DNA from: Arbacia lixula
Taxonomy: Eukaryota > Echinodermata > Echinoidea > Arbacioida > Arbaciidae
Length of the DNA: 64,000 nucleotides
Reading direction: 5' to 3'
Assembly (NCBI GenBank): GCA_963669155.1
Contig: OZ022580.1
Span: forward strand, 25,065,005-25,129,004
The translations under genes were made by a program, and so were the position numbers. Positions 1 to 64,000 of this stretch are shown in pieces; position 1 is the stretch's first letter; every line of letters starts with the position of its first letter. Under the pieces are notes generated by a model. That model was not told the DNA's origin and made no database searches. It worked only from the letters and a program-made list of their open reading frames with translations.

Positions 1-438
1 ACTCATGTGTTAACATCCTCAAAGATGGAACTCTGAAGTATGTGATTTGGAACACCTTCATTTCATTTGATATGGTATTGATATTAGGTATTCTGCAAGG
101 GTTCAATCTTTTCCTATATGTTACGTCTTTAACTCTTAACGCTCCATTAGAGCAATTCAGAGGTGTACGAAAAAACACACATATTCCATCAGCCAGCAGG
201 TGTTCTAGTACAAAATGTGTTAATCAACATGTTTTCTATGTTTTCTATCTTAAAATGGTTGAAGACAAAGTATGGTAATTGTACATTTTAGAGATGCTGT
301 CTGTAGTTTGATGGTAGGGCTTTCCTGTTACAGCTATAGGTATTTTAATGACATTACACTCATCCATATCTAGGGAGTGAGTAAGCAAGATAAATGACTC
401 AGGAAAAGTCAGGATTGTCATTATGGAAGGGAGCAATA

Positions 439-681
439 CTAAACATTTCTGACAAACAGGACCAGACCTTTTCCGCCCTTCTTGCCCTTGGAAGCGCTCT
501 TCTCTCTGCTTTTGACCTTGGGTGGGGCGAGCCCATCCTTGTTGGGCGTGCCAGCCTTGTCTGGTGTCTTGGGTGCATCTTCTTTGGCAGGAGCCTCATC
601 TGCCTTGGTGTCCACCTCCTTCTCGTCAGCCTTCGCATTCTCCACCTCCTTCGGGGTAGTGTCGGCCCCTGGTTCCGCCAT
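439..681 (-). CDS. small Lys/Glu/Pro/Ala-rich hypothetical protein
   Basis: The frame encodes an 80-residue, highly charged, low-complexity protein that starts MAEPGADTTPKE and has a basic Lys/Gly patch (SKGKKGGKG) near its end. I do not recognise the family. The composition resembles small nuclear acidic/basic proteins such as HMGN or prothymosin types, but no diagnostic motif is visible. The start was chosen because the ATG sits in a good context (TAGCATGG) and the frame downstream has coding-like composition. A possible 3' splice site (TTTATTTACAG on the minus strand) lies about 50 bases upstream, so a noncoding leader exon is possible. The last residues (GLVLFVRNV) look unlike the rest, so the real exon may end near residue 72 at a weak GT, with further exons to the left. 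A variant poly(A) signal ATTAAA (minus) lies at 344-349. The frame is divergent from LEXM. It could be a processed pseudogene. Confidence 0.42.
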   Translation of the reverse strand: MAEPGADTTPKEVENAKADEKEVDTKADEAPAKEDAPKTPDKAGTPNKDGLAPPKVKSREKSASKGKKGGKGLVLFVRNV

Positions 682-1614
682 GCTACCGTAATTACTGCAC
701 TGGCTCCAAGTTCAGTTAGATCTGTAAATAAATCAATTGTTAAACAAGCCTCCTTTGGAGAATGGTAGGCCTGCCGCCTTGTCATTACTTCTGCCCATCA
801 GGTTTAAACAATTTATAATCCTTCTTATTTCTTATATTTATGTGTAGTTTGGTCAATGATTTGTTTTTCATTCAAGTATTGACAAATAGAAGACAGGGTC
901 TATCCCTACGACTCTGAACACCTATTGAAACATGTGTGCAAATGAAAATGCATTGAAACTCGATACTCAGCTGATCTTGCTGCTCCTTTATTTGCAAATA
1001 AACAAGCACTGCATAAAAAATGGGCTGCTTCACTCCCTAAGATAAGAATTTTATGTATTCAATGTTATTGTTTACATTTTACAGTCACTTTATGGAATCA
1101 AGATTGTGGCCCATACTCAACACAGAATGAGGCTAAGATCTTTTTGCCCACATGAAATATAACTCTAAAGATTAGATTGGTGTTGGCTCACAATATTTTT
1201 ATAGTGTAATCTATTTCAGCTAGACGTTGTTCAACAAATCAATCATCTTGATTTCTTCAAGAGTTTAAAAAAGTTGTCATTCATTAGATCAATAACCTCA
1301 AAAAAATATTGCTAGACTCACAAAGTCACAGCCACAGGCCAAGGACAAGGTGCATGCCATTAAAAAATATACCCATCATACTTAAGTTAATTTACTATTA
1401 ACTTTATGTGACGCCAGTCGTAGGAGAAGAGATGTCGAGGAGGTGACCATGAAAAATTGAATTTTTTAATTTTTTTACCCTGGAATTTTGTACTGTGGCT
1501 CATATGTTTATCAGATTCCCAGATGACACCCGAGTGCAGTGCTAGTTTAAAATGCAAAAATGGGCAAAATTGTGATCAGAAGATAATGTGACACTTCAAA
1601 AATACTGCAAGGAA

Positions 1615-1740
1615 TCTTAGGCGGCCCCCAGCGGGCCCAGTCATTACTGGCATTAGCCCACACGGACACGGGACACAGCATCACTTACTGCGATAAGCCC
1701 GCTCAGTGAGCGCGAGCGGGCTGATCACCAACCCAAAGTC
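1615..1740. repeat. GC-rich interspersed repeat fragment with hairpin
   Basis: A local GC island in AT-rich DNA. The arms AGCCCGCTC (1696-1704) and GAGCGGGCT (1714-1722) form a perfect 9-bp hairpin. The sequence around it, TTACTGCGATAAGCCCGCTC, recurs in reverse orientation at about 44109-44144 at the end of another inserted element, so this is a dispersed repeat family rather than a gene regulatory site. Confidence 0.5.
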
Positions 1741-2493
1741 TGTAGATTCCTCAGTCCCATACGCTTACAATTTTGTATGGTTTAAATTCTCATTCTAACC
1801 ACAAAAATCCAGTTTCATATACTTTACAATAATTACAAGAACAAAAAATGATAATATACACAATATATGAGATATAAAATGTACCATACGACCAATAACA
1901 CACTTGAATTTCTCACTAGTCTTTTAGAAAATGGGATATTCTCGAGCTTACCCAAGTTTTATACAGACAGAATCCGTACAGTCGGAACCGTTGTCAAGCG
2001 ACCGCAGAATAGTCTAAGATGAAGGCGTTAGTGTAAATGATTATTTAAATTATTTTTCTTCCTCATTTGTATTAGGAAATATGGATCCAAAAAATATTAT
2101 ATTATCCGGTATTTAATTCGTAAAAAGAATATTCACGAATATGACAGCCTGACAGCAAGCTTTTCATCAGAACCAGCTCACTCAGCTCAGACTGAGAAAA
2201 TGTAAACTCTAGTCTATGCCGACTGACACCTACAAAAGGAGTTCAAAGAAAAAGTTCATACTCATCATGTTTAAAATATGGATAAAACTGATATTTTAAA
2301 AAAATATATATATATATATTGAGATGCATTTAAGCAGAACAAAATGTTGATTAGTTTGCGTTTGTTTCGATAAAATTTCTTTCAAAGTGGAGATATCGGT
2401 TTAATCAGCTTCGTGCGTACTGGTCGAGCATTTGAGCGAGACTAGCGCAAATAGTGAATGGGCGGATCTGACTCGCCGAGTCCAGCGTTTGAT

Positions 2494-2516
2494 ATGCAAA
2501 TGTGTACTATAGCAAC
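2494..2516 (+). promoter_or_regulatory. octamer and X-box-like half site upstream of LEXM
   Basis: A perfect POU octamer ATGCAAAT (2494-2501) is followed at once by GTGTACTATAGCAAC (2502-2516). Its right half matches the RFX X-box half-site RGYAAC, while the left half is a poor match to GTNRCC. LEXM/CIMAP2 is a ciliary gene and such genes are often RFX targets, so the site is suggestive. It lies about 275 bp before the ATG. Motif presence is seen; function is inference. Confidence 0.25.
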
Positions 2517-2787
2517 GGCTCTTAGCGTGACCTCGAGTTTACAAACATGTGGATATCAACTCGACTCTGAATACACCTGCTGCAAGCTAGCGCCGTGAAA
2601 CATATAATTCGCAAAACATATATCGGGTATACACAGCGTAAAAATGGACCTAAGTATATGAACATTCCACCCTATTATGTGAATAACTTGTGTAGCATTT
2701 GAATCAACTGGTCTTCAAGTGGTTATCTTCGTTCGTCAAGCTTTTAGGTCTATTTTTTAGCGATCAACCGAGAGGAAATAGAACAAT

Positions 2788-5700
2788 ATGTCTGCTTCTG
2801 TGAAGGCTTTTCAGGGCGCGCCTTTCGGCACGCAGAAAGCAAGGTAAGAACATGGACTTTGATATGAATTGGTATGAATGATTATTGTAGTGCAAATTAA
2901 TCTTCACTTGATTGTGCAATTAAACTTATTATATAGACCTCTGAGTATTATTAATTAACTGTGTTATCAATATCATTTAACGTGTAGGTCCATATTGTAC
3001 TGTATCTCGAATCATTATTATTATTTTGATTTTAAGTTGATCTGCATTTATATTTTCAAGCTATATAGTTAAATCTTTTGCCAATGTAACATGTTTTTTC
3101 TTTTTAAGATACCACATAAAATAAATTGAAACACATATTTCACTAATATGCAAAATACAAGTTTTATTATGAACAGGGATACAGCTTAATGAAATTAAGT
3201 GACTATACTTATAGAGGTATTCATTTTCTGTTGTCTGTTTGTAGGTTCGATGTGTCGGGTGTCCATCCACAGAGTAAAATGCCAGGAACCTACACTCAGG
3301 TCTGGTATGACAAAAAGTCAATGCACAACTTGGTAAGTTACCCCTATAATATGATATACTCACATATATTTGAAGTATTCAATACTAATGCATGAACGAC
3401 TCCACTAAACATAACCAACAACAATTGTAATTTGAAGATTTTTGTAATATTTGGCTTGCTGGCCAGACTATTTTCAATTTAGAAATGTGCTTTTTTTTGC
3501 TTTACAAAAAAAAAAATCATTTACAGGATGAAGCACACTATATCCTTAGTACAGGGCATATAACTAAACATTTCTTGTCAACCATTTTGATATTTGTTAT
3601 TTTAAATAATATAAGAGATAAGGTAGTACCTTGTGATTGAAATAAAGAAATAATTGGAAATGTTTTTTCTCTTGTTTAAAAAAGGGGGCATTCAGGAAGA
3701 CAATGGCTAAAAAATACAAATAAAAGCTTGATACGCTTGTTATAATAAACACTTTCTTGAGTTGATCAATAAACCAAACAAGTCCATATACATGTATATA
3801 TTTTTGTATAATTTCAGTAGCTCCAGAAGGGATTGGGTAACATTCATTCCCTAAAGTATCAAGCTTCTCTCCACATTTCTTAGTTCTGTAAAACCAAAAG
3901 TCTCTCATTTACGTCTCTATAATAATCAATATTTTCCTTTGCATTTTCAAGGCACGGTCTCTCATCCCAGGTCGAAATTCCCATAGAAACCAGTAGAAAC
4001 CAGTAGAGACCGTCTACTGGCTTCTACTGGTCCAGTAGAGTCTACTGGTCTGAAGAGGAACTACGAAATCAAACCAGTAGAAACCAGTAGAAACCAGTAT
4101 ACAAATATTGACTGCTATGAGGGGCACAGTTAAAATCATAAGCCCAAGATGATGTCAAAACCATGACTATGCCCTCAGCTTCGCTTCGGGCATAGTCATG
4201 GTTTTGACATCACCGAGGGCCTATGATTTTAACTGTGCCCCGAATATTAAGCAGTCAATATTTGTTTTATAAACCGAATGTATAGATTCTTCTCATCGAT
4301 TGGTTAAAAGATTTCCTGAACTGACAAGGCCTACAAGATAGCATGTAATAGGCATGTAAATCAACACTCATTGCGCGTACAGGGATTGCGCACACACGAG
4401 CGATATCGCGCGGTGTTGAGGTTGTCTTATTATTTTCCGGGCACAGTCGATTGCCATGCCCCGGGCACAGTTAATTTTGACGTCATCTTGTTAAAAACGG
4501 GGGCACAGCTATTTCGATGACTCTACTTTTAATCAATCAGATGAGAGGAATCTATGTATGAGGTTTATAATGGTTTCTACTGGTCTTCACTACCATTGGA
4601 ATCCACTGGTCTCTAATGGTTTCTACTGGTTTGACTTTGTTTTTTTTACACTCCTTTTCAAACCATTAGATCTCACTGGTTTCTATTGGTTTCTACTGGT
4701 CTTCAATACCATTAGAATCCACTGGTCTCTAATGGTTTCTACTGGTTTGACTTTGTTTTTTCACACTCCTTCTCAAACCACTAGATCTCACTGGTTTCTA
4801 TTGGTTTCTACTGGTCTTCAATATCATTAGAATCCACTGGTCTCTAATGGTTTCTACTGGTTTGACTTTGTTTTTTTTTTACACTCCTTTTCAAACCATT
4901 AGATCTCACTGGTTTCTATTGGTTTCTACTGGTCTTCAATACCATTTGAATCCACTGGTCTCTAATGGTTTCTACTGGTTTGACTTTGTTTTTTCACACT
5001 AATAGAAACTAGTGAGATATAATGTTTTGAAAAGGATTGTGAAACCAGGAGAAACCATTAGAGACCAGTGAAACTTAATGGTTTGAAAAGGAGTGTGAAA
5101 AATACAGAGTCAAACCAATAGAAACCATTAGAGACCAGTGAATTCTACAGGTGGAGACCAGTATAAACCAATAGAAACCAGTAAGACCTAATGGTTTGAA
5201 AAGGAGTGTCAAAAATTCAAAGTCAAACCAGTAGAAACCAATAGAAACAAATGAGATCTAATGGTTTGAAAAGGAGTGTGAAAAATACAAAGTCAAACCA
5301 GTAGAAACCATTAGAGACCAGTGAATTCTCCTGGTATTGGAGATCAGTAGAAACCAATAGAAACTAGTGAGATATAATGTTTTGAAAAGGAGTATGAAAA
5401 ATACAAAGTCAAACCAGTATAAACCAATAGAAACCAGTGAGATCTAATGGTGTGAAAAGGAGTGTGAAAAATACTAAGTCAAACCAGTAGAAACCATTAG
5501 AGACCAGTGAATTCTACTGGTAATGGAGACCAGTAGAAACCAATAGAAACCAATAGAAATAGAGATGCTCATGAATATTCATGCATGTATTTACGTGTCC
5601 TAATTTTGTACTTTTAAATAGATAACCTCCACCTAACCAGATGAAAGGAATTTTACCAAGTAATGATTTCAAGTTTAAACATAAAATAGTGAATGTCACC

Positions 5701-8700
5701 TACTTAAGTGAAGACAATAATGATAACAACAACAAAAATGATCTTCTTTAATGTAAGTTAGAGTAACCAATATCTTATGAACCTTATAACCGTACTGCTA
5801 TATATATGAAAGTCTGTGAAGGAAAGAGTAGGAATTAGGATAGGTATAGGATAGTATAGGAATAGATATAGGATAGGATAGGATTAGGTTAAAACGATAA
5901 GAGATATGCCATAATTCGGATTATCATATACTAAATTTAAATTGATATTTCATCAATAATTTTAATTTTGATTTCTATTGGTCTCCTGATGGCTCCAGTA
6001 GGTATTCTACGAGTTTCTACTGGTATTCTGATGGATCCAGGAGAAATTGCTACTGGTTTCTACTGGCACTCTACTGGTATTTTTCTAATGGTTTCTACTG
6101 GAAATCATTTCACTTTCCATATTCAAACCAGCAGAAAAATTCCAGTAGAAACCAGTAGGAAGCTCTATTGGATCCAGTAGAGATTCCTACTGGTTTCTAC
6201 TGGTCTTCTACTGGTCTTCTATTGGATCCAGTAGAGATTCCTACTGGTTTCTACTGGTATTCTACTGGCATTTTTCTAATGGTTTCTACTGGAAATCATT
6301 TCACTTTCCATATTCAAACCAGTAGAAAAATTCCAGTAGAAACCAGTAGGAAGCTCTATTGGATCCAGTAGAGATTCCTACTGGTTTCTACTGGTCTTCT
6401 ATTGGATCCAGTAGAGATTCCTACTGGTTTCTACTGGTATTCTACTGGTCTTCTATTGGTCTTGTATTGGATCCAGTAGAGATTTCTACTGGTTTCTACT
6501 GGTATTCTTCTGGTATTTTTTCTAATGGTTTCTACTGGAAATCATTTCACTTTCCATATTCAAACCAGTAGAAAATTTCCAGTAGAAACCAGTAGAGATT
6601 CTAATGGTTTTTCTCTACTGGTTTCTACTGGTTTTTCGTCCTGGGATGTCATAAACACACCTTGCTCTTTAATCACATTTTTTTTTTACAAATACACAGT
6701 ACATTAATATTAAATAACATGTTTGTGTCTTTCATCTGAAAACAGAAAACAATATTTTTTGAATGGGGTATTTTGTCGACTCTCTTTACTTTTGGAACCA
6801 TTTTACAGAAGGCACAGGCATGGATGTACTACAGGTGTATAATTTACTTGATATGACATGTTGAACTGCATTCTAACTCTATCATTCCTCCTTCCCTGAT
6901 CTCCAGAAAAGGAAGCTTGGGCCAGGGGTGTATCAGGTGGAGCTGGGTAGCTTCAATGAGGGGGAAGTGATGAGGAAAGCCTCAGGGCCAGGCTGGGCCC
7001 GGGCCTACGAGACAGCTCGTATGGCAGCACTGCCTCATCTACTACACAAGGAACAGTGGGAGAAGAAGCGCATGATTGTGAGTATATATGTATATTTCTA
7101 GCTTGTAAACTACCTAACTGCCATGTTACAGTATGTGGTTAAAAAGTCACATAATTCAGGGCTCAACTCTACCATACTTCTTTCATTTTTTGTTAAATCT
7201 CATTTATTTATTTATTTATTTATCATTATTATTATTTTTTAATTTTTAAGTTGTTTTTTTTAATCTAATTATTTATTATTCATTTTTCTATTTATTTATT
7301 TTATTTATTTATTTATTTATTTAATTTTTTATTTATTTATTTATTTATTATTATTTTTTTTTATTATTATTATTTTTTTTTTTTTTGGGGGGGGGGGGTA
7401 CCCAATTTAGAGCTACAGACCCCTAAATTCTAGAAAATTAAACAGGGGCCCTATACACAGAACCCTAAAAAGGATATTTAGAAAAAGGTTAGTGTGAAGC
7501 CCGACATCATCTATTTATGATCTCATGTTGTTTGCTTTGTTTTGTACTTTGATATGGCATATCAAAAAGGGAGTAACACTTTTGTTATCAATTCTGACAA
7601 TCATAACAAGTCAAATATTAATACAATATGAAAACATATACAGTCAAACCTGTCATAGTGGCCACCTAGCTGTCTATAGCAGCCAGTCTGTCTATAGTGG
7701 CCACTAAAATAATTCTCCTGTGGAGAGATCATGTGTTAAAGAACATGCCTATAGCAGCCGCCTATCTATAAAGGCCACAATTTTTGTTTCCCTTGGCTGG
7801 CCACTATAGACAGGTTTCACTGTATCAAGAAAGACAAATGGACTGGAATTGACTATGTACAAAGTAAACAAAATCTTTCCACATGTTATATATTGATTGT
7901 GCAATATAAACATATTCTTTTTGTCACTGAGTGTATGCGCCAATCATTGTTTCAATGTGAAATGTTTTCTCCTATCGGGCAGTCATTTCGATGGCGTGGG
8001 TTCGAATCCCACCGCTGCCACCATGTTTCAATAGCGTCAGTAACTCCATCTTAGGAACGAGTTTATTAAACGTAACGCGCATGCCTGTACAATGCTGCTC
8101 AGATCATGAATATTCATACACTATTGATTTATTAATTCACTAACATAATGTTTTCAAGTAAAGTATTGTTTACAAATAAAATGTTCCTTTTCATTTTTAC
8201 ATCATAATTCTTTCCCTTTTCTTCTCATCTGGCAGACGAGAAACTTGGGTCCTGGTTCTTACAACATCAAGGACTTCTTGGAGGTGATGGCAGATAGACC
8301 CTGCAGCACTCGCGGCATTTGCCAGACAAAAGCAAGGAGATTCAAACACAATAAAACAGTGAGTGCAGTACCATTTCAAGCCAACCATTAAAACACATAT
8401 AATTCCTTGGTAAAAACATCAAACAAACTTTGAGGTATATGATCAAATTCATCGATTCATGGGCATCTAAAAGACCATAAAATTATTTAATTTAAATCTA
8501 AATAACTAATCCTAAAATTACACTTTGACACTGATCATTGGGATTTTGTTGAACACAATAATAATTATTTTTTTTACTTTATTTTGAAGCATGGAGGGCT
8601 ACATGAACTTGTATAATGTAATTTCATTCAAACGTTCAACAGCAAAAACAGTGTTACCATATAATTTCGCTTCACCTGCTTAGCATGGAATTTACATTGT

Positions 8701-9161
8701 CATGTTGCATATTACTTTTCAAACTGGAGCTTAAATAGCAATTACCATGGAAACAAGTACAACAGTGTATGCTCATTGGATGTTGGCATTGTATACTATA
8801 GTTACAATCTCTCTGAAGTTTGCTTAAGTTTGGGCAGACAATAGGGAAGTGACACACACACAGCTGAAACCTCTCAGAGTGTACACAATACTGGTCAAAG
8901 TTCACATGGTCTAATCGCCTTGTTTACTCACGTTAAATGAGCTCAATACAAGTCACTACACAGGGATTGAATATTGATGATAGGACACTATCTTTTGAAA
9001 AGATCTATACTCTTCAAATTGATTAGGTGTTTTGCAAACACAACACACTTGAATACAGTAATGAATGGCAATAGATGGAAATTAGATTGCTTTATCTTTC
9101 ATCAGAATTTATCTTGTTTGATTGGAATCTTTTAAGAAATTGAATCATTTTATTAACTTGG

Positions 9162-9229
<68 letters not shown>

Positions 9230-9371
9230 GTCTCATTCTCTTTCTCACTCCCCTCTCCCTCTTTCTTTCTCTCTCTTTGTCTTCTTCTATATGCCTCTTC
9301 ATATCTTTGTCTCTCTCTCTCTCTATCATTCTCTCTTTCTGTCTTTATATTTCTCTCTCTCACACACACAC

Positions 9372-9423
<52 letters not shown>

Positions 9424-12400
9424 TTGTACCCCCCCCCCCCCCCATCTCTCTGCTCTTTTCTTCCTCCCACCCGCAGACTGAGGTCCCAGGGCCTGGTACA
9501 TACGGAGAAGGGGGAATCCCCCACTCAGCCATGGAGCAGAAGGCCAAGATGTCCACCAGCACCGTTGGTCTTCTAGACGCTGGCTCTTCCACTCCAAGAC
9601 ATCTTCCCACAGTGGTAAGGAGATAGCCCCTTGTACCCCAAAACCCTTACACTGTCATATGTATCACACAAAAGTGACCCCCCCAAAAAAATGACTCAAA
9701 ATCTTTGCGTTATGAGTATTGTAAAGAAGTAAATATTTTACATTATCCTAATTATTAATTAATCAATCATTCTATTTTAAAGAAAAAATTCATTTATAAA
9801 AATTATAGTCATTTCTGAATACAATCACAATAATGATTGAATTCTTAAATACAGTTTGTAAAAATGGTAATGCTAAATCAGAGCTCTATATCTTAAATTA
9901 AATGCAAAAACATTACAATTAAATTTGAAGTACTTAGTGTAGTAATTACCAAATCTTATTCATATTCTTATTCCATTCATGACCAACAATTTACTAGATG
10001 GAAGGTGCATGAAGACACTTCTTTACAACTTTTACAAACTAGGCTACAAAATGAAGCTGCATGGAATTTGTGTATATTACATGTGAATAAATGTATGTTG
10101 CACATAGAGAGTTTATCCCATGTGTTTCATATGTATCATAAATATTATAATCACTCATGACCATGAATCTTCCCTTTTTTCCTCCCTCGCAGGGCTGTGA
10201 GCTCGGTCCAGGCACATACAGCAACAAGAGTTTCACAGAGGAGCTGACCGGTAAAGTGACCAGCGTCAGAGGGCCGTATGACCTCTCCACAGGAGAGAGG
10301 AATGCTCCGGTCAAGACTGGACATCTAGCGAGACCGGTAAGTCACTATCACCTGATCATTTCGTATTCTATTACTCAATGAGGTAATTTATGCAGCATTT
10401 GAAGTACTTTTTTATGCATATTACATAATGTTTACCTTTCTGCTCAAGTTCTAACAGTAAACCACTAAAATTCAGTACAATTAAAGAACAAAGCTTTAAT
10501 ACTAAAATGGATATGAAGTGATACAAACAGAAATCAATGTTCACAAGAATTTCTTTTAAAAATGTATACTAAATGAAAACAATTTTGTCTCATACTGAGA
10601 TACAATGATGACATGATGGAAAGGTTAATTTTGTGTGTGAAAGGTCATTATAATAAGATTCAGATGCAGTAAAGGAAGAATTAATCTTATAGTTCTATCA
10701 CCTATATGGGATGAACTGTAATGGCTAGTACACCCTGAACCCCAACAAAGCTAGGTTAATATCCCGGTTAATATTGAGAAGTGACTAGTCTTCTTTCTTT
10801 TGTCACCTTTCGCTCTGAATCAAATACCCTTTGTTTTTTCAGTCCAGCTTAGCAGTAGATTAGGATAATGATGATTATGATGATGTCAATCTCCTTTCCT
10901 CCCCTTCTTTCTGTACTTCAGGGTAATTAGCACCCTCTTGCTCCATGCCAGTGCAACCACAACTACAGTAGATTAAGATTGGGATTAGGATTAAGATTAA
11001 AAGTATTATGATAGACTTATTTTCTTTCCTCCTCACCTTTCTGATCTCCAGGGTCAGCGCCCCCATGGCCCAGGCCAGTATAGTGTCATTCTCATTGGGC
11101 TTAAAAAATCTCGAAGTTAGAAAAATCGCGAAGTTAGGGTGAAAGTTGCCTAGCAACCGTACCAAAAGCCGAATGGTCCTATTGTCCCGGTCCCCTAACT
11201 TTGCGATTTTTCTAACTTCGCGATTTTTTTCAAAGACCAATGAGAATGGCACTTATGATGCCAACTATAGTAGATTAAGATTAGAATTCGGATTAAGATT
11301 ATAATGATCCATAAATCTCCTTTCCTCCTCACCTCTCTGCACTCCAGGGCCAGCATCCTCTTGGTCCAGGCCAGTACAACCTCAACTCCTTCTCGGACAA
11401 GTGGCAGGACGAACATAACGTCTGGAAGGGCAAACTGGGCAAGATCGCACAGTATCCAGACCGGCCGTCTGAACGCATGAACTGCTCCACACTCAGCCAA
11501 TGGCCCAGAAAGTCGGTGAGTTCACACACAGCAGGTTATGAACGTTTTGTTAGATGATTTCTTCATTTGGAGTTATTTAATCTCAATTCATTTAGCCATC
11601 TATCATCTGGGGGTGTGTCACTAAGGTTTAACATTGATCTTAAATTTCATCCTATCAATTTCAACAAACTGAAATAAATTTTAGCGCCGTAAGATTGATC
11701 TTGATTTTAGTTGATGAAGCACCCCCGTGGCTTTGATCAGGGCATGTACATTTCACAGGATGATTTCTCTATACTAAATGTAAACATATTATACATTGGG
11801 ATAATGAGTAGTTCAATCCAATGTTAATTAATCTTCAAGGGGTGGTCATCATAACAATACTCATACCTACCAAAAAAAGGGGGGAAAAAAGAAGAAAATT
11901 TGTCTAAATTTTCCAGGGCCTAACAACTAATGCTTTAAACCCTATGGCTGGCATCCCGGGTGGAATTATGATCTTTACCATCTCACTCCTGCTTTCTCTC
12001 TCTACAGTCTGACCCTGGGCCAGGGAACTACACACCCAGAGAACTCTCCAAGCCCAAAGCCAAGAATCTGCCCCCGTTCATCTCCTCAGCAGAACGATTC
12101 GACAAACGGGCACGGAAATTCTTCACAGGACAGACGGTAAGTCATTCCATACCAAAATCCTCAGTGCTGTATATTTTTTCATAGTTTATTGGTTGTAGCA
12201 AATGTTTTACTAGGTGTTAAAAAGAACCCATTTAGCACTTTTGGAAAATAGTTTCAAAAAGTCACAACTCAATGAAAGCTGATATCAACACATCATGAAG
12301 TCAAATTATGTCAAATTTTTAGAAATCATGTTTTGTGACATATTCATCCATCAGTATTCTTGTAATAATCATTGGAATGTTTAGATTTATATTCTTTGGT

Positions 12401-13189
12401 AAAAGCATGACCCAAAATGTGTGTACGAGGTAGTGAATTCAGAACACAACCATACCTATTGTGTATCACACCTGTCAATCCACGAGCAACTGCTAGACCA
12501 CATGTATTAATTCCTTCTGTTTTCTCACTTAATCCCCACCTCAAACAGAACCCAGTTGGTGCTGGTCGCTACAATGTCCAGCATTGGCACGAGGCTCAGC
12601 ATCAGAATGGTCATAGCAGCGTCTTCAACTCAAAGGTCAAGCGAGAGAGGACCAGCAGAGATAACATGATGCAGTAAGTCAGCTCTTCCACATGAAAAGA
12701 AACCCCACAAATAACCAAAATCCCTTGAAAAATCATCTTACCTCATAAAAGTACAACCCCAAAATAGTTCAATGCATTTGTGTTATCATGCAGGTTTAAC
12801 GAGAGTCTACACGATGAAGAAAAGAGCTCCTTTAAAAATCTATCTTTCCTCATAAATTATGGATTATTCAAAACAGTTCAATGCATTCGTTTCATAACAT
12901 AAGGCTTAAAAAGAAGGCCCTGCAAATATTAATGCAACATAAACAAATGAAAAGATTGTATTTTTAGCTACTGGTAGCCCTAATCTCTTGGTTGTCTCTG
13001 AATAGTTCTAAATGATCATGAATAGCACTACTAATATACATGCCTGTTCTGATGCATCGCTCTTCTTGTTTTTGTTTGTTATTCTACAGAGAGAGGATCC
13101 GTGGAGTTAACTCCAAACCAATGGAGAGTCTGAAAACTGAAGAGGACTACGTGAGAGCACGGAGAACAGTGTACGCACAGCAAACATAG
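2788..13189 (+). CDS. LEXM: lymphocyte expansion molecule / CIMAP2, sperm-tail PG-rich repeat protein
   Basis: Ten coding exons: 2788-2843, 3245-3332, 6907-7077, 8236-8358, 9477-9614, 10193-10336, 11348-11515, 12008-12136, 12549-12673, 13090-13189. All junctions are GT-AG and the total is 1242 nt, giving 413 aa plus stop, close to the ~417 aa vertebrate protein. The N-terminus has FQGAPFGT and RFDVSGVHPQSK, hallmarks of LEXM. Seven PGxY motifs follow: LGPGVY (~52), LGPGSY (~109), PGPGTY (~150), LGPGTY (~196), LGPGQY (~245), PGPGNY (~299) and the degenerate VGAGRY (~342). Also conserved are RPCSTRG (exon 4), VRGPYD-like (exon 6), NPVGAGRY (exon 9) and MQERI across the exon 9/10 junction. The family associates with ciliary/flagellar microtubules; mammalian LEXM was named for promoting T-cell expansion. 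The ATG is preceded by AACAAT, and the 56-nt first exon ends at a strong GTAAGA donor. The gene is convergent with DMAP1. Confidence 0.95.
4102..4264. mobile_element. foldback (MITE-like) element
   Basis: Arms of about 70 bp pair with each other. The left arm begins ACAAATATTGACTGC and contains GGGGCACAGTTAAAATCAT and CATGACTATGCCC. The right arm is the near-complement, ending GCAGTCAATATTTGT, with a short loop (TCAGCTTCGCTTC). It has no coding capacity and is inserted within the CCAGTAGAAA array. Confidence 0.75.
4265..4566. mobile_element. second foldback, adjacent, imperfect arms
   Basis: The left arm TATAAACCGAATGTATAGAT (from ~4271) is complementary to the right arm ending ATCTATGTATGAGGTTTATA (4548-4567), about 43 bp each with a few mismatches. 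The interior carries GGGCACAG repeats similar to the neighbouring element, so the two may be parts of one composite family. Confidence 0.55.
7197..7400. repeat. (ATTT)n microsatellite, T run and G run
   Basis: About 190 bp of imperfect ATTT/TTAT repeats ends in a run of T and then 11 G in LEXM intron 3. The homopolymers may be of uncertain length. Confidence 0.8.
7641..7822. mobile_element. MITE with TA flanks
   Basis: Terminal inverted repeats CAGTCAAACCTGTCATAGTGG and CCACTATAGACAGGTTTCACTG are flanked by TA on both sides, as in Tc1/mariner-type MITEs. The interior repeats TATAGCAGCC/TATAGTGGCC motifs. It is noncoding and lies in LEXM intron 3. Confidence 0.65.
7985..8024 (+). pseudogene. 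tRNA 3'-half-like relic
   Basis: GTGGGTTCGAATCCCACCG forms a T-arm with a canonical B box and continues GCTGCCACCA, like an acceptor strand followed by CCA. The matching 5' acceptor strand and D-arm are not present upstream, so this is a fragment or the remains of a tRNA-derived SINE, not a working tRNA gene. Confidence 0.4.
9157..9460. repeat. (CT)n tract ending in poly-C, next to LEXM exon 5
   Basis: About 300 bp of CT-rich repeats with CA and C-rich interruptions and a run of ~15 C. It ends about 15 bp before the acceptor of LEXM exon 5 (CCGCAG at 9471-9476), so it doubles as an extreme polypyrimidine tract. Confidence 0.85.
10854..10966 (+). pseudogene. decayed copy of LEXM exon 7 start (relic A)
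   Basis: This unit begins AGTAGATTA, runs through a pyrimidine tract to TTCAG (ending 10921), and continues with a sequence aligned to the first ~45 bases of exon 7 (CACCCTCTTGCTCCATGCCAG against CATCCTCTTGGTCCAGGCCAG). In the phase of exon 7 it has an immediate in-frame stop (GGT AAT TAG), so it cannot be used as a coding exon. Confidence 0.75.
10967..11268 (+). pseudogene. decayed copy of LEXM exon 7 start (relic B), interrupted by a MITE
   Basis: A second tandem copy of the same unit (AGTAGATTAAGATT and a pyrimidine tract), with an intact acceptor CTCCAG ending 11051. It then encodes G-Q-R-P-H-G-P-G-Q-Y-S-V in the exon 7 phase, keeping the PGxY motif. A 162-bp foldback (11087-11248) interrupts it and brings an in-frame stop. 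The true exon 7 follows from a third unit starting at 11269. Confidence 0.75.
11087..11248. mobile_element. MITE inserted in relic exon B
   Basis: Long terminal inverted repeats: CATTCTCATTGG at the left end and CCAATGAGAATG at the right, continuing inward through matched TCTCGAAGTTAGAAAAATCG and CGATTTTTCTAACTTCG arms. It is noncoding. Confidence 0.8.
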
Positions 13190-13257
13190 AGAAACAACGC
13201 AAATATGAACATAGCCAACAAATCTTCTGATCAAGATGGAACCTATGAAATGAAAAC

Positions 13258-13263
13258 AATAAA
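13258..13263 (+). terminator. proximal poly(A) signal AATAAA of LEXM
   Basis: AATAAA lies 69 nt after the LEXM stop codon. A second AATAAA at 14389-14394 would give a 3' UTR of about 1.2 kb; the sequence alone does not decide which is used. Confidence 0.5.
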
Positions 13264-14388
13264 GTAAATTCAGCAATATAATTTGAACTATTAAAAGCAT
13301 GGATCTTGCTTGTCTATGTTAGATTCAGTGTGAATATGTCTGTCAGAAAAATAGATAGATGAATTAGTCTAGCTTGTAAGTTCATTTGCATGTTTATCTT
13401 GTTATGTGTGTTCTAGACATTGAAGTTCATGCCAATATAGCCATAGAAAGTTTCTTGCTGCATTCAAGTCCATTAGTATTTGTTTGTCTCATATCTGTTC
13501 AGTACTTGCCATGCCCAGTAAATGAATGTCTAAGACGGGACTGAAATGCTGAATATCTAAAGACTATGATTCAGTCAAAATGTGCTTTCGTAGCCTTTTG
13601 TACTTTGTTGAAGGGGACTTCAAATTGTGTTATGCAATAATTGTGCATGTCAATAGAAGAATTTAGATATTGTAGGAGTAGAAATTCTATGCAAAATGTC
13701 ACAAGTGAATGGGCATTGTTTTAACTTTCCAGCGGTTAAATGGGCTGAATGTTAAAGGTTGCATTTATGTGTGACTTTTGTTTAAAATAGATATTGTCAT
13801 CTTAAGATGCGGGTTACAATTTACATTTGAATAATCAATAATGTGTGCTTAAAGTCATAGTCTTTCTCAAATGACTGCATTCCAATTATTAACAGCTTCC
13901 TGTTCCACAATGTGGTAGTTATTTGCCAAAACAGCTGTTTCTATGCATTGTTATGTATAAATCATGTCTATGTGTGTGTATATAACCCCATCCTGTGTCA
14001 AAAGAAATGCACGATGGATACATTATGTTATTCTTTGTGCAAGAAGGCATCACTAATGCCTGCAGAGTTCAATGAAGTCAAAGATCCTGCAAATATAGTT
14101 TTGAATTCCAATGGCGATGTTTCAAAATCATGTGGCGCATATACATGTACATGAATAACTTTATGCAACCGTCCTATTGACTGCATTAACTGTCAGATTT
14201 TGCAAGTATGAATTGAATTTTAATTTATAATTTTCCATTGGAAATATTTTGTACAACATGTATTTAAAAAAATGCAAATACTGGTGTATTATGTAGATAA
14301 TTATTTGTACCAAATATTTTATGCATGTTTTGTACATAGTATTAAAGTGCACAGCACCATAAGCAATATATATTGTAAAGCACGACGT

Positions 14389-14394
14389 AATAAA
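14389..14394 (+). terminator. candidate distal poly(A) signal of LEXM
   Basis: AATAAA in an AT-rich context about 1.2 kb past the LEXM stop. The intervening 13190-14388 shows no coding exon and looks like 3' UTR or intergenic DNA. Confidence 0.3.
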
Positions 14395-14409
14395 AATATA
14401 TGCTTCAAG

Positions 14410-16076
14410 TCAAATATTCATTGCTGTCTGTTTTATTTTCATGATGATAATATTTACATTATATGTACATGTACGCACTTCGTAATACAGCACAGGCTAA
14501 TATTTTAGTGAATTTGAGCATCCTTGATATTTTCACTGCTAAACGAACTACTGCACCTACTGCATTCTTATCCAATGCTCTGTAAGCACGTGTATTTCCA
14601 TCTGTCAGTAGGTAAAAGGGACTTGGCAAATGGGCATTGCGCTTCTGGAAAAATACCACATGTGAAGATGACATACAAACATGCATTGTTGGGATGGGTG
14701 GGATACAGATATTTCACATAAATACATTGAGGATACCAATAGTTACATGGTAATAGTTTCAAGGGAGATTCCAGTCCCCAAATCAGAGAAACAGAGCAAA
14801 ACAAGTTTGAAGAAACTGGAGAACTGATTAGAGATTTATGAATGCTTTTAACCTTTTCAGTGCTAGCCAAAATGTAGTTCTATGGGATTTACGTGTATTA
14901 ATGGAGATAAAAAAAAAATCACATGTGACACAAAAATAGTTCATGTTTCAATTGTGTCTGCTTATTGACAGCAACCTTTGTTGGGTCTCATTTTGCGATT
15001 CTAAAGCAAATTCAGAATAAGAACTTCATACAGAGAACCAGGGCTCTCCCTTAACACTATCCTGGGGGCCAATGGCTACCTGAAACTCTAAAATCAGAGA
15101 AAAATCACTTGTCGCTCACAGTGTAGATAGTCGGGGCCCCCTAAAAGTTCATTAGGCCACCTGGATCTCCTGCTCAAGTGGCCACGTTGGCCACCTTAAA
15201 AAAAAGTTTAGGGCAAGCCTGATAACAGATTATGTAAGTAACCCTGAACAAGCAGTACGGAATATGTAATTCATTGTAATTTCCCTGGAATCTACACTAA
15301 ATGTACAAGCCCAGGCATTTTTGAAAGGTATCAGAATAACTCTAAACAGTAAGCTTTAATTTTGCACTGCTTCTCTGAACATTGAATCTGTCATAACTGA
15401 TGTTTTATTTAAGCTCTGAACCCTCTTTTTAGAATTGGTATTCTTTATCTAATGGGGAAAAGTCAATTCTTCCTTGACCTCAGCAATACAAATTCAGCTT
15501 AAAATGTATACAAACTAGATTTCAAAGATTCACAATAGTCTATATTACAATGGAATGCATCAGTATTGATCAACGCCCTGCTATCTGGTTGTATTCTGTT
15601 TACTTCTCCCTATCACATATAGCCGATATCAAGCGATATCACCCCGCGATACCGATATCTATATTGCTCTTGGGACGTATACTTCCAGTAAGAGATTGGT
15701 ATGTATTCAATTCACGCAATAACGCACAGAATCTGTAATTTCGGCCCTCGTAAACCTCTTAACGTTAATCAAATGACCTAAATGAAAGGGTTGTTACATG
15801 GACAAAGGACTTGAAAAAAAATACCACCAATCACTCACGGCGAGGTTTTTGCCTAACTCAAAATTGATTGTGGATGGACTAATGAAAGAATGAAAAGACA
15901 CAAGCAAGACGATGGCTAAGAATGTTTGTGGACCGGAAGTTCATATCCCAAGAATAAAAGGTAAGAAAATTTGAGCGGCACACGTGTTCAGATTCGGAGA
16001 GCTATATGGGATAGGGAGAGTTCAGGGATGAGGGGAGGGACCTGGTGCTTGATCACAGCGGTCTGATGGGTCTCCT
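14410..16076. other. convergent intergenic interval LEXM / DMAP1
   Basis: Noncoding AT-rich DNA. It includes a GCCAC/GGCC-rich dispersed repeat around 15045-15215 (CAAGTGGCCACGTTGGCCACC) and a minus-strand AATAAA at 15404-15409 that could end the DMAP1 transcript. No coding exon is recognised. Confidence 0.4.
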
Positions 16077-16241
16077 TCACTTCTTGAGCTTCTTCATGAT
16101 GTTGCCTTGCTCCACCGCTGCCAGCCTCTTCTTCCGTTGCTGGGGGAGATGAAGAGGAGAACAAGAGGTGGTGATGAGCAATGAGCCAGGATGTGATTTG
16201 GAGAGAGGGAGAGAGAGAGAGACAGACAGAGAGAGACAGAC

Positions 16242-16293
<52 letters not shown>

Positions 16294-19200
16294 GGGGGTA
16301 AGAAAGAGATAAGTAGAGAGCAAGGGTGAGACAAAAGAAAGAAAAAGAGAAAGTGAGAGAGGACACAAAACAGAGATAAATATAGAGTGATAGCGAAACA
16401 GAAAGAGAGAACAAAAATGAGTACACAAATTAGAGATTAGTACAGTGATAGTGAAACAAAAAGAGAACAAGAGAAAGAGAGTGGACACAAAACAGAAATT
16501 AGTATAGAGTGAGACAGAGAGAAAAAAATTGAAAGAGAGAGCATAAGAGAGAGAGAAGAAGAAGGGGTTGGAAGAGACAGAGAAAGAGAGAGGAAGGAAG
16601 AGAGATAGAAAGATGAAAAGAGATCAAGAGAGAGGGACAGAGCAAGAAAGAGAACAAGAGGGAGGAAAGAGAGAAGAAATGAAAGATAAAAAGGGTGAGT
16701 TCGGTTTTGTGTATTGTGCTTAGTAAATATTTAAATTGTCTCTGTCATGTGCTTTTTGATGTATTTCTTTCAATGCTTTTTTTTTTTTTAAAGAAATGTT
16801 GGAATAAATGAACTGATGTGATATACACTTCATACACAAATACTTACTGGTGTGATAGGAGTGGTTGAAACAACATCAACAATGATCTGGTCTCCAAGCT
16901 CAGACATCTGAAAAAATTGGAGAAAAACAGAAAATTGGCAGATAACTGGATTTAGTTATCTTCATACATTTCAATAAATTTGCACAAAAAAAATGTTGAT
17001 TGAACTTGCTGTATACTCTGAAATCCAAGCAAATTATCTTAAACATGCATATCTCATAGAGCAGCAGATTGCTCAGCACACAAAGGGCTAATCCTGTATA
17101 TGTCACATGACTTCACCACGTCACATGACTTTACCATGTCACGTGACTTCATCACATCACATGACTTCATCCCCTCACCTTCCTGCTGGTGCCTGGAGAC
17201 AGCGGCTCATCCTTGATGTCCTTCTCCTCCTCCCCTCCGAGACCGTCCTCAGATCCCAACGACACGTTCAACGCTGCGGACAATGACGTCGCTGCGGTGG
17301 ATGCGCCCAACGTGATCGACGATGCCGCTAACGATGCCGCCTTAATCCCACTGATGCCTTCTCCAGCAGCTAGGGCAGCTCCTAGAGTGAGGGCAGGCTT
17401 CGATGGCAGCTTGCCTGGGGCGAGGGCTTCGTAGCGATGCCTCAAGGTCTGCAGCTCAAACTCGCAGTTAGCCAGAGCTAGCTTGAGCTCGTATAGCAGC
17501 ACCATATCAGACCTATGAAGAGAGGGGAAAAGCAAAGAAATATTACATGTAAAGTGGTCCTACCTGCTTTATATAATACACATGATTAAATGAATATTGT
17601 ACTTTGAAAATGCAATGTATTATTCCATTTATTTAAATCATTTATTTAACCATTATAAAAAACAAAACAACAAAAATATAACATATTTACAAACGTAAAA
17701 TATTGGCAAGGACCCCTAAGAAGCAAATCTGCGTATGGGCGGGTCCCTTAACAAAACATTAACATTGTAATTTTCAAAGAGAGAGAGCGAGCTACCACAT
17801 CACTACCATTTTATTCTCCTTCTCCTATTCATCTTACCTTTCATGCAGCAACTTCCTCCATCTTTGCTTATCATTATGATCATGATCATTATCATCTTTG
17901 CCATCATTATTATCAAGGCATAAGCTTCCTTTCTACCTGACTTCATTGTTGATACGAAAAACCTTGTCTGTAGGTATAGGTCAAAGAGGGATGTAGGAGT
18001 ATAAAGACCATGTCTCCATAAAGACTTTCTTCCTCTGTTCTCACTGAAAGTGCCCTGGATCAACAAGTTTGATTGCACTATACAGTTCCAAAGTGCGACG
18101 TGAAAGAAGCATGTTGTCAAGACAACTGGTTGTAGACTATTTGGGTAAAGCACACAGCAGTGATCACACCAGGAACTCTCATTGGGAGTGCCCAATGTCC
18201 GACCAGTAAAAATTTTACTTGAGTGACGCTGTTTAGAACCATAAACCTACATAACAATGAATATGATGACACCACTTTGCTGGTACTCTATAAGAGATTT
18301 TCCTACCTGACTTCATTGTAGAGCAGGGACACCTCCTCTGTAGGCATCGGTTGGACAGGAATGCCCAGTTCATCCAGGAGATGCTCGATGGCCTTGGTCT
18401 TCTTGAGGCCAACCGCTGATGGAAGCTTCATCTGCCGACGAGGAAGAAGATGGAAGAAAAAAACAAAATTCAAGAAAACTTGTCATTGCATGATCAGAAG
18501 GGGAAAAAATTAATTTAATAACAATCTCATTGCATATAGAACAGGGGATAGAATCAGAATCCTAAATTGCATGAAATAAAAAACATGGCAATTTTGCATG
18601 AGTAGGGCAAAAAAACGATAATGCAGTCATTAAAAATTTCGCAATTTGACCATGACCTATGACCTTTGCCCTATATGACTCAAAACATATTCAATACACT
18701 GCCCGGTCATAAATCATCATTGTAGTAAGTTGGGTGATGTTTGGTCTTGTTACCTTTGAGGAATTGACCTTTGATCTATATGACCCCACATTTAAGTTAT
18801 TGTCCCATCACATTTTATCATTATAGTACAAAGTTTTAAAAATTTTGGTCAACGTACACAAGATTAAATGTTCTTTGAATGTTTCCATGGTGAGAGTGTA
18901 CTAATAAATACTATTTAGAAAATAGCAAAACTTTTGGTAACACCATGTGGTTGTATTCTTTCGGATAATTTTGCAGAGGTCATTCAGCAAATTGAGCCTA
19001 ATCTTCGTGTTTTGAACAAGACAACAGCTGACAGCGTTAGATTTCAAGTTTCACAGGTTCTCTCTACTGCCAAGCCACCTAGAGCCAACATCAGCAAGGA
19101 CGAACGAGCTGCCATCCAAGGACTTCGTAGGGATCCATCCATCCACATTCTCAAGGCCGACAAGGGAAACGCAACAGTCATCATGCGACAGGACGAATAC

Positions 19201-22200
19201 GACAGCAAGATGGAGAGCCTCCTCAACACTTCAACCTACACCAAACTGTCCAGAGATCCGACGGCTGCTACAGAAAGGAGAATCAACGAGAAATTGCTGA
19301 AAATTCATCGAGAGGACATCATACCCAAGCCGTTATACTTCAAGCTTCGATGTTCGTCATCAACCTGCCCTGTGATCTTTGGACAACCTAAAATACACAA
19401 GCCAGATACGCCACTTAGGCCCATCGTCGCAACAAGGGGATCTCCGACATACGACACGGCTCGACATCTTGCTACGATTCTTCAACCACTTGTTGGGAAC
19501 TCATCTCATCACATCGCCAACTCCAAGCATTTCATTGAGAAACTCAACGCAATTCAAATCTGTCCTACAGATACGCTTGTCAGCTTTGATGTTGAATCTC
19601 TCTTCACCAATGTTCCTGTTTCAGAAGCCTGCAGTATCATCCGACAGAGACTAGAGGAAGACGACGCCCTACCAGAACGGACAGCTATGTCTCCAGAGCA
19701 CATCCAGGATCTACTTCTCACATGCCTCAACTCGACTTCATTCCAGTGGCGTAACTCTTTTTACAAACAGGTTGAAGGAGCAGCAATGGGGTCACCTCTC
19801 TCCCCCATCGTCGCCAACATCTACATGGAGGAATTTGAGACAGCAGCACTTCAAACATCGACTCTCTGCCCCAAATTATGGGTTAGATATGTTGATGATA
19901 TTTTCGTCGTGTGGCAGCACAGCAGAACTGATCTCCAGGAATTTCTTTACCATCTTAATCACAGGCACCCAAGCATCAAGTTCACCATGGAGTTGGAGCA
20001 GGATCTTTCCATCCCATTTCTAGACGTACGCATTACAAGGACAGCTGAGGGAAAGGCATCACACCAAGTCTACCGGAAACCGACGCACACGGACAGGTAC
20101 CTCAATTTTAAATCGTTTCATCACCCTTCTGTTTTACAGTCAGTATCCAGTACTCTCATCAGGCGAGCACACGACATCAGCGACGAGGAACACCTTCAAC
20201 AAGAGCTTCAGCACATCAAGACAGCGCTCACCAGCATCAACGGATACCCTCCTCGAAAGGTGAAGACATCTCTACCTCGTCCGCGCACTCCTGCTCCGCC
20301 ACATTTAGCTTCAGTTTTTCTCCCTTACATAGGACAAGCTTCTCACAAGATTCAGCGGATTCTCAAGAACGTCAACATCCAGGTCAGGCACCGATCTTCA
20401 GGTAAGCTGCACTCCAAGCTCTTCACCCACAAAGACAGGAAGCCGCCGGACACTCAACCAGGAGTCTACAAGATACCGTGTGAATGCGGTCAGTTCTACG
20501 TTGGAGAAACCGGAAGAAGCCTTAGGACCAGACTCAAGGAACACCAGACCAGCTTTAGACGGAACGAGTGGGAGAAATCAGCTATCGTCAAACATGCTCA
20601 GCAACAGAATCATCGCATCGACTGGTCCAACGCAGAACTCATCACATCCATTAAGCACTGGCACACCCGGCGCGTGAGAGAAGCCATCGAGATTCTTCAA
20701 CACGACACGGTACCACAGGAGAGCGGACTTGTGATCAACGATATCTGGATGCCACTTCTTCACCACGCACACCGGCAGCACCACCACGCACAACGCACAC
20801 GGAACGACGACCTACCCGAAAGCTCGGGGAATTGAATACGCCGCACTTTCGCGCTGTTTCACGCTCCAGTGCACACCGCGCATTCGCGCCGCACTTTCGC
20901 ACCTATTCAGCTGTTTCACGCTCTAGTGCACACAGCACAATCGCGCCGAAACGCTCTATTCCTATTGGCTGATTTCAGACACTTTCGGGTTATTTCGGAT
21001 CCCTTCGGATCACAGAAATACCCGGCGCGCTCGTTAGTTTCTTCGAGTTATTCTCCGGATGACGGACAGAGCACACTGCCCGAAACGTCGAGACTGATAC
21101 TCCCTCTTTCAGATTTTGAAAGAAATCTATAGTTAGTTGCAGAACTGACTATAACTTTTCTACACTTTTCTCATTTTCTTTTCTTTTCTTTTCTCTTCAT
21201 CACTACTTTGTGACTAGTTCACAACTTTCATCAACACCCACCCTCTTCTTCTACCTCCATTCCATCCCATTTATTTTCGGTTTAAAACACCGAAAACTAA
21301 AGCTAAAAATAGTCTTGTGTAAGTGTTATAAAATATAAAAATTCACCTCTCCTTTTCACTTTTCACTTTCCTTTCCTTTCTTCACCCCATAAGTGGGCCA
21401 ATTATCCGAAAGAATACAACCACATGGTGTTACCGAAAGTTTTGCTATTTTCTAAATAGTATTTATTGGTACACAAGATTGTGACAGATGGACAGACGGA
21501 CATGACATAAAGCCATTCAGCCACTTCATAGTGGAAGCATAATTAAATAAAACTTACCTTCTGGCTCCTGAGGTACACACCGGACTGCTTGAAATCTGGG
21601 AACTTGATGCCTCCAGTCTCCAAGATCTACAAAATATAAGAGAAATATAGACTAGAAACAGAGGGAAAATAGCCAATATTTCTTGTAAAGTGGTCTGATT
21701 TCACATCACTTTCTGTGGGGAAAAATATCTTAAATGAAATTCTGTAGAACAAAAATACAGCTTGAAAAACAATCAAATTAATTAATTTCATCTAAATTGA
21801 TTTAAATCAGACAAATTTATTATCTAATGATAATAGAAGAACAATATCACAATATATTTCCATGAACCAAACGACCAATCAAACCTCAGTGCGCTCTGAA
21901 ATGTGAGATTCACGCAGAAATGTTCACAAATAGGCATTCATACACAAGCTGGCAAAATCTGAAAAGACAGCGTGCCCTGTGTACGGTACTTAATGCCGGC
22001 ATTTACACAAAATCTCACATGTCAGCAAGCACCGAGATCTTTATGCACCCACTGTGCATGTCTTGGCTCCAAGTATATGGCTACTCACCAAACATCACAC
22101 TGATAGTGCGATTTTAACAGCAGTCGAGATTTCACTTCCGATAATTTATGAGCTTTCTTGGTTCACACACACACAGAAAAATGGACAGATTGAAACAACA

Positions 22201-25200
22201 CAGTAAAAATTTCACTCATTTTGGTGTGTGTCTGATTGAGACTAAGAAATGAACAGCTAGGTGCAACATGGTGCGGGGACTATATTCATGAAACCTTACT
22301 GAGCCTCATTAGCTCCTAAAGTCCATCCAGCTACATGCATTGTTACTAACTATCTAGGCCAGTAAGGTTTCCTGAATATGGCTCCAGGGCCCCTTACCAT
22401 TGATAGTAACTCTATCATCAATGGTAAGTACCATGGTAACATTGCTCAACAGCCAATGAAATTCAAGGTTGCCACAGAAGTTGGCATTGACAGCAACGTT
22501 ACCATCAAATGATGCAACAGTTACCATCATATGATGCAACAGGGCCCACAACTCTTGATGCCTAATCCAGTTTTCACCAACCTTTGTGGGTCCTTCCTGC
22601 TCTCTCCTCTTACTCAGCGGCAAAGCAATCTTCTTCTTGTTGATCTTCCTCTCTGTCCGACGCAGGTCTGCATTGTTGTCAGCCGCTGTGATGAGTTTCT
22701 GCAGATCCTGGGCCTTCTTCTCTCTCTCCTTCTTCCTCAGCTCTATCTTCTTCATTTCTGTGATCAACATTTCTTCCTCCTCCACCTGGAAAAGAAGAAT
22801 GGTTTTCATAAATAGTGAAAACTGCTTCAGTGAACATGCTATCAAGATAGACCACCTGCCTATAAATGCCACACGCTGTGATGATGTTGACGCTGTGATG
22901 TTGTCTCCCTTGAGTAAAGATTTTCATTAAAACCACCTGCATCAAAGTAACATTGGTACAGAGTTATAGATTTTTTTATAGTTTTTTTTCCCATTCTGTC
23001 ACTTTTAAGTTTCATATTTATTGAAAAAACTTGGTTGCAAAAATACTTCCATACTCAAGATAATTTTCAATACAAAATATTACTCTGTACTAATTTGTAT
23101 CTCTACTTACTCTTTCAGTTGCATGGCCCGGGCCCTGTTGCACAAAACTTACCATTGATTGTAACTTTGCTTCCAATATCAACTTCTATGGAAACATTGA
23201 ATTTGATTGGCTGTTGAGCAATGTTACCATGGTAGTTACCATTGATGACAGAGTTACCATTAATGGTAAGTTTTATGCAACAGGGCTCTGATCTGCTTCT
23301 TTGATTGCTGTTCCCCTTGAGGCTGTTTGAACGTTCCTCTTACCTGTTCATTGGTTCTGTTGTACAGCCTGATTAGTTGTTCTTTTCTCCTCCGCTCATG
23401 CTCTGCATCAAAGGCCTGCGGGGTCCGGTTACTGAGGCTTGGGTCGCTGCGGACTTTGGCCAGCTTGTTGACGATGCTGTAATACCGCTCTTTCATATCC
23501 TCCACAGATCGCTTCTGTATATGTACATGTGTTGCATCGGGAATTAGAAACATTTATTCAAACCTCCCCCAATACTTAAGGTGTATGAAATGAATACTAG
23601 TAATACAACACTAGTATTTTCCTAGTTTGGTACTGAGAGGGCTAAATGATAGAATCTCATTGGTCTATTTCCTTGTGGGGGTCCATCTTTGTACCACGTT
23701 CGGTTGGAATAGCTTTGTCACATTTCTAGTTATTCTGCATACTCCTGACAAGTGCTTATGTACATAATAGGTACATTAGCGATCTGTATACAGTATTATA
23801 CATGTGTCAAAATCCAAATAATTGTGAACTACATAGATAACTCCATCTCTATGTGAGCTCCAAGAGATGTTCACTGATGTAAATCTGTATTAAAGTGTTA
23901 AAATAAGAAAATGCACCACATAGAATTGCTCTGAGTCCACTTTTAATTGTTTTCACTGATATACGAGAGTTGCCAACCTCTTACGGATGAATTATTTCTT
24001 TAGTCTACACAAAATCATTTTTAAAAATTGAGGCATTTTGCAACTTAAATATAGTACTAAATACTGCAAACCAGGAACAGTTGGCATCTTTAATAATTTA
24101 CACACTACATGAAGATGATAGGAGGCTTACCCCGTAGCTTATGTGATCAAAGCGGTCATGAACGATGACCCAGCGGAGGTCAAAGCGAGAGCAGAGGTCA
24201 AACATGTGGTCAGTGGCTAGCCTGGTCCACTTCTCACTGTGCAGGTGAAGCTGGTACTCCTGGTCAGTGTAGTTGGGGATCTGGGTGGACTGTGGATGAA
24301 GTCAATGATTTATAAATATTTTTATTCGGGAGAAAACGAAGGTCAAAGATATTATAGTAAAAATTAAAGAAATGAAATGGAGATGGGCTGGACACTTAAA
24401 TAGAACACAAGACAACAGATGGACCAAGAAACTCACAGAATGGCAACCACAAACAGGCAAGCGAAGAAGGGGTCGACAAAAGAGAAATGTCATTAAGAAC
24501 CAGAAACCTGCATAAGTTATGGGGTTATAACTTTCCATATAAAAAAAACATAAAAAATGCATTAAACTTTCACTGTGTATTTCTGCACACTCCATTGACA
24601 TGTATCGGATTCAAAGCAATTCTTCAAGTAGGAATTTAGGTGAAATAATCACAAAATTGGCAAATTGGCAATTGCAAATGGAAAGGTTTTACTCCTCCAT
24701 TTGGCAGAATTATTGGTCAAAGTTGCATTTATTTTCATCGTGTAAATTGACATGTAATCTTTTTTTTTTCATAATTCTACTCTTTAAAGAAAATGTTGCC
24801 AAAATTGAAGCCATATAATCACTAGATTTGCTATAGATAGGACTTGATCATGAATGAGTAAGATAACATGTTTGTACAGTATTTGTCATGTGCCGTGAAC
24901 TGGGGAATATTGGTTTATGTTTACAATATATGTTGATAATTTGCATTCTTCTATTTGAACTAGTGGAAGAATTTCCTGTGGAAGACAATTAATCATTTCT
25001 GATATATATACTCAATTTATACTTCATGCTTTGATCATTGGCATTTGAGAGGTGCACAATCGAAAGCTACACATAGAAACAGTAGACATGCGGCATTGTG
25101 ATGGTAAGGATTAGGTATTTGAACTGATTTATTCACCACACGATATATATAGACTTATCATTGATTTTTTTAGTGACTACATGTATAATCGCCTAATGCA

Positions 25201-28200
25201 ATCAGGTCACATTGTGCAGCACTAATATGTTTGGTGAGGGTTTGCAGTGATACACTGTACCTTGTCAAACCTGGCAAAAGGGTAGTCCTTGCCCTCATCC
25301 GCCACCCTCCTCCAGTGGTGGAACACCGTCCCGTCCTTCCGGCCAGGGTTTGTGAAGGGCGTCCACTTCCAAGGTCGCACCTGCCACCGCCCTAGCTTGA
25401 CCTTCATGGACTTGTAGCCATGGTTACTGTCTGATGGTATTAATGGTGGCGGGTCTCTGTGCAAAGAAAAAATTTTGTTTTAAAGTTGGTGTAGTGCATG
25501 AGCAGATATCACTTTCAGCATGTCTGTACCTTGAGGATCACATCTGACAATGACATGTAGCTCAAACTCCATGGACTTGTAGTCATGTTTTTTTAACATA
25601 TTTTATTGGATTCCAAAAATAATTAGCTTACAAATCATTGCATCACATAACTTTAACAACAGTCATACACAAATTTAAAGGATGACAAGACTGGAGGTAT
25701 TTTCCCCACGTACATAATTCAATAGAAAGAAGTGGTTATGTAGTCACTGTATTCATCATGACGTAGTTACTGAAATCATGGTTACCATACGATGGTAACA
25801 ATGGTGTTGGGTATCTTCTCAAACAATAATGACAAATTTGGTCAAGGGGAACCACAGCAAGTCGGTTTTGCAAGATTAGAGGGAAACATTATCTGCTCCT
25901 AGGATGGCACCTGACTTTGACAAAGCTTCATTCCCATACAACCATGGTTTCTCGTCTGATGAAGCCAACACCATGGTTTGCAATATTTAGGAGAGTTTTT
26001 TTCCCAAAAAAGAAGCCCCTACAAAAACAGCATTAAAACAAAAATCATAATCAGGAAAAAAATTATCACTAAAGATAAGGCATTTGCTGCTGACAGTTCA
26101 TGATGGGGATATTTGTTTTAAAGTTTTTTCTTAATAGAGTGTATATGTCGCAGTACACTTCAAAGTTCAAAGTGGCCAAAACTATACTGTGACACTTATT
26201 CCGTATTCCACTGCCCCTAGAAGGAGTTAATTTTTCATAATCATTTCTCTAAATGTACATGTATGTGACCAAGTTGACATGCAAATGAAAACAATCATTG
26301 CAAGCTCACTGAGACAAGACCAATTGAATTTACTTACTTTTTATCTGAATACAGCAAGGCATAGACCTCTCTGTGCATTCCTTCTGGTCTCTTGAATACA
26401 GGTTCATGGCTCTTTCTCACCTTCTACAAATACAAAACAAACAAAACATATCTGACCAGTCCAGTAATAACAATTGAACAAAATCATTTAGGCTAAGTCA
26501 GAATAACTAATTAACGAGGTGGTTCGCAAACCACAAGTCTCGCCTGATTTTGCAATCGATTAACAGCGCTAATTTTTAAAAAAATCTTTAAAACGGATTC
26601 GGGACGTACGGACGGACAGACAACCCCAAAACATAATGACCCCGGCCACTTCGTGGCGGAGCCGCGGAGGTATAATAAAACTGCCCACTTGATGAGATTT
26701 TGTCATTTATTTCTAAAATATAAATCGTAACGACATTTAAACACAAATTATATCGCGAGGGCTATTGTGTGGACAGCCTGGATGTAAACAAACATGCTCA
26801 TCGGCACTTCTTTCACTGAGCCAACTATCGTCCTCCCCGTTCGTGTCAAATGAGGGCTTGGGGGAGCTACGAAATTTTACACAAATTTCGCTGTAGATTT
26901 GAAAGCTGACGAGTCGTGAAACCTGATAAGCAAAACTCCTTAGAATTGTGAGTAAAAGATTTTGTCTTATTTTTTTTTATTTTGCGAATCATATTTCAAT
27001 TATTTCAAGGAAGACGACCTACAAGTGATTTCATTTCATTTAGGCCAATTAAAATACTTTTAGGCCGTTCTGCCTTACTTCGTACACATGGCCTAGTATG
27101 GGGTTGGTAGCTGGTGGATCACGATCAGTTCAAACTACGCATACACAATTCCACATTTGATTCCCTGTGCATTTTTGATGAACGTGTCAGATAAGTGTCA
27201 TATTCTGACACTAACGCTCATTTAAATTATCAACAGGCACAAAGTAGTATGCGAATTCATTTTGATTTTTGAGTGTGCAGACAATCTAGAAATGTCAAAA
27301 TCATTAAAAATGATTGAAAATGGCAATACATTTCTTTATTCTTTGCAGCATTTAATATCACAATTAATTGCCTGGGGCCCCCAAATCAGTGGCACTTGGT
27401 CCAGAATCAAGAAAAATGGGCCCGGAACGACTTGGTCATGCCAGGTTCGAATTGACAAGATGATAGGCCAGCAAGTATAGGCACACATTGTATCACCAGA
27501 CACTATCCTAATTCCGGATGCGCATAGTAAACACAAACTAAAGCAATTTTGTACGCGTATGACTACATGAATCAATTCCACAGTCACATTGCAGAAATGA
27601 GGCGAAAAAAGTTTAACCTTATTTACAACTGTATCTCTCAAATGGCAAAAAAATGTATACAATGTCATAGTACATATCTTTGTATTGATAATTGATGTAT
27701 TTTCTGATGAAAAAATGAGCATGGTTTGCAGAATTTTTAATCTTTCGTCTTCTTCGAAGGTTGACGTGCGGTGTATTGTGGGCATATGTGGTGGTTCTAG
27801 TGCACGGTTTACGTACTGTGAGTATGATACGGGTGCCTCAAACCGTCCAATTATTCCAAATCCACATTTGGAGTAATTAGTGATTTAATCACAAATCCTC
27901 AAATTGTTCGGGCTGGACATTTTGAGGATTTGTGATTAAATCACTAATTATTCCAAATGTGGATCATATGATAACAAATAACTTTCAGCAAGTTTCTAAA
28001 ATGGACAATACATGAATTGAAGACCATTGGCAAGCAGATTGCTCACAATCACCTTTTGAAGGCCGTTTTGTCTTCCCAGTACAGGATACTCCCTTTAAAA
28101 AAAAAATTGGGGGATTGAAGATTAACAATAAAATTTTGGAAAAATTGCGCTTCGAATATCGCTCGATCAATCGCCGCACATTCACATCACTGAACCTTGA

Positions 28201-30149
28201 AACCGGCCCCTACCGATAATATGCGATATCTCCATCAATCCGACGATTACAGTGCCGACATTTAACCAGTATGCACCAGTGCAGTGAAAAATTTACGGGA
28301 AAGTTTCAGTGATCAACGAGAAAATCACGGGAGTACGAACGCAAGTTGAAAAACAGAGATGTTTCAAACGAAAATGTGCAATTTTCAAATATGTGCACAA
28401 TTTGTATAATTTTGCTTCCGAAAATCCTGCATTTTGTTTACTCATGCGTAATTTTGATAACGCGCACTGAGTAGATATACGCGAGGGCCGGATTCAAGGG
28501 TAGGGGCCAGTCATGCCGGTTGGTGGATCCCCCACTATATGTGCGACAGTTGTCGATTTTCCAATCATACGATAAAAAGCGATCGTGTCTGTAGTCATGA
28601 TTAGGGACGCCCATGTGTCACTAGATGGCGCTTCGCACGTAAGTGCGAAAACGGAATGGCAAAATGGTGAGCGCAATTTGTGAGATGCGTGATCTGTTCG
28701 GGTAGCGGAATTCCGATGTAGAATATAATCAAAGTAAATTTATGGGTTGAGATTTTCAGCTCGACAACCCTGTGAGTTCTTCTTTCATATGCAACAAAAA
28801 GTTTTGGGAAAGCTGCGATGACCGAGCGAGATCGAAGCATTTTGCGGTAAATTTTTGAAAATCCACTTCACTTTTTTGTGAATTATGGTGAAAACGAAAA
28901 TGTTCCGTTACGTGGATCAATTCGAAACAAGAATAGTGTCAAGAGTAAATACTGAGCTTCTATTTGGCTTTTGATTTATAACATTTTACAAAGGCGCAGT
29001 TGTGTTGCAAAAGGGTTTTATGAGCCCATGTTTAGATCTATCATCATCTATGAATATGCGGTGTTGATAAATTTTATGAAATTCCGGAGGGGGCAACGAC
29101 AATCGTCGCGCAATTCTAAGCCTCGCTTGTCGGCTGCTATGATAGCTCCGGGTAGCCGCGCGTGGCCGCCACAGCCGGCCACCCGTTACTCGCTGCGCCG
29201 AGCCGGTCGGATCGGCGCTATATATAGCTAACCGCGACGCGTGGCTTGCGCGTACACGGCGTCCCGCGCACGCACTATACTACATGTATATCGGTACATG
29301 TATCGGCCGTGCTGCGCCGTTCGCGTGCGCCCACCGCACGCTCGCAGAAAGTCCGATTGGCAATATGCATGCATGCCTGACGTAACAATAGGCTGGCTGA
29401 TCCCGTGCGGATTCAGCAACCCACCGGAATATACGCGAATTTTGTGTACAGTGTAGCCGCATTATCTGTGACTCGGAGACGATGCTAAAATCTTGTTTAA
29501 ATAAATACTATTCTTGCTATTTTGCCAAAATTAATGATTTCAATGGATTATCAGTATTGAAAACAAGCATATATAGTGAGCATTTGTATTTTGGAGTTGT
29601 TTTAATATTTTGTGGGTGTCCCTATCATGATGTAATTGTAATTTGTCACACGCAAATATAATTGTTTTTGTAGAGCCAGGGGCATGCACGGGAAGTGCAA
29701 TGCAAAGAAAACAGTTCGTAAATATCAAATAATTTTACCATATTTACAACTTTCATATTTGGAACAGCTAGTGCGAAAATTTCTTGAATTTATTTTCTCT
29801 AATTATCCATTTTAAAGCACTGTGTCTGGCAATACAATATTACACATGTAACAGGTATTGCCCGAGGGCCGCGGCCGAGCCGAGGTGGCCGGTAGCGTTA
29901 TGGTACGAGTTGACAGTCCGGTTTATACACAGGCGCGCGTAGGCTAAACCGTTGTCCTACCTACTATTTCTTGTGTAGGGCAGACCATCAAACCGTCTGA
30001 ACAAGTTACACATTTACGGTACTAACCTGCTTTTTCTGCTCTCCAATTATTTCAGTTTTTCGAACAATTTGTCCAGAATCTCCATGTGATGTGGAAGGGA
30101 CCCTTTCTGAATCCACATCCCACTCAAGGATATCTCTAACATCCACCAT
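16077..30149 (-). CDS. DMAP1: DNA methyltransferase 1-associated protein 1
   Basis: Eleven coding exons on the minus strand, in transcript order: 30149-30027, 26423-26338, 25456-25261, 24289-24131, 23514-23344, 22785-22582, 21626-21558, 18431-18307, 17512-17179, 16907-16848, 16139-16077. The total is 1590 nt, 529 aa. The protein starts MVDVRDILE. It carries VRPWKWTPFTNPGRKDG and YPFARFDK (exon 3), a SANT-like domain at about 156-215 (WTRLATDHMFDL, RFDLRWVIVHDRF, then KRSVEDMKERYY), a basic helical stretch (RRRKEQL, KKEREKKAQDLQKLITAAD), and the C-terminal block MKLPSAVGLKKTKAIEHLL with RSDMVLLYELKLALANCE. Exon 10 matches the DQIIVDVVSTTPITP tail. DMAP1 is a subunit of the TIP60/NuA4 and SRCAP complexes and a DNMT1-linked corepressor. 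It is about 60 residues longer than human, mostly from an Ala/Ser/Thr-rich insertion in exon 9. The donor after exon 6 is weak (GTTGGTG). It shares a divergent promoter with RNF170. Confidence 0.96.
16197..16690. repeat. (GA)n and purine-rich tract
   Basis: About 500 bp of nearly pure purine sequence on the plus strand, with a core of GA dinucleotides at about 16200-16295, in DMAP1 intron 10 just upstream of the last exon. On the transcribed strand it is a long pyrimidine tract leading to the exon 11 acceptor. Confidence 0.85.
18919..20835 (+). CDS. Penelope-like reverse transcriptase / GIY-YIG endonuclease, 5'-truncated
   Basis: The frame is open from just after a TAG (18916-18918) to 20835, about 638 codons with no frameshift or stop. 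There is no ATG near the start; the first plausible ones are far inside the RT region, which fits 5' truncation. Counting from codon TTG at 18934, the RT part shows ILKADKGNATVIM (~72), FGQPKIHKP, VSFDVESLFTNVP, GAAMGSPLSPIVANIYME and the catalytic YVDD (~319-322). The C-terminal GIY-YIG nuclease begins GVYKIPCECG (~510) and continues FYVGETGRSLRTRLKEH, with Cys/His residues (CEC, KEH, KHA) of the kind reported in this family. It copies and inserts the element; it is not a host gene. Confidence 0.88.
   Translation, partial: KIAKLLVTPCGCILSDNFAEVIQQIEPNLRVLNKTTADSVRFQVSQVLSTAKPPRANISKDERAAIQGLRRDPSIHILKADKGNATVIMRQDEYDSKMESLLNTSTYTKLSRDPTAATERRINEKLLKIHREDIIPKPLYFKLRCSSSTCPVIFGQPKIHKPDTPLRPIVATRGSPTYDTARHLATILQPLVGNSSHHIANSKHFIEKLNAIQICPTDTLVSFDVESLFTNVPVSEACSIIRQRLEEDDALPERTAMSPEHIQDLLLTCLNSTSFQWRNSFYKQVEGAAMGSPLSPIVANIYMEEFETAALQTSTLCPKLWVRYVDDIFVVWQHSRTDLQEFLYHLNHRHPSIKFTMELEQDLSIPFLDVRITRTAEGKASHQVYRKPTHTDRYLNFKSFHHPSVLQSVSSTLIRRAHDISDEEHLQQELQHIKTALTSINGYPPRKVKTSLPRPRTPAPPHLASVFLPYIGQASHKIQRILKNVNIQVRHRSSGKLHSKLFTHKDRKPPDTQPGVYKIPCECGQFYVGETGRSLRTRLKEHQTSFRRNEWEKSAIVKHAQQQNHRIDWSNAELITSIKHWHTRRVREAIEILQHDTVPQESGLVINDIWMPLLHHAHRQHHHAQRTRNDDLPESSGN
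20839..20944 (+). repeat. tandem duplication in Penelope 3' region
   Basis: Two ~50-58 bp copies both start CGCCGCACTTTCGC and contain GCTGTTTCACGCT followed by AGTGCACAC, directly after the RT stop codon. Confidence 0.75.
21046..21101 (+). ncRNA. hammerhead-ribozyme-like motif in Penelope element
   Basis: The order of parts matches a hammerhead. A left stem I strand AGTTATTCTC leads into CGGATGA (consensus CUGAUGA, with the U4 position replaced by G). Stem II is CGGACAG / CTGCCCG with one mismatch around loop AGCACA. Then come GAAA, the palindrome ACGT that would give the minimal stem III used in dimeric forms, the cleavage triplet GTC, and GAGACTGATACT, which can pair back to stem I with an internal loop. 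Penelope-like elements are known to carry such ribozymes. The U4 change suggests weak or lost activity. Confidence 0.5.
22275..22385. mobile_element. short MITE, ATTCATGAAACCTTACT family
   Basis: Inverted ends TATTCATGAAACCTTACT and AGTAAGGTTTCCTGAATA lie in DMAP1 intron 6. The same family occurs at 33736-33828. Confidence 0.6.
22386..22556. mobile_element. MITE, TTACCATTGAT family, copy 1
   Basis: The block starts GGGCCCCTTACCATTGATAG and ends GATGCAACAGGGCCC, abutting the previous MITE. The interior contains TACCATGGTAACATTGCTCA, shared in opposite orientation with 23131-23287. Confidence 0.55.
23131..23287. mobile_element. MITE, TTACCATTGAT family, copy 2
   Basis: Inverted ends GGCCCTGTTGCACAAAACTT and AAGTTTTATGCAACAGGGC, with inner pairs ACCATTGAT and ATTAATGGT, lie in DMAP1 intron 5. 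It is noncoding and ends 57 bp from exon 5. Confidence 0.7.
24340..24500 (+). pseudogene. C-terminal fragment of a non-LTR retrotransposon
   Basis: In the plus frame the text reads MKWRWAGHLNRTQDNRW, then TEWQPQTGKRRRGRQKR. This is the W-x-W-x-GH ... RW ... W-P-x-x-G-x-R-x-R-G-R signature seen at the C-terminus of several LINE ORF2 proteins. It is an isolated ~50-codon scrap in DMAP1 intron 3 with no RT core nearby. Confidence 0.6.
25563..25830. pseudogene. scattered fragments resembling the 5' part of DMAP1 exon 3
   Basis: CATGGACTTGTAGTCATG (25570-25587) matches CATGGACTTGTAGCCATG inside exon 3, and AATCATGGTTACCATACGAT... (from 25774) aligns with the TAGCCATGGTTACTGTCTGAT part and the acceptor region of the same exon. 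This suggests a broken partial duplication in intron 2. Neither piece is a usable exon. Confidence 0.4.
26515..26680 (+). repeat. dispersed repeat end (GGACGGACAGACAACCCC type)
   Basis: GGACGTACGGACGGACAGAC is followed by AACATAATGACCCCGGCCAC and CGTGGCGGAGCCGCGGAGG. The sequence resembles the right flank of the Penelope insertion (GACAGATGGACAGACGGACA ... CCACTTC), which points to a dispersed family. It lies in DMAP1 intron 1. Confidence 0.4.
27860..27964. mobile_element. near-perfect 44-bp-arm foldback
   Basis: The left arm ATCCACATTTGGAGTAATTA... (27860-27903) and right arm ...TAATTATTCCAAATGTGGAT (27921-27964) are almost exact complements around a 17-base loop. It lies in DMAP1 intron 1. 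Confidence 0.75.
29080..29470. other. CpG-rich patch in DMAP1 intron 1
   Basis: This stretch is much richer in CpG than its AT-rich surroundings (for example GCGCGTGGCCGCCACAGCCG and CGCGACGCGTGGCTTGCGCG). I see no coding exon or clear repeat ends. It could be part of an inserted element or an alternative promoter; neither is shown. Confidence 0.35.
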
Positions 30150-30387
30150 TTTCGGACGATTCTTGCATCCAGCAATAAGATCAGCGCAATGTTAGCTTGA
30201 TTGAATTAAGCAGCTAGATCCATGCATAGATGACGCAGTCTAGTCTAACCAAGTGGAGTTCATCTCTATCTTTAGTCCGTAGTGCACTCATGCAGTATCA
30301 CTTCCGCATCAATCAAAACAGCAGTGGCTTTTGCAGTGCGGACCCTGGCTCTGCCTCTGTACCTAAATTAAATGTGAAATTGAAACG
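30150..30387. promoter_or_regulatory. DMAP1/RNF170 divergent promoter
   Basis: Only 238 bp separate the DMAP1 start codon (minus, 30149) from the RNF170 start codon (plus, 30388), so both 5' UTRs and promoters must share this interval unless noncoding leader exons exist. No TATA box is obvious for either direction. The DMAP1 start region, AAAATGGTGG on the minus strand, loosely resembles a YY1-type site overlapping the initiator codon. Confidence 0.65.
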
Positions 30388-33300
30388 ATGAGCACACCAG
30401 AAACAGGAACCATGATAGAAGGTGTAGGAGATGAGCTCCTGCATTTATTAGGCTTGTTTCTCGTGGTTGCAATTCCACTTTTTGTGGCATATTACAATAG
30501 GTAAGGAATGCAACATTTTCATTTACACGATTTTGTATGAGTGGGACTGAGCCTGAGCCGTATATTGAGCTCTTAAATCTGATCTGAGTCTGACCCGAGT
30601 CTGAGTGACAGTGCCAGGGCAGGGGCAGGGCAGTCATGGCAGTGGCAGTGAATTGAGTTGACTTGTTCATTTTCAGGTCTCAAGACAATGAGTCAATGAC
30701 AATGATATTGATTTGATTGGTTGCGTGCGAAGAACACTGTTCTCACCACAAGTTAACAATTTTTGTTTTACTCAAATTAGGGGAAGTTCATCCTGAAATT
30801 ATTTTGGTTTCAATTAAAAAAAGACAAATGAAAGAAAGGTATGAGTGAAGGTTTGACGAAAGTCGGTCAAAGGAAAAGAAAGTTATTTTTTTTAAGTTTT
30901 GATTTTTGTGACGTCCCGTGCGAGGTGCTCTCCCATATGTTGTGTACAAAACAAGTCAATAAATTGCTTTTTTTTTCTGTTTTTGACAATGGAATGATTT
31001 TTTTTGTACAGGTATAACTATATGTGTAAAAACGTATTTCTAATAATATATCAAATGCACGAGTAAAAGGATGCATACCTTTGTGAGAAAATGCACATTT
31101 TCGAAAAAAATTGTACACAACATAAGGGAGAGCTCAAAGGAATTGCCATATGGAAAGGGAAAGGGAAGGAACCGCAGTTTAAAACCGCAGTATATTTTGT
31201 CCAGTTCAGCATGAAACATGATGTTCTTTAGGCTAAAGCATCATGTTTCATGCTGAACTGGACAAAATATACCGCGGTTTAAACTGCAGGTCCTTCCCTT
31301 TCCCTTTCCCTAAAAATGTCAATTCCTTTGAGCTGGAGTGTAATTCTGCAGTTAATTAGGAATGCACAAATTGCAGTCTTGCAAGAATTATAGAGTAGAC
31401 GCTGTTCCTACAAATTAAGGGGGCATATTGAAAATCGTGATTGTTAATTAATTGAGTGTTGTAACTTCACAGGGTGAGACTGATTGGAAATGGAGCCATC
31501 CATCCAGACCACATAGCCCACGTTGAACACACCCGGGCCCACCTAGGGCACGGTCCCGGTCCAGCACGGGACGGGAATGACCCCGGACAGGACCCACGCC
31601 CATCAGAGGGGACTGATAATGCCACAACAAATGGATTAGCGGCGGGACAGGGCGATGGGGGGCCTCCCCGTCGCTACAACGCTGATGCAGTCTGCCCCAT
31701 CTGCCTGCAGGAGAAAGAGTGCACAGCAGAGACAAATTGTGGACATGTGTTCTGTGGTGAGTGGGAATTCAGGTTACAGTTCGATATTCCGAAGGTTCGT
31801 TTATTACGAAGGTTCGTAATTCCAAAACACATAAATTGCCTATACCTCGATGCTCGTTAGTCCAAAAACGAAAAAGGGTTTGTTAATCCGAGCATTTGTC
31901 GCGTAACTTTCGGAATAACGAACCTTCGGAATAACGCGTGCTTCCCGGAATTCATTGGGGAGGAGGAGTCTGTGTGCGGGAACATTCATGGGAAGACTTC
32001 CTTTAGCAACAACAGCAACCAAAATTGAAAAAAAAAATATGGGTATGGATATACCCAAGGGTTACTAGGGTTAGTGTTAATGTTAGGACTAGAGTTAGGG
32101 TTCTGGCCAGGATTAGGGTTAAGGCATACCTGTTACATGTGTAATATACTTGCTGGGTTAAGGTTAGATGGAACAGATCAATTATAGGTGGCCGTCACAA
32201 AAGGAAATCTTTCAAAATTTACCTCCCCCCCCCCCCCAAAAAAAAAAAAAAAAAAAAAATGCCAATAAGAGCTGAATGGAAGATTCACCTTGACTGAAAG
32301 ATGCAGAGCAGATCATTGCAAGCTGTAGAAAACTAGGGTAGGCTCAATCCCGTCAGTACCAGGAATGAAGTCCATGGACTTTTCCTGAGTGAGAGTAACC
32401 TTTTTTCCAATCAGTGACACCTACACTAAAGCTCAAAGGAATTGGCATAGGGAAAGAGAAAGAGAGGAAAGAGAAGGAGCCGCAGTTTTAAACCGTGGTA
32501 TATTTTGTCCAAAATATACTGTGGTTTAAAACTGTGCCTCTTTCCCTTTCTTCCCTTTCCCTTTCCCTATGCCAATTCCTTTGAGCTGGAGTGTATATAT
32601 GATGTCATACTGTATAAGAAAAGGAATGCTATGCATGCTGTAAATGCTAGACACAAAAACGACTCCAAAACCCTTTTCCTTAGGGTAGGATACAATGCTT
32701 GTTTTCCAGGAAATGAAGTTTAATGTCATATTTTCGAAGTCAGGCATGCTGACCATTTGACAGCATTACTTCCATATCACAGATGGTGGTTAGGAGTCCA
32801 CATGTTCGGTTTTCCTTTTTCGGTCACTCTCACTTATGCTTTAATTTTCAACTTTTTGTTACAGTAACATTTCCCTTCAAATCCAAAAATGGGCCAAAGT
32901 GTTGTTTGGCACAGTGTTTTGATTGAAGTCTGACCAGGATGGTTCCTAGTATAGAATCTGAGTGACTATTCTGTTGGCATCAAGTAGCCTGTGTTCAACT
33001 CCATAATTATTTGTTTTGGTTTTCTATGATTATCTTCTGTGCAGGAAATTGTTTGATTGCATATTGGAGACATGGAGCGTGGCTCGGTGCTATTAACTGC
33101 CCTGTTTGTAGACAAATGGTAGGTGATTTTGTTTGTTTGCTTTTATTTCTGTAAATCTATGTATAACAACTAGACAATTTCAAAAGATATGGTGGATAGC
33201 TCATTTCAGCGGTAATAAAAGATTAACACTCTTATTCATTATTCTTTATTATGTCTCATCTTATCCTATTCTTATGTATATTGTATATTGAATTTTACAT

Positions 33301-35109
33301 ATCCCTAAGCAAGTTTGTATCAATTAATTCAATAACTTAAAAATTGGATTTAAAAAAAAAATTACCCTTGTATCTAAGAATTGCATGAAATGCAAGTGAG
33401 GTATGTGTGTGTGTGTGCATGTGTGTGTTTGTGGTACAAGGACACTATAGAGTACTTTGTTTTGATCACCTTTTCTTATTTTGTGCCACAATTGTTTTGA
33501 AGGTGACAATTATTCTGCCAGTCTTTACTGTGGAGGAGCAGAACAGTGATGAAGGAAGTCGAGTCACAGCTGAAATCAGAGATTATAACAGAAGATTCTC
33601 TGGGGAACCAAGACCTGTGAGGATATTTTCTTTTTATGTTTGGCATGGTGTGCAAGATATCAAGGTCCCACGTTCGAGCACACCCGTGGCACTTGTGTCA
33701 TACTTCATCCACAAGATTATTCACATTACCACCCAGGGGCCATATTCATGAAACCTTACTAGGACTATTTAGCTACTAATAGTAACTAGTAACTAACTAG
33801 GCTAGTACGATTTCATGAATATGGCCCCAGGAGTATAAATGGGTTCCTGGTAGGAGGTGGGAGATTATGTGATTGATCTTGATCCAGCGCCGATATCAAT
33901 GCTCCCCTCATCGTAGAGGGTCTTTCCCATTGGTAGTCCAGAGACTAAATTGATAGGGATGTTACACGTATAACCCTAGTCACTGGACACACGAACGTCT
34001 CATGCACACACACCATTTCATGCACACACATGTGCACCATCTCCACTCCCTGAGGTATATTCCTTTCCCCCTGCACGATATCTATGCTGGGTCAAAATCA
34101 CTCACACAATCTGACATCCTCTACCAGGAACCCATTCCTTCTCCTGGGTGGTAACGTGGTTAAAGTATTTTGCTGAAGGACACATGTTCCATGGGTGGGC
34201 TTGAACCAGGGACCTTGAGATCTTCACTCACAGAACACAACCACCACACCATGACACCCTATTCCTTTAAAAAGAACAAAAGAAGCAGCAATTTAAATAA
34301 CAGAGTAAGTCAGATGAAAGTCATATTTTACAAGCAACAATCAACTTCTTTGTGATAGAAGAGCAAAACACCAATAACAATGCTAATTTTAAGATTTTTT
34401 TAAGATAGAGAACAGATTATTTGTGAAAGAACTCTATTTTATTAAAAGACAGTGCCTACGCCATTCCTTTTGTCTTGTTAGAATATGATGATTAGAATGT
34501 TAATCCCACAAATAGAAAGTGGCAGGAATTATAGCCTGAAGCCAATTCATAGGCTTTAGCTACTGCCACTATTTTGTTTACTATATTTGTTTACAAGAGT
34601 AATATTGATAGTGATAAAAAAGTATTGATAATGATGATACTTACAGTAGTAATGATAATGATTGCAATAATGGTTAGAAACTGATGATGGTAACAATGAT
34701 AATTAAATTATAATAACGCTTAAGACAATGATACCAATGAAGTCCTCTGCACTTTCGTAAACTGCAGCATTGAATTTTTTTTGGCATCAATTTCTATGCT
34801 GATACTCTAACTAAGCCTTAACTCCAACCTTTCTAGTTCATGGACTACATCTACGATCTTCCAACACTGCTGCGTCATGCGTCCCGCGAGTTCTTCACCT
34901 TCCACGGGGTCGTGTGGATGTTCCGACTGAGGATTATCGTCTGCTTCTTCGCTGCCTTGCTCTATCTCATCTCCCCGCTCGACATCATTCCAGAGGCCAT
35001 CTTTGGAGTCCTAGGTTTCTTCGACGACATTTTTGTTGTCCTTATTTTGGCCGTTTATGTGTCAGTAATCTACAGAGGCATTGTAGCACAGAGAATGATG
35101 GGGGATTGA
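30388..35109 (+). CDS. RNF170: E3 ubiquitin-protein ligase RNF170
   Basis: Five coding exons: 30388-30500, 31473-31756, 33045-33118, 33503-33616, 34837-35109. All are GT-AG; 858 nt, 285 aa (human is 258). An N-terminal membrane segment spans about residues 18-37. A C3HC4 RING at 112-154 has C112, C115, C127, H129, C132, C135, C151 and C154, with the RNF170 signature [20 protein letters not shown]. Next come [13 protein letters not shown] and DLPTLLRH, then the DUF1232 region with two membrane segments (about 225-274; [21 protein letters not shown]). The vertebrate protein sits in the ER membrane and ubiquitinates activated IP3 receptors with ERLIN1/2. A Gly/Pro/Asp-rich linker (about 60-105) ahead of the RING is longer than I would expect. 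Transcribed away from DMAP1. Confidence 0.96.
30770..31125. mobile_element. truncated copy of the 44966 foldback family
   Basis: Text shared with 44966-45120 includes CCTGAAATTA, TGGTTTCAATT, GTGAAGGTTTGACGAAA and CTCCCATATGTTGT. The interior and part of the right arm (CACAACATAAGGGAGAG) are present. The outer right arm is missing where the next foldback begins at 31131. Confidence 0.55.
31131..31334. mobile_element. foldback, AGCTCAAAGGAATTG family, copy 1
   Basis: It is almost wholly palindromic: AGCTCAAAGGAATTGCC at the left and AATTCCTTTGAGCT at the right, with inner pairs GTCCAGTTCAGCATGAAACA and TGTTTCATGCTGAACTGGAC. The middle loop is short (TTCTTTAGGCTAAAG). It lies in RNF170 intron 1. 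Confidence 0.85.
31780..31945. repeat. TTCCGAAGGTTCG-type imperfect foldback
   Basis: ATTCCGAAGGTTCG occurs near the left end and CGAACCTTCGGAATAACG near the right end, with related CGAAGGTTCGTAATTCC copies inside. It begins about 25 bp after RNF170 exon 2. Confidence 0.5.
32423..32594. mobile_element. foldback, AGCTCAAAGGAATTG family, copy 2
   Basis: Arms ACACTAAAGCTCAAAGGAAT and ATTCCTTTGAGCTGGAGTGT, inner pair GGTATATTTTGTCC / AAAATATACTGTGG. The central part of copy 1 is deleted. It lies in RNF170 intron 2. Confidence 0.8.
33640..33990 (+). mobile_element. tRNA-derived SINE, plus copy
   Basis: A tRNA-like head (A-box-like TGGCATGGTGTG, B-box-like ACGTTCGAGCAC) is followed by the core ATTCACATTACCACCCAG and AAATGGGTTCCTGGTAGGA. 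The core is split by the MITE at 33736-33828. It starts about 25 bp after RNF170 exon 4; the right end is approximate. Confidence 0.55.
33736..33828. mobile_element. short MITE nested in SINE
   Basis: Inverted ends GGGGCCATATTCATGAAA and TTTCATGAATATGGCCCC, 93 bp, same family as 22275-22385. Removing it restores a continuous SINE core that matches the minus-strand copy at 33990-34262. Confidence 0.75.
33990..34262 (-). mobile_element. tRNA-derived SINE, minus copy
   Basis: On the minus strand: GTCATGGTGTGGTGGTTGTG (A box), CTGGTTCAAGCCCACCC (B box), CCTTCAGCAAAATACTTTAA, CACCCAGGAGAAGGAATGGG and TTCCTGGTAGAGGATG. It is inverted relative to the plus copy next to it, so the pair can fold back. 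Confidence 0.6.
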
Positions 35110-35213
35110 TAGTCTCAATATTTATATTTCTTTTGGCAATTCCAACTCATTTTTACATTTTTTTCCTGCCATATTTTCCTATGAAGGGGAATGAAAGATG
35201 GTTCATTGTTTAA

Positions 35214-35219
35214 AATAAA
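35214..35219 (+). terminator. poly(A) signal AATAAA of RNF170
   Basis: AATAAA lies 105 nt after the RNF170 stop. A later AATAAA at 38282-38287 could give a much longer 3' UTR. Confidence 0.5.
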
Positions 35220-38200
35220 GCAGAAAAATCAGACAGATTGGTGAAAATCTGGTGTGTATCATATATTCCATCTATCTGAATGCCATATCCTGGATGTAGG
35301 TTGATAATGGAGTGCCACAACTCTCTTTCCGTAGCTCTTTTCATTAGATGCACATCATGGTAAACAGCCCCTTGCTCTGCTTACCAGTCAGTCAGGCTGT
35401 TTATCCAAGTAATCCACCTTCTTCCCCAGCTTCTTTTCCCTTCAATCTTTACCATGAAAGCCATTTTCCCCCCAGTACATGCTCCCAAAATCTCAACTCT
35501 CTAATTCTAAGCTCACATATTAAACTCAATTTCACTTTGGCTCTGGAGAAACCCTCTTCGTTTGCTACTTTAGCTGTCCAAGGAATCCTCATCATCTTTG
35601 AACAAAAATGTTAGGGGATGTTACTTCCCTTGAAAAGAATATTCAGTGGTAATGTGCATGACACATCAACAAGGAAATACAACATCACTTTGAATTTGGA
35701 GTGCGAGATTATATGGCGGGTCAAGAGGGTTTCTAAATACAAATTAGTATTCCTTTCTGTTGTCCAATCACTGGTCTTTTTATCTTGGACTTGCTTGTGT
35801 ATCAACCCCCTATTCTATACATCTTTGCAATTCTGTTTTTCTCTTTCTTTCTTGAAGGATGTAGAGAAAGTCTGCACTTGTAACTTCAATTTTACCATGA
35901 AACTTAATTATATGTTTGTATTTTATGCACATGTATACAAAGTATCATCCAATCACCAATGCGTAATCAAAAGACCTTTTTTCTGGGGTACATTTGAAAC
36001 TCAAAAATATATCACTTTATTTAATAGATATGATCACACTGAATTTTAATGTATAGTGAATTGTCAATTTATTAACATTTTTCTATGTTCTTGAAATATT
36101 GCCATTCCATTGAAAAAATATTAGGATGTGGCTTCTTGGTTGGTATAAAAACCTATATTTATATTTTATTGTAAAATATCTTTTACATTTTATATTTTAC
36201 ATATATTAACTTATTTACTAATTTTTTTCTGCTTACATTTCAAATCTGGACCTGTCAGAGTGTGTTACAGTAGAAAGCAACTGATGCAATACTATATCAT
36301 GTTTGGTCGTGATGCGTTAAAGTTTTGAGAAAAATGTACTTGTGTGAAAATTATGATGTGGTGTATATGTATATGTGGAGCATGTTGAACACAAGGCTTT
36401 GAACAAGACTAGTAAATCACAAGTATAAACTGATTTTTCTCACATTGTTTCTCTTGACATATCCCATTGAAAATATTTGATGAGTTCGAATCCAGGTTTG
36501 AAAAAGAAATGATTTAATGGACTAAACTTATACATCTTCACAGCAGGATGACATGTTAAGAGATAGTTTGCAACTGTTGTAAAGGCTTGACAAATGCTGT
36601 AGTCATTGTCTGGATGTATGGAATGAAGCCAGCTCATTTAGATGCTTAGACAAACGAGATGAAACTACATAAGTGATTGAAGGGAGTGTTTTGTTCGTAA
36701 AATTCTCATGGTGTAACAGATATTTTTAAAGAGATAACTTTTTGAACCCTCTCTTCAATCTGATGACAGAGTCAGAATACTTGTTCAGGAGTTGGTTCTA
36801 TAGAACAGGAGCAGCCTGCCCAAGAATCTTTTCTCCATTTGATGTAATAAGTATTGTAAGGAAAACGAGCAATGCATTCCTTCTTGATCTTAACGCATCT
36901 AATAGGATCATGTATATGTTTCACCATTGCTCTATTAGATCTGACAGATCAATTCCTTGAAAACATTCATTATGCAAATGTAGTTAAATTTGAAATATTC
37001 CAGGGATATCTGTTCCAGAGATATGGTGATACAGGACAGTATTTGTGCAGTGATGTCCAACGAACAACCCTCTACGACCTCCTGATAATGTTGATATAAA
37101 AATTATGAGCTCATTGTTTTCTGGATTCAAGAAAACATCATTAAAAAAACACATGATGTTGTATATCGAATGTTACCATTATTAGCTTTGTGTTACACAT
37201 AAATGAATGACCCCCATAGGACGATGATCAAATTGAACATTGACAAATTGGTAATTGAAAATGGAAAATCATTGTGTACTCGTACTTCGACACATAAAAG
37301 ATAGAAGGGAAGAGTAGTGAGCCCAAAATGTGGTTTGAGATTCAGATTTATATTTCATTCTTCTTCCATATTTGTTACCTGAAGGAGTCCAGTCCTCAAA
37401 ATTATATATCATTAGTATGATCTCTCTCTCTCTCTCCTCTCTCTTAAAGAATGCTTACAGCCCATAACCATGGAATTGAAAGCAGTCCGTATTTGAAAAT
37501 TTATCATCAGATAGAGCTAGAGTGTGGCAAAACTGTACGTTATACTATGCAATTTGAAGTGTGGGAGATAACTAATGGTGGATCTAGGCGATTACAGACA
37601 CTCTGTTGAATATGTCCCACTGGCATTAATAATCCATCTCATTTACAAATCAACCTTATTTATACCCACTGCAGTCTCGGGGCAGATTTTGCCAGCAGTT
37701 ACAATTCGTTCCCAGCACTACTACCCCTACGTTAAAAGGACAGGCGCTGAAAGAGTACTGGTATATATTCATCCAAATCCATTTTTGATGCCATAGCACT
37801 GCCAACAAAATTCAAGTTTTCACGTATGTCTGGTTATCTTCCAATGGATCGCCTTCATAGAATCATTCTTGTATGAACCGAGTGCCTTATTTTGTTGTAG
37901 ATTCTAGTAATCAAAAGGAGTTTTTCTCTTATGTATTCTTGGTGACTAGAATTTAGTATACTTCTTGACTTTCTTGAATATGATACACAATCTAATGTTC
38001 TAAACATAGATTATAACACCGAATGGACTGCAGTAAAATGAAGTGATAAACTTTGGATTATCATGGGTTTCTTTGCACATGTATTTTCTTTCATCTCTGC
38101 AATCTAAATATATGAAATAGCGTTTGCTTGTATTTGATTATGAAAATGGATGGCAGGAGGTCGTATTTCATTCATTATTTTCTTTTAGTTTCACAAAGCA

Positions 38201-39599
38201 ATACTTATGTTATTTACTTTAAAATTCCACAAATTCCACCAGCGAGTGAAATGTTTCTTTGGACAGGCGTTTTGGATTGACAATAAAGTGTTCATGCTCA
38301 TTTTCTAAAATGCCTCGTTCTGTTATTTCTTTTCTCATATTCCTATTTCAGAGAAAGGTGGGCAAATCAATTAGCCTTCGACATAGTAAGCTACAGATCA
38401 TAATTTCAACACGACAGCAAAATACGTGAAATAAACAAAGATATATCGTTATATATACATCCACATAACCACCTGATTTCGTATTACCACCAAAACTTTT
38501 AAGCATATGATTATAATGCCCCTATTACCACGTCCGTGATTCAAAGGGAATGTTAAGTCTTCCAAGACTTAGCCCATGTTTTTGTAAGAAATGTTTGTTC
38601 ACATTGAAGTGTTTAAGACTGATTTACTACCCGAAAGTGCTTGTACATTAGATAATCTAAAATTGTTTGAAAGGGAACTACAAAAGGGAAAGTACTTTTA
38701 TATTGGTACTAAATTACACATGCAGTTAATTTTACTCAAGGCCCCCTTGCACCCCCCCCCCCCCGACTCTTACACACCCACACACCCTCCCACCCATCTT
38801 TTCGACACTTATTACTAGTGTAAGTTTGTTGATGTCCTAAGATGTTGTATTGATTTCCATCGTCTTTACGGTGTGTATTTCAGCCTTGTTGGCTAATCGA
38901 GTGTTTCCGTGAATGAATAAAACCAAATCAAATCAATACAATAAGATGACTTATCAGTGGAAAGAAGGATATAGAGGAGGTATCGTAGGCCATGGCAGAA
39001 GTATTAGCAGGGCTGCAAGACAGAGAAACCAAGGAAAAGGCGATGATTTGAATTTATTACTCGAGCCATTTTTAACGCGTTTTGGATTAAAAAAAAAAAA
39101 AAAAAAAAACACGCACCAGCATAAAGAAGACCTGCCTATGAAATACTTACAAACATTTTCTACATATAAAGCGAAACAAAATTAAACAAAATGAACAGAA
39201 GATCAACGGAATACAAAGTGTAAAGACACAATATACGTCCAATATTGGTTGTAGAATTTTGAACAAAATAACATTCTTTTGCCCTTGGAGAGGATAAGAG
39301 ATAATCCTGGTAAAATACATCGTACATATTTTGGAAAAAAATGACAGGCGAATTGTCGTCTTTTCATTAAAGTTATGCAGACAGGAGACAATTGAAATTT
39401 AATCAGGGCTATGATATTGCACATCAAGGTTTTACCCTCTTGCAACCACCGCGTAACCACATATAGTACCTGATTGGCTACGGTGTTGGAGAGAGTCACT
39501 AATAAATCATTATCGAGCATGATCGGAAGAAAGACTTCAATAACCGAGTGAGAAGATAATTACAATACGAAAGAAAAACAGTGGAAGAGGGGTGAATAC

Positions 39600-39600
<1 letters not shown>

Positions 39601-39661
<61 letters not shown>

Positions 39662-39800
39662 GGAGAGAGGGGTGGGGAGGGTGAGAGAGAGAGAGAGAGA
39701 GAGAGAGATGCGGAGAGAGAGAGAAAGGGGGTAAAGAGATGAGAGAGAGAGAGAAAGGGGGTAAAGAGAAGGCGGAATTGACAGATAGAGAGAGAGAATA
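39601..39800. repeat. (GA)n microsatellite
   Basis: A 58-bp pure GA run is followed by GA-rich units with GGGGTAAAGAGA repeats. Confidence 0.9.
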
Positions 39801-40806
39801 AAGAGCTCGGAGAATTGTGACAAATTCACCCAAAACTAAAATCAGGCAAGGTATTGTTGAAATTTCACCCAGACCCATTATTTTGTTCCTATGCAATAAA
39901 TTCATACCGATTCCCCACACATGTGACAAGACTGGAAAAGTTACTGACACTGGTATAACAATTATGATTTACATTTGTATTCTTGTATTTCTAATATGAG
40001 CTTGTAAGAAAGTGTAGCATTTTTTTCTGACTCGCCCTGTATAATAATTTGGTCTTCTGCATCTACAGAATTGAAATAATTTTTTTCACCGTAGACTGCT
40101 TCTTTAAGGAAGACAATTCGTGTCAACCTGGTGATAAGATATGAGTGATCATTGCATGTAGGAAAAAAATGGCAGAGTAGCTATTTGGATAACTCGAACT
40201 ACATGTACTAGTACTATGTTCTTTTTTGAACATGAGAAGAGGGGGGGGGGGGGGGCTGATGATTAATACAGCATGGAATACTGTATTAAATTGTTCATTA
40301 CTGGCCGCGGTTTCATATTTAATAAAGTGTTACATTTGTGGTTTGTGCAATCGCGCCCAATTTCCATGGTTGCCATCATCACCCCTGCCCCCCCCCCCCC
40401 CCCCCCCCCCCCGCCCCCCAACCTTAGGTTTCAATGAAAATTAGATCTCTGTGGGAAAGTATGAAATAAGACTTTGCTCTTTACTGAAAGTGTAATTCAT
40501 TTGTTATCAAGTATATTCTATGCTCTTGTTTAGATTGAAGCGAAAAAATTAATGATTGTCTGGCGTTTCATTGACCTAGCAAGTAATTTGAAGATTCAAG
40601 GAGTTGCAAAGATGCAAACATTTTGGAGCTCGTTTGGGGTATGGGACTTGCTGAATACAGATAAATCCTGGGTTTTCTTCACCATAATGATGTTCACATT
40701 TAATTTTTGTTTGTTACACAAAATATTTTTGACGGTAAATAATTAAATTGCATGATCTTTCTTGATTTCTTTTTTTTGTAAACTTTCATGTGTCCGCGCG
40801 TAAACG

Positions 40807-40814
40807 TGACGTCA
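40807..40814. promoter_or_regulatory. perfect CRE palindrome TGACGTCA upstream of MED26
   Basis: TGACGTCA lies 140 bp before the MED26 start codon in CpG-enriched sequence. Full CREs close to the start are common in TATA-less housekeeping promoters of animals; binding is inferred. Confidence 0.4.
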
Positions 40815-40953
40815 CTCGCAAGTTCCTGCCGCGATTTCCCATAAATCAACGCGCTCTAGCTCTGTGTAAGAGAAATATCCGTGATGTCTGTACACTGCTT
40901 TCCAGGCAGGACTACGGAACTAGGGCTCCGTTTGGCTGCTTAGAAATGGTCTA

Positions 40954-43900
40954 ATGCCGCCAACCCCGAGCCAGATAAAGGAGCTGCTGCTCAGTGCAAT
41001 CGACAAAGATGAGAATGTAAGCATATTTTGGTGTAATTTTGTAAAGGTTCCAGATATATTCGGTTTTTATCTGCAATCTTTCTACTTTACGGAATAGCAA
41101 TGTGATCCGCCATAGACAGCCGCGTGTTGTCCGCAATCGAATTTTCCGTCGCAAATCGCGCCGATTTCGCTAAGTTATTGCTCTAGATGCTGCTTGTCAA
41201 AACAATTCAGTACCATCAAAATGAAGATTGATTCCTGAAGACGAAGATGGTATACAGTTTGAGTCCATTTAAGCAGGAATTCAGGTTGAATTTCATGTCG
41301 ATCTGAATGTTGTCACGTTTTTCTAGAACGGCGAAGGTTCATGTACACGGTAAGATCGCCTGCCGCAGAATGAGTTGTTGACCCATTCGGGGCCTATGAG
41401 AGGTCTCGGCGGGCGCATGCGCAACTTCACCGGGGCCCCACGTCGGTGAACCAGTCGCATGATTACGTATCGTACTGCCCTGATTATGCAGACTCCGTCA
41501 TTCTTGCGGGTAGCTGAGCCAAGGCGCTGGGCAGCGATGCCAAATGTAGCGTCGCTGAACCCAGCAGAAGCGGCCTAGCTGTGCACTGCGATAGTGAGCG
41601 CCTTTGCATGGCGGTGGCCGCTGCTTTTGTTGCAATAGCCTAATAGGTTTTTGCACACAGATGAAGCTGTGCCTGTGACCTATGCGTACTGTAATCGTTT
41701 TGCACACATGCATGTCTGTGGAAAGATACATCGCGAATCCATGCAGATTTCGTAACTGCTTTGACTTTGCCTGTGTGAATTGTGCTGGCCAAAAAGCATG
41801 ACTAGACTGACAATGTATTCAGCTCATCATAATAATGATAAATGTGTCTATTTAACAGAAATTCTGGGTCAAACCTGACGTTCAAATCCAACTGTGGTGT
41901 GGAGTAAGATCCAAATTCTGCAAATTGAAAAAAAGAAAGTAGTGTCTCTTGAAAAAAGTAACATATTTGTATGTAATGTAGGCCTAGACCTACGCAGAGG
42001 AAATTGAATTTAAATGTTTTCATTTACATGTAGGTCAGGATTTGAATCATTATACGCTGTGATCTAATTTTACTGGGCCAAGACTAAGCCTGAGTCATAT
42101 CGATTTTTTCAGAAACCGGTGTTCGATGGCTTTGCGCCGATCGAACATCGATGCATCGACGGCACATTAACAAATTGTGTACAACGGATAGCGGAGTGCG
42201 AACGCCAGCGGTCGTGTACATTTTGCGTATTACATGACGTCATTCAGCCACTGCCAAGAGCCAATTTATGAATGAAAATATAGTAAGCATGCGCAGTGCA
42301 ATCCTTCCATTTCCCCACACAGTATTCCACCAAAATAAGTGTGCAATTCTCTATCACCTCGTATCAAAATCGACCTAGAATTTCACTTTCCTTTATTTTA
42401 TATGAGTCATGAAAGGTATTTTCGGAGAATCTATTTTCTCACCGATATCGCACATGTAAGCGAATTTCAATAACTTCTTGCTTTTCCGTCAAAATCTTAA
42501 GAATTAGCGTCAATATGGCATCGTGTAAGTTGTAACGTGTAACGTGCACAAAGTCAATTGGCTTCCGGGTTTCGGACAACGTGACCAGATATCGTTATCG
42601 CTATCGATTAGCGACCACGTGGTCATGACATGATCTACGCGATGCACCAATCAGCGGTCTCCGAATCGCTGTACGAAGACCTCTACCAGTCTGTTGGCAG
42701 CGTGTATGCAAATGAGCCTTAATGAGCGAACTTACGCACAATCGCCACTGTGCTGTTTCCGGGTTTTCACAACACACGATGCTATCCGTTGTACACAGTC
42801 TACAGACAAGTGTTCGTTGTGGCATTGCGCGGTATATAATAGTGAACGAAAAGAAGCCAAGTATGTAGTAGCTGCTTGATCATCGAGCGACCAGTTCGTT
42901 CTCTTGATGTGCTACCTTCAAAACTCACAAAAGAGAGTAGGAACCAAGTAAGCAAATTAAACTAATTAAAAAATATTAAGATAAATTGTGTATAACAGGA
43001 CTATCAAACAAAAGATTTTGTGCTTTCTAGTCAATTTGGTAATTTCGTCGATGCATCGAATTCATCAAAACGAAATCGGAGTTCGACTTCTTCGATCGAA
43101 CACCGGCTTAATAATCGATTCGACTCAGGCCTAGCCAAGACCAAGTCCTTCTATGTTCCATTTGGTTTGTCTGCATACCTGCACTCGCCCACGTCCTTTT
43201 TCATGGCTGCCTGCAACTTATTCAGACCAACTAGCTTTATTGTAAGTGATGGAATGTGTGAAGATGAATCACAAAATAGTGAGCAATTGTGATTTTATTA
43301 CAGTTTATTGAACTAAAGACAGGGTAACTAGCCCATGTGCAAAAGTCATGAAACTTAACAGGAATCAACATACTACAGCTCAAACTTAAAAGAATTGGCA
43401 TAGGGAAAGGGAAAGAGCCGCAGTCCTAAATCATGGTTTATTTTGGCCAGTTCAGCATGAAATGCGATGCTTTAGCCTAAAAAGCATGTTTCATGCTGAA
43501 CTGGACAAAAAAAAGTGCGGTTTAAAACTGCGGCTCCTTCCCTTTCCCTATGCCATAGCCCCGGGACTGCTCCCGCGCAGCGGGAGCGTCCTGAGGGCTC
43601 GCCACCAATTTCCCGGCATGTCTGGTCCGACTACCGAGAAATCAACCCGTGCACATGAATGAACTCCTCATTTCAAGTACATTTATCACATATAAATGGC
43701 CAAATGTATTGAATGTATACCTGAGCTATAAAATTGCTTGAAAATGCTAAGCAACGTTACAAATTTCCTCCTCACATACGATCATGATCTTTGTAACAAA
43801 TACGGTTTGCTGAGGCTGCCATCTTGGCTGCTTCAAAAACGTACACGGTAAAGGGGAACTTGCGCATGCGCATTAAGTTTTGCATCGCAGCTGCTGTCGT

Positions 43901-46900
43901 GCGATTCTGAACAACTTTAGGTCGAAAACAATTTTTAAAAATACAACATGGATTAAATTCATCTTCAAACCAACTACGGAATTATTCAAGTATATATTTT
44001 ACGTAAATATGTGCAATAGATTTGAGATTTGAGTTACAGAATTGCTGAAACCAACTAATATAATCACTGCTAATCTCGACTTCCTTAGTTCAAAGCTCCG
44101 TGCTACGCAGCCCGCTCACTGCGTGAGCGGGCTGGTCGCAGTAACCTATGCCATTGCCAATTCCTTTGAGCTTGATTGTATACCCTGAAAATAAATGTGT
44201 ATGAAATAGCTTCACAAGTTTTGTCAGGAAAATTGATCAAATATATGTTAAAATTTGAAATGCCCCTTTCGTAGCTACCATTGTCTACATTCAGATATGG
44301 CATTGTATAATGCTCCGTGTATTGCTCAAAGCATCAGCAGGCAATGCGGAAAGCAGTGACGTGCTGTATTGCAGTCTCTGGTCTTTAGGCTGTAGGTTGA
44401 TTTGGACGACCGGTCCAAAACCTATTGATATAAATGAAAGGAGAGAACTTGTACCTACGTTTTTTTTTACTCCCTCTCTTTCATTTCTTTTCATTTAAAC
44501 TATTTGTGAATAACTCATAACATTTCCATTATGACCCTCTCCTACTGCATCACCCATGAATTTCATCTCATATTTTGGGGTTCAGTATTGACATACAGGT
44601 ATAAGTGTAGTGTAAATAAAACAGTATTGCTTAAACTAAGATGAAGAGGTCTCTTAATTTCTTTCCTATCTCATTCTTACCCCAAGACCATAAGAAGGTC
44701 AGGTATCACAAAGAATTTAACCATGTGGTTCATGAAGTTTCTACATTTTCTGAATAATCGGGTCCAAGAGTCCAAGTTCTTAATTTTAAGTTAGATCTCT
44801 TAACCGTTTGACAGCTTGACTTATGAGATAAAATTAGTTGTGGTCTTGCAAGTTACATGTAGGAAAGTCTACGCCTAAAAGTGGCCTGAAATGGGTGTCT
44901 GCTCTCCATCACTGAGGTACATAGCTTTGTTCACATTTCTGTTGGATGAGACATTGCTACTTGTTCAAAGGGATAGTCCACCCTGAAATTAAGTTGGTTT
45001 CAATTCAAGTAGAAACATGAAAGAATATTAGTGAAGGTTTGACGAAATCCTATCAAAGGATAAGAAAGTTGTGATCTTTTAAAAAAATTATTTTGTGACA
45101 TCACATGCAAGGTGCTCCCCCATATGTTGTATGCTCACGGTGCTGTATCATTCCATATTTTTTTTTCTATTTTTGATGAAGGAATATTTCTTTCCATAGA
45201 GGTTTGTGTGTGAAAGCGTGTTTCTAATTATTGATTGAATGAACCGGTAAAATGTTGCATATTTCTTAGAGAGAATAAACATTAAAAAAAAAATGGACAC
45301 AGCATATGGGAGAGCATCTTTCTTACACATGATGTCACAAAATCAAAACTTTATAAACAAAAAACAAAAAATCACCACTAATACCTTTCTTTCATGTTTC
45401 TGCTATTTTCAAAACCAACTTAATTTCAGAGTGGATTATCCCTTTAACATGCAAATCCTATAGGGACTTATCAAAGGAGCTTTGGTCACAGCGATCATCT
45501 ATTCGAGCCAAGCGAGTGCCATCATTCACAAGTTTCTGGATGCTTTCGTTATGGTCTCATATTGTGCTCTACTGTAACAAATAATAAATTATGCGATGCA
45601 ATATGGCCTCATAATCGAACACATTTTCCCAAAATTCTGTGAATGATTTAATTTCTCTATTTTATTGTAGGGCTCAGAAGCCCAAATCGTATAATGATAT
45701 GTACCAGTAATACGGATTACGGAATGTTTGTGCCAACGTGTGATGCATTTCGTTTGTGGAAATATTATCTTTACTCTTGCACTGTTTTCTCTCGTTATAT
45801 GCCAGATCGTTGACATGGGATGTGTTACCAAAGCCGTCACTTTGCTGGAGAGCAATCCAATCACAAAAGATGCTCTTGAGGTAAGGGATTTAAGACCTTC
45901 AGAAGGAACAATGACCATCAATTATAACTGGGCCTGTCTACAGTAATGGGTACCGTAGATTTCTGTTACATTTACTGTAACATAAATCTCTTAAATTCCA
46001 ATTTATTTGATTTTTTGTCTCTTAAATAAACCAGCCAATAATAATGAAATATTCAAAGAAATATATTGATTTGCACTTTACAAGGTTTTGTAGGCTCAGA
46101 AAATTAAAAAAAAATATCCCTTTACTGCAGACAGACCCAACTACATTCATAAGTTATGATATGATATGATATGATATGATATGATATGGTTTAATTAACA
46201 AAAACAACAATGCGAGTATTTGTACAACAATATGAATACTTAACAAATATAAAACAAAAATTATCGTAGATATTTTAGTGTAGATGTACTTATACAATCA
46301 AGTATAGGCATTGCTAATAAGGACCAAAAAATAGCACAAATGCTAGTTGAGTCTGGCCCTCATAGTAAACATATTTGGCAAGATATTATTTCCTACATCT
46401 ATATTGACTAAACGCAACAAAAAAGTAAGTCCCCCCTAAAGCAATATGGCATAATTTTTTATTGAAGAGGTTTTGGTCAAAATAATGTGGCAGGATTGTT
46501 CCTTAACTCATTGACTAACTTCTGTGTGAAAATCACATCAATCGAATCAGTCATGCATAGTTTAAAGGCAAAAATGTCACTTTTCAAAAGGGTATTTGTT
46601 CATGCCATTTTAACAATACATTTTGGCATTTCTTGTGCGATTTTTACAGTGTTTTCACTCAACCATGACATGAAAATGATTTCTTATGCTTACATAACAG
46701 GTCATTTCACATCTTTGTCAAAATATCCAGATTTTTATTTTTTCACCAAAATAAAGGGTTTTTAAAAGTTTCAAAGTCAAGAGGGATGAGTATTTGTTAA
46801 ACGGTGCTCACTCAACCAGGCCAATGGTTTAAGTGGCGGTATAGGTGTTAGTGCATTGAGAGATGGATGATAAATAGTGAAAGGACATAAATTATGCACA

Positions 46901-49406
46901 AGATTGAATTGATCAAAAATTCATATGACAAAATCCCAAATTAACCCTTGTGACTTTTGAAAAGTGACATTTTTGTCTTTAAAATTTGCCCACTCATGCA
47001 TGACTAATTGGATTAATGTGATTTTCACACATAGGTTAGTCAATAGGTTAAGGAACAATCCTGCAAAAAAAATTTGCCCAAAACCTCTTCAATAAAAAGT
47101 TATCTAATTTTGCATAGGGGGACTTACTTTTTTGTCATGTTTAGATTGTCAAAACTCTTTATATAAAAAGTAATATAAAAAAAAGTGATATATGGATGTG
47201 TGTATACTATCTCTACAATGATATACAATGTATGTTCATACTTATTGAAGATATCTACTTGCAATGGGGATATAAATTATATAAACCTACATTCATCTAT
47301 TTTTAGTATGTTAATTAACTTTCTCCAGTTAACAAAGACAAACATAATAAAGTGTACTATGGTTAACATATCAGAGTGGTATTTGCAGGTACATGTAGTT
47401 CTGAATAAATTACTCTTTATGAAGCAAGTTAATGTGATTGTGCCTGAAACAATGTAACCACAATGTCTTGGTAAGAAACTGCAAAAGCAGATTAACTAGG
47501 GAAACACTTCACTAAACACTGATGAAAAATTGTATGGCTTTGGAATTGTGTAAAGTGTTTTAGTCATGTTGGCCTGATCAAACTGGTAACTCCAGTGATG
47601 TCTTGCTTAAATGAAAGGAGTTCTTACATGTACATGTCTGCTTCTGCACAAATCAATTGAGGTCTGCATTTTGTAAGTGATTTTATTTATGTTCTGTTTG
47701 TTCTAAAGTACTTCATTTACGGGTCCTTGGGTGTTGTATTACGGTGTTACACAAACAGTAGGGGTGCTTGGTATTAGAAGACATTTTGAAATTGTGAAAT
47801 TTATTCTTCATATTTTAGGTTTTTCAGCTTTTAGGGAGAAAATGCTTTTCACAAGTGTTTACTAATATTCATAGCACTGGTACAGCGTGTTCTGCAAGAA
47901 ATATACAACATTTGTTTGAAGGCACATTTGTTTTTTTAAATTAACAATATCTGCTATATCTTTCCCATTGCCATTCCAATGTATCTACAGGAAACAAGAC
48001 TTGGAAGGCTGGTTAAGATTGTGCGAAAGAAGGCGACAAATAGCAACCTCAAGAAACGATGTACCGCCTTGATAAAGCAGTGGCAGTCTCAGTTCCTGCC
48101 ACCCAGTGCTGTCAAACCCCCAAGAACTGAGTCTCCTGCTCCCACCAGTAGTGGTCAAGATGAGGTCAAAGGGCAGGAGGAGTCGTCGACATCTGATGGA
48201 CAGAAAGCAAAGCCTGCCAAGCAAACGCCAAATGCAACGCCCGTGGATAAGAGCAAGTCTGAAAATCTGCGAAGGAGAAAAAGAGAGAACGAGAGCTCCC
48301 CGTCAATTTCTCCTTCCACCCAGAGTCCTCCGACAAAGAAGCTACTCTCGTCTCGAGGAAAGTCACCCCTCGTGCCCGAAGAAGGCAATGGTCAGGATGA
48401 CTCCAGTCTGAATGGAGTCTCGTTAAAGCGGGATGGTGACCGCAGGGTAACAGCAATTAAAGACTCGTTAAGGGTAGCATCTCCAAAGACTTCTAGTGTG
48501 TCTCCTAAGAACAAACTCAGCATTAGCAAAGAGAAAGGTTCATCAAAGAAGTTAAAAAAGGATGGATCCCCTTCTCCAAAAATAAGGACAAAAGAGCCTA
48601 GTGCGAATTCAGTATCTACTTCTTTGCAGTGTAAAGTTAATAAGCCAGAGGATAATTTATCGCCAAGTATCAGTAGATCAAAATCTGAGAAGAGATTAAA
48701 AATCTCACCCAGATTAGGTAATGTGACCATTGGTAAGAAAAGAACCACCTCGCTTGAAAGATCCCCGATGCCACGAAATGATTCTTCCGCTTCAAACTCT
48801 CCGGCTGCACGGGGAGTAGTTCCTCCAGCTCAACCCCCCACTGTCATCACGACAGATTGGGACATGGCAGGCGTGAACTATGGTGGCAGCGGAGAGTCCT
48901 CTAGGAGCGGGACACCTCAGGAGGCCTTTGACGGACCAAGCTCGTTAAAATCGCTATCAATATTTGATTTGGACTTCAGGGAAGCAATGCATCCAGAGCC
49001 CTCAATGGAAGGCTTTGTTGATTCCATGGCTTCACCCATAGACCGAGACGACACCCCACCTCGCGCTCCCGAATCGTTGAGCTTGTTTTCGCTGGATGAG
49101 CCATTCAGCGATGGCCTCCCCGTAGAGATGGACTCGCCCCAGGCGTCTCCTGAGCCGGATGAGGAGGAGGAGGAGGAGCGGGAACGATCTCTGCAGAAGA
49201 TGGAGACCCTGGAAGATGAGGAGCCCCCTACACCACCTTCCCCCGTCCTGGAGAGTGACATTGAGCGCATCCACACTGAGGAGTGGCCTGGAGTCAACGG
49301 CTGCTACAATGACAGGGGAGAGTGGTTTGACTGGTCCCAGTGCCTCACTGTCCAAACCGACCTAGAAAACTCCTTACAAATTTTACCATACGTGTGTATC
49401 GATTAG
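40954..49406 (+). CDS. MED26: Mediator complex subunit 26
   Basis: Three coding exons: 40954-41016, 45806-45880, 47991-49406 (GT-AG, 1554 nt, 517 aa; human ~600). The N-terminal TFIIS-like domain (LW domain, about 1-85) reads PTPSQIKELLLSAID, NPITKDALE, ETRLGRLVKIVRKK, KKRCTALIKQWQ. In human MED26 this domain recruits the super elongation complex and TFIID to Mediator. A long low-complexity Ser/Pro/Lys-rich middle is followed by the conserved C-terminus (EEWPGVNGC, GEWFDWSQC, LQILPYVCID), the MED26 signature that docks on Mediator. The start was chosen at the ATG giving MPPTPSQIKE, since exon 1 is 63 nt with a GTAAGC donor. The 1.4-kb last exon holds all the disordered region. The introns carry several transposons. 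Confidence 0.96.
42085..43133. mobile_element. non-autonomous hAT-like transposon with 8-bp target duplication
   Basis: The ends TAAGCCTGAGTC and GACTCAGGCCTA are inverted, followed by longer imperfect inverted sequence (ACCGGTGTTCGAT at the left, ATCGAACACCGG at the right; CGATGCATCGA in both). GCCAAGAC flanks both sides exactly (42077-42084 and 43134-43141). No transposase frame is present. It lies in MED26 intron 1. Confidence 0.8.
43372..44180. mobile_element. foldback, AGCTCAAAGGAATTG family, copy 3, split by an insertion
   Basis: The left part ACAGCTCAAACTTAAAAGAA with AGGGAAAGGG and CAGTTCAGCATGAAA is followed by the right part TGCTGAACTGGAC up to CCCTATGCCAT. The terminal AATTCCTTTGAGCTTGATTGT appears only after the 43557-44144 insert. 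It lies in MED26 intron 1. Confidence 0.7.
43557..44144. mobile_element. element inserted inside foldback copy 3
   Basis: The 588-bp block is flanked by CCTATGCCAT on both sides (43547-43556 and 44145-44154). It begins GC-rich (CCGCGCAGCGGGAGC) and ends with the hairpin AGCCCGCTCACTGCGTGAGCGGGCT, shared with 1696-1722. No coding frame. Class is uncertain; a 9-10 bp duplication is unusual for mariner and nearer to hAT or MULE-type. Confidence 0.6.
44966..45446. mobile_element. foldback, AAAGGGATAGTCCACCCTGAAATTAA family
   Basis: Left arm CAAAGGGATAGTCCACCCTG and right arm AGAGTGGATTATCCCTTTAA are complementary. Arms run inward for ~150 bp (GTGAAGGTTTGACGAAAT; CATATGTTGT / CAGCATATGGGAGAGC). 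Noncoding, in MED26 intron 1. Confidence 0.75.
46156..46188. repeat. (ATATG)n microsatellite
   Basis: About six tandem copies of the pentamer ATATG/GATAT in MED26 intron 2. Confidence 0.85.
46411..47141. mobile_element. Tc1/mariner-like non-autonomous element with TA duplication
   Basis: Left end AACGCAACAAAAAAGTAAGT and right end ACTTACTTTTTTGTCATGTT are inverted and flanked by TA (46409-46410, 47142-47143). The inverted similarity extends about 170 bp (AGAGGTTTTGG / CCAAAACCTCTTC; TGTGTGAAAATCACATCAAT / ATTAATGTGATTTTCACACA). The internal frames are short and AT-rich with no DDE signature. It lies in MED26 intron 2. Confidence 0.8.
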
Positions 49407-52400
49407 TCAAACTAAGTAACTCCGCTTTTTTAATTTTGAATATCATCATGAATGCAAGAAGGTGAACAGAATGTGTTTTGTACAATTTTTCATATGACTT
49501 GCTTAATTGAATAATATACTTCAGTGCAAAATTTTGAAAATGTAATGATTCTCAGTAATGTCTGGATTCTGAATTGGACATCAGATTGTAAGGCACCATT
49601 CTCGATTTGTTGAGAAATTATGATTGAGGTCCAGATACCTTAGGCTATATTTTTATTTCTGGTGTTACGGTTAAATTGTGTTGTACTCAAGAGGTAAATT
49701 AAAGCAGAGTGAATTCTATATTTTCCTTAAGATTATTTGTGAAAGGAATGTGAGAAGAACAAGATTGAATGCATGAATCTTTTATGAAAAAAAAAACATT
49801 CTGTATTGCATTACATATTACATAATGTGTGCAATACATGTTGCTCCCAGTACAATTACAATGTACATGTTTGTGTCAGTATTGTTTAGCATGACATGAG
49901 GAAAGACCAATATAGTGCATGTCCAAAATTATTTGCAGCAGTATAATTTCTGTATTCCATACTTTCCCAATTAGAGCAGCTGGTTTGTTATGTGTGGGCC
50001 AGTGAATTATTGGTCAAAGAACGTTGGTATAATGATCGGGATGGGGGGAAAAATCATTTGTATTGAATAGGCAACTTGCATAGCAAGAAACAGTTGTTCA
50101 TACGGTTGTGATAAAGGGACAAGAAAGGGCTTGTTGATGCACCAGAATTTTGACTTTCATCATTACGGTATTCTGTTGGAAGTGGTTGGAATGAGGTACT
50201 TGTAGGTAGATTTTACTTTTTGTATGTGACACTGATAATGCTTATACACACTATGATAGTTTAAATTTGCAGATGCTTTTAAGAGAGCTATTACATGAGA
50301 TGCACTATTGCAATTCTTCTATAAAATGTTGATTATTTTGCTAAAACAAACAAATACTGAATTTTATGCAATGTACCAGATGTACATCTTGTAGATTACA
50401 GTGGATCTCATATGATAGTATAGAAAAATGCACAAAGAGATTAGACATACATTAATTTTTAAATGTTTCCAGAGAATTATGCTCGGTTATGTCTCGGTTA
50501 TGTCTGCCAATCTCTCTTGTACATGTATGTCTTTCATTTGTAATCTTGGATGCGGAGATAGCTTTTTATTCAAACAGCCAAAAGTACAGCTCTTCAGAGT
50601 TTGAGTTTGTAAACGAAAGCATCAGCTGTTGTATGCTCAAAATGCTCCCTCCTAGTTAAGTTTCACCCAAATCAATGTTCTCTATCTTTTCGATGAACTG
50701 CTCATTTAACTTTTTTTTTAAATTTATTGAAAGGCAGGTGGAATGCCGTGTCCATATATGTTGTCTTTTCGCTTTCCCCTTACAAGTTTGATCTAGATTG
50801 ATAAACTTTGTTTTTTTCTCAGGTTCTAGATTCTGTTCCAAAGTGCCAAAATTAAAGAGGGAAATAAAGAAGTGTATGAATAATCTCTTTTGGTGAGGTG
50901 GCTGGTAATTTCTAGAAAGTCCTTTATATCAAGATCAGTTTTTTTTTTCTTTTGTTTTTTTTACTATTCAGGAACGTCCATTAAATAAATTGAACATATT
51001 TTTTTTAAATCCTGCCCTTCCTATTTTCATGCATAAATATATCAATTCCAATATTGTTTTCTCCCAAAATGAAAAAAAAACATTTAGTATAAATTGGATT
51101 CATTACAGTTTAATGGTAAGGAAGCTTGCATCAATTTTTTGACATTGATACATGTAGGCTAAGGGGGAGTGTCTTTATTACTACGCACCATTCATCATTT
51201 TATCACATCAATCCTTTGCCCATTGTATACTGTCAATCTCTTACCTCTTTCTACTGGTATGTTGTTTTCAGCTATTAATACTTGGACCTTCACAGAGATA
51301 TAGTGAAGCCATAGATTTGCATGGACAACAATTGATCATTTAATGGTCAATTGTTGCGATGTCCTTTCAGTTCACCTTGTTTCCCTACTTTGTGTTTGCT
51401 GATAGTGATAAGGATATTGCTTCTCAAGTGGATTTGTGTTACCAGAACAGATTTGTGTTAATTAGCTACATGTATACAGGGCATTATGCTAAGGTACTTG
51501 CTCTGGGATCAGAGTCAATATCTGTGGATCACTGCACTGAAAGCAGTCTCTGTTAAATCATTTTCCACTCTTGTTTAAATTTTGTTTATGCATTAGGCCA
51601 TTGAAACATCATCCATGCAAGAAATTGATAGAATACCTTGAAATGTGCAGCAAAATCAAATAATTAGATATTGCAACTGCAAATTTTCATAAGCCCCATT
51701 TCGAAACTTTCAATGGCACAACTTCTAGAAACTATCATGTTAATTTACATTTGCTTAAAGTTACGTCTAGCCAATTGTGATTTTAGACTTTTGAGAAACG
51801 TGTCGTATTCTTGGTTCAGAATTGAGGTGGAACAGCATTGTGATTAGGTATTAAACAGGTCGGTAGAATGTACTTAGCAAGAAGAGCATGAGGCAATTTT
51901 GTATTATGCCTGTTGGATGAAGCAAGTATTCTCTAGGTAAATTTAATACCAAATATTCAGATTCCGACAAAGAAGACACATTCCTGTATTGATATCAGCC
52001 TCATCACGCTATAAAGTATATTGATACTTAATGGATTGGCGATGAAAACACCCAAGCGGAAATTGATGTTGTAAAGAGCAGTCTTATAGCCTGCAATACC
52101 CGATCCCTTAAATGGGAAAATATATGTCATTCTTGGAATATAAATGAATGAATTCTATGTTTATGAGTACAATTAACCACATCCTAGAAATATCACAAAA
52201 TAAGAGATTGACATCTGTGCATGGTTACCGCAACCTCAAAGGATTCTTGTGTTGAATATTCATGTTTTGCTTGTTGAATCCTGCAGCTTGTTTGCAAGCA
52301 TTCCTTCGCTTGTATTGTTCTTCCTTGAAATGCATAATAGAAATCCGCAGTCTAGTGTCAGGAAAGAAAAACATCACTGGTATATCAAATATATGCAAAT

Positions 52401-53320
52401 GCTCCCCTCATTGTTCATATATTGATCTGAATAAAGCATGATAATGAGTGCGAGACAGTTTCACAAACTTTATTTCAGATTTATGAGTTGCAATCTCTAG
52501 GATATTAGTGTCTGATACCTAGGTATTCATGCATTTCCCAAAATTTAATGAACATAAACTGAAGGGTGTTATTTTCACAGAGTGAATTAGTTTTATCATG
52601 TCCCAATTGATGTCATAAAGTATGACATGTAGAGTCTCCTTCACCAAATGAATGTGTGCATGTGCAGTAGCATGGACTATTGATCGCTCTGAGCAGATCA
52701 GCCTATAGTCAGATTTATACATGTATCTATATTGACTGAGTGGTCAATATTAATTTATCAAGAGAGATGTTCTTAAGTTGTGACAATATCCAGAGTGTGT
52801 AAGATAAGAAATGAAATAATCTTCTGTGTTCTTGGTTTTTGCCCTGAAAGTTTTCTCCCAGACGCTAAGCAATATCTGGTACTTCTGTGTGTGCCTTCTT
52901 TGATTGATTCCCACTAGTTGAGGTGAAGTTCATCCATGGTGTATTATGTTCAGTTAATAATATTCTTTTTTTTAAGTTTGCATGTCCTCTAGATTTTTTT
53001 GTGAATTATCATCTTTTTGCTATTAGATGATGGAAATGTAATGCGAACGAGAATGCTCTATTTATGTATCTAATCCTTCTTGACTCTGTTATCGCTCTAA
53101 AGAGCATTCAAGTAATCATATTTTCTTTTGATCATAATTTTGAGAGAAAAATTAAAAAGTGAAATTCTCCGAACTTGGTAGCAGCTTGTTGCGAGTCTTC
53201 AAATTATGTCCTCATGTCTTGGGAAAGTACATTATTGTGTTCAGGAGTGTTTCTGTTACATTAGCAGTTTGCTCAAAGGGAGCACTGACTGTACAACATC
53301 AGTAATGGGGGACATCATGC
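49407..53320. other. MED26 3' UTR and downstream noncoding DNA
   Basis: AT-rich sequence without recognisable exons. AATAAA occurs at 50863-50868 and 52430-52435, and a long 3' UTR is plausible because the composition is uniform from the stop codon to the second signal. The end of the transcript is not determined by sequence. Confidence 0.4.
50863..50868 (+). terminator. candidate poly(A) signal of MED26
   Basis: AATAAA about 1.46 kb after the stop; an alternative AATAAA is at 52430-52435. Confidence 0.35.
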
Positions 53321-53358
<38 letters not shown>

Positions 53359-53450
53359 TAGAGAGAGAGGGGGAGAGAGAGAGAGTGAGTGTGTATGTGT
53401 GTGTGCCTGTGTGTGTGCGCGTGCGTGCATGTGTGTGTGTGTGCGTACCC

Positions 53451-53483
<33 letters not shown>

Positions 53484-53484
53484 T
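53321..53484. repeat. (GT)n microsatellite
   Basis: GT repeats with GA-rich and GC-containing interruptions, immediately upstream of the LINE 5' region. Open frames here are periodicity artefacts. Confidence 0.9.
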
Positions 53485-53661
53485 CACTGTCTATGCATAT
53501 GATACAGATATTTGATACAGATAAAATGAATTTGAATGGCATACCAATGTTTTACATAGATATGTTGCATCCATCTCCATCATCTCCACCAGTGTCCACC
53601 TTCTTGAATAATTGGGGCGGGTCAGTCCTACGTCATCATTTCCTTGTTTTAGTTGACGAAC

Positions 53662-54408
53662 ATGCCTCCTAAGAAGAACCATACCATCACTTACGACGAT
53701 TATGTGGATATTAAGTCTGCACTACAAAAGTTGAATGAAACACTGACCTCGCAACTGGCAGAGATTAAATCTGGTCAAGATGAGTTGAGCAGGTCCGTCG
53801 AGTTCTTCAGCGGAAAACTCGATGATCTAACAAACGACGTAAGGAAGCTGAATGACGAGAATAAGTCTTTGAAAAAAGAAAACGCGGATCTGAAGCTAAA
53901 GATGACGGCACTCGAGTGTCAGGTGAACGACCTCGACCAGTACCATCGAAGAGTCAACCTTGAAGTGGCATGTGTGCCTGAGCAGGAAGGGGAAAACGTG
54001 AGGGAGTCAGTCTTGAAAGTCATGAAAGTGGTGGCACCAGAGATCAACAACGCCGACATAGACGTGACCCATCGCCTAGGCCAGAGGAAGGATGGTGTAC
54101 TGACTCCACGACCAATCATTGTGAGATTCACGACGAGGAGGATGAGAGATGCTGTCTACGTTGCCCGAAAGAAGCTGCGGGAGACAACTACTCGGAAGCT
54201 GGGTTTCTCGAGAGATGAGAGGAGGATCTTCATCAACGAAAATCTTGCCCCCGCTACGAAGGCACTACTGAGGAAGGTGAACGAGGAAAGGAAGAAGGCT
54301 GGATGGAAATTCCTCTGGACTGTGAATGGCACCATCCTGGTGAGGAAGAACCCCGATGTTCCACCCACAGCCATCCATCGAGAAGAGGATCTCAACAAAA
54401 TTAAGTAG
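53662..54408 (+). CDS. LINE ORF1 protein (coiled coil, RRM-like)
   Basis: 248 aa from ATG (MPPKKNHTI). Residues ~20-92 form a heptad-rich coiled coil (SVEFFSGKLDDL, KSLKKENADLKLKM). An RRM-like region follows from DQYHRRVNLEV (~93) to about 170 (DVTHRLGQR, RPIIVRFTTRRMRDAV), then a basic C-terminal domain (LLRKVNEERKKAGW). This is the L1-ORF1p-like layout found in several LINE clades: a trimeric nucleic-acid chaperone that coats the element RNA. A TTG codon lies three codons upstream in frame, but ATG is the natural start. ORF2 follows 50 bp later in a different frame. Confidence 0.85.
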   Translation: MPPKKNHTITYDDYVDIKSALQKLNETLTSQLAEIKSGQDELSRSVEFFSGKLDDLTNDVRKLNDENKSLKKENADLKLKMTALECQVNDLDQYHRRVNLEVACVPEQEGENVRESVLKVMKVVAPEINNADIDVTHRLGQRKDGVLTPRPIIVRFTTRRMRDAVYVARKKLRETTTRKLGFSRDERRIFINENLAPATKALLRKVNEERKKAGWKFLWTVNGTILVRKNPDVPPTAIHREEDLNKIK

Positions 54409-54458
54409 TATGCTTTTTCTTCTACACAATTATCTGTAAATAAGGATTGACTTTATCA

Positions 54459-57400
54459 ATGACGAACATTTCCCATGATCCTGATAAAGTTACGCAGGAT
54501 ATTTGCGCTAATAATGATGAATTGAAATGTGAATTGGATCCAAATGATATTGCTTCGGGTCTCATTTCCTCAAACTATTATACTGAGACCTCAACAAAAA
54601 ATATTTTCAAAAGTTTACCTGATTCTTGCCTGTCTATATTACATCTTAATATTAGAAGTCTCAACAAGAATTATGAACAATTTCGGTTATTTCTAGATAA
54701 CACAGGAGTTCCCCAAAATACAGTACTAGGTGTAACTGAGACGTGGCTTACAGAAAGAAACAATACATTGTTTTCCATTCCTGGATATGATATACTTACA
54801 AATAATCGTAAAGATAAAATAGGTGGAGGTGTTGCATTCTTTGTTCCAAGTCAGTTTGAATATGTTATAATTGAAGACATGAAATTGATGAATGACACTG
54901 CTGAAACCTTGTTTATTGAGATTTCTGATCGCAATAAAAGAAAAACTATTTTGGGAGTTGTTTACAAGCCACCTCAGAGTAACCATACTGATTTTCTGAA
55001 CACATTGAATAATTTATTACACTTTCACTCCGTTCAAAACAAAAAGTGTATCATTATGGGAGATTTTAACTATGATCTTTTATCCAGTGATGCTAATATT
55101 CCTGCACATGATTTTTTAGAGACATTCCTTTCTGCCTCTTTTTTGCCACTTATTTCTAGACCAACTAGAATAACCAATACTTCAGCTACTCTTATTGACA
55201 ACTTTTTTTCAAATGTTCGTTCTGAATTTAAAGCTGGCATTGTCCTGTCTGATATTTCTGACCATTTTCCGATTTTTGTGTATTATTCTGAACGGTTTCA
55301 GGCAAATAACTCTTCTAGTCATGTACGTAAAAGACGTATATATAATGACGAAAATATGTGTCGATTGAAATTAAGTCTTGAAGAAGAATCTTGGGATGAC
55401 GTGTTTAATACAGAAGATGTTAATCAGTCGTATGAAATATTTGTTGAAACTTTTATGTCGCATGTAAATCGAAATATTCCTTTTTCTAAACCTAAGTCTA
55501 AAAATTATAAGAAATTGCCCAGACTACCTTGGATAACCAATTCAATTCTACGATCAATCAATCGGAAAAATAAACTATACTATAAATATATATCTAAACT
55601 TACTGATCAAACAAGGATTCATTATACCAATTATAAGAATGTACTTACAGGGGTGATCCGTACTGCTAAAAAAGAGTATTATCATGATCAATTCAATCGT
55701 TACAAAAATGATATTAAGAGAACATGGAATATCATCAATGCTACCATCAATAATAGACCAAAGCATTCTAAGATAACTAAGCTTAGACATAATGATACTG
55801 TCGTCGAGGATGAAGCTCAGATGGCAGATATTTTCGATGATTATTTTTCCAATGTTGGTTTTAACCTTGCCAGGCGCATACCATCAACACATTGTTCATT
55901 TCACCACTACCTGGGGGACAGCAATGAAAGTTCTATATTTTTTTCTCCTACGTACCCGCAAGAAGTAATTGAAATAATTTCTGGCCTAAAATTAAATAAG
56001 AGTGCAGGATTTGATGAAATTGATAACAATATTTTACAGAAAACTATGAATTATGTAGTTGATCCTCTTGTACATATATTCAATTTGTCATTACTATCTG
56101 GACATATTCCAGAATCAATGAAAATTTCAAAGATAATCCCAATTTTCAAAAAGGGTGACAATGCACTAACGAGTAATTACAGACCCATCTCACTGCTTAC
56201 AACATTATCAAAAATCCTTGAGAAGTTGGTCCATATACGAACAATAAAATTCTTTAAAAAGCACAACATCCTTTCTGATACTCAATTTGGCTTCCGGGAA
56301 AAGAGTAGCACTACACATGCAATACTTTCTTTAGTTCAAACAGTTGCCAAAGCTACTGATCAGTCTTCTAATACGGTTGGTTTGTTCATAGATTTTTCTA
56401 AAGCATTTGATACAGTTGATCATGATATCCTACTTTACAAACTTTCACACTATGGAATTCGGGGAAAACCGTTGACGTGGTTCATGAATTATCTTAAAGG
56501 GCGCTCCCAGTTCGTTTCACTGAACGATCATTTCTCTGAACCTAAACCTGTCCTTTGTGGAGTTCCGCAGGGCAGTATTCTTGGCCCACTTCTATTCATT
56601 ATTTATATAAACGACATTGAGAAGTCATCTGGTTTGCTTCAATTTATACTTTTTGCTGACGACTCGAATATATTTTTGTCACATAGCGATCCAGATCAAT
56701 TGACGCAAATTTTAAATAACGAACTTAAAAGTGTTACAAATTGGATAAAAGCTAACAAACTGTCGCTTAATTTAGACAAAACTAGTTACATGCTATTTAG
56801 TAATAAGCTTGCGACCTTGCCAAATGATATCGTATTTGATGGTACTCTCATTCAAAGGGTCCGATCAACTAAATTTTTGGGGCTAATCATTGATGAAAAA
56901 CTATCTTGGAAAGCACACATTGACAATATCTGCAAAATCATTGCTCGCAACACTGGTATTCTTAGCAAATTAAGACAATTTCTACCTAAGTATATTATGT
57001 TATCCTTGTATTCCACGTTAATTCTTCCTTACTTGAATTACGGACTTATCGCCTGGGGCAGTGCAGCAACTTCCCAAATTAATAGACTCTTTATATTACA
57101 AAAAAGAGCAATTCGTATTATTTATAATGCAGATTTCCGGGCACATACGAATAATCTTTTTCTTAATGACAAGACTTTGAAAATTAAAGACTTGTATATT
57201 TTTCAGCTTGGACAGCTAATGTACAAGCTCAGCACTAAACAATTACCTATGCCTCTTAATGATATGTTTGTAAAAAATGATTCGATTCATAGTTACTTCA
57301 CTCGCCAGGCGAGCTCCTTCCATCTGCCACTAAATAGAACATCGTTTGCTCAAAAGACATTCGTTTTTACAGGTCCAAAACTCTGGAATTCTCTTCCAAA

Positions 57401-57473
57401 TGATATTATACAATGCAATTCAATACAAAGTTTCAAAAGGAGACTTAGAGGCTTTCTTCTGTATAGCTACTAG
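54459..57473 (+). CDS. LINE ORF2 protein (apurinic-like endonuclease, reverse transcriptase)
   Basis: 1004 aa from ATG (MTNISHDPDK). The EEP endonuclease is at about 60-275: LHLNIRSLNKN, GVTETWL, GDFNYDLL (201-208; D202, N204) and SDHFPIF (D268, H269), so its catalytic residues are present. The reverse transcriptase is at about 480-800: IPIFKKGD, SNYRPISLL, LFIDFSKAFDTVDHD (D645), GVPQGSILGPLLF, and FADD (732-735; catalytic D734, D735), then NKLSLNLDKT and KFLGLIIDEKLSW. The C-terminal region ends near PKLWNSLPNDI, as is usual in jockey-superfamily LINEs. No stop or frameshift, so it may be recently active. Confidence 0.9.
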   Translation: MTNISHDPDKVTQDICANNDELKCELDPNDIASGLISSNYYTETSTKNIFKSLPDSCLSILHLNIRSLNKNYEQFRLFLDNTGVPQNTVLGVTETWLTERNNTLFSIPGYDILTNNRKDKIGGGVAFFVPSQFEYVIIEDMKLMNDTAETLFIEISDRNKRKTILGVVYKPPQSNHTDFLNTLNNLLHFHSVQNKKCIIMGDFNYDLLSSDANIPAHDFLETFLSASFLPLISRPTRITNTSATLIDNFFSNVRSEFKAGIVLSDISDHFPIFVYYSERFQANNSSSHVRKRRIYNDENMCRLKLSLEEESWDDVFNTEDVNQSYEIFVETFMSHVNRNIPFSKPKSKNYKKLPRLPWITNSILRSINRKNKLYYKYISKLTDQTRIHYTNYKNVLTGVIRTAKKEYYHDQFNRYKNDIKRTWNIINATINNRPKHSKITKLRHNDTVVEDEAQMADIFDDYFSNVGFNLARRIPSTHCSFHHYLGDSNESSIFFSPTYPQEVIEIISGLKLNKSAGFDEIDNNILQKTMNYVVDPLVHIFNLSLLSGHIPESMKISKIIPIFKKGDNALTSNYRPISLLTTLSKILEKLVHIRTIKFFKKHNILSDTQFGFREKSSTTHAILSLVQTVAKATDQSSNTVGLFIDFSKAFDTVDHDILLYKLSHYGIRGKPLTWFMNYLKGRSQFVSLNDHFSEPKPVLCGVPQGSILGPLLFIIYINDIEKSSGLLQFILFADDSNIFLSHSDPDQLTQILNNELKSVTNWIKANKLSLNLDKTSYMLFSNKLATLPNDIVFDGTLIQRVRSTKFLGLIIDEKLSWKAHIDNICKIIARNTGILSKLRQFLPKYIMLSLYSTLILPYLNYGLIAWGSAATSQINRLFILQKRAIRIIYNADFRAHTNNLFLNDKTLKIKDLYIFQLGQLMYKLSTKQLPMPLNDMFVKNDSIHSYFTRQASSFHLPLNRTSFAQKTFVFTGPKLWNSLPNDIIQCNSIQSFKRRLRGFLLYSY

Positions 57474-57866
57474 GTACTTGCTTTCCCATTTGAATATAAT
57501 TTGTAGCGCGCAACTTTGATGTTTGTGTACATTTAATGTTTGTTTTTTGTATGTAATTATCATTGTTTTGCGTCTTAAAATGATTTTGTAATTATTTAAT
57601 CAGTTGTTATTGTTGTTGTTGTTGTTTTTTTATATAAAATAATAGTTCATGATATTTACTTTTATAGGGGGGCCTACACCCTACAAGCTTTGCTTTTTAG
57701 TCGGTCCTCCTTCCCTTTCAATTTGTATTATCTATTGTATTATGTAATATATTGTATTATGCAAGTTTATTTATACGTATGTTAATCTGTGAAGTAAACT
57801 GTACCATCATTGTAAAAATTGAAAGAGGAGAAATAAATGAATTGAATTGAATTGAATTGAATTGAA

Positions 57867-58815
57867 AGCCTGGCAAGAAAAAGATAAATGCAGACATTTT
57901 GGAGAAAATAAGATCAATCCAATAATTTTCAATAATAAGTGTTTATGTCTAGGTAATAAAACTTTTTTTAACGATGAACTATTTGGAAAGAGTATAGTTA
58001 GAGCATCAGATATTATTGATAGAGGTCACCTAAAATCAATTTCACATTTTTATAGGTTGGGTCTTACGTCTGAAAGCTTGTTAAAAATTCAAACGATTTT
58101 CCTCAAAAATTAGAGACGAATGGGAGCAAAGCGATTTTATGGAAGTAGATGTTGAAAATTTTGAAATAGAACTGATGATATTAGGACATTTAAAAAAAAT
58201 TATGCGATATAAAGTCCAGATGGGTGTACGATTACTTCATTGAAGAATTTCAAACAGATTACATACTGTGTGTCACGGATTGTTCCCGTCAATATAATCT
58301 TGGAATAAAGGAATTGAAAGAAACATTTATTAAGGTTAAACGTGCTTTGCTATGCAACAAACAAAGAGAGTTCCAATACAAATTATTACATGGAGTTGTA
58401 TATACAAAGAAGAAACTGTTTGAATTTGGCTTTGAGTCGGATAACCTTTGCATCTTTTATAAACAAGAAGTTGAAACATACAAACATTTATTTCTTGACT
58501 GTCCAGACTATGGCAGGAAATAATTAAAAAGCTACATTTAACTGAAGTTCAGGAATATAATTGGAAATCAATTTTTATGGGGGTATGTGGCGGTACTGCT
58601 CGAGTATCTGTAGTAAATTGTATCATATGCGTAGTTAAATACATCATTTTTATCTCTAGAAAGCATGAAACTCTACCATCCGCACAGAAAGCAATACATA
58701 CCGGTATGCTGAAAGATTATAAAGATGATGAATACAAGATAGCCTTCCAAAGGGAAAAAATATGGACACATCTACAGAAGTGGGAAGCAGTGGGTGCGTT
58801 TTTGTTCCAATAGAG
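57867..58815 (+). pseudogene. decayed 3' end of an L1/Tx1-type LINE ORF2
   Basis: Three frame-shifted pieces belong together. 57867-58113 reads NKTFFNDELFGKSIVRASDI. 58224-58523 reads FQYKLLHGVVYTKKKL with a zinc-finger-like C-x-F-C-Y... ETYKHLFLDC. 58577-58813 ends in KIWTHLQKWEAV. This is the layout of L1/Tx1 C-termini after the RT domain (LLH ... C ... E-T-x-x-H-L-F-x-x-C ... W). It abuts the tail of the intact LINE, which probably inserted at or near its truncated end. Confidence 0.6.
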
Positions 58816-59900
58816 TTTATGATTTTTGGTTTTCCTTCATTTGCGAGCAATTAAACTGAATACGGAGGCATACATGTGTGTGTGTTTGTATGTGTGGGAG
58901 TTGTTTTTTTTTTGTGTGTGTCTTTGTGAGTGTATGTGAGGTGTGTGTGTGGATGTGTGTTAAGCGTGTGTGAGTGTGTTTTCATATAACTTCCTCAAAA
59001 TCATTGTGATTATAAAGGATATTGTAAATGGAAAAAAATGTATAATTTGAAATTTATATAATTCTGTCTATATAACTAGTCATATAAATGTTAAAAAAGA
59101 AAATGTGAAAGAATTTTATAGATGGATTCAAGTTTATTCATTTTTTTCGGATTTATATAATTTATGCTATTTCATAATCAAGTAAAACTGTTCATGAATG
59201 ATAAAATGTAAAAAAATGAATATTGAATTAACTATGTAAATGATTTCATGGAATATACTATTGCCATGTGCTGTGAGGAAGAAATAAAATACGATTTAAA
59301 ACAAAAAATATGTTATGTTTTATGTTGTGGGTCGATGTATCAATCCAATTCTTTATAGTAAAGTATCTAGGTAAAGCCTCCAGATTTGCCTGTTGGAATA
59401 CTCGCACCCACGAGGCATGAACACTTGTTACAAGTACAAAATCAAGAGTACCGAAGTGGTGCCGTCAAATCGATTCTTATACATGTACATGTATGAGTTT
59501 CAGATTCTAAACAACATCGCTCAAGCACGATTTTCACTAGACTGACATTGTTAAGCGGGCTAGCATCGGGCACTCCTAATAAGATGATCCGCTGTGATAA
59601 CCGCTGTTTGCTCTACCCACAGTTTAGAAACATTTGTCTTGACAACGTGCTTATATAACGTCACACTTCGGTACCTTTTTGTCATACATGACCCAGAAAA
59701 TGTACATTAGTTTGCATCATTCTCTGTCACGACAGTAACATGCTTGGTATCAAACTTTGTACTATAATATTTCCTATTTATCTCCAGAATTTAACTCTTC
59801 TTTGGTAGAGAATGGGCTGGTTGTGGGAAAAAAATTATGTCTTCTTACCTCTTGAAGAAATTCCGACTGCTGAAACTAGCACTAACATTACACATTACAA
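58816..59900. other. noncoding DNA with imperfect (GT)n
   Basis: An imperfect GT-rich tract at about 58871-58980 is followed by AT-rich sequence and AATAAAATA at about 59284, which may be the tail of the Tx1-like relic. No exon is recognised. Confidence 0.4.
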
Positions 59901-59994
59901 ATGCAGAATCATTTCAACCTCGAGATGATGTTCTTTATTTCGCTGTTCATTCAAATCACTCTTTCAATTTTTCTGCCTACACTCGCGGATAACC
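59901..59994 (+). CDS. candidate first exon encoding a signal peptide
   Basis: ATG opens MQNHFNLEMMFFISLFIQITLSI in part; a second in-frame pair of Met codons gives a compact signal peptide (MMFFISLFIQ, then FLPTLA). The likely cleavage is after TLA, followed by DN. The frame reaches a consensus donor, AACC|GTAAGT, at 59995, in phase 1. No following exon was identified in the window, so the protein is unknown; the layout would suit a secreted or type I/ligand-gated receptor protein. It may equally be chance. Confidence 0.35.
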
Positions 59995-60914
59995 GTAAGT
60001 GTATTACATGTATTTTAATGCGTACTGTATCTACTTTTTGCGATTGTAGACTCTTGGAATTTCTCGGCCTATATTTACTAATCAACCTGTCCATTTACCA
60101 TCATGGTGTGCTGCCCCCTATTGTCAGGGTTGATCTCATCATAGGGAACTGCGCTTTCATCGTTTTTGTCGTAGAATAATACACCATGGAAACTGACTCC
60201 CTAGTGCTCAGTGTGTGTCCGCAATCCTGACTTGTAGAATCTGGTTGTTGTGCGTGACTGGAGTATGGATCGATATGGACAGTGTGGTGAAAGCAAATGC
60301 ACAATATTAACAGTTAACACAGTAACACACTAACAGTTAGTACCTTTTTAAATGCGTACTGGATTCCGCATGAATTTGATAAGATTAGTAGGATCCAGAT
60401 AGTATGAGCATAGATCTATATACCATGCCGCATACTTTGGAAAGACACTACACTGCACCCTTACATTATACAGCTATAGGGTCTTGAAAACTCCATTTTC
60501 CCACTTCAAATATTTTTGCAAGTGCTAATGAGACATTTAACGTGGTAATCGTTTTTTCTTAAAATTTCACAAAAGAAGGATCGTACAGAATTAAAGCAAC
60601 AGTGCAAGCATTTCAATAGTACATGTATCTTAAAGTAAAAACAGGCATCCGCATACACCCCCCCCCCCCACCACCACCATCACCACCCACACAGACACAC
60701 AAACACATTTTCTCAGGGGTATCTGAAAAAAAGTCATGAACGATGTCGAGGACAACAGGTCTTTATCATTTACTTATTTTATTCCGAAACATAAAACAAA
60801 AATTATGAAAGATACGATAAGATACGTAAGAGATGTATTTTCTCGTCTGGATTCTCTCTCTTTAATAATATACCTCTTATCTCCCCATCCCCCCCCCCCC
60901 CCCCCACCCTCCCT

Positions 60915-60937
60915 TCTCTCTCTCTCTCTCCTTCTCT

Positions 60938-61035
<98 letters not shown>
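60915..61035. repeat. (CT)n microsatellite preceded by poly-C
   Basis: A run of ~15 C (60889-60905) and then ~115 bp of CT repeats. Open frames on both strands are artefacts. Confidence 0.9.
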
Positions 61036-61361
61036 GTACAGACGAATAAAAGAGTGAGTTTGTAAATGCGCTGAAATAAAAAGATGACCATACAAACAAA
61101 TAAGTAAACACGCTGGAGAAGAAACCTATGCTCAACATTCGGTCATACACATCAATCACGGGTATATGTATGATATGTATGATATATATATACCGGGCAG
61201 ATGTAAACGAAGAATACAATTTATGAGGTTGCGATGGCGCTGAAAATGTAAATGAAAAGAAAAATAATGAAGACGCCGGAGAAGTTAATTCAAAGACCTT
61301 TATAAAGAATGAACAATTCATTCGGCGTCTTCATTAATGCGTTTGTTTATATAATGTATCT

Positions 61362-61427
61362 TTCTCTCTCTTTATATTTTCTCTGCCTCCTCCCCCCCCC
61401 CCTCTCTCGCTCTCTCTCTCCCTCCCT

Positions 61428-61486
<59 letters not shown>

Positions 61487-61488
61487 TC

Positions 61489-61535
<47 letters not shown>
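61362..61535. repeat. (CT)n microsatellite with C runs
   Basis: About 170 bp of CT repeats with CCTCCC and C-run interruptions. Confidence 0.9.
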
Positions 61536-61537
<2 letters not shown>

Positions 61538-62389
61538 CGTCTCTTTACCCTCACCCCCTTCGTCTTGCCACACTTAAACAAACTTAGGCATCACGACCCA
61601 AGTGAGTGATCTATTCAAAACCTCCTCCGAGACGCAAACAGTTTTTGTGGACAATGTGGTGAAGTGGTACAAGTTCTTTTCAGCGCTGACCGTCACATGG
61701 TACACACAGCATGCGCAGAGGGCCCCAAATAGACCTTCCCGTGGCCTCTTATCAGGCTTCCTCGAAAACATACGATCTTATAGAAGTTGTAATGGGGATA
61801 GTTCTCTCCGATGCAGAAATGGAATGGGTGGGAGGGGGGGGGGGAGGGGTGCCCGGGAGATAAGCAAAGAATTAAGAATGGAAGAAGTTAAATAAAACGT
61901 ATATAGAAAATAAGAGGGAAGGAAAAACAAGTAGGTAGATGTCTAAAAGACAAGACGGGACTGGAGCAAATAAAGACAAGAAAGCCTAATCCACAGACTA
62001 CGCCTCAATAAAAGGCTATGGCAGTCCTCCTGTGTGCGTTGTGTTTGTGATCGCTAAGTTAGCGATGACATCACTCATATTGCTTACGTAAGTTCCGATG
62101 TCTACTTCTTATATTCCGTGATGTTTGCTCCGAGGTGCACCACTCAGTCGTTCGACCGTCTTCGAGTCAGCACCGGGGCCCGGGCAGCGTCCACTGGTCC
62201 GTAGAAAGCTTTAGGCAGACGACCCCCCTTCTTTCCAACGAACTCTCGATAACTCCGCAACACCGGTATCGTCTTCACCTTAGGCTAAATAGGCCTAATT
62301 CCGAACACCACCTCAATCACATCATCTAACTCGTGATCGCGTCTTATCTCATTTTGGGGTTAAAATACGTCCTCTGCGATAGAGGGAAA

Positions 62390-62483
62390 ATGTCGTCGAA
62401 TGATATGGCCACCATCGACGCCTCGTATATTCTCAATGGCACCGCAAGCCCGTCTCTGACGTCACCGGCAGAAAAAATCAGAG
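62390..62483 (+). CDS. candidate first coding exon, protein unidentified
   Basis: ATG in a good context (GGGAAAATGTCG) follows a CpG-containing leader (about 62040-62389). It encodes MSSNDMATIDASYILNGTAS and on to PAEKIRG, and ends at a consensus donor AGAG|GTATGT (62484). The piece is 31 codons plus one base. An NGT sequon and the TATA-less, CpG-richer upstream region suggest a genuine gene start with the rest beyond the window. I do not recognise the protein. Confidence 0.45.
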
Positions 62484-62614
62484 GTATGTTCTGGGTTAGT
62501 CTGGATTAGTTTCCCCATCGAATCAAATCTTATTTATAATGCGTATATACTAGTATGTGTGTGCATGTGATGGGAGATTGGTAGAGAAACATATATAAAT
62601 AAAGAGTAGAGAAG

Positions 62615-62850
62615 GGCAAAGTATGATTATTATTATTATTTCGTATAGCACTATCAATGCCTGTTTGATACCGTTTGTAGGCTGCATAGCCTTCTACGGT
62701 GAACCACGAGGAGTCGGCATCTCTCCACCCGTCTTCCATGAAAGGCTTTTTCTCCACTCCACCGAGTTTTCACCCTGCTCTTAATCGAGAAGTGAAGTAG
62801 TTTCTGTAACGTGCATAGAGTATGCCGTTGTATACACGAGACCTCCATTT
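62615..62850 (-). mobile_element. SINE-like repeat with (AAT)n tail
   Basis: On the minus strand, AGCAGGGTGAAAACTCGGTG, GAAAAAGCCTTTCATGGAAG and GGCTATGCAGCCTACAAACG end in GTGCTATACGAAATAATAAT, a (AAT)n tail. The wording resembles a SINE family I associate with sea-urchin genomes; that association is from memory and not verified. Internal open frames are not genes. Confidence 0.5.
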
Positions 62851-62999
62851 ATGCGTCCTATCCGAGGGACGGATGAGAGCGAAAGAGACAGATGATGAGG
62901 AAATTTGATACTATAGTGCGTATTTTACATTTGTGTATCACTTTTTGTGTGCTTGATCACATTTCAATGGAATGCACACAGGAATAGAAGGAAACGGAG

Positions 63000-63085
63000 A
63001 GATTTGCAGATTGGGATAGAGGGAGGATAAGAGAGAGGAGAGAGAGGTGGGGGGGGGGGGAGGAGAGGAGAGAGAGAGCGAGTGA

Positions 63086-63128
<43 letters not shown>

Positions 63129-63140
63129 GGGGGGGGAGGG
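63000..63140. repeat. (GA)n with G runs
   Basis: GA repeats with two G runs (from ~63050 and ~63131), following the candidate start exon. Confidence 0.9.
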
Positions 63141-63483
63141 GGTGGGGGCTGGATAGAAGAGGAGACGAAAGTGTCATTTATCATGGCGTATTCATACATG
63201 ATAGTTTATTTTGTCTAGAGAGTCGTCGTCATTCATCATCTTCATCATCCATCATGGTCGACCACGGTCGTAAAAAATTGTTGGCGATGGTCCCCCCACT
63301 GATCCCTGTCGTACATTTATTTGTCCCAGTTCATCAAGGTTAAGTCCTGTATCTCTGGTGATCCGGCTTATGTAGTATCTAGAGGATCTAATTGTATTTT
63401 CACTTATTAAGAAAATGATAACATATATATAAATATAAAATATAAAATATATGAATAAAGAGAAAGATTGAAAAGGAGAGGGC

Positions 63484-63488
<5 letters not shown>

Positions 63489-63532
<44 letters not shown>

Positions 63533-63560
63533 AGAGAGAGAAATAGAGACAGAGAAGGGG
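63489..63560. repeat. (GA)n microsatellite
   Basis: About 40 bp of pure GA repeat and a GA-rich continuation. Confidence 0.9.
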
Positions 63561-63888
63561 AGAGAGGTGATTTTTTATGATATTTCAGGCTTTTTTTTTA
63601 ACAACTAAATATGTTGTTTATGGGGAGATGTATGAAAACATGGTTGGAAATTTGTATGAAACTTGTATTGCATTATTTAAATTGCATTATTTAAAATTAA
63701 AAAGTCATATACGCTTTGCAAAAGTAATCCCAAATTACGTCACAGCAGGTGAGATGTGGCAGACTCATAAATTGATCATTAAACATTCTTACAATTATAG
63801 TCATATAAAATAACTTCAAGGCTATTCTTTGCACCACCGTCATTTTAACTACTCATAAGCATGAAGTGGATTGTACAACAGAATTGTA

Positions 63889-64000
63889 CAGGTATTTATA
63901 AATATGTTGGCAAAATTTATGATAATATTTGGGTTATGGGGTTGAAAAAGCTTCCTACAGTATTTATAAATATGTTGGCAAAATTTATGATAATATTTTG
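63889..64000. repeat. ~68-bp tandem duplication cut by the window end
   Basis: GTATTTATAAATATGTTGGC followed by AAAATTTATGATAATATTT occurs at about 63892 and again at about 63960 to the end. The second copy may continue outside the window. Confidence 0.8.

Follow-up and report, generated by a model that had tools for sequence, protein, structure and literature searches.

What kind of sequence is an array in which a single decamer recurs many times in both orientations? Such an array lies in the 64,000-nucleotide stretch of the Arbacia lixula genome analyzed here (hereafter the window). The original prediction described it as an unusual satellite, located at positions 3975..6645, organized in ~116-bp and ~190-bp higher-order units and able to fold into hairpins. 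We found 33 occurrences of the decamer CCAGTAGAAA in the 64-kb window, 32 of which fall within 3990–6631 in both orientations (expectation: mean of 0.17 over 100 shuffles). Allowing up to one mismatch, the motif ACCAGTAGA presented 99 sites within 3966–6645 (43 forward and 56 reverse). For comparison, first-order Markov simulation of the element (100 runs) yielded a mean of 0.87 sites (maximum 3), and the remaining 61,320 bp of the window contain 11 sites. Higher-order periods of 115/116, 186 and 191 bp were detected in the array. These results confirm the predicted repeat composition and higher-order organization.

The decamer array constitutes the body of a dispersed DNA transposon copy that spans positions 3966–6645. 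The predicted end of the array (6645) is indeed the last base of the element, while its true start (3966) lies 9 bp outward of the predicted one. The left terminal inverted repeat CCCAGGTCGAAA (3966..3977, + strand) begins at the start common to all two-ended copies, and the right one, TTTCGTCCTGGG (6634..6645, − strand), ends at their other fixed border. An identical dinucleotide, AT, is found on either border (3964..3965 and 6646..6647) and represents the target-site duplication. The terminal inverted repeats are short (CCCAGG[T/A]CGAAA), with borders fixed across 16 two-ended copies, and the 12-bp termini run straight into the arrays at both ends. The outer part of the left array (3978..4100) contains decamer sites at 3989–4093 and is followed by a probable nested insertion with inverted repeats of its own (4101..4570, borders approximate). 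This segment is decamer-free between 4093 and 4576 and contains two inverted pairs (4101–4116/4250–4265 and 4267–4297/4540–4570). The inner part of the left array (4571..5560) is composed of ~116-bp units, in reverse and then in forward orientation, which form a giant imperfect palindrome. A non-repetitive and non-coding core of ~0.4 kb follows (about 5561..5965); it lacks a long open reading frame and measures 409–419 bp in an alignment of nine copies. Finally, the right array (5966..6633) is built of ~191-bp units with decamers in both orientations. The terminal inverted repeats, target duplication, core, probable nested insertion and dispersed copies go beyond the original prediction.

We searched the 607-Mb assembly for a 26-mer of the element's ends and obtained 437 and 432 matches, relative to zero for the reversed control. 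Sixteen two-ended copies with differing flanks were identified, which share a general plan: the left array forms a giant imperfect palindrome, the right array is shorter, and the core (~0.4 kb) is non-coding. These copies are 91–99% alike, their arrays vary in length, and each contains 58–205 near-matches to ACCAGTAGA in both orientations. A 2-bp target-site duplication without fixed sequence was observed in 15 of the 16 copies, one of which (L016) sits in poly-C and is uninformative; the chance of 15 of 16 matching borders is ~1e-17, taking 1/16 for each. L022 is the one copy without duplication, and the third border base matches in the poly-C copy L016 only. Fixed termini, 2-bp duplications and hundreds of dispersed ends together show that this is a mobile element rather than the unusual satellite first proposed. 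In substance, the outcome is the alternative that the original prediction had itself named, in which the terminal region of a transposon accounts for the two orientations: the arrays make up the subterminal parts of such an element.

Could a satellite nevertheless adjoin the transposon, or have been captured by it? The tandem higher-order units agree with such a scenario, as does one copy (4158 bp, 205 near-motifs) in which the left array is expanded. However, the termini bound the arrays exactly in the two-ended copies. Moreover, a 17-mer of the array was found 3751 times in the genome and averages 11.1 occurrences in the two-ended copies; this corresponds to ~337 copies, so the element accounts for the arrays without any surplus of free array. 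In the window, this 17-mer was found exclusively inside the element, with zero matches outside. We therefore consider a satellite origin highly improbable. We also examined 20 places showing one listed end: six proved two-ended, three were composites with a second family (L029, L030 and L035) and 11 were truncated or rearranged copies of the element. Another locus, L018, represents a fourth composite. No autonomous copy was found among these 20 places, and all the arrays that we read belong to whole or truncated copies of the element. An assembly artefact is unlikely, given that the flanks differ among the 16 two-ended copies and that the matching published assembly is described as based on PacBio HiFi and Omni-C data (PMC11310861). 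The 17-mer and the 17-base left end had no match in the papers searched, and the exact 17-mer was absent from IMG/VR viral contigs.

The predicted ability of the arrays to form hairpins was upheld. The predicted fold of 4562–5560 reached −354 kcal/mol relative to −105.6 (sd 5.9) for 20 shuffles, and that of 5965–6645 reached −153.4 kcal/mol relative to −54.5 (sd 3.65), also for 20 shuffles. The left array was palindromic in all nine copies compared, and the best self-inverted matches (three best per copy) fall inside it. These observations raise the possibility that the arrays act through their structure, with the left palindrome transcribed or extruded as a hairpin that leads to small-RNA silencing or rearrangement, the decamer being merely the amplified unit. 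Sequence conservation agrees with this scenario: mismatches to the consensus amount to 1.17% in decamers and 0.77% in spacers, with no excess conservation of the decamers (4303 of 5000 permutations equal or exceed the observed spacer-minus-decamer difference). On the other hand, the right array is likewise bidirectional and repeat-built, yet shorter and less palindromic, and both arrays are positioned directly at the mobile ends. We consider a structural role unlikely. A search of 3900–6700 against Rfam returned zero matches at gathering thresholds and does not support a structured RNA.

Our preferred interpretation is that the element is a non-autonomous DNA transposon of the cut-and-paste type, Foldback-like, whose arrays are banks of putative transposase binding sites (probability of roughly 0.75). 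A transposase encoded elsewhere would bind the short word many times in both subterminal arrays, in either orientation. Such a bank of sites would strengthen the recognition of the ends and allow the non-coding passenger to compete for the enzyme, while unequal exchange, slippage or conversion may grow, shrink and homogenize the arrays. Because the array is bidirectional, its hairpin potential would mostly be a by-product. We counted in favor of a binding bank that the arrays abut the 12-bp termini and that the second family keeps the same plan with a different word. We counted against it that neither a transposase nor an autonomous copy was found in the copies and places that we read, that decamers are no more conserved than spacers, that helical phasing of the decamers is inconsistent (best periods of 10.5–11.5 bp across nine copies) and that L022 lacks a duplication.

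No transposase was recognized within the copies of the element that we read. The frames of the window copy, one other copy and six further copies are read-through of the arrays; the one exception is a frame of microsatellite sequence in L022. For the remaining eight two-ended copies, the comparison was at the DNA level only. The Pfam scan covered twelve of the longer frames in the examined loci. Outside the element copies, we observed a 1226-aa frame (L024), a DDE_3 frame (L028), endonuclease frames (L036) and further frames in L032.

An EnSpm/CACTA-type (CMC) transposase is one possible source of mobility, although we do not regard it as the probable one. EnSpm-type frames are present in the genome, with two PF02992 matches and an 808-aa frame that has 16 genome matches, of which six contain an open frame of 673 aa. 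In addition, the subterminal regions of plant En/Spm elements carry several short sites, oriented both ways. However, no link to the element was observed where we checked: L040, L041 and L043 contain zero near-decamers at up to one mismatch, and no 17-mer lies near the 673-aa copy at C1:3972429 (one of the six). The sole end-like 12-mer (one mismatch), at position 2912 of L040, adjoins poly-C and points away from the frame. The short duplication resembles those of En/Spm, since 2 bp fits the 2–5 bp range given for CMC-type elements, but the CCC..GGG termini differ from the mostly CA..TG termini described there (PMC12730594), and the element has many more sites than En/Spm. It is somewhat doubtful that the element is instead a passenger of a PHIS-type transposase (ISL2EU and kin) or of a piggyBac relative with changed duplication. 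PHIS duplications are given as 0–4 bp and piggyBac termini as 5'-CC..GG-3', with which the CCC..GGG ends of the element agree, but piggyBac duplications are given as 4 bp (PMC10045372). ISL2EU is described as duplicating AT and usually starting with GG (PMC4482050), whereas AT accounts for 2 of the 15 duplications here and the termini start with CCC.

None of the superfamilies that we compared fits both the termini and the duplication, and we matched the element to no named family. P-type transposons generate duplications of 7–8 bp. TU elements of sea urchin, with repeats of ~15 bp and 8-bp duplications, are set apart from the element by description only. For sea urchin, Foldback elements have been reported (cited in PMC4079207). 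Foldback and the Foldback-like Tetris of Drosophila are described as likewise non-coding, with repeat-built subterminal arms and strong self-folding, and no autonomous Tetris copy is known according to that account (PMC4079207). Tetris, however, is reported there with terminal repeats of up to 1,735 bp and duplications of 8–10 bp, relative to a perfect terminal repeat of ~12 bp and 2-bp duplications here. Unlike in Tetris, the left array harbors the palindrome and the unit is a decamer in both senses. The long terminal inverted repeats of Foldback elements consist of tandem subrepeats; our element has subrepeat arrays at both ends, but its best inverted matches fall within the left array. Galileo (P superfamily) provides the model that we applied, with many sites for a DNA-binding domain in repetitive ends: its THAP domain is described as binding at a distance of ~70 bp from the terminus, with additional sites located in tandem repeats within the long terminal repeats (PMC3688188). 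Its termini and duplication length differ from those of the element, and no THAP transposase was linked to the latter.

The second family is built on the word GCAAGCTTGC, with ends CCCTTA... and the same plan; its 2-bp duplication (AA) comes from a single copy with both ends. It carries a piece of the CCAGTAGAAA family. One speculative proposal, which we regard as improbable, is that these families represent an undescribed lineage of DNA transposons with CCC..GGG termini and non-specific 2-bp duplications. Each family would possess its own address word (CCAGTAGAAA in one, GCAAGCTTGC in another), repeated tens to a hundred-plus times in both orientations, and specificity and word would change together as a recognition code. 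Unclassified repeats are given as 19.53% of the Arbacia lixula genome (PMC11310861). If the arrays are indeed binding banks, their natural sizes would constitute a dose series for the number of sites that a passenger needs to win the transposase, and the sister family with its other word would serve as a specificity control. It would further explain why tandem-repeat software flags a class of bidirectional arrays as odd satellites.

The window contains 33 occurrences of the word CCAGTAGAAA, of which 32 lie at 3990-6631, in both orientations, relative to an expectation of 0.17; the short-word array of the original prediction is thus real. Sites with at most one mismatch to ACCAGTAGA number 99 in 3966-6645 against 11 in the remaining 61,320 bp, and neighbouring sites are most frequently spaced by 10 bp (40 of 98 gaps). 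We detected tandem periods of 115/116, 186 and 191 bp, in agreement with the predicted higher-order units of about 116 and 190 bp.

This array belongs to an element (the first element) that is almost certainly a mobile DNA transposon, as shown by its ends, its target duplication and its dispersed similar copies. Element copies start with CCCAGGTCGAAATTCCC and finish with TTTTTCGTCCTGGG, and the copy in the window (3966-6645) is flanked by AT at 3964-3965 and 6646-6647. In a first set of copies from the window and 11 stretches of contig 1, nine were two-ended within one stretch (the window and eight others) and all nine presented identical flanking 2 bp. For three left ends, the matching right end was missing from the stretch; one of them has its right end in the next locus, with a matching flank as well (AT). 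The other two, loci L013 and L018, were excluded from the duplication count. Six further two-ended copies were identified and five presented the 2-bp duplication, the exception (L022) being flanked by AT on one side and TA on the other. In total, 15 of 16 two-ended copies have matching flanks (AT, TT, AT, TC, AC, AG, TA, CC, TG, TA, AG, AC, AA, CA and TT), a variety that indicates a non-specific target. Copy L016 (CC) is sited in a poly-C tract, which makes it little informative, and is the sole copy whose third base also matches.

The original prediction viewed the array as an unusual satellite. We searched the array against the whole assembly (606,990,701 bases, 590 contigs; the published Arbacia lixula assembly, made from HiFi and Omni-C reads, has 607.91 Mb, 22 chromosome-scale scaffolds and 676 unplaced ones, which exceeds the number here, so that the version may differ, PMC11310861). 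Contig C590 (15,740 bp, the length of the published mitochondrial genome) carries cox1, and two AAA codons fall at conserved asparagine positions, in keeping with the echinoderm code. The 17-mer CCAGTAGAAACCAGTAG yielded 3751 matches (1904 forward and 1847 reverse; reversed control, 0). With 7-14 17-mers per two-ended copy (mean 11.1; n = 16), this represents about 337 copy equivalents. A 26-bp end pattern (at most two mismatches) matched 437 times forward and 432 times reverse across the assembly (reversed control, 0), or about 435 copies on the assumption of two ends per copy. Among the 100 matches listed, all without mismatch, facing end neighbours were 1.2-4.2 kb apart. The two counts agree because truncated copies are common, and therefore no free satellite need be assumed; as the copies also have ends and a target duplication, the satellite view is disfavoured.

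The element consists of a 12-bp left terminal repeat, a left array, a core of about 0.4 kb, a right array and a 12-bp right terminal repeat. In the window copy, the left array is broken at about 4101-4570 by decamer-free sequence with its own inverted repeats, a probable nested insertion; it contains a palindrome of 64 bp that is nearly perfect (4116-4179/4183-4246) and, separately, inverted arms of 31 bp. The remaining left array (4562-5560) is an imperfect palindrome with a folding energy of -354 kcal/mol, relative to -105.6 kcal/mol (sd 5.9) for 20 shuffles, so the predicted ability of the array to fold holds. Self-comparison revealed a long inverted match inside the left array in 9/9 copies, which share 91-99% pairwise identity. 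The 16 two-ended copies are 2110-4158 bp long and contain 58-205 near-motifs each, and the longest is set apart by an expanded left array.

Several other open frames were observed. Those at 54444-57473 and 18919-20835 of the window (1009 and 638 aa) carry reverse transcriptase domains and are probably a LINE-like and another retroelement, and the frame at 47940-49406 matches Mediator subunit 26 (Med26 and Med26_C). In L013, the CCCAGG left end (near 2999-3004) lies within a 508-aa frame that by eye resembles a Gypsy-type polyprotein, and the opposite side is a run of N.

No transposase was recognised in the copies read. The open frames of the window copy, the longest copy and the six further two-ended copies were array read-through, with one exception, a frame in L022 made up of microsatellite sequence; for the eight remaining two-ended copies, the comparison was at the DNA level only. 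Of twenty places with one end among those listed, 6 proved to hold two-ended copies and 3 to be composites, and the remaining 11 contained copies that were truncated or rearranged. When twelve of the longer frames in these places were scanned against Pfam, the matching frames were all outside element copies (DDE_3 in L028, UCH and Ulp1 in L024, endonuclease frames in L036 and Mpp10 in L039). The L024 frame (6222-9899, minus strand; 1226 aa, ubiquitin C-terminal hydrolase and Ulp1 protease domains) lies downstream of a truncated copy and may be part of another mobile element.

The EnSpm-type domain PF02992 had two matches in the genome, and no near-decamers (at most one mismatch) were found at the loci around them. 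In L040, an end-like 12-mer with one mismatch (at 2912) borders on poly-C and points away from the transposase frame; we take it to be due to chance, although it is the sole result able to hint at an EnSpm link. The 808-aa frame of L041 used as query gave 16 matches, six of them with a 673-aa open frame (C1:53922713, C7:25671204, C12:2239674, C12:6322795, C22:63512 and C1:3972429, by assembly contig). The open frames and near-equal scores of these six EnSpm-like matches together suggest a recently active autonomous family. No 17-mer was found near C1:3972429, the one of the six examined, in a region where 17-mer matches were listed completely.

The first element is Foldback-like by build. Tetris duplicates 8-10 bp (PMC4079207) relative to 2 bp here; CMC-type elements have 2-5 bp duplications, but their ends are mostly CA..TG (PMC12730594). 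ISL2EU duplicates AT and usually starts with GG (PMC4482050), in contrast to the varied 2 bp and CCC start of the first element, and Pangu duplicates ANT (PMC4482050). The CC..GG termini of piggyBac are as here, yet its duplications are of 4 bp (PMC10045372). We found no occurrence of the 17-mer or of the left-end sequence in the literature searched; a database name may exist.

A second family presents the same plan with another word. To the left of the CCCAGG end, four loci (L018, L029, L030 and L035) carry the common flank TTGTTGTGGCC; they also have an identical junction within the first element, and continue into a different array with the word GCAAGCTTGC in both senses. In L018, GCAAGCTTGC has 29 sites (at most one mismatch) and AAGCTTGC has 20 forward and 16 reverse. 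The right end GATTTTTCTATAAGGG was found in the four loci, each with a different flank, and the opposite end CCCTTACAGAAATCC begins at 279 in L018, which defines a 2911-bp unit (279-3189) with AA on both sides (a 2-bp duplication seen in n = 1 copy). This family, represented by the L018 unit and the right parts in the other three loci, has ends CCCTTACAG.../...CTATAAGGG and harbours a fragment of the CCAGTAGAAA element. Most simply, this would mean that another transposon built on this plan captured part of the first and later moved with that cargo. In L037 (3027-9900), the first element is inserted into yet another array present in both orientations, the third observed, which has units of about 110 bp with the core ACATGTTCC; its forward sites lie at 3027-4326 and its reverse sites from 6718.

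We compared sequence uniformity across the 16 copies aligned from core to right end, using columns at least 80% filled and keeping CpG columns apart. Mismatch to the consensus amounted to 2.35% for the core, against 1.17% for decamers and 0.77% for spacers; label shuffling reached the core-decamer difference in 2/5000 cases and the core-spacer difference in 0/5000. Overall, the right array varies less than the core, in keeping with homogenisation. Decamer mismatch was not lower than spacer mismatch in this alignment (4303/5000 shuffles). The uniformity of the right array does not amount to a sign of selection acting on the decamer, and this is evidence against the strongest form of a mechanism in which the arrays would act as banks of transposase binding sites. 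Based on the Galileo model (PMC3688188) and on a second family that keeps the plan with a different word, we give such a role of the arrays an even chance. The Galileo paper itself describes the function of the tandem repeats in Foldback and Phantom elements as untested (PMC3688188). As a working account, with a probability of roughly 0.75, we propose a mobile DNA transposon whose bidirectional arrays would offer a transposase many binding sites.
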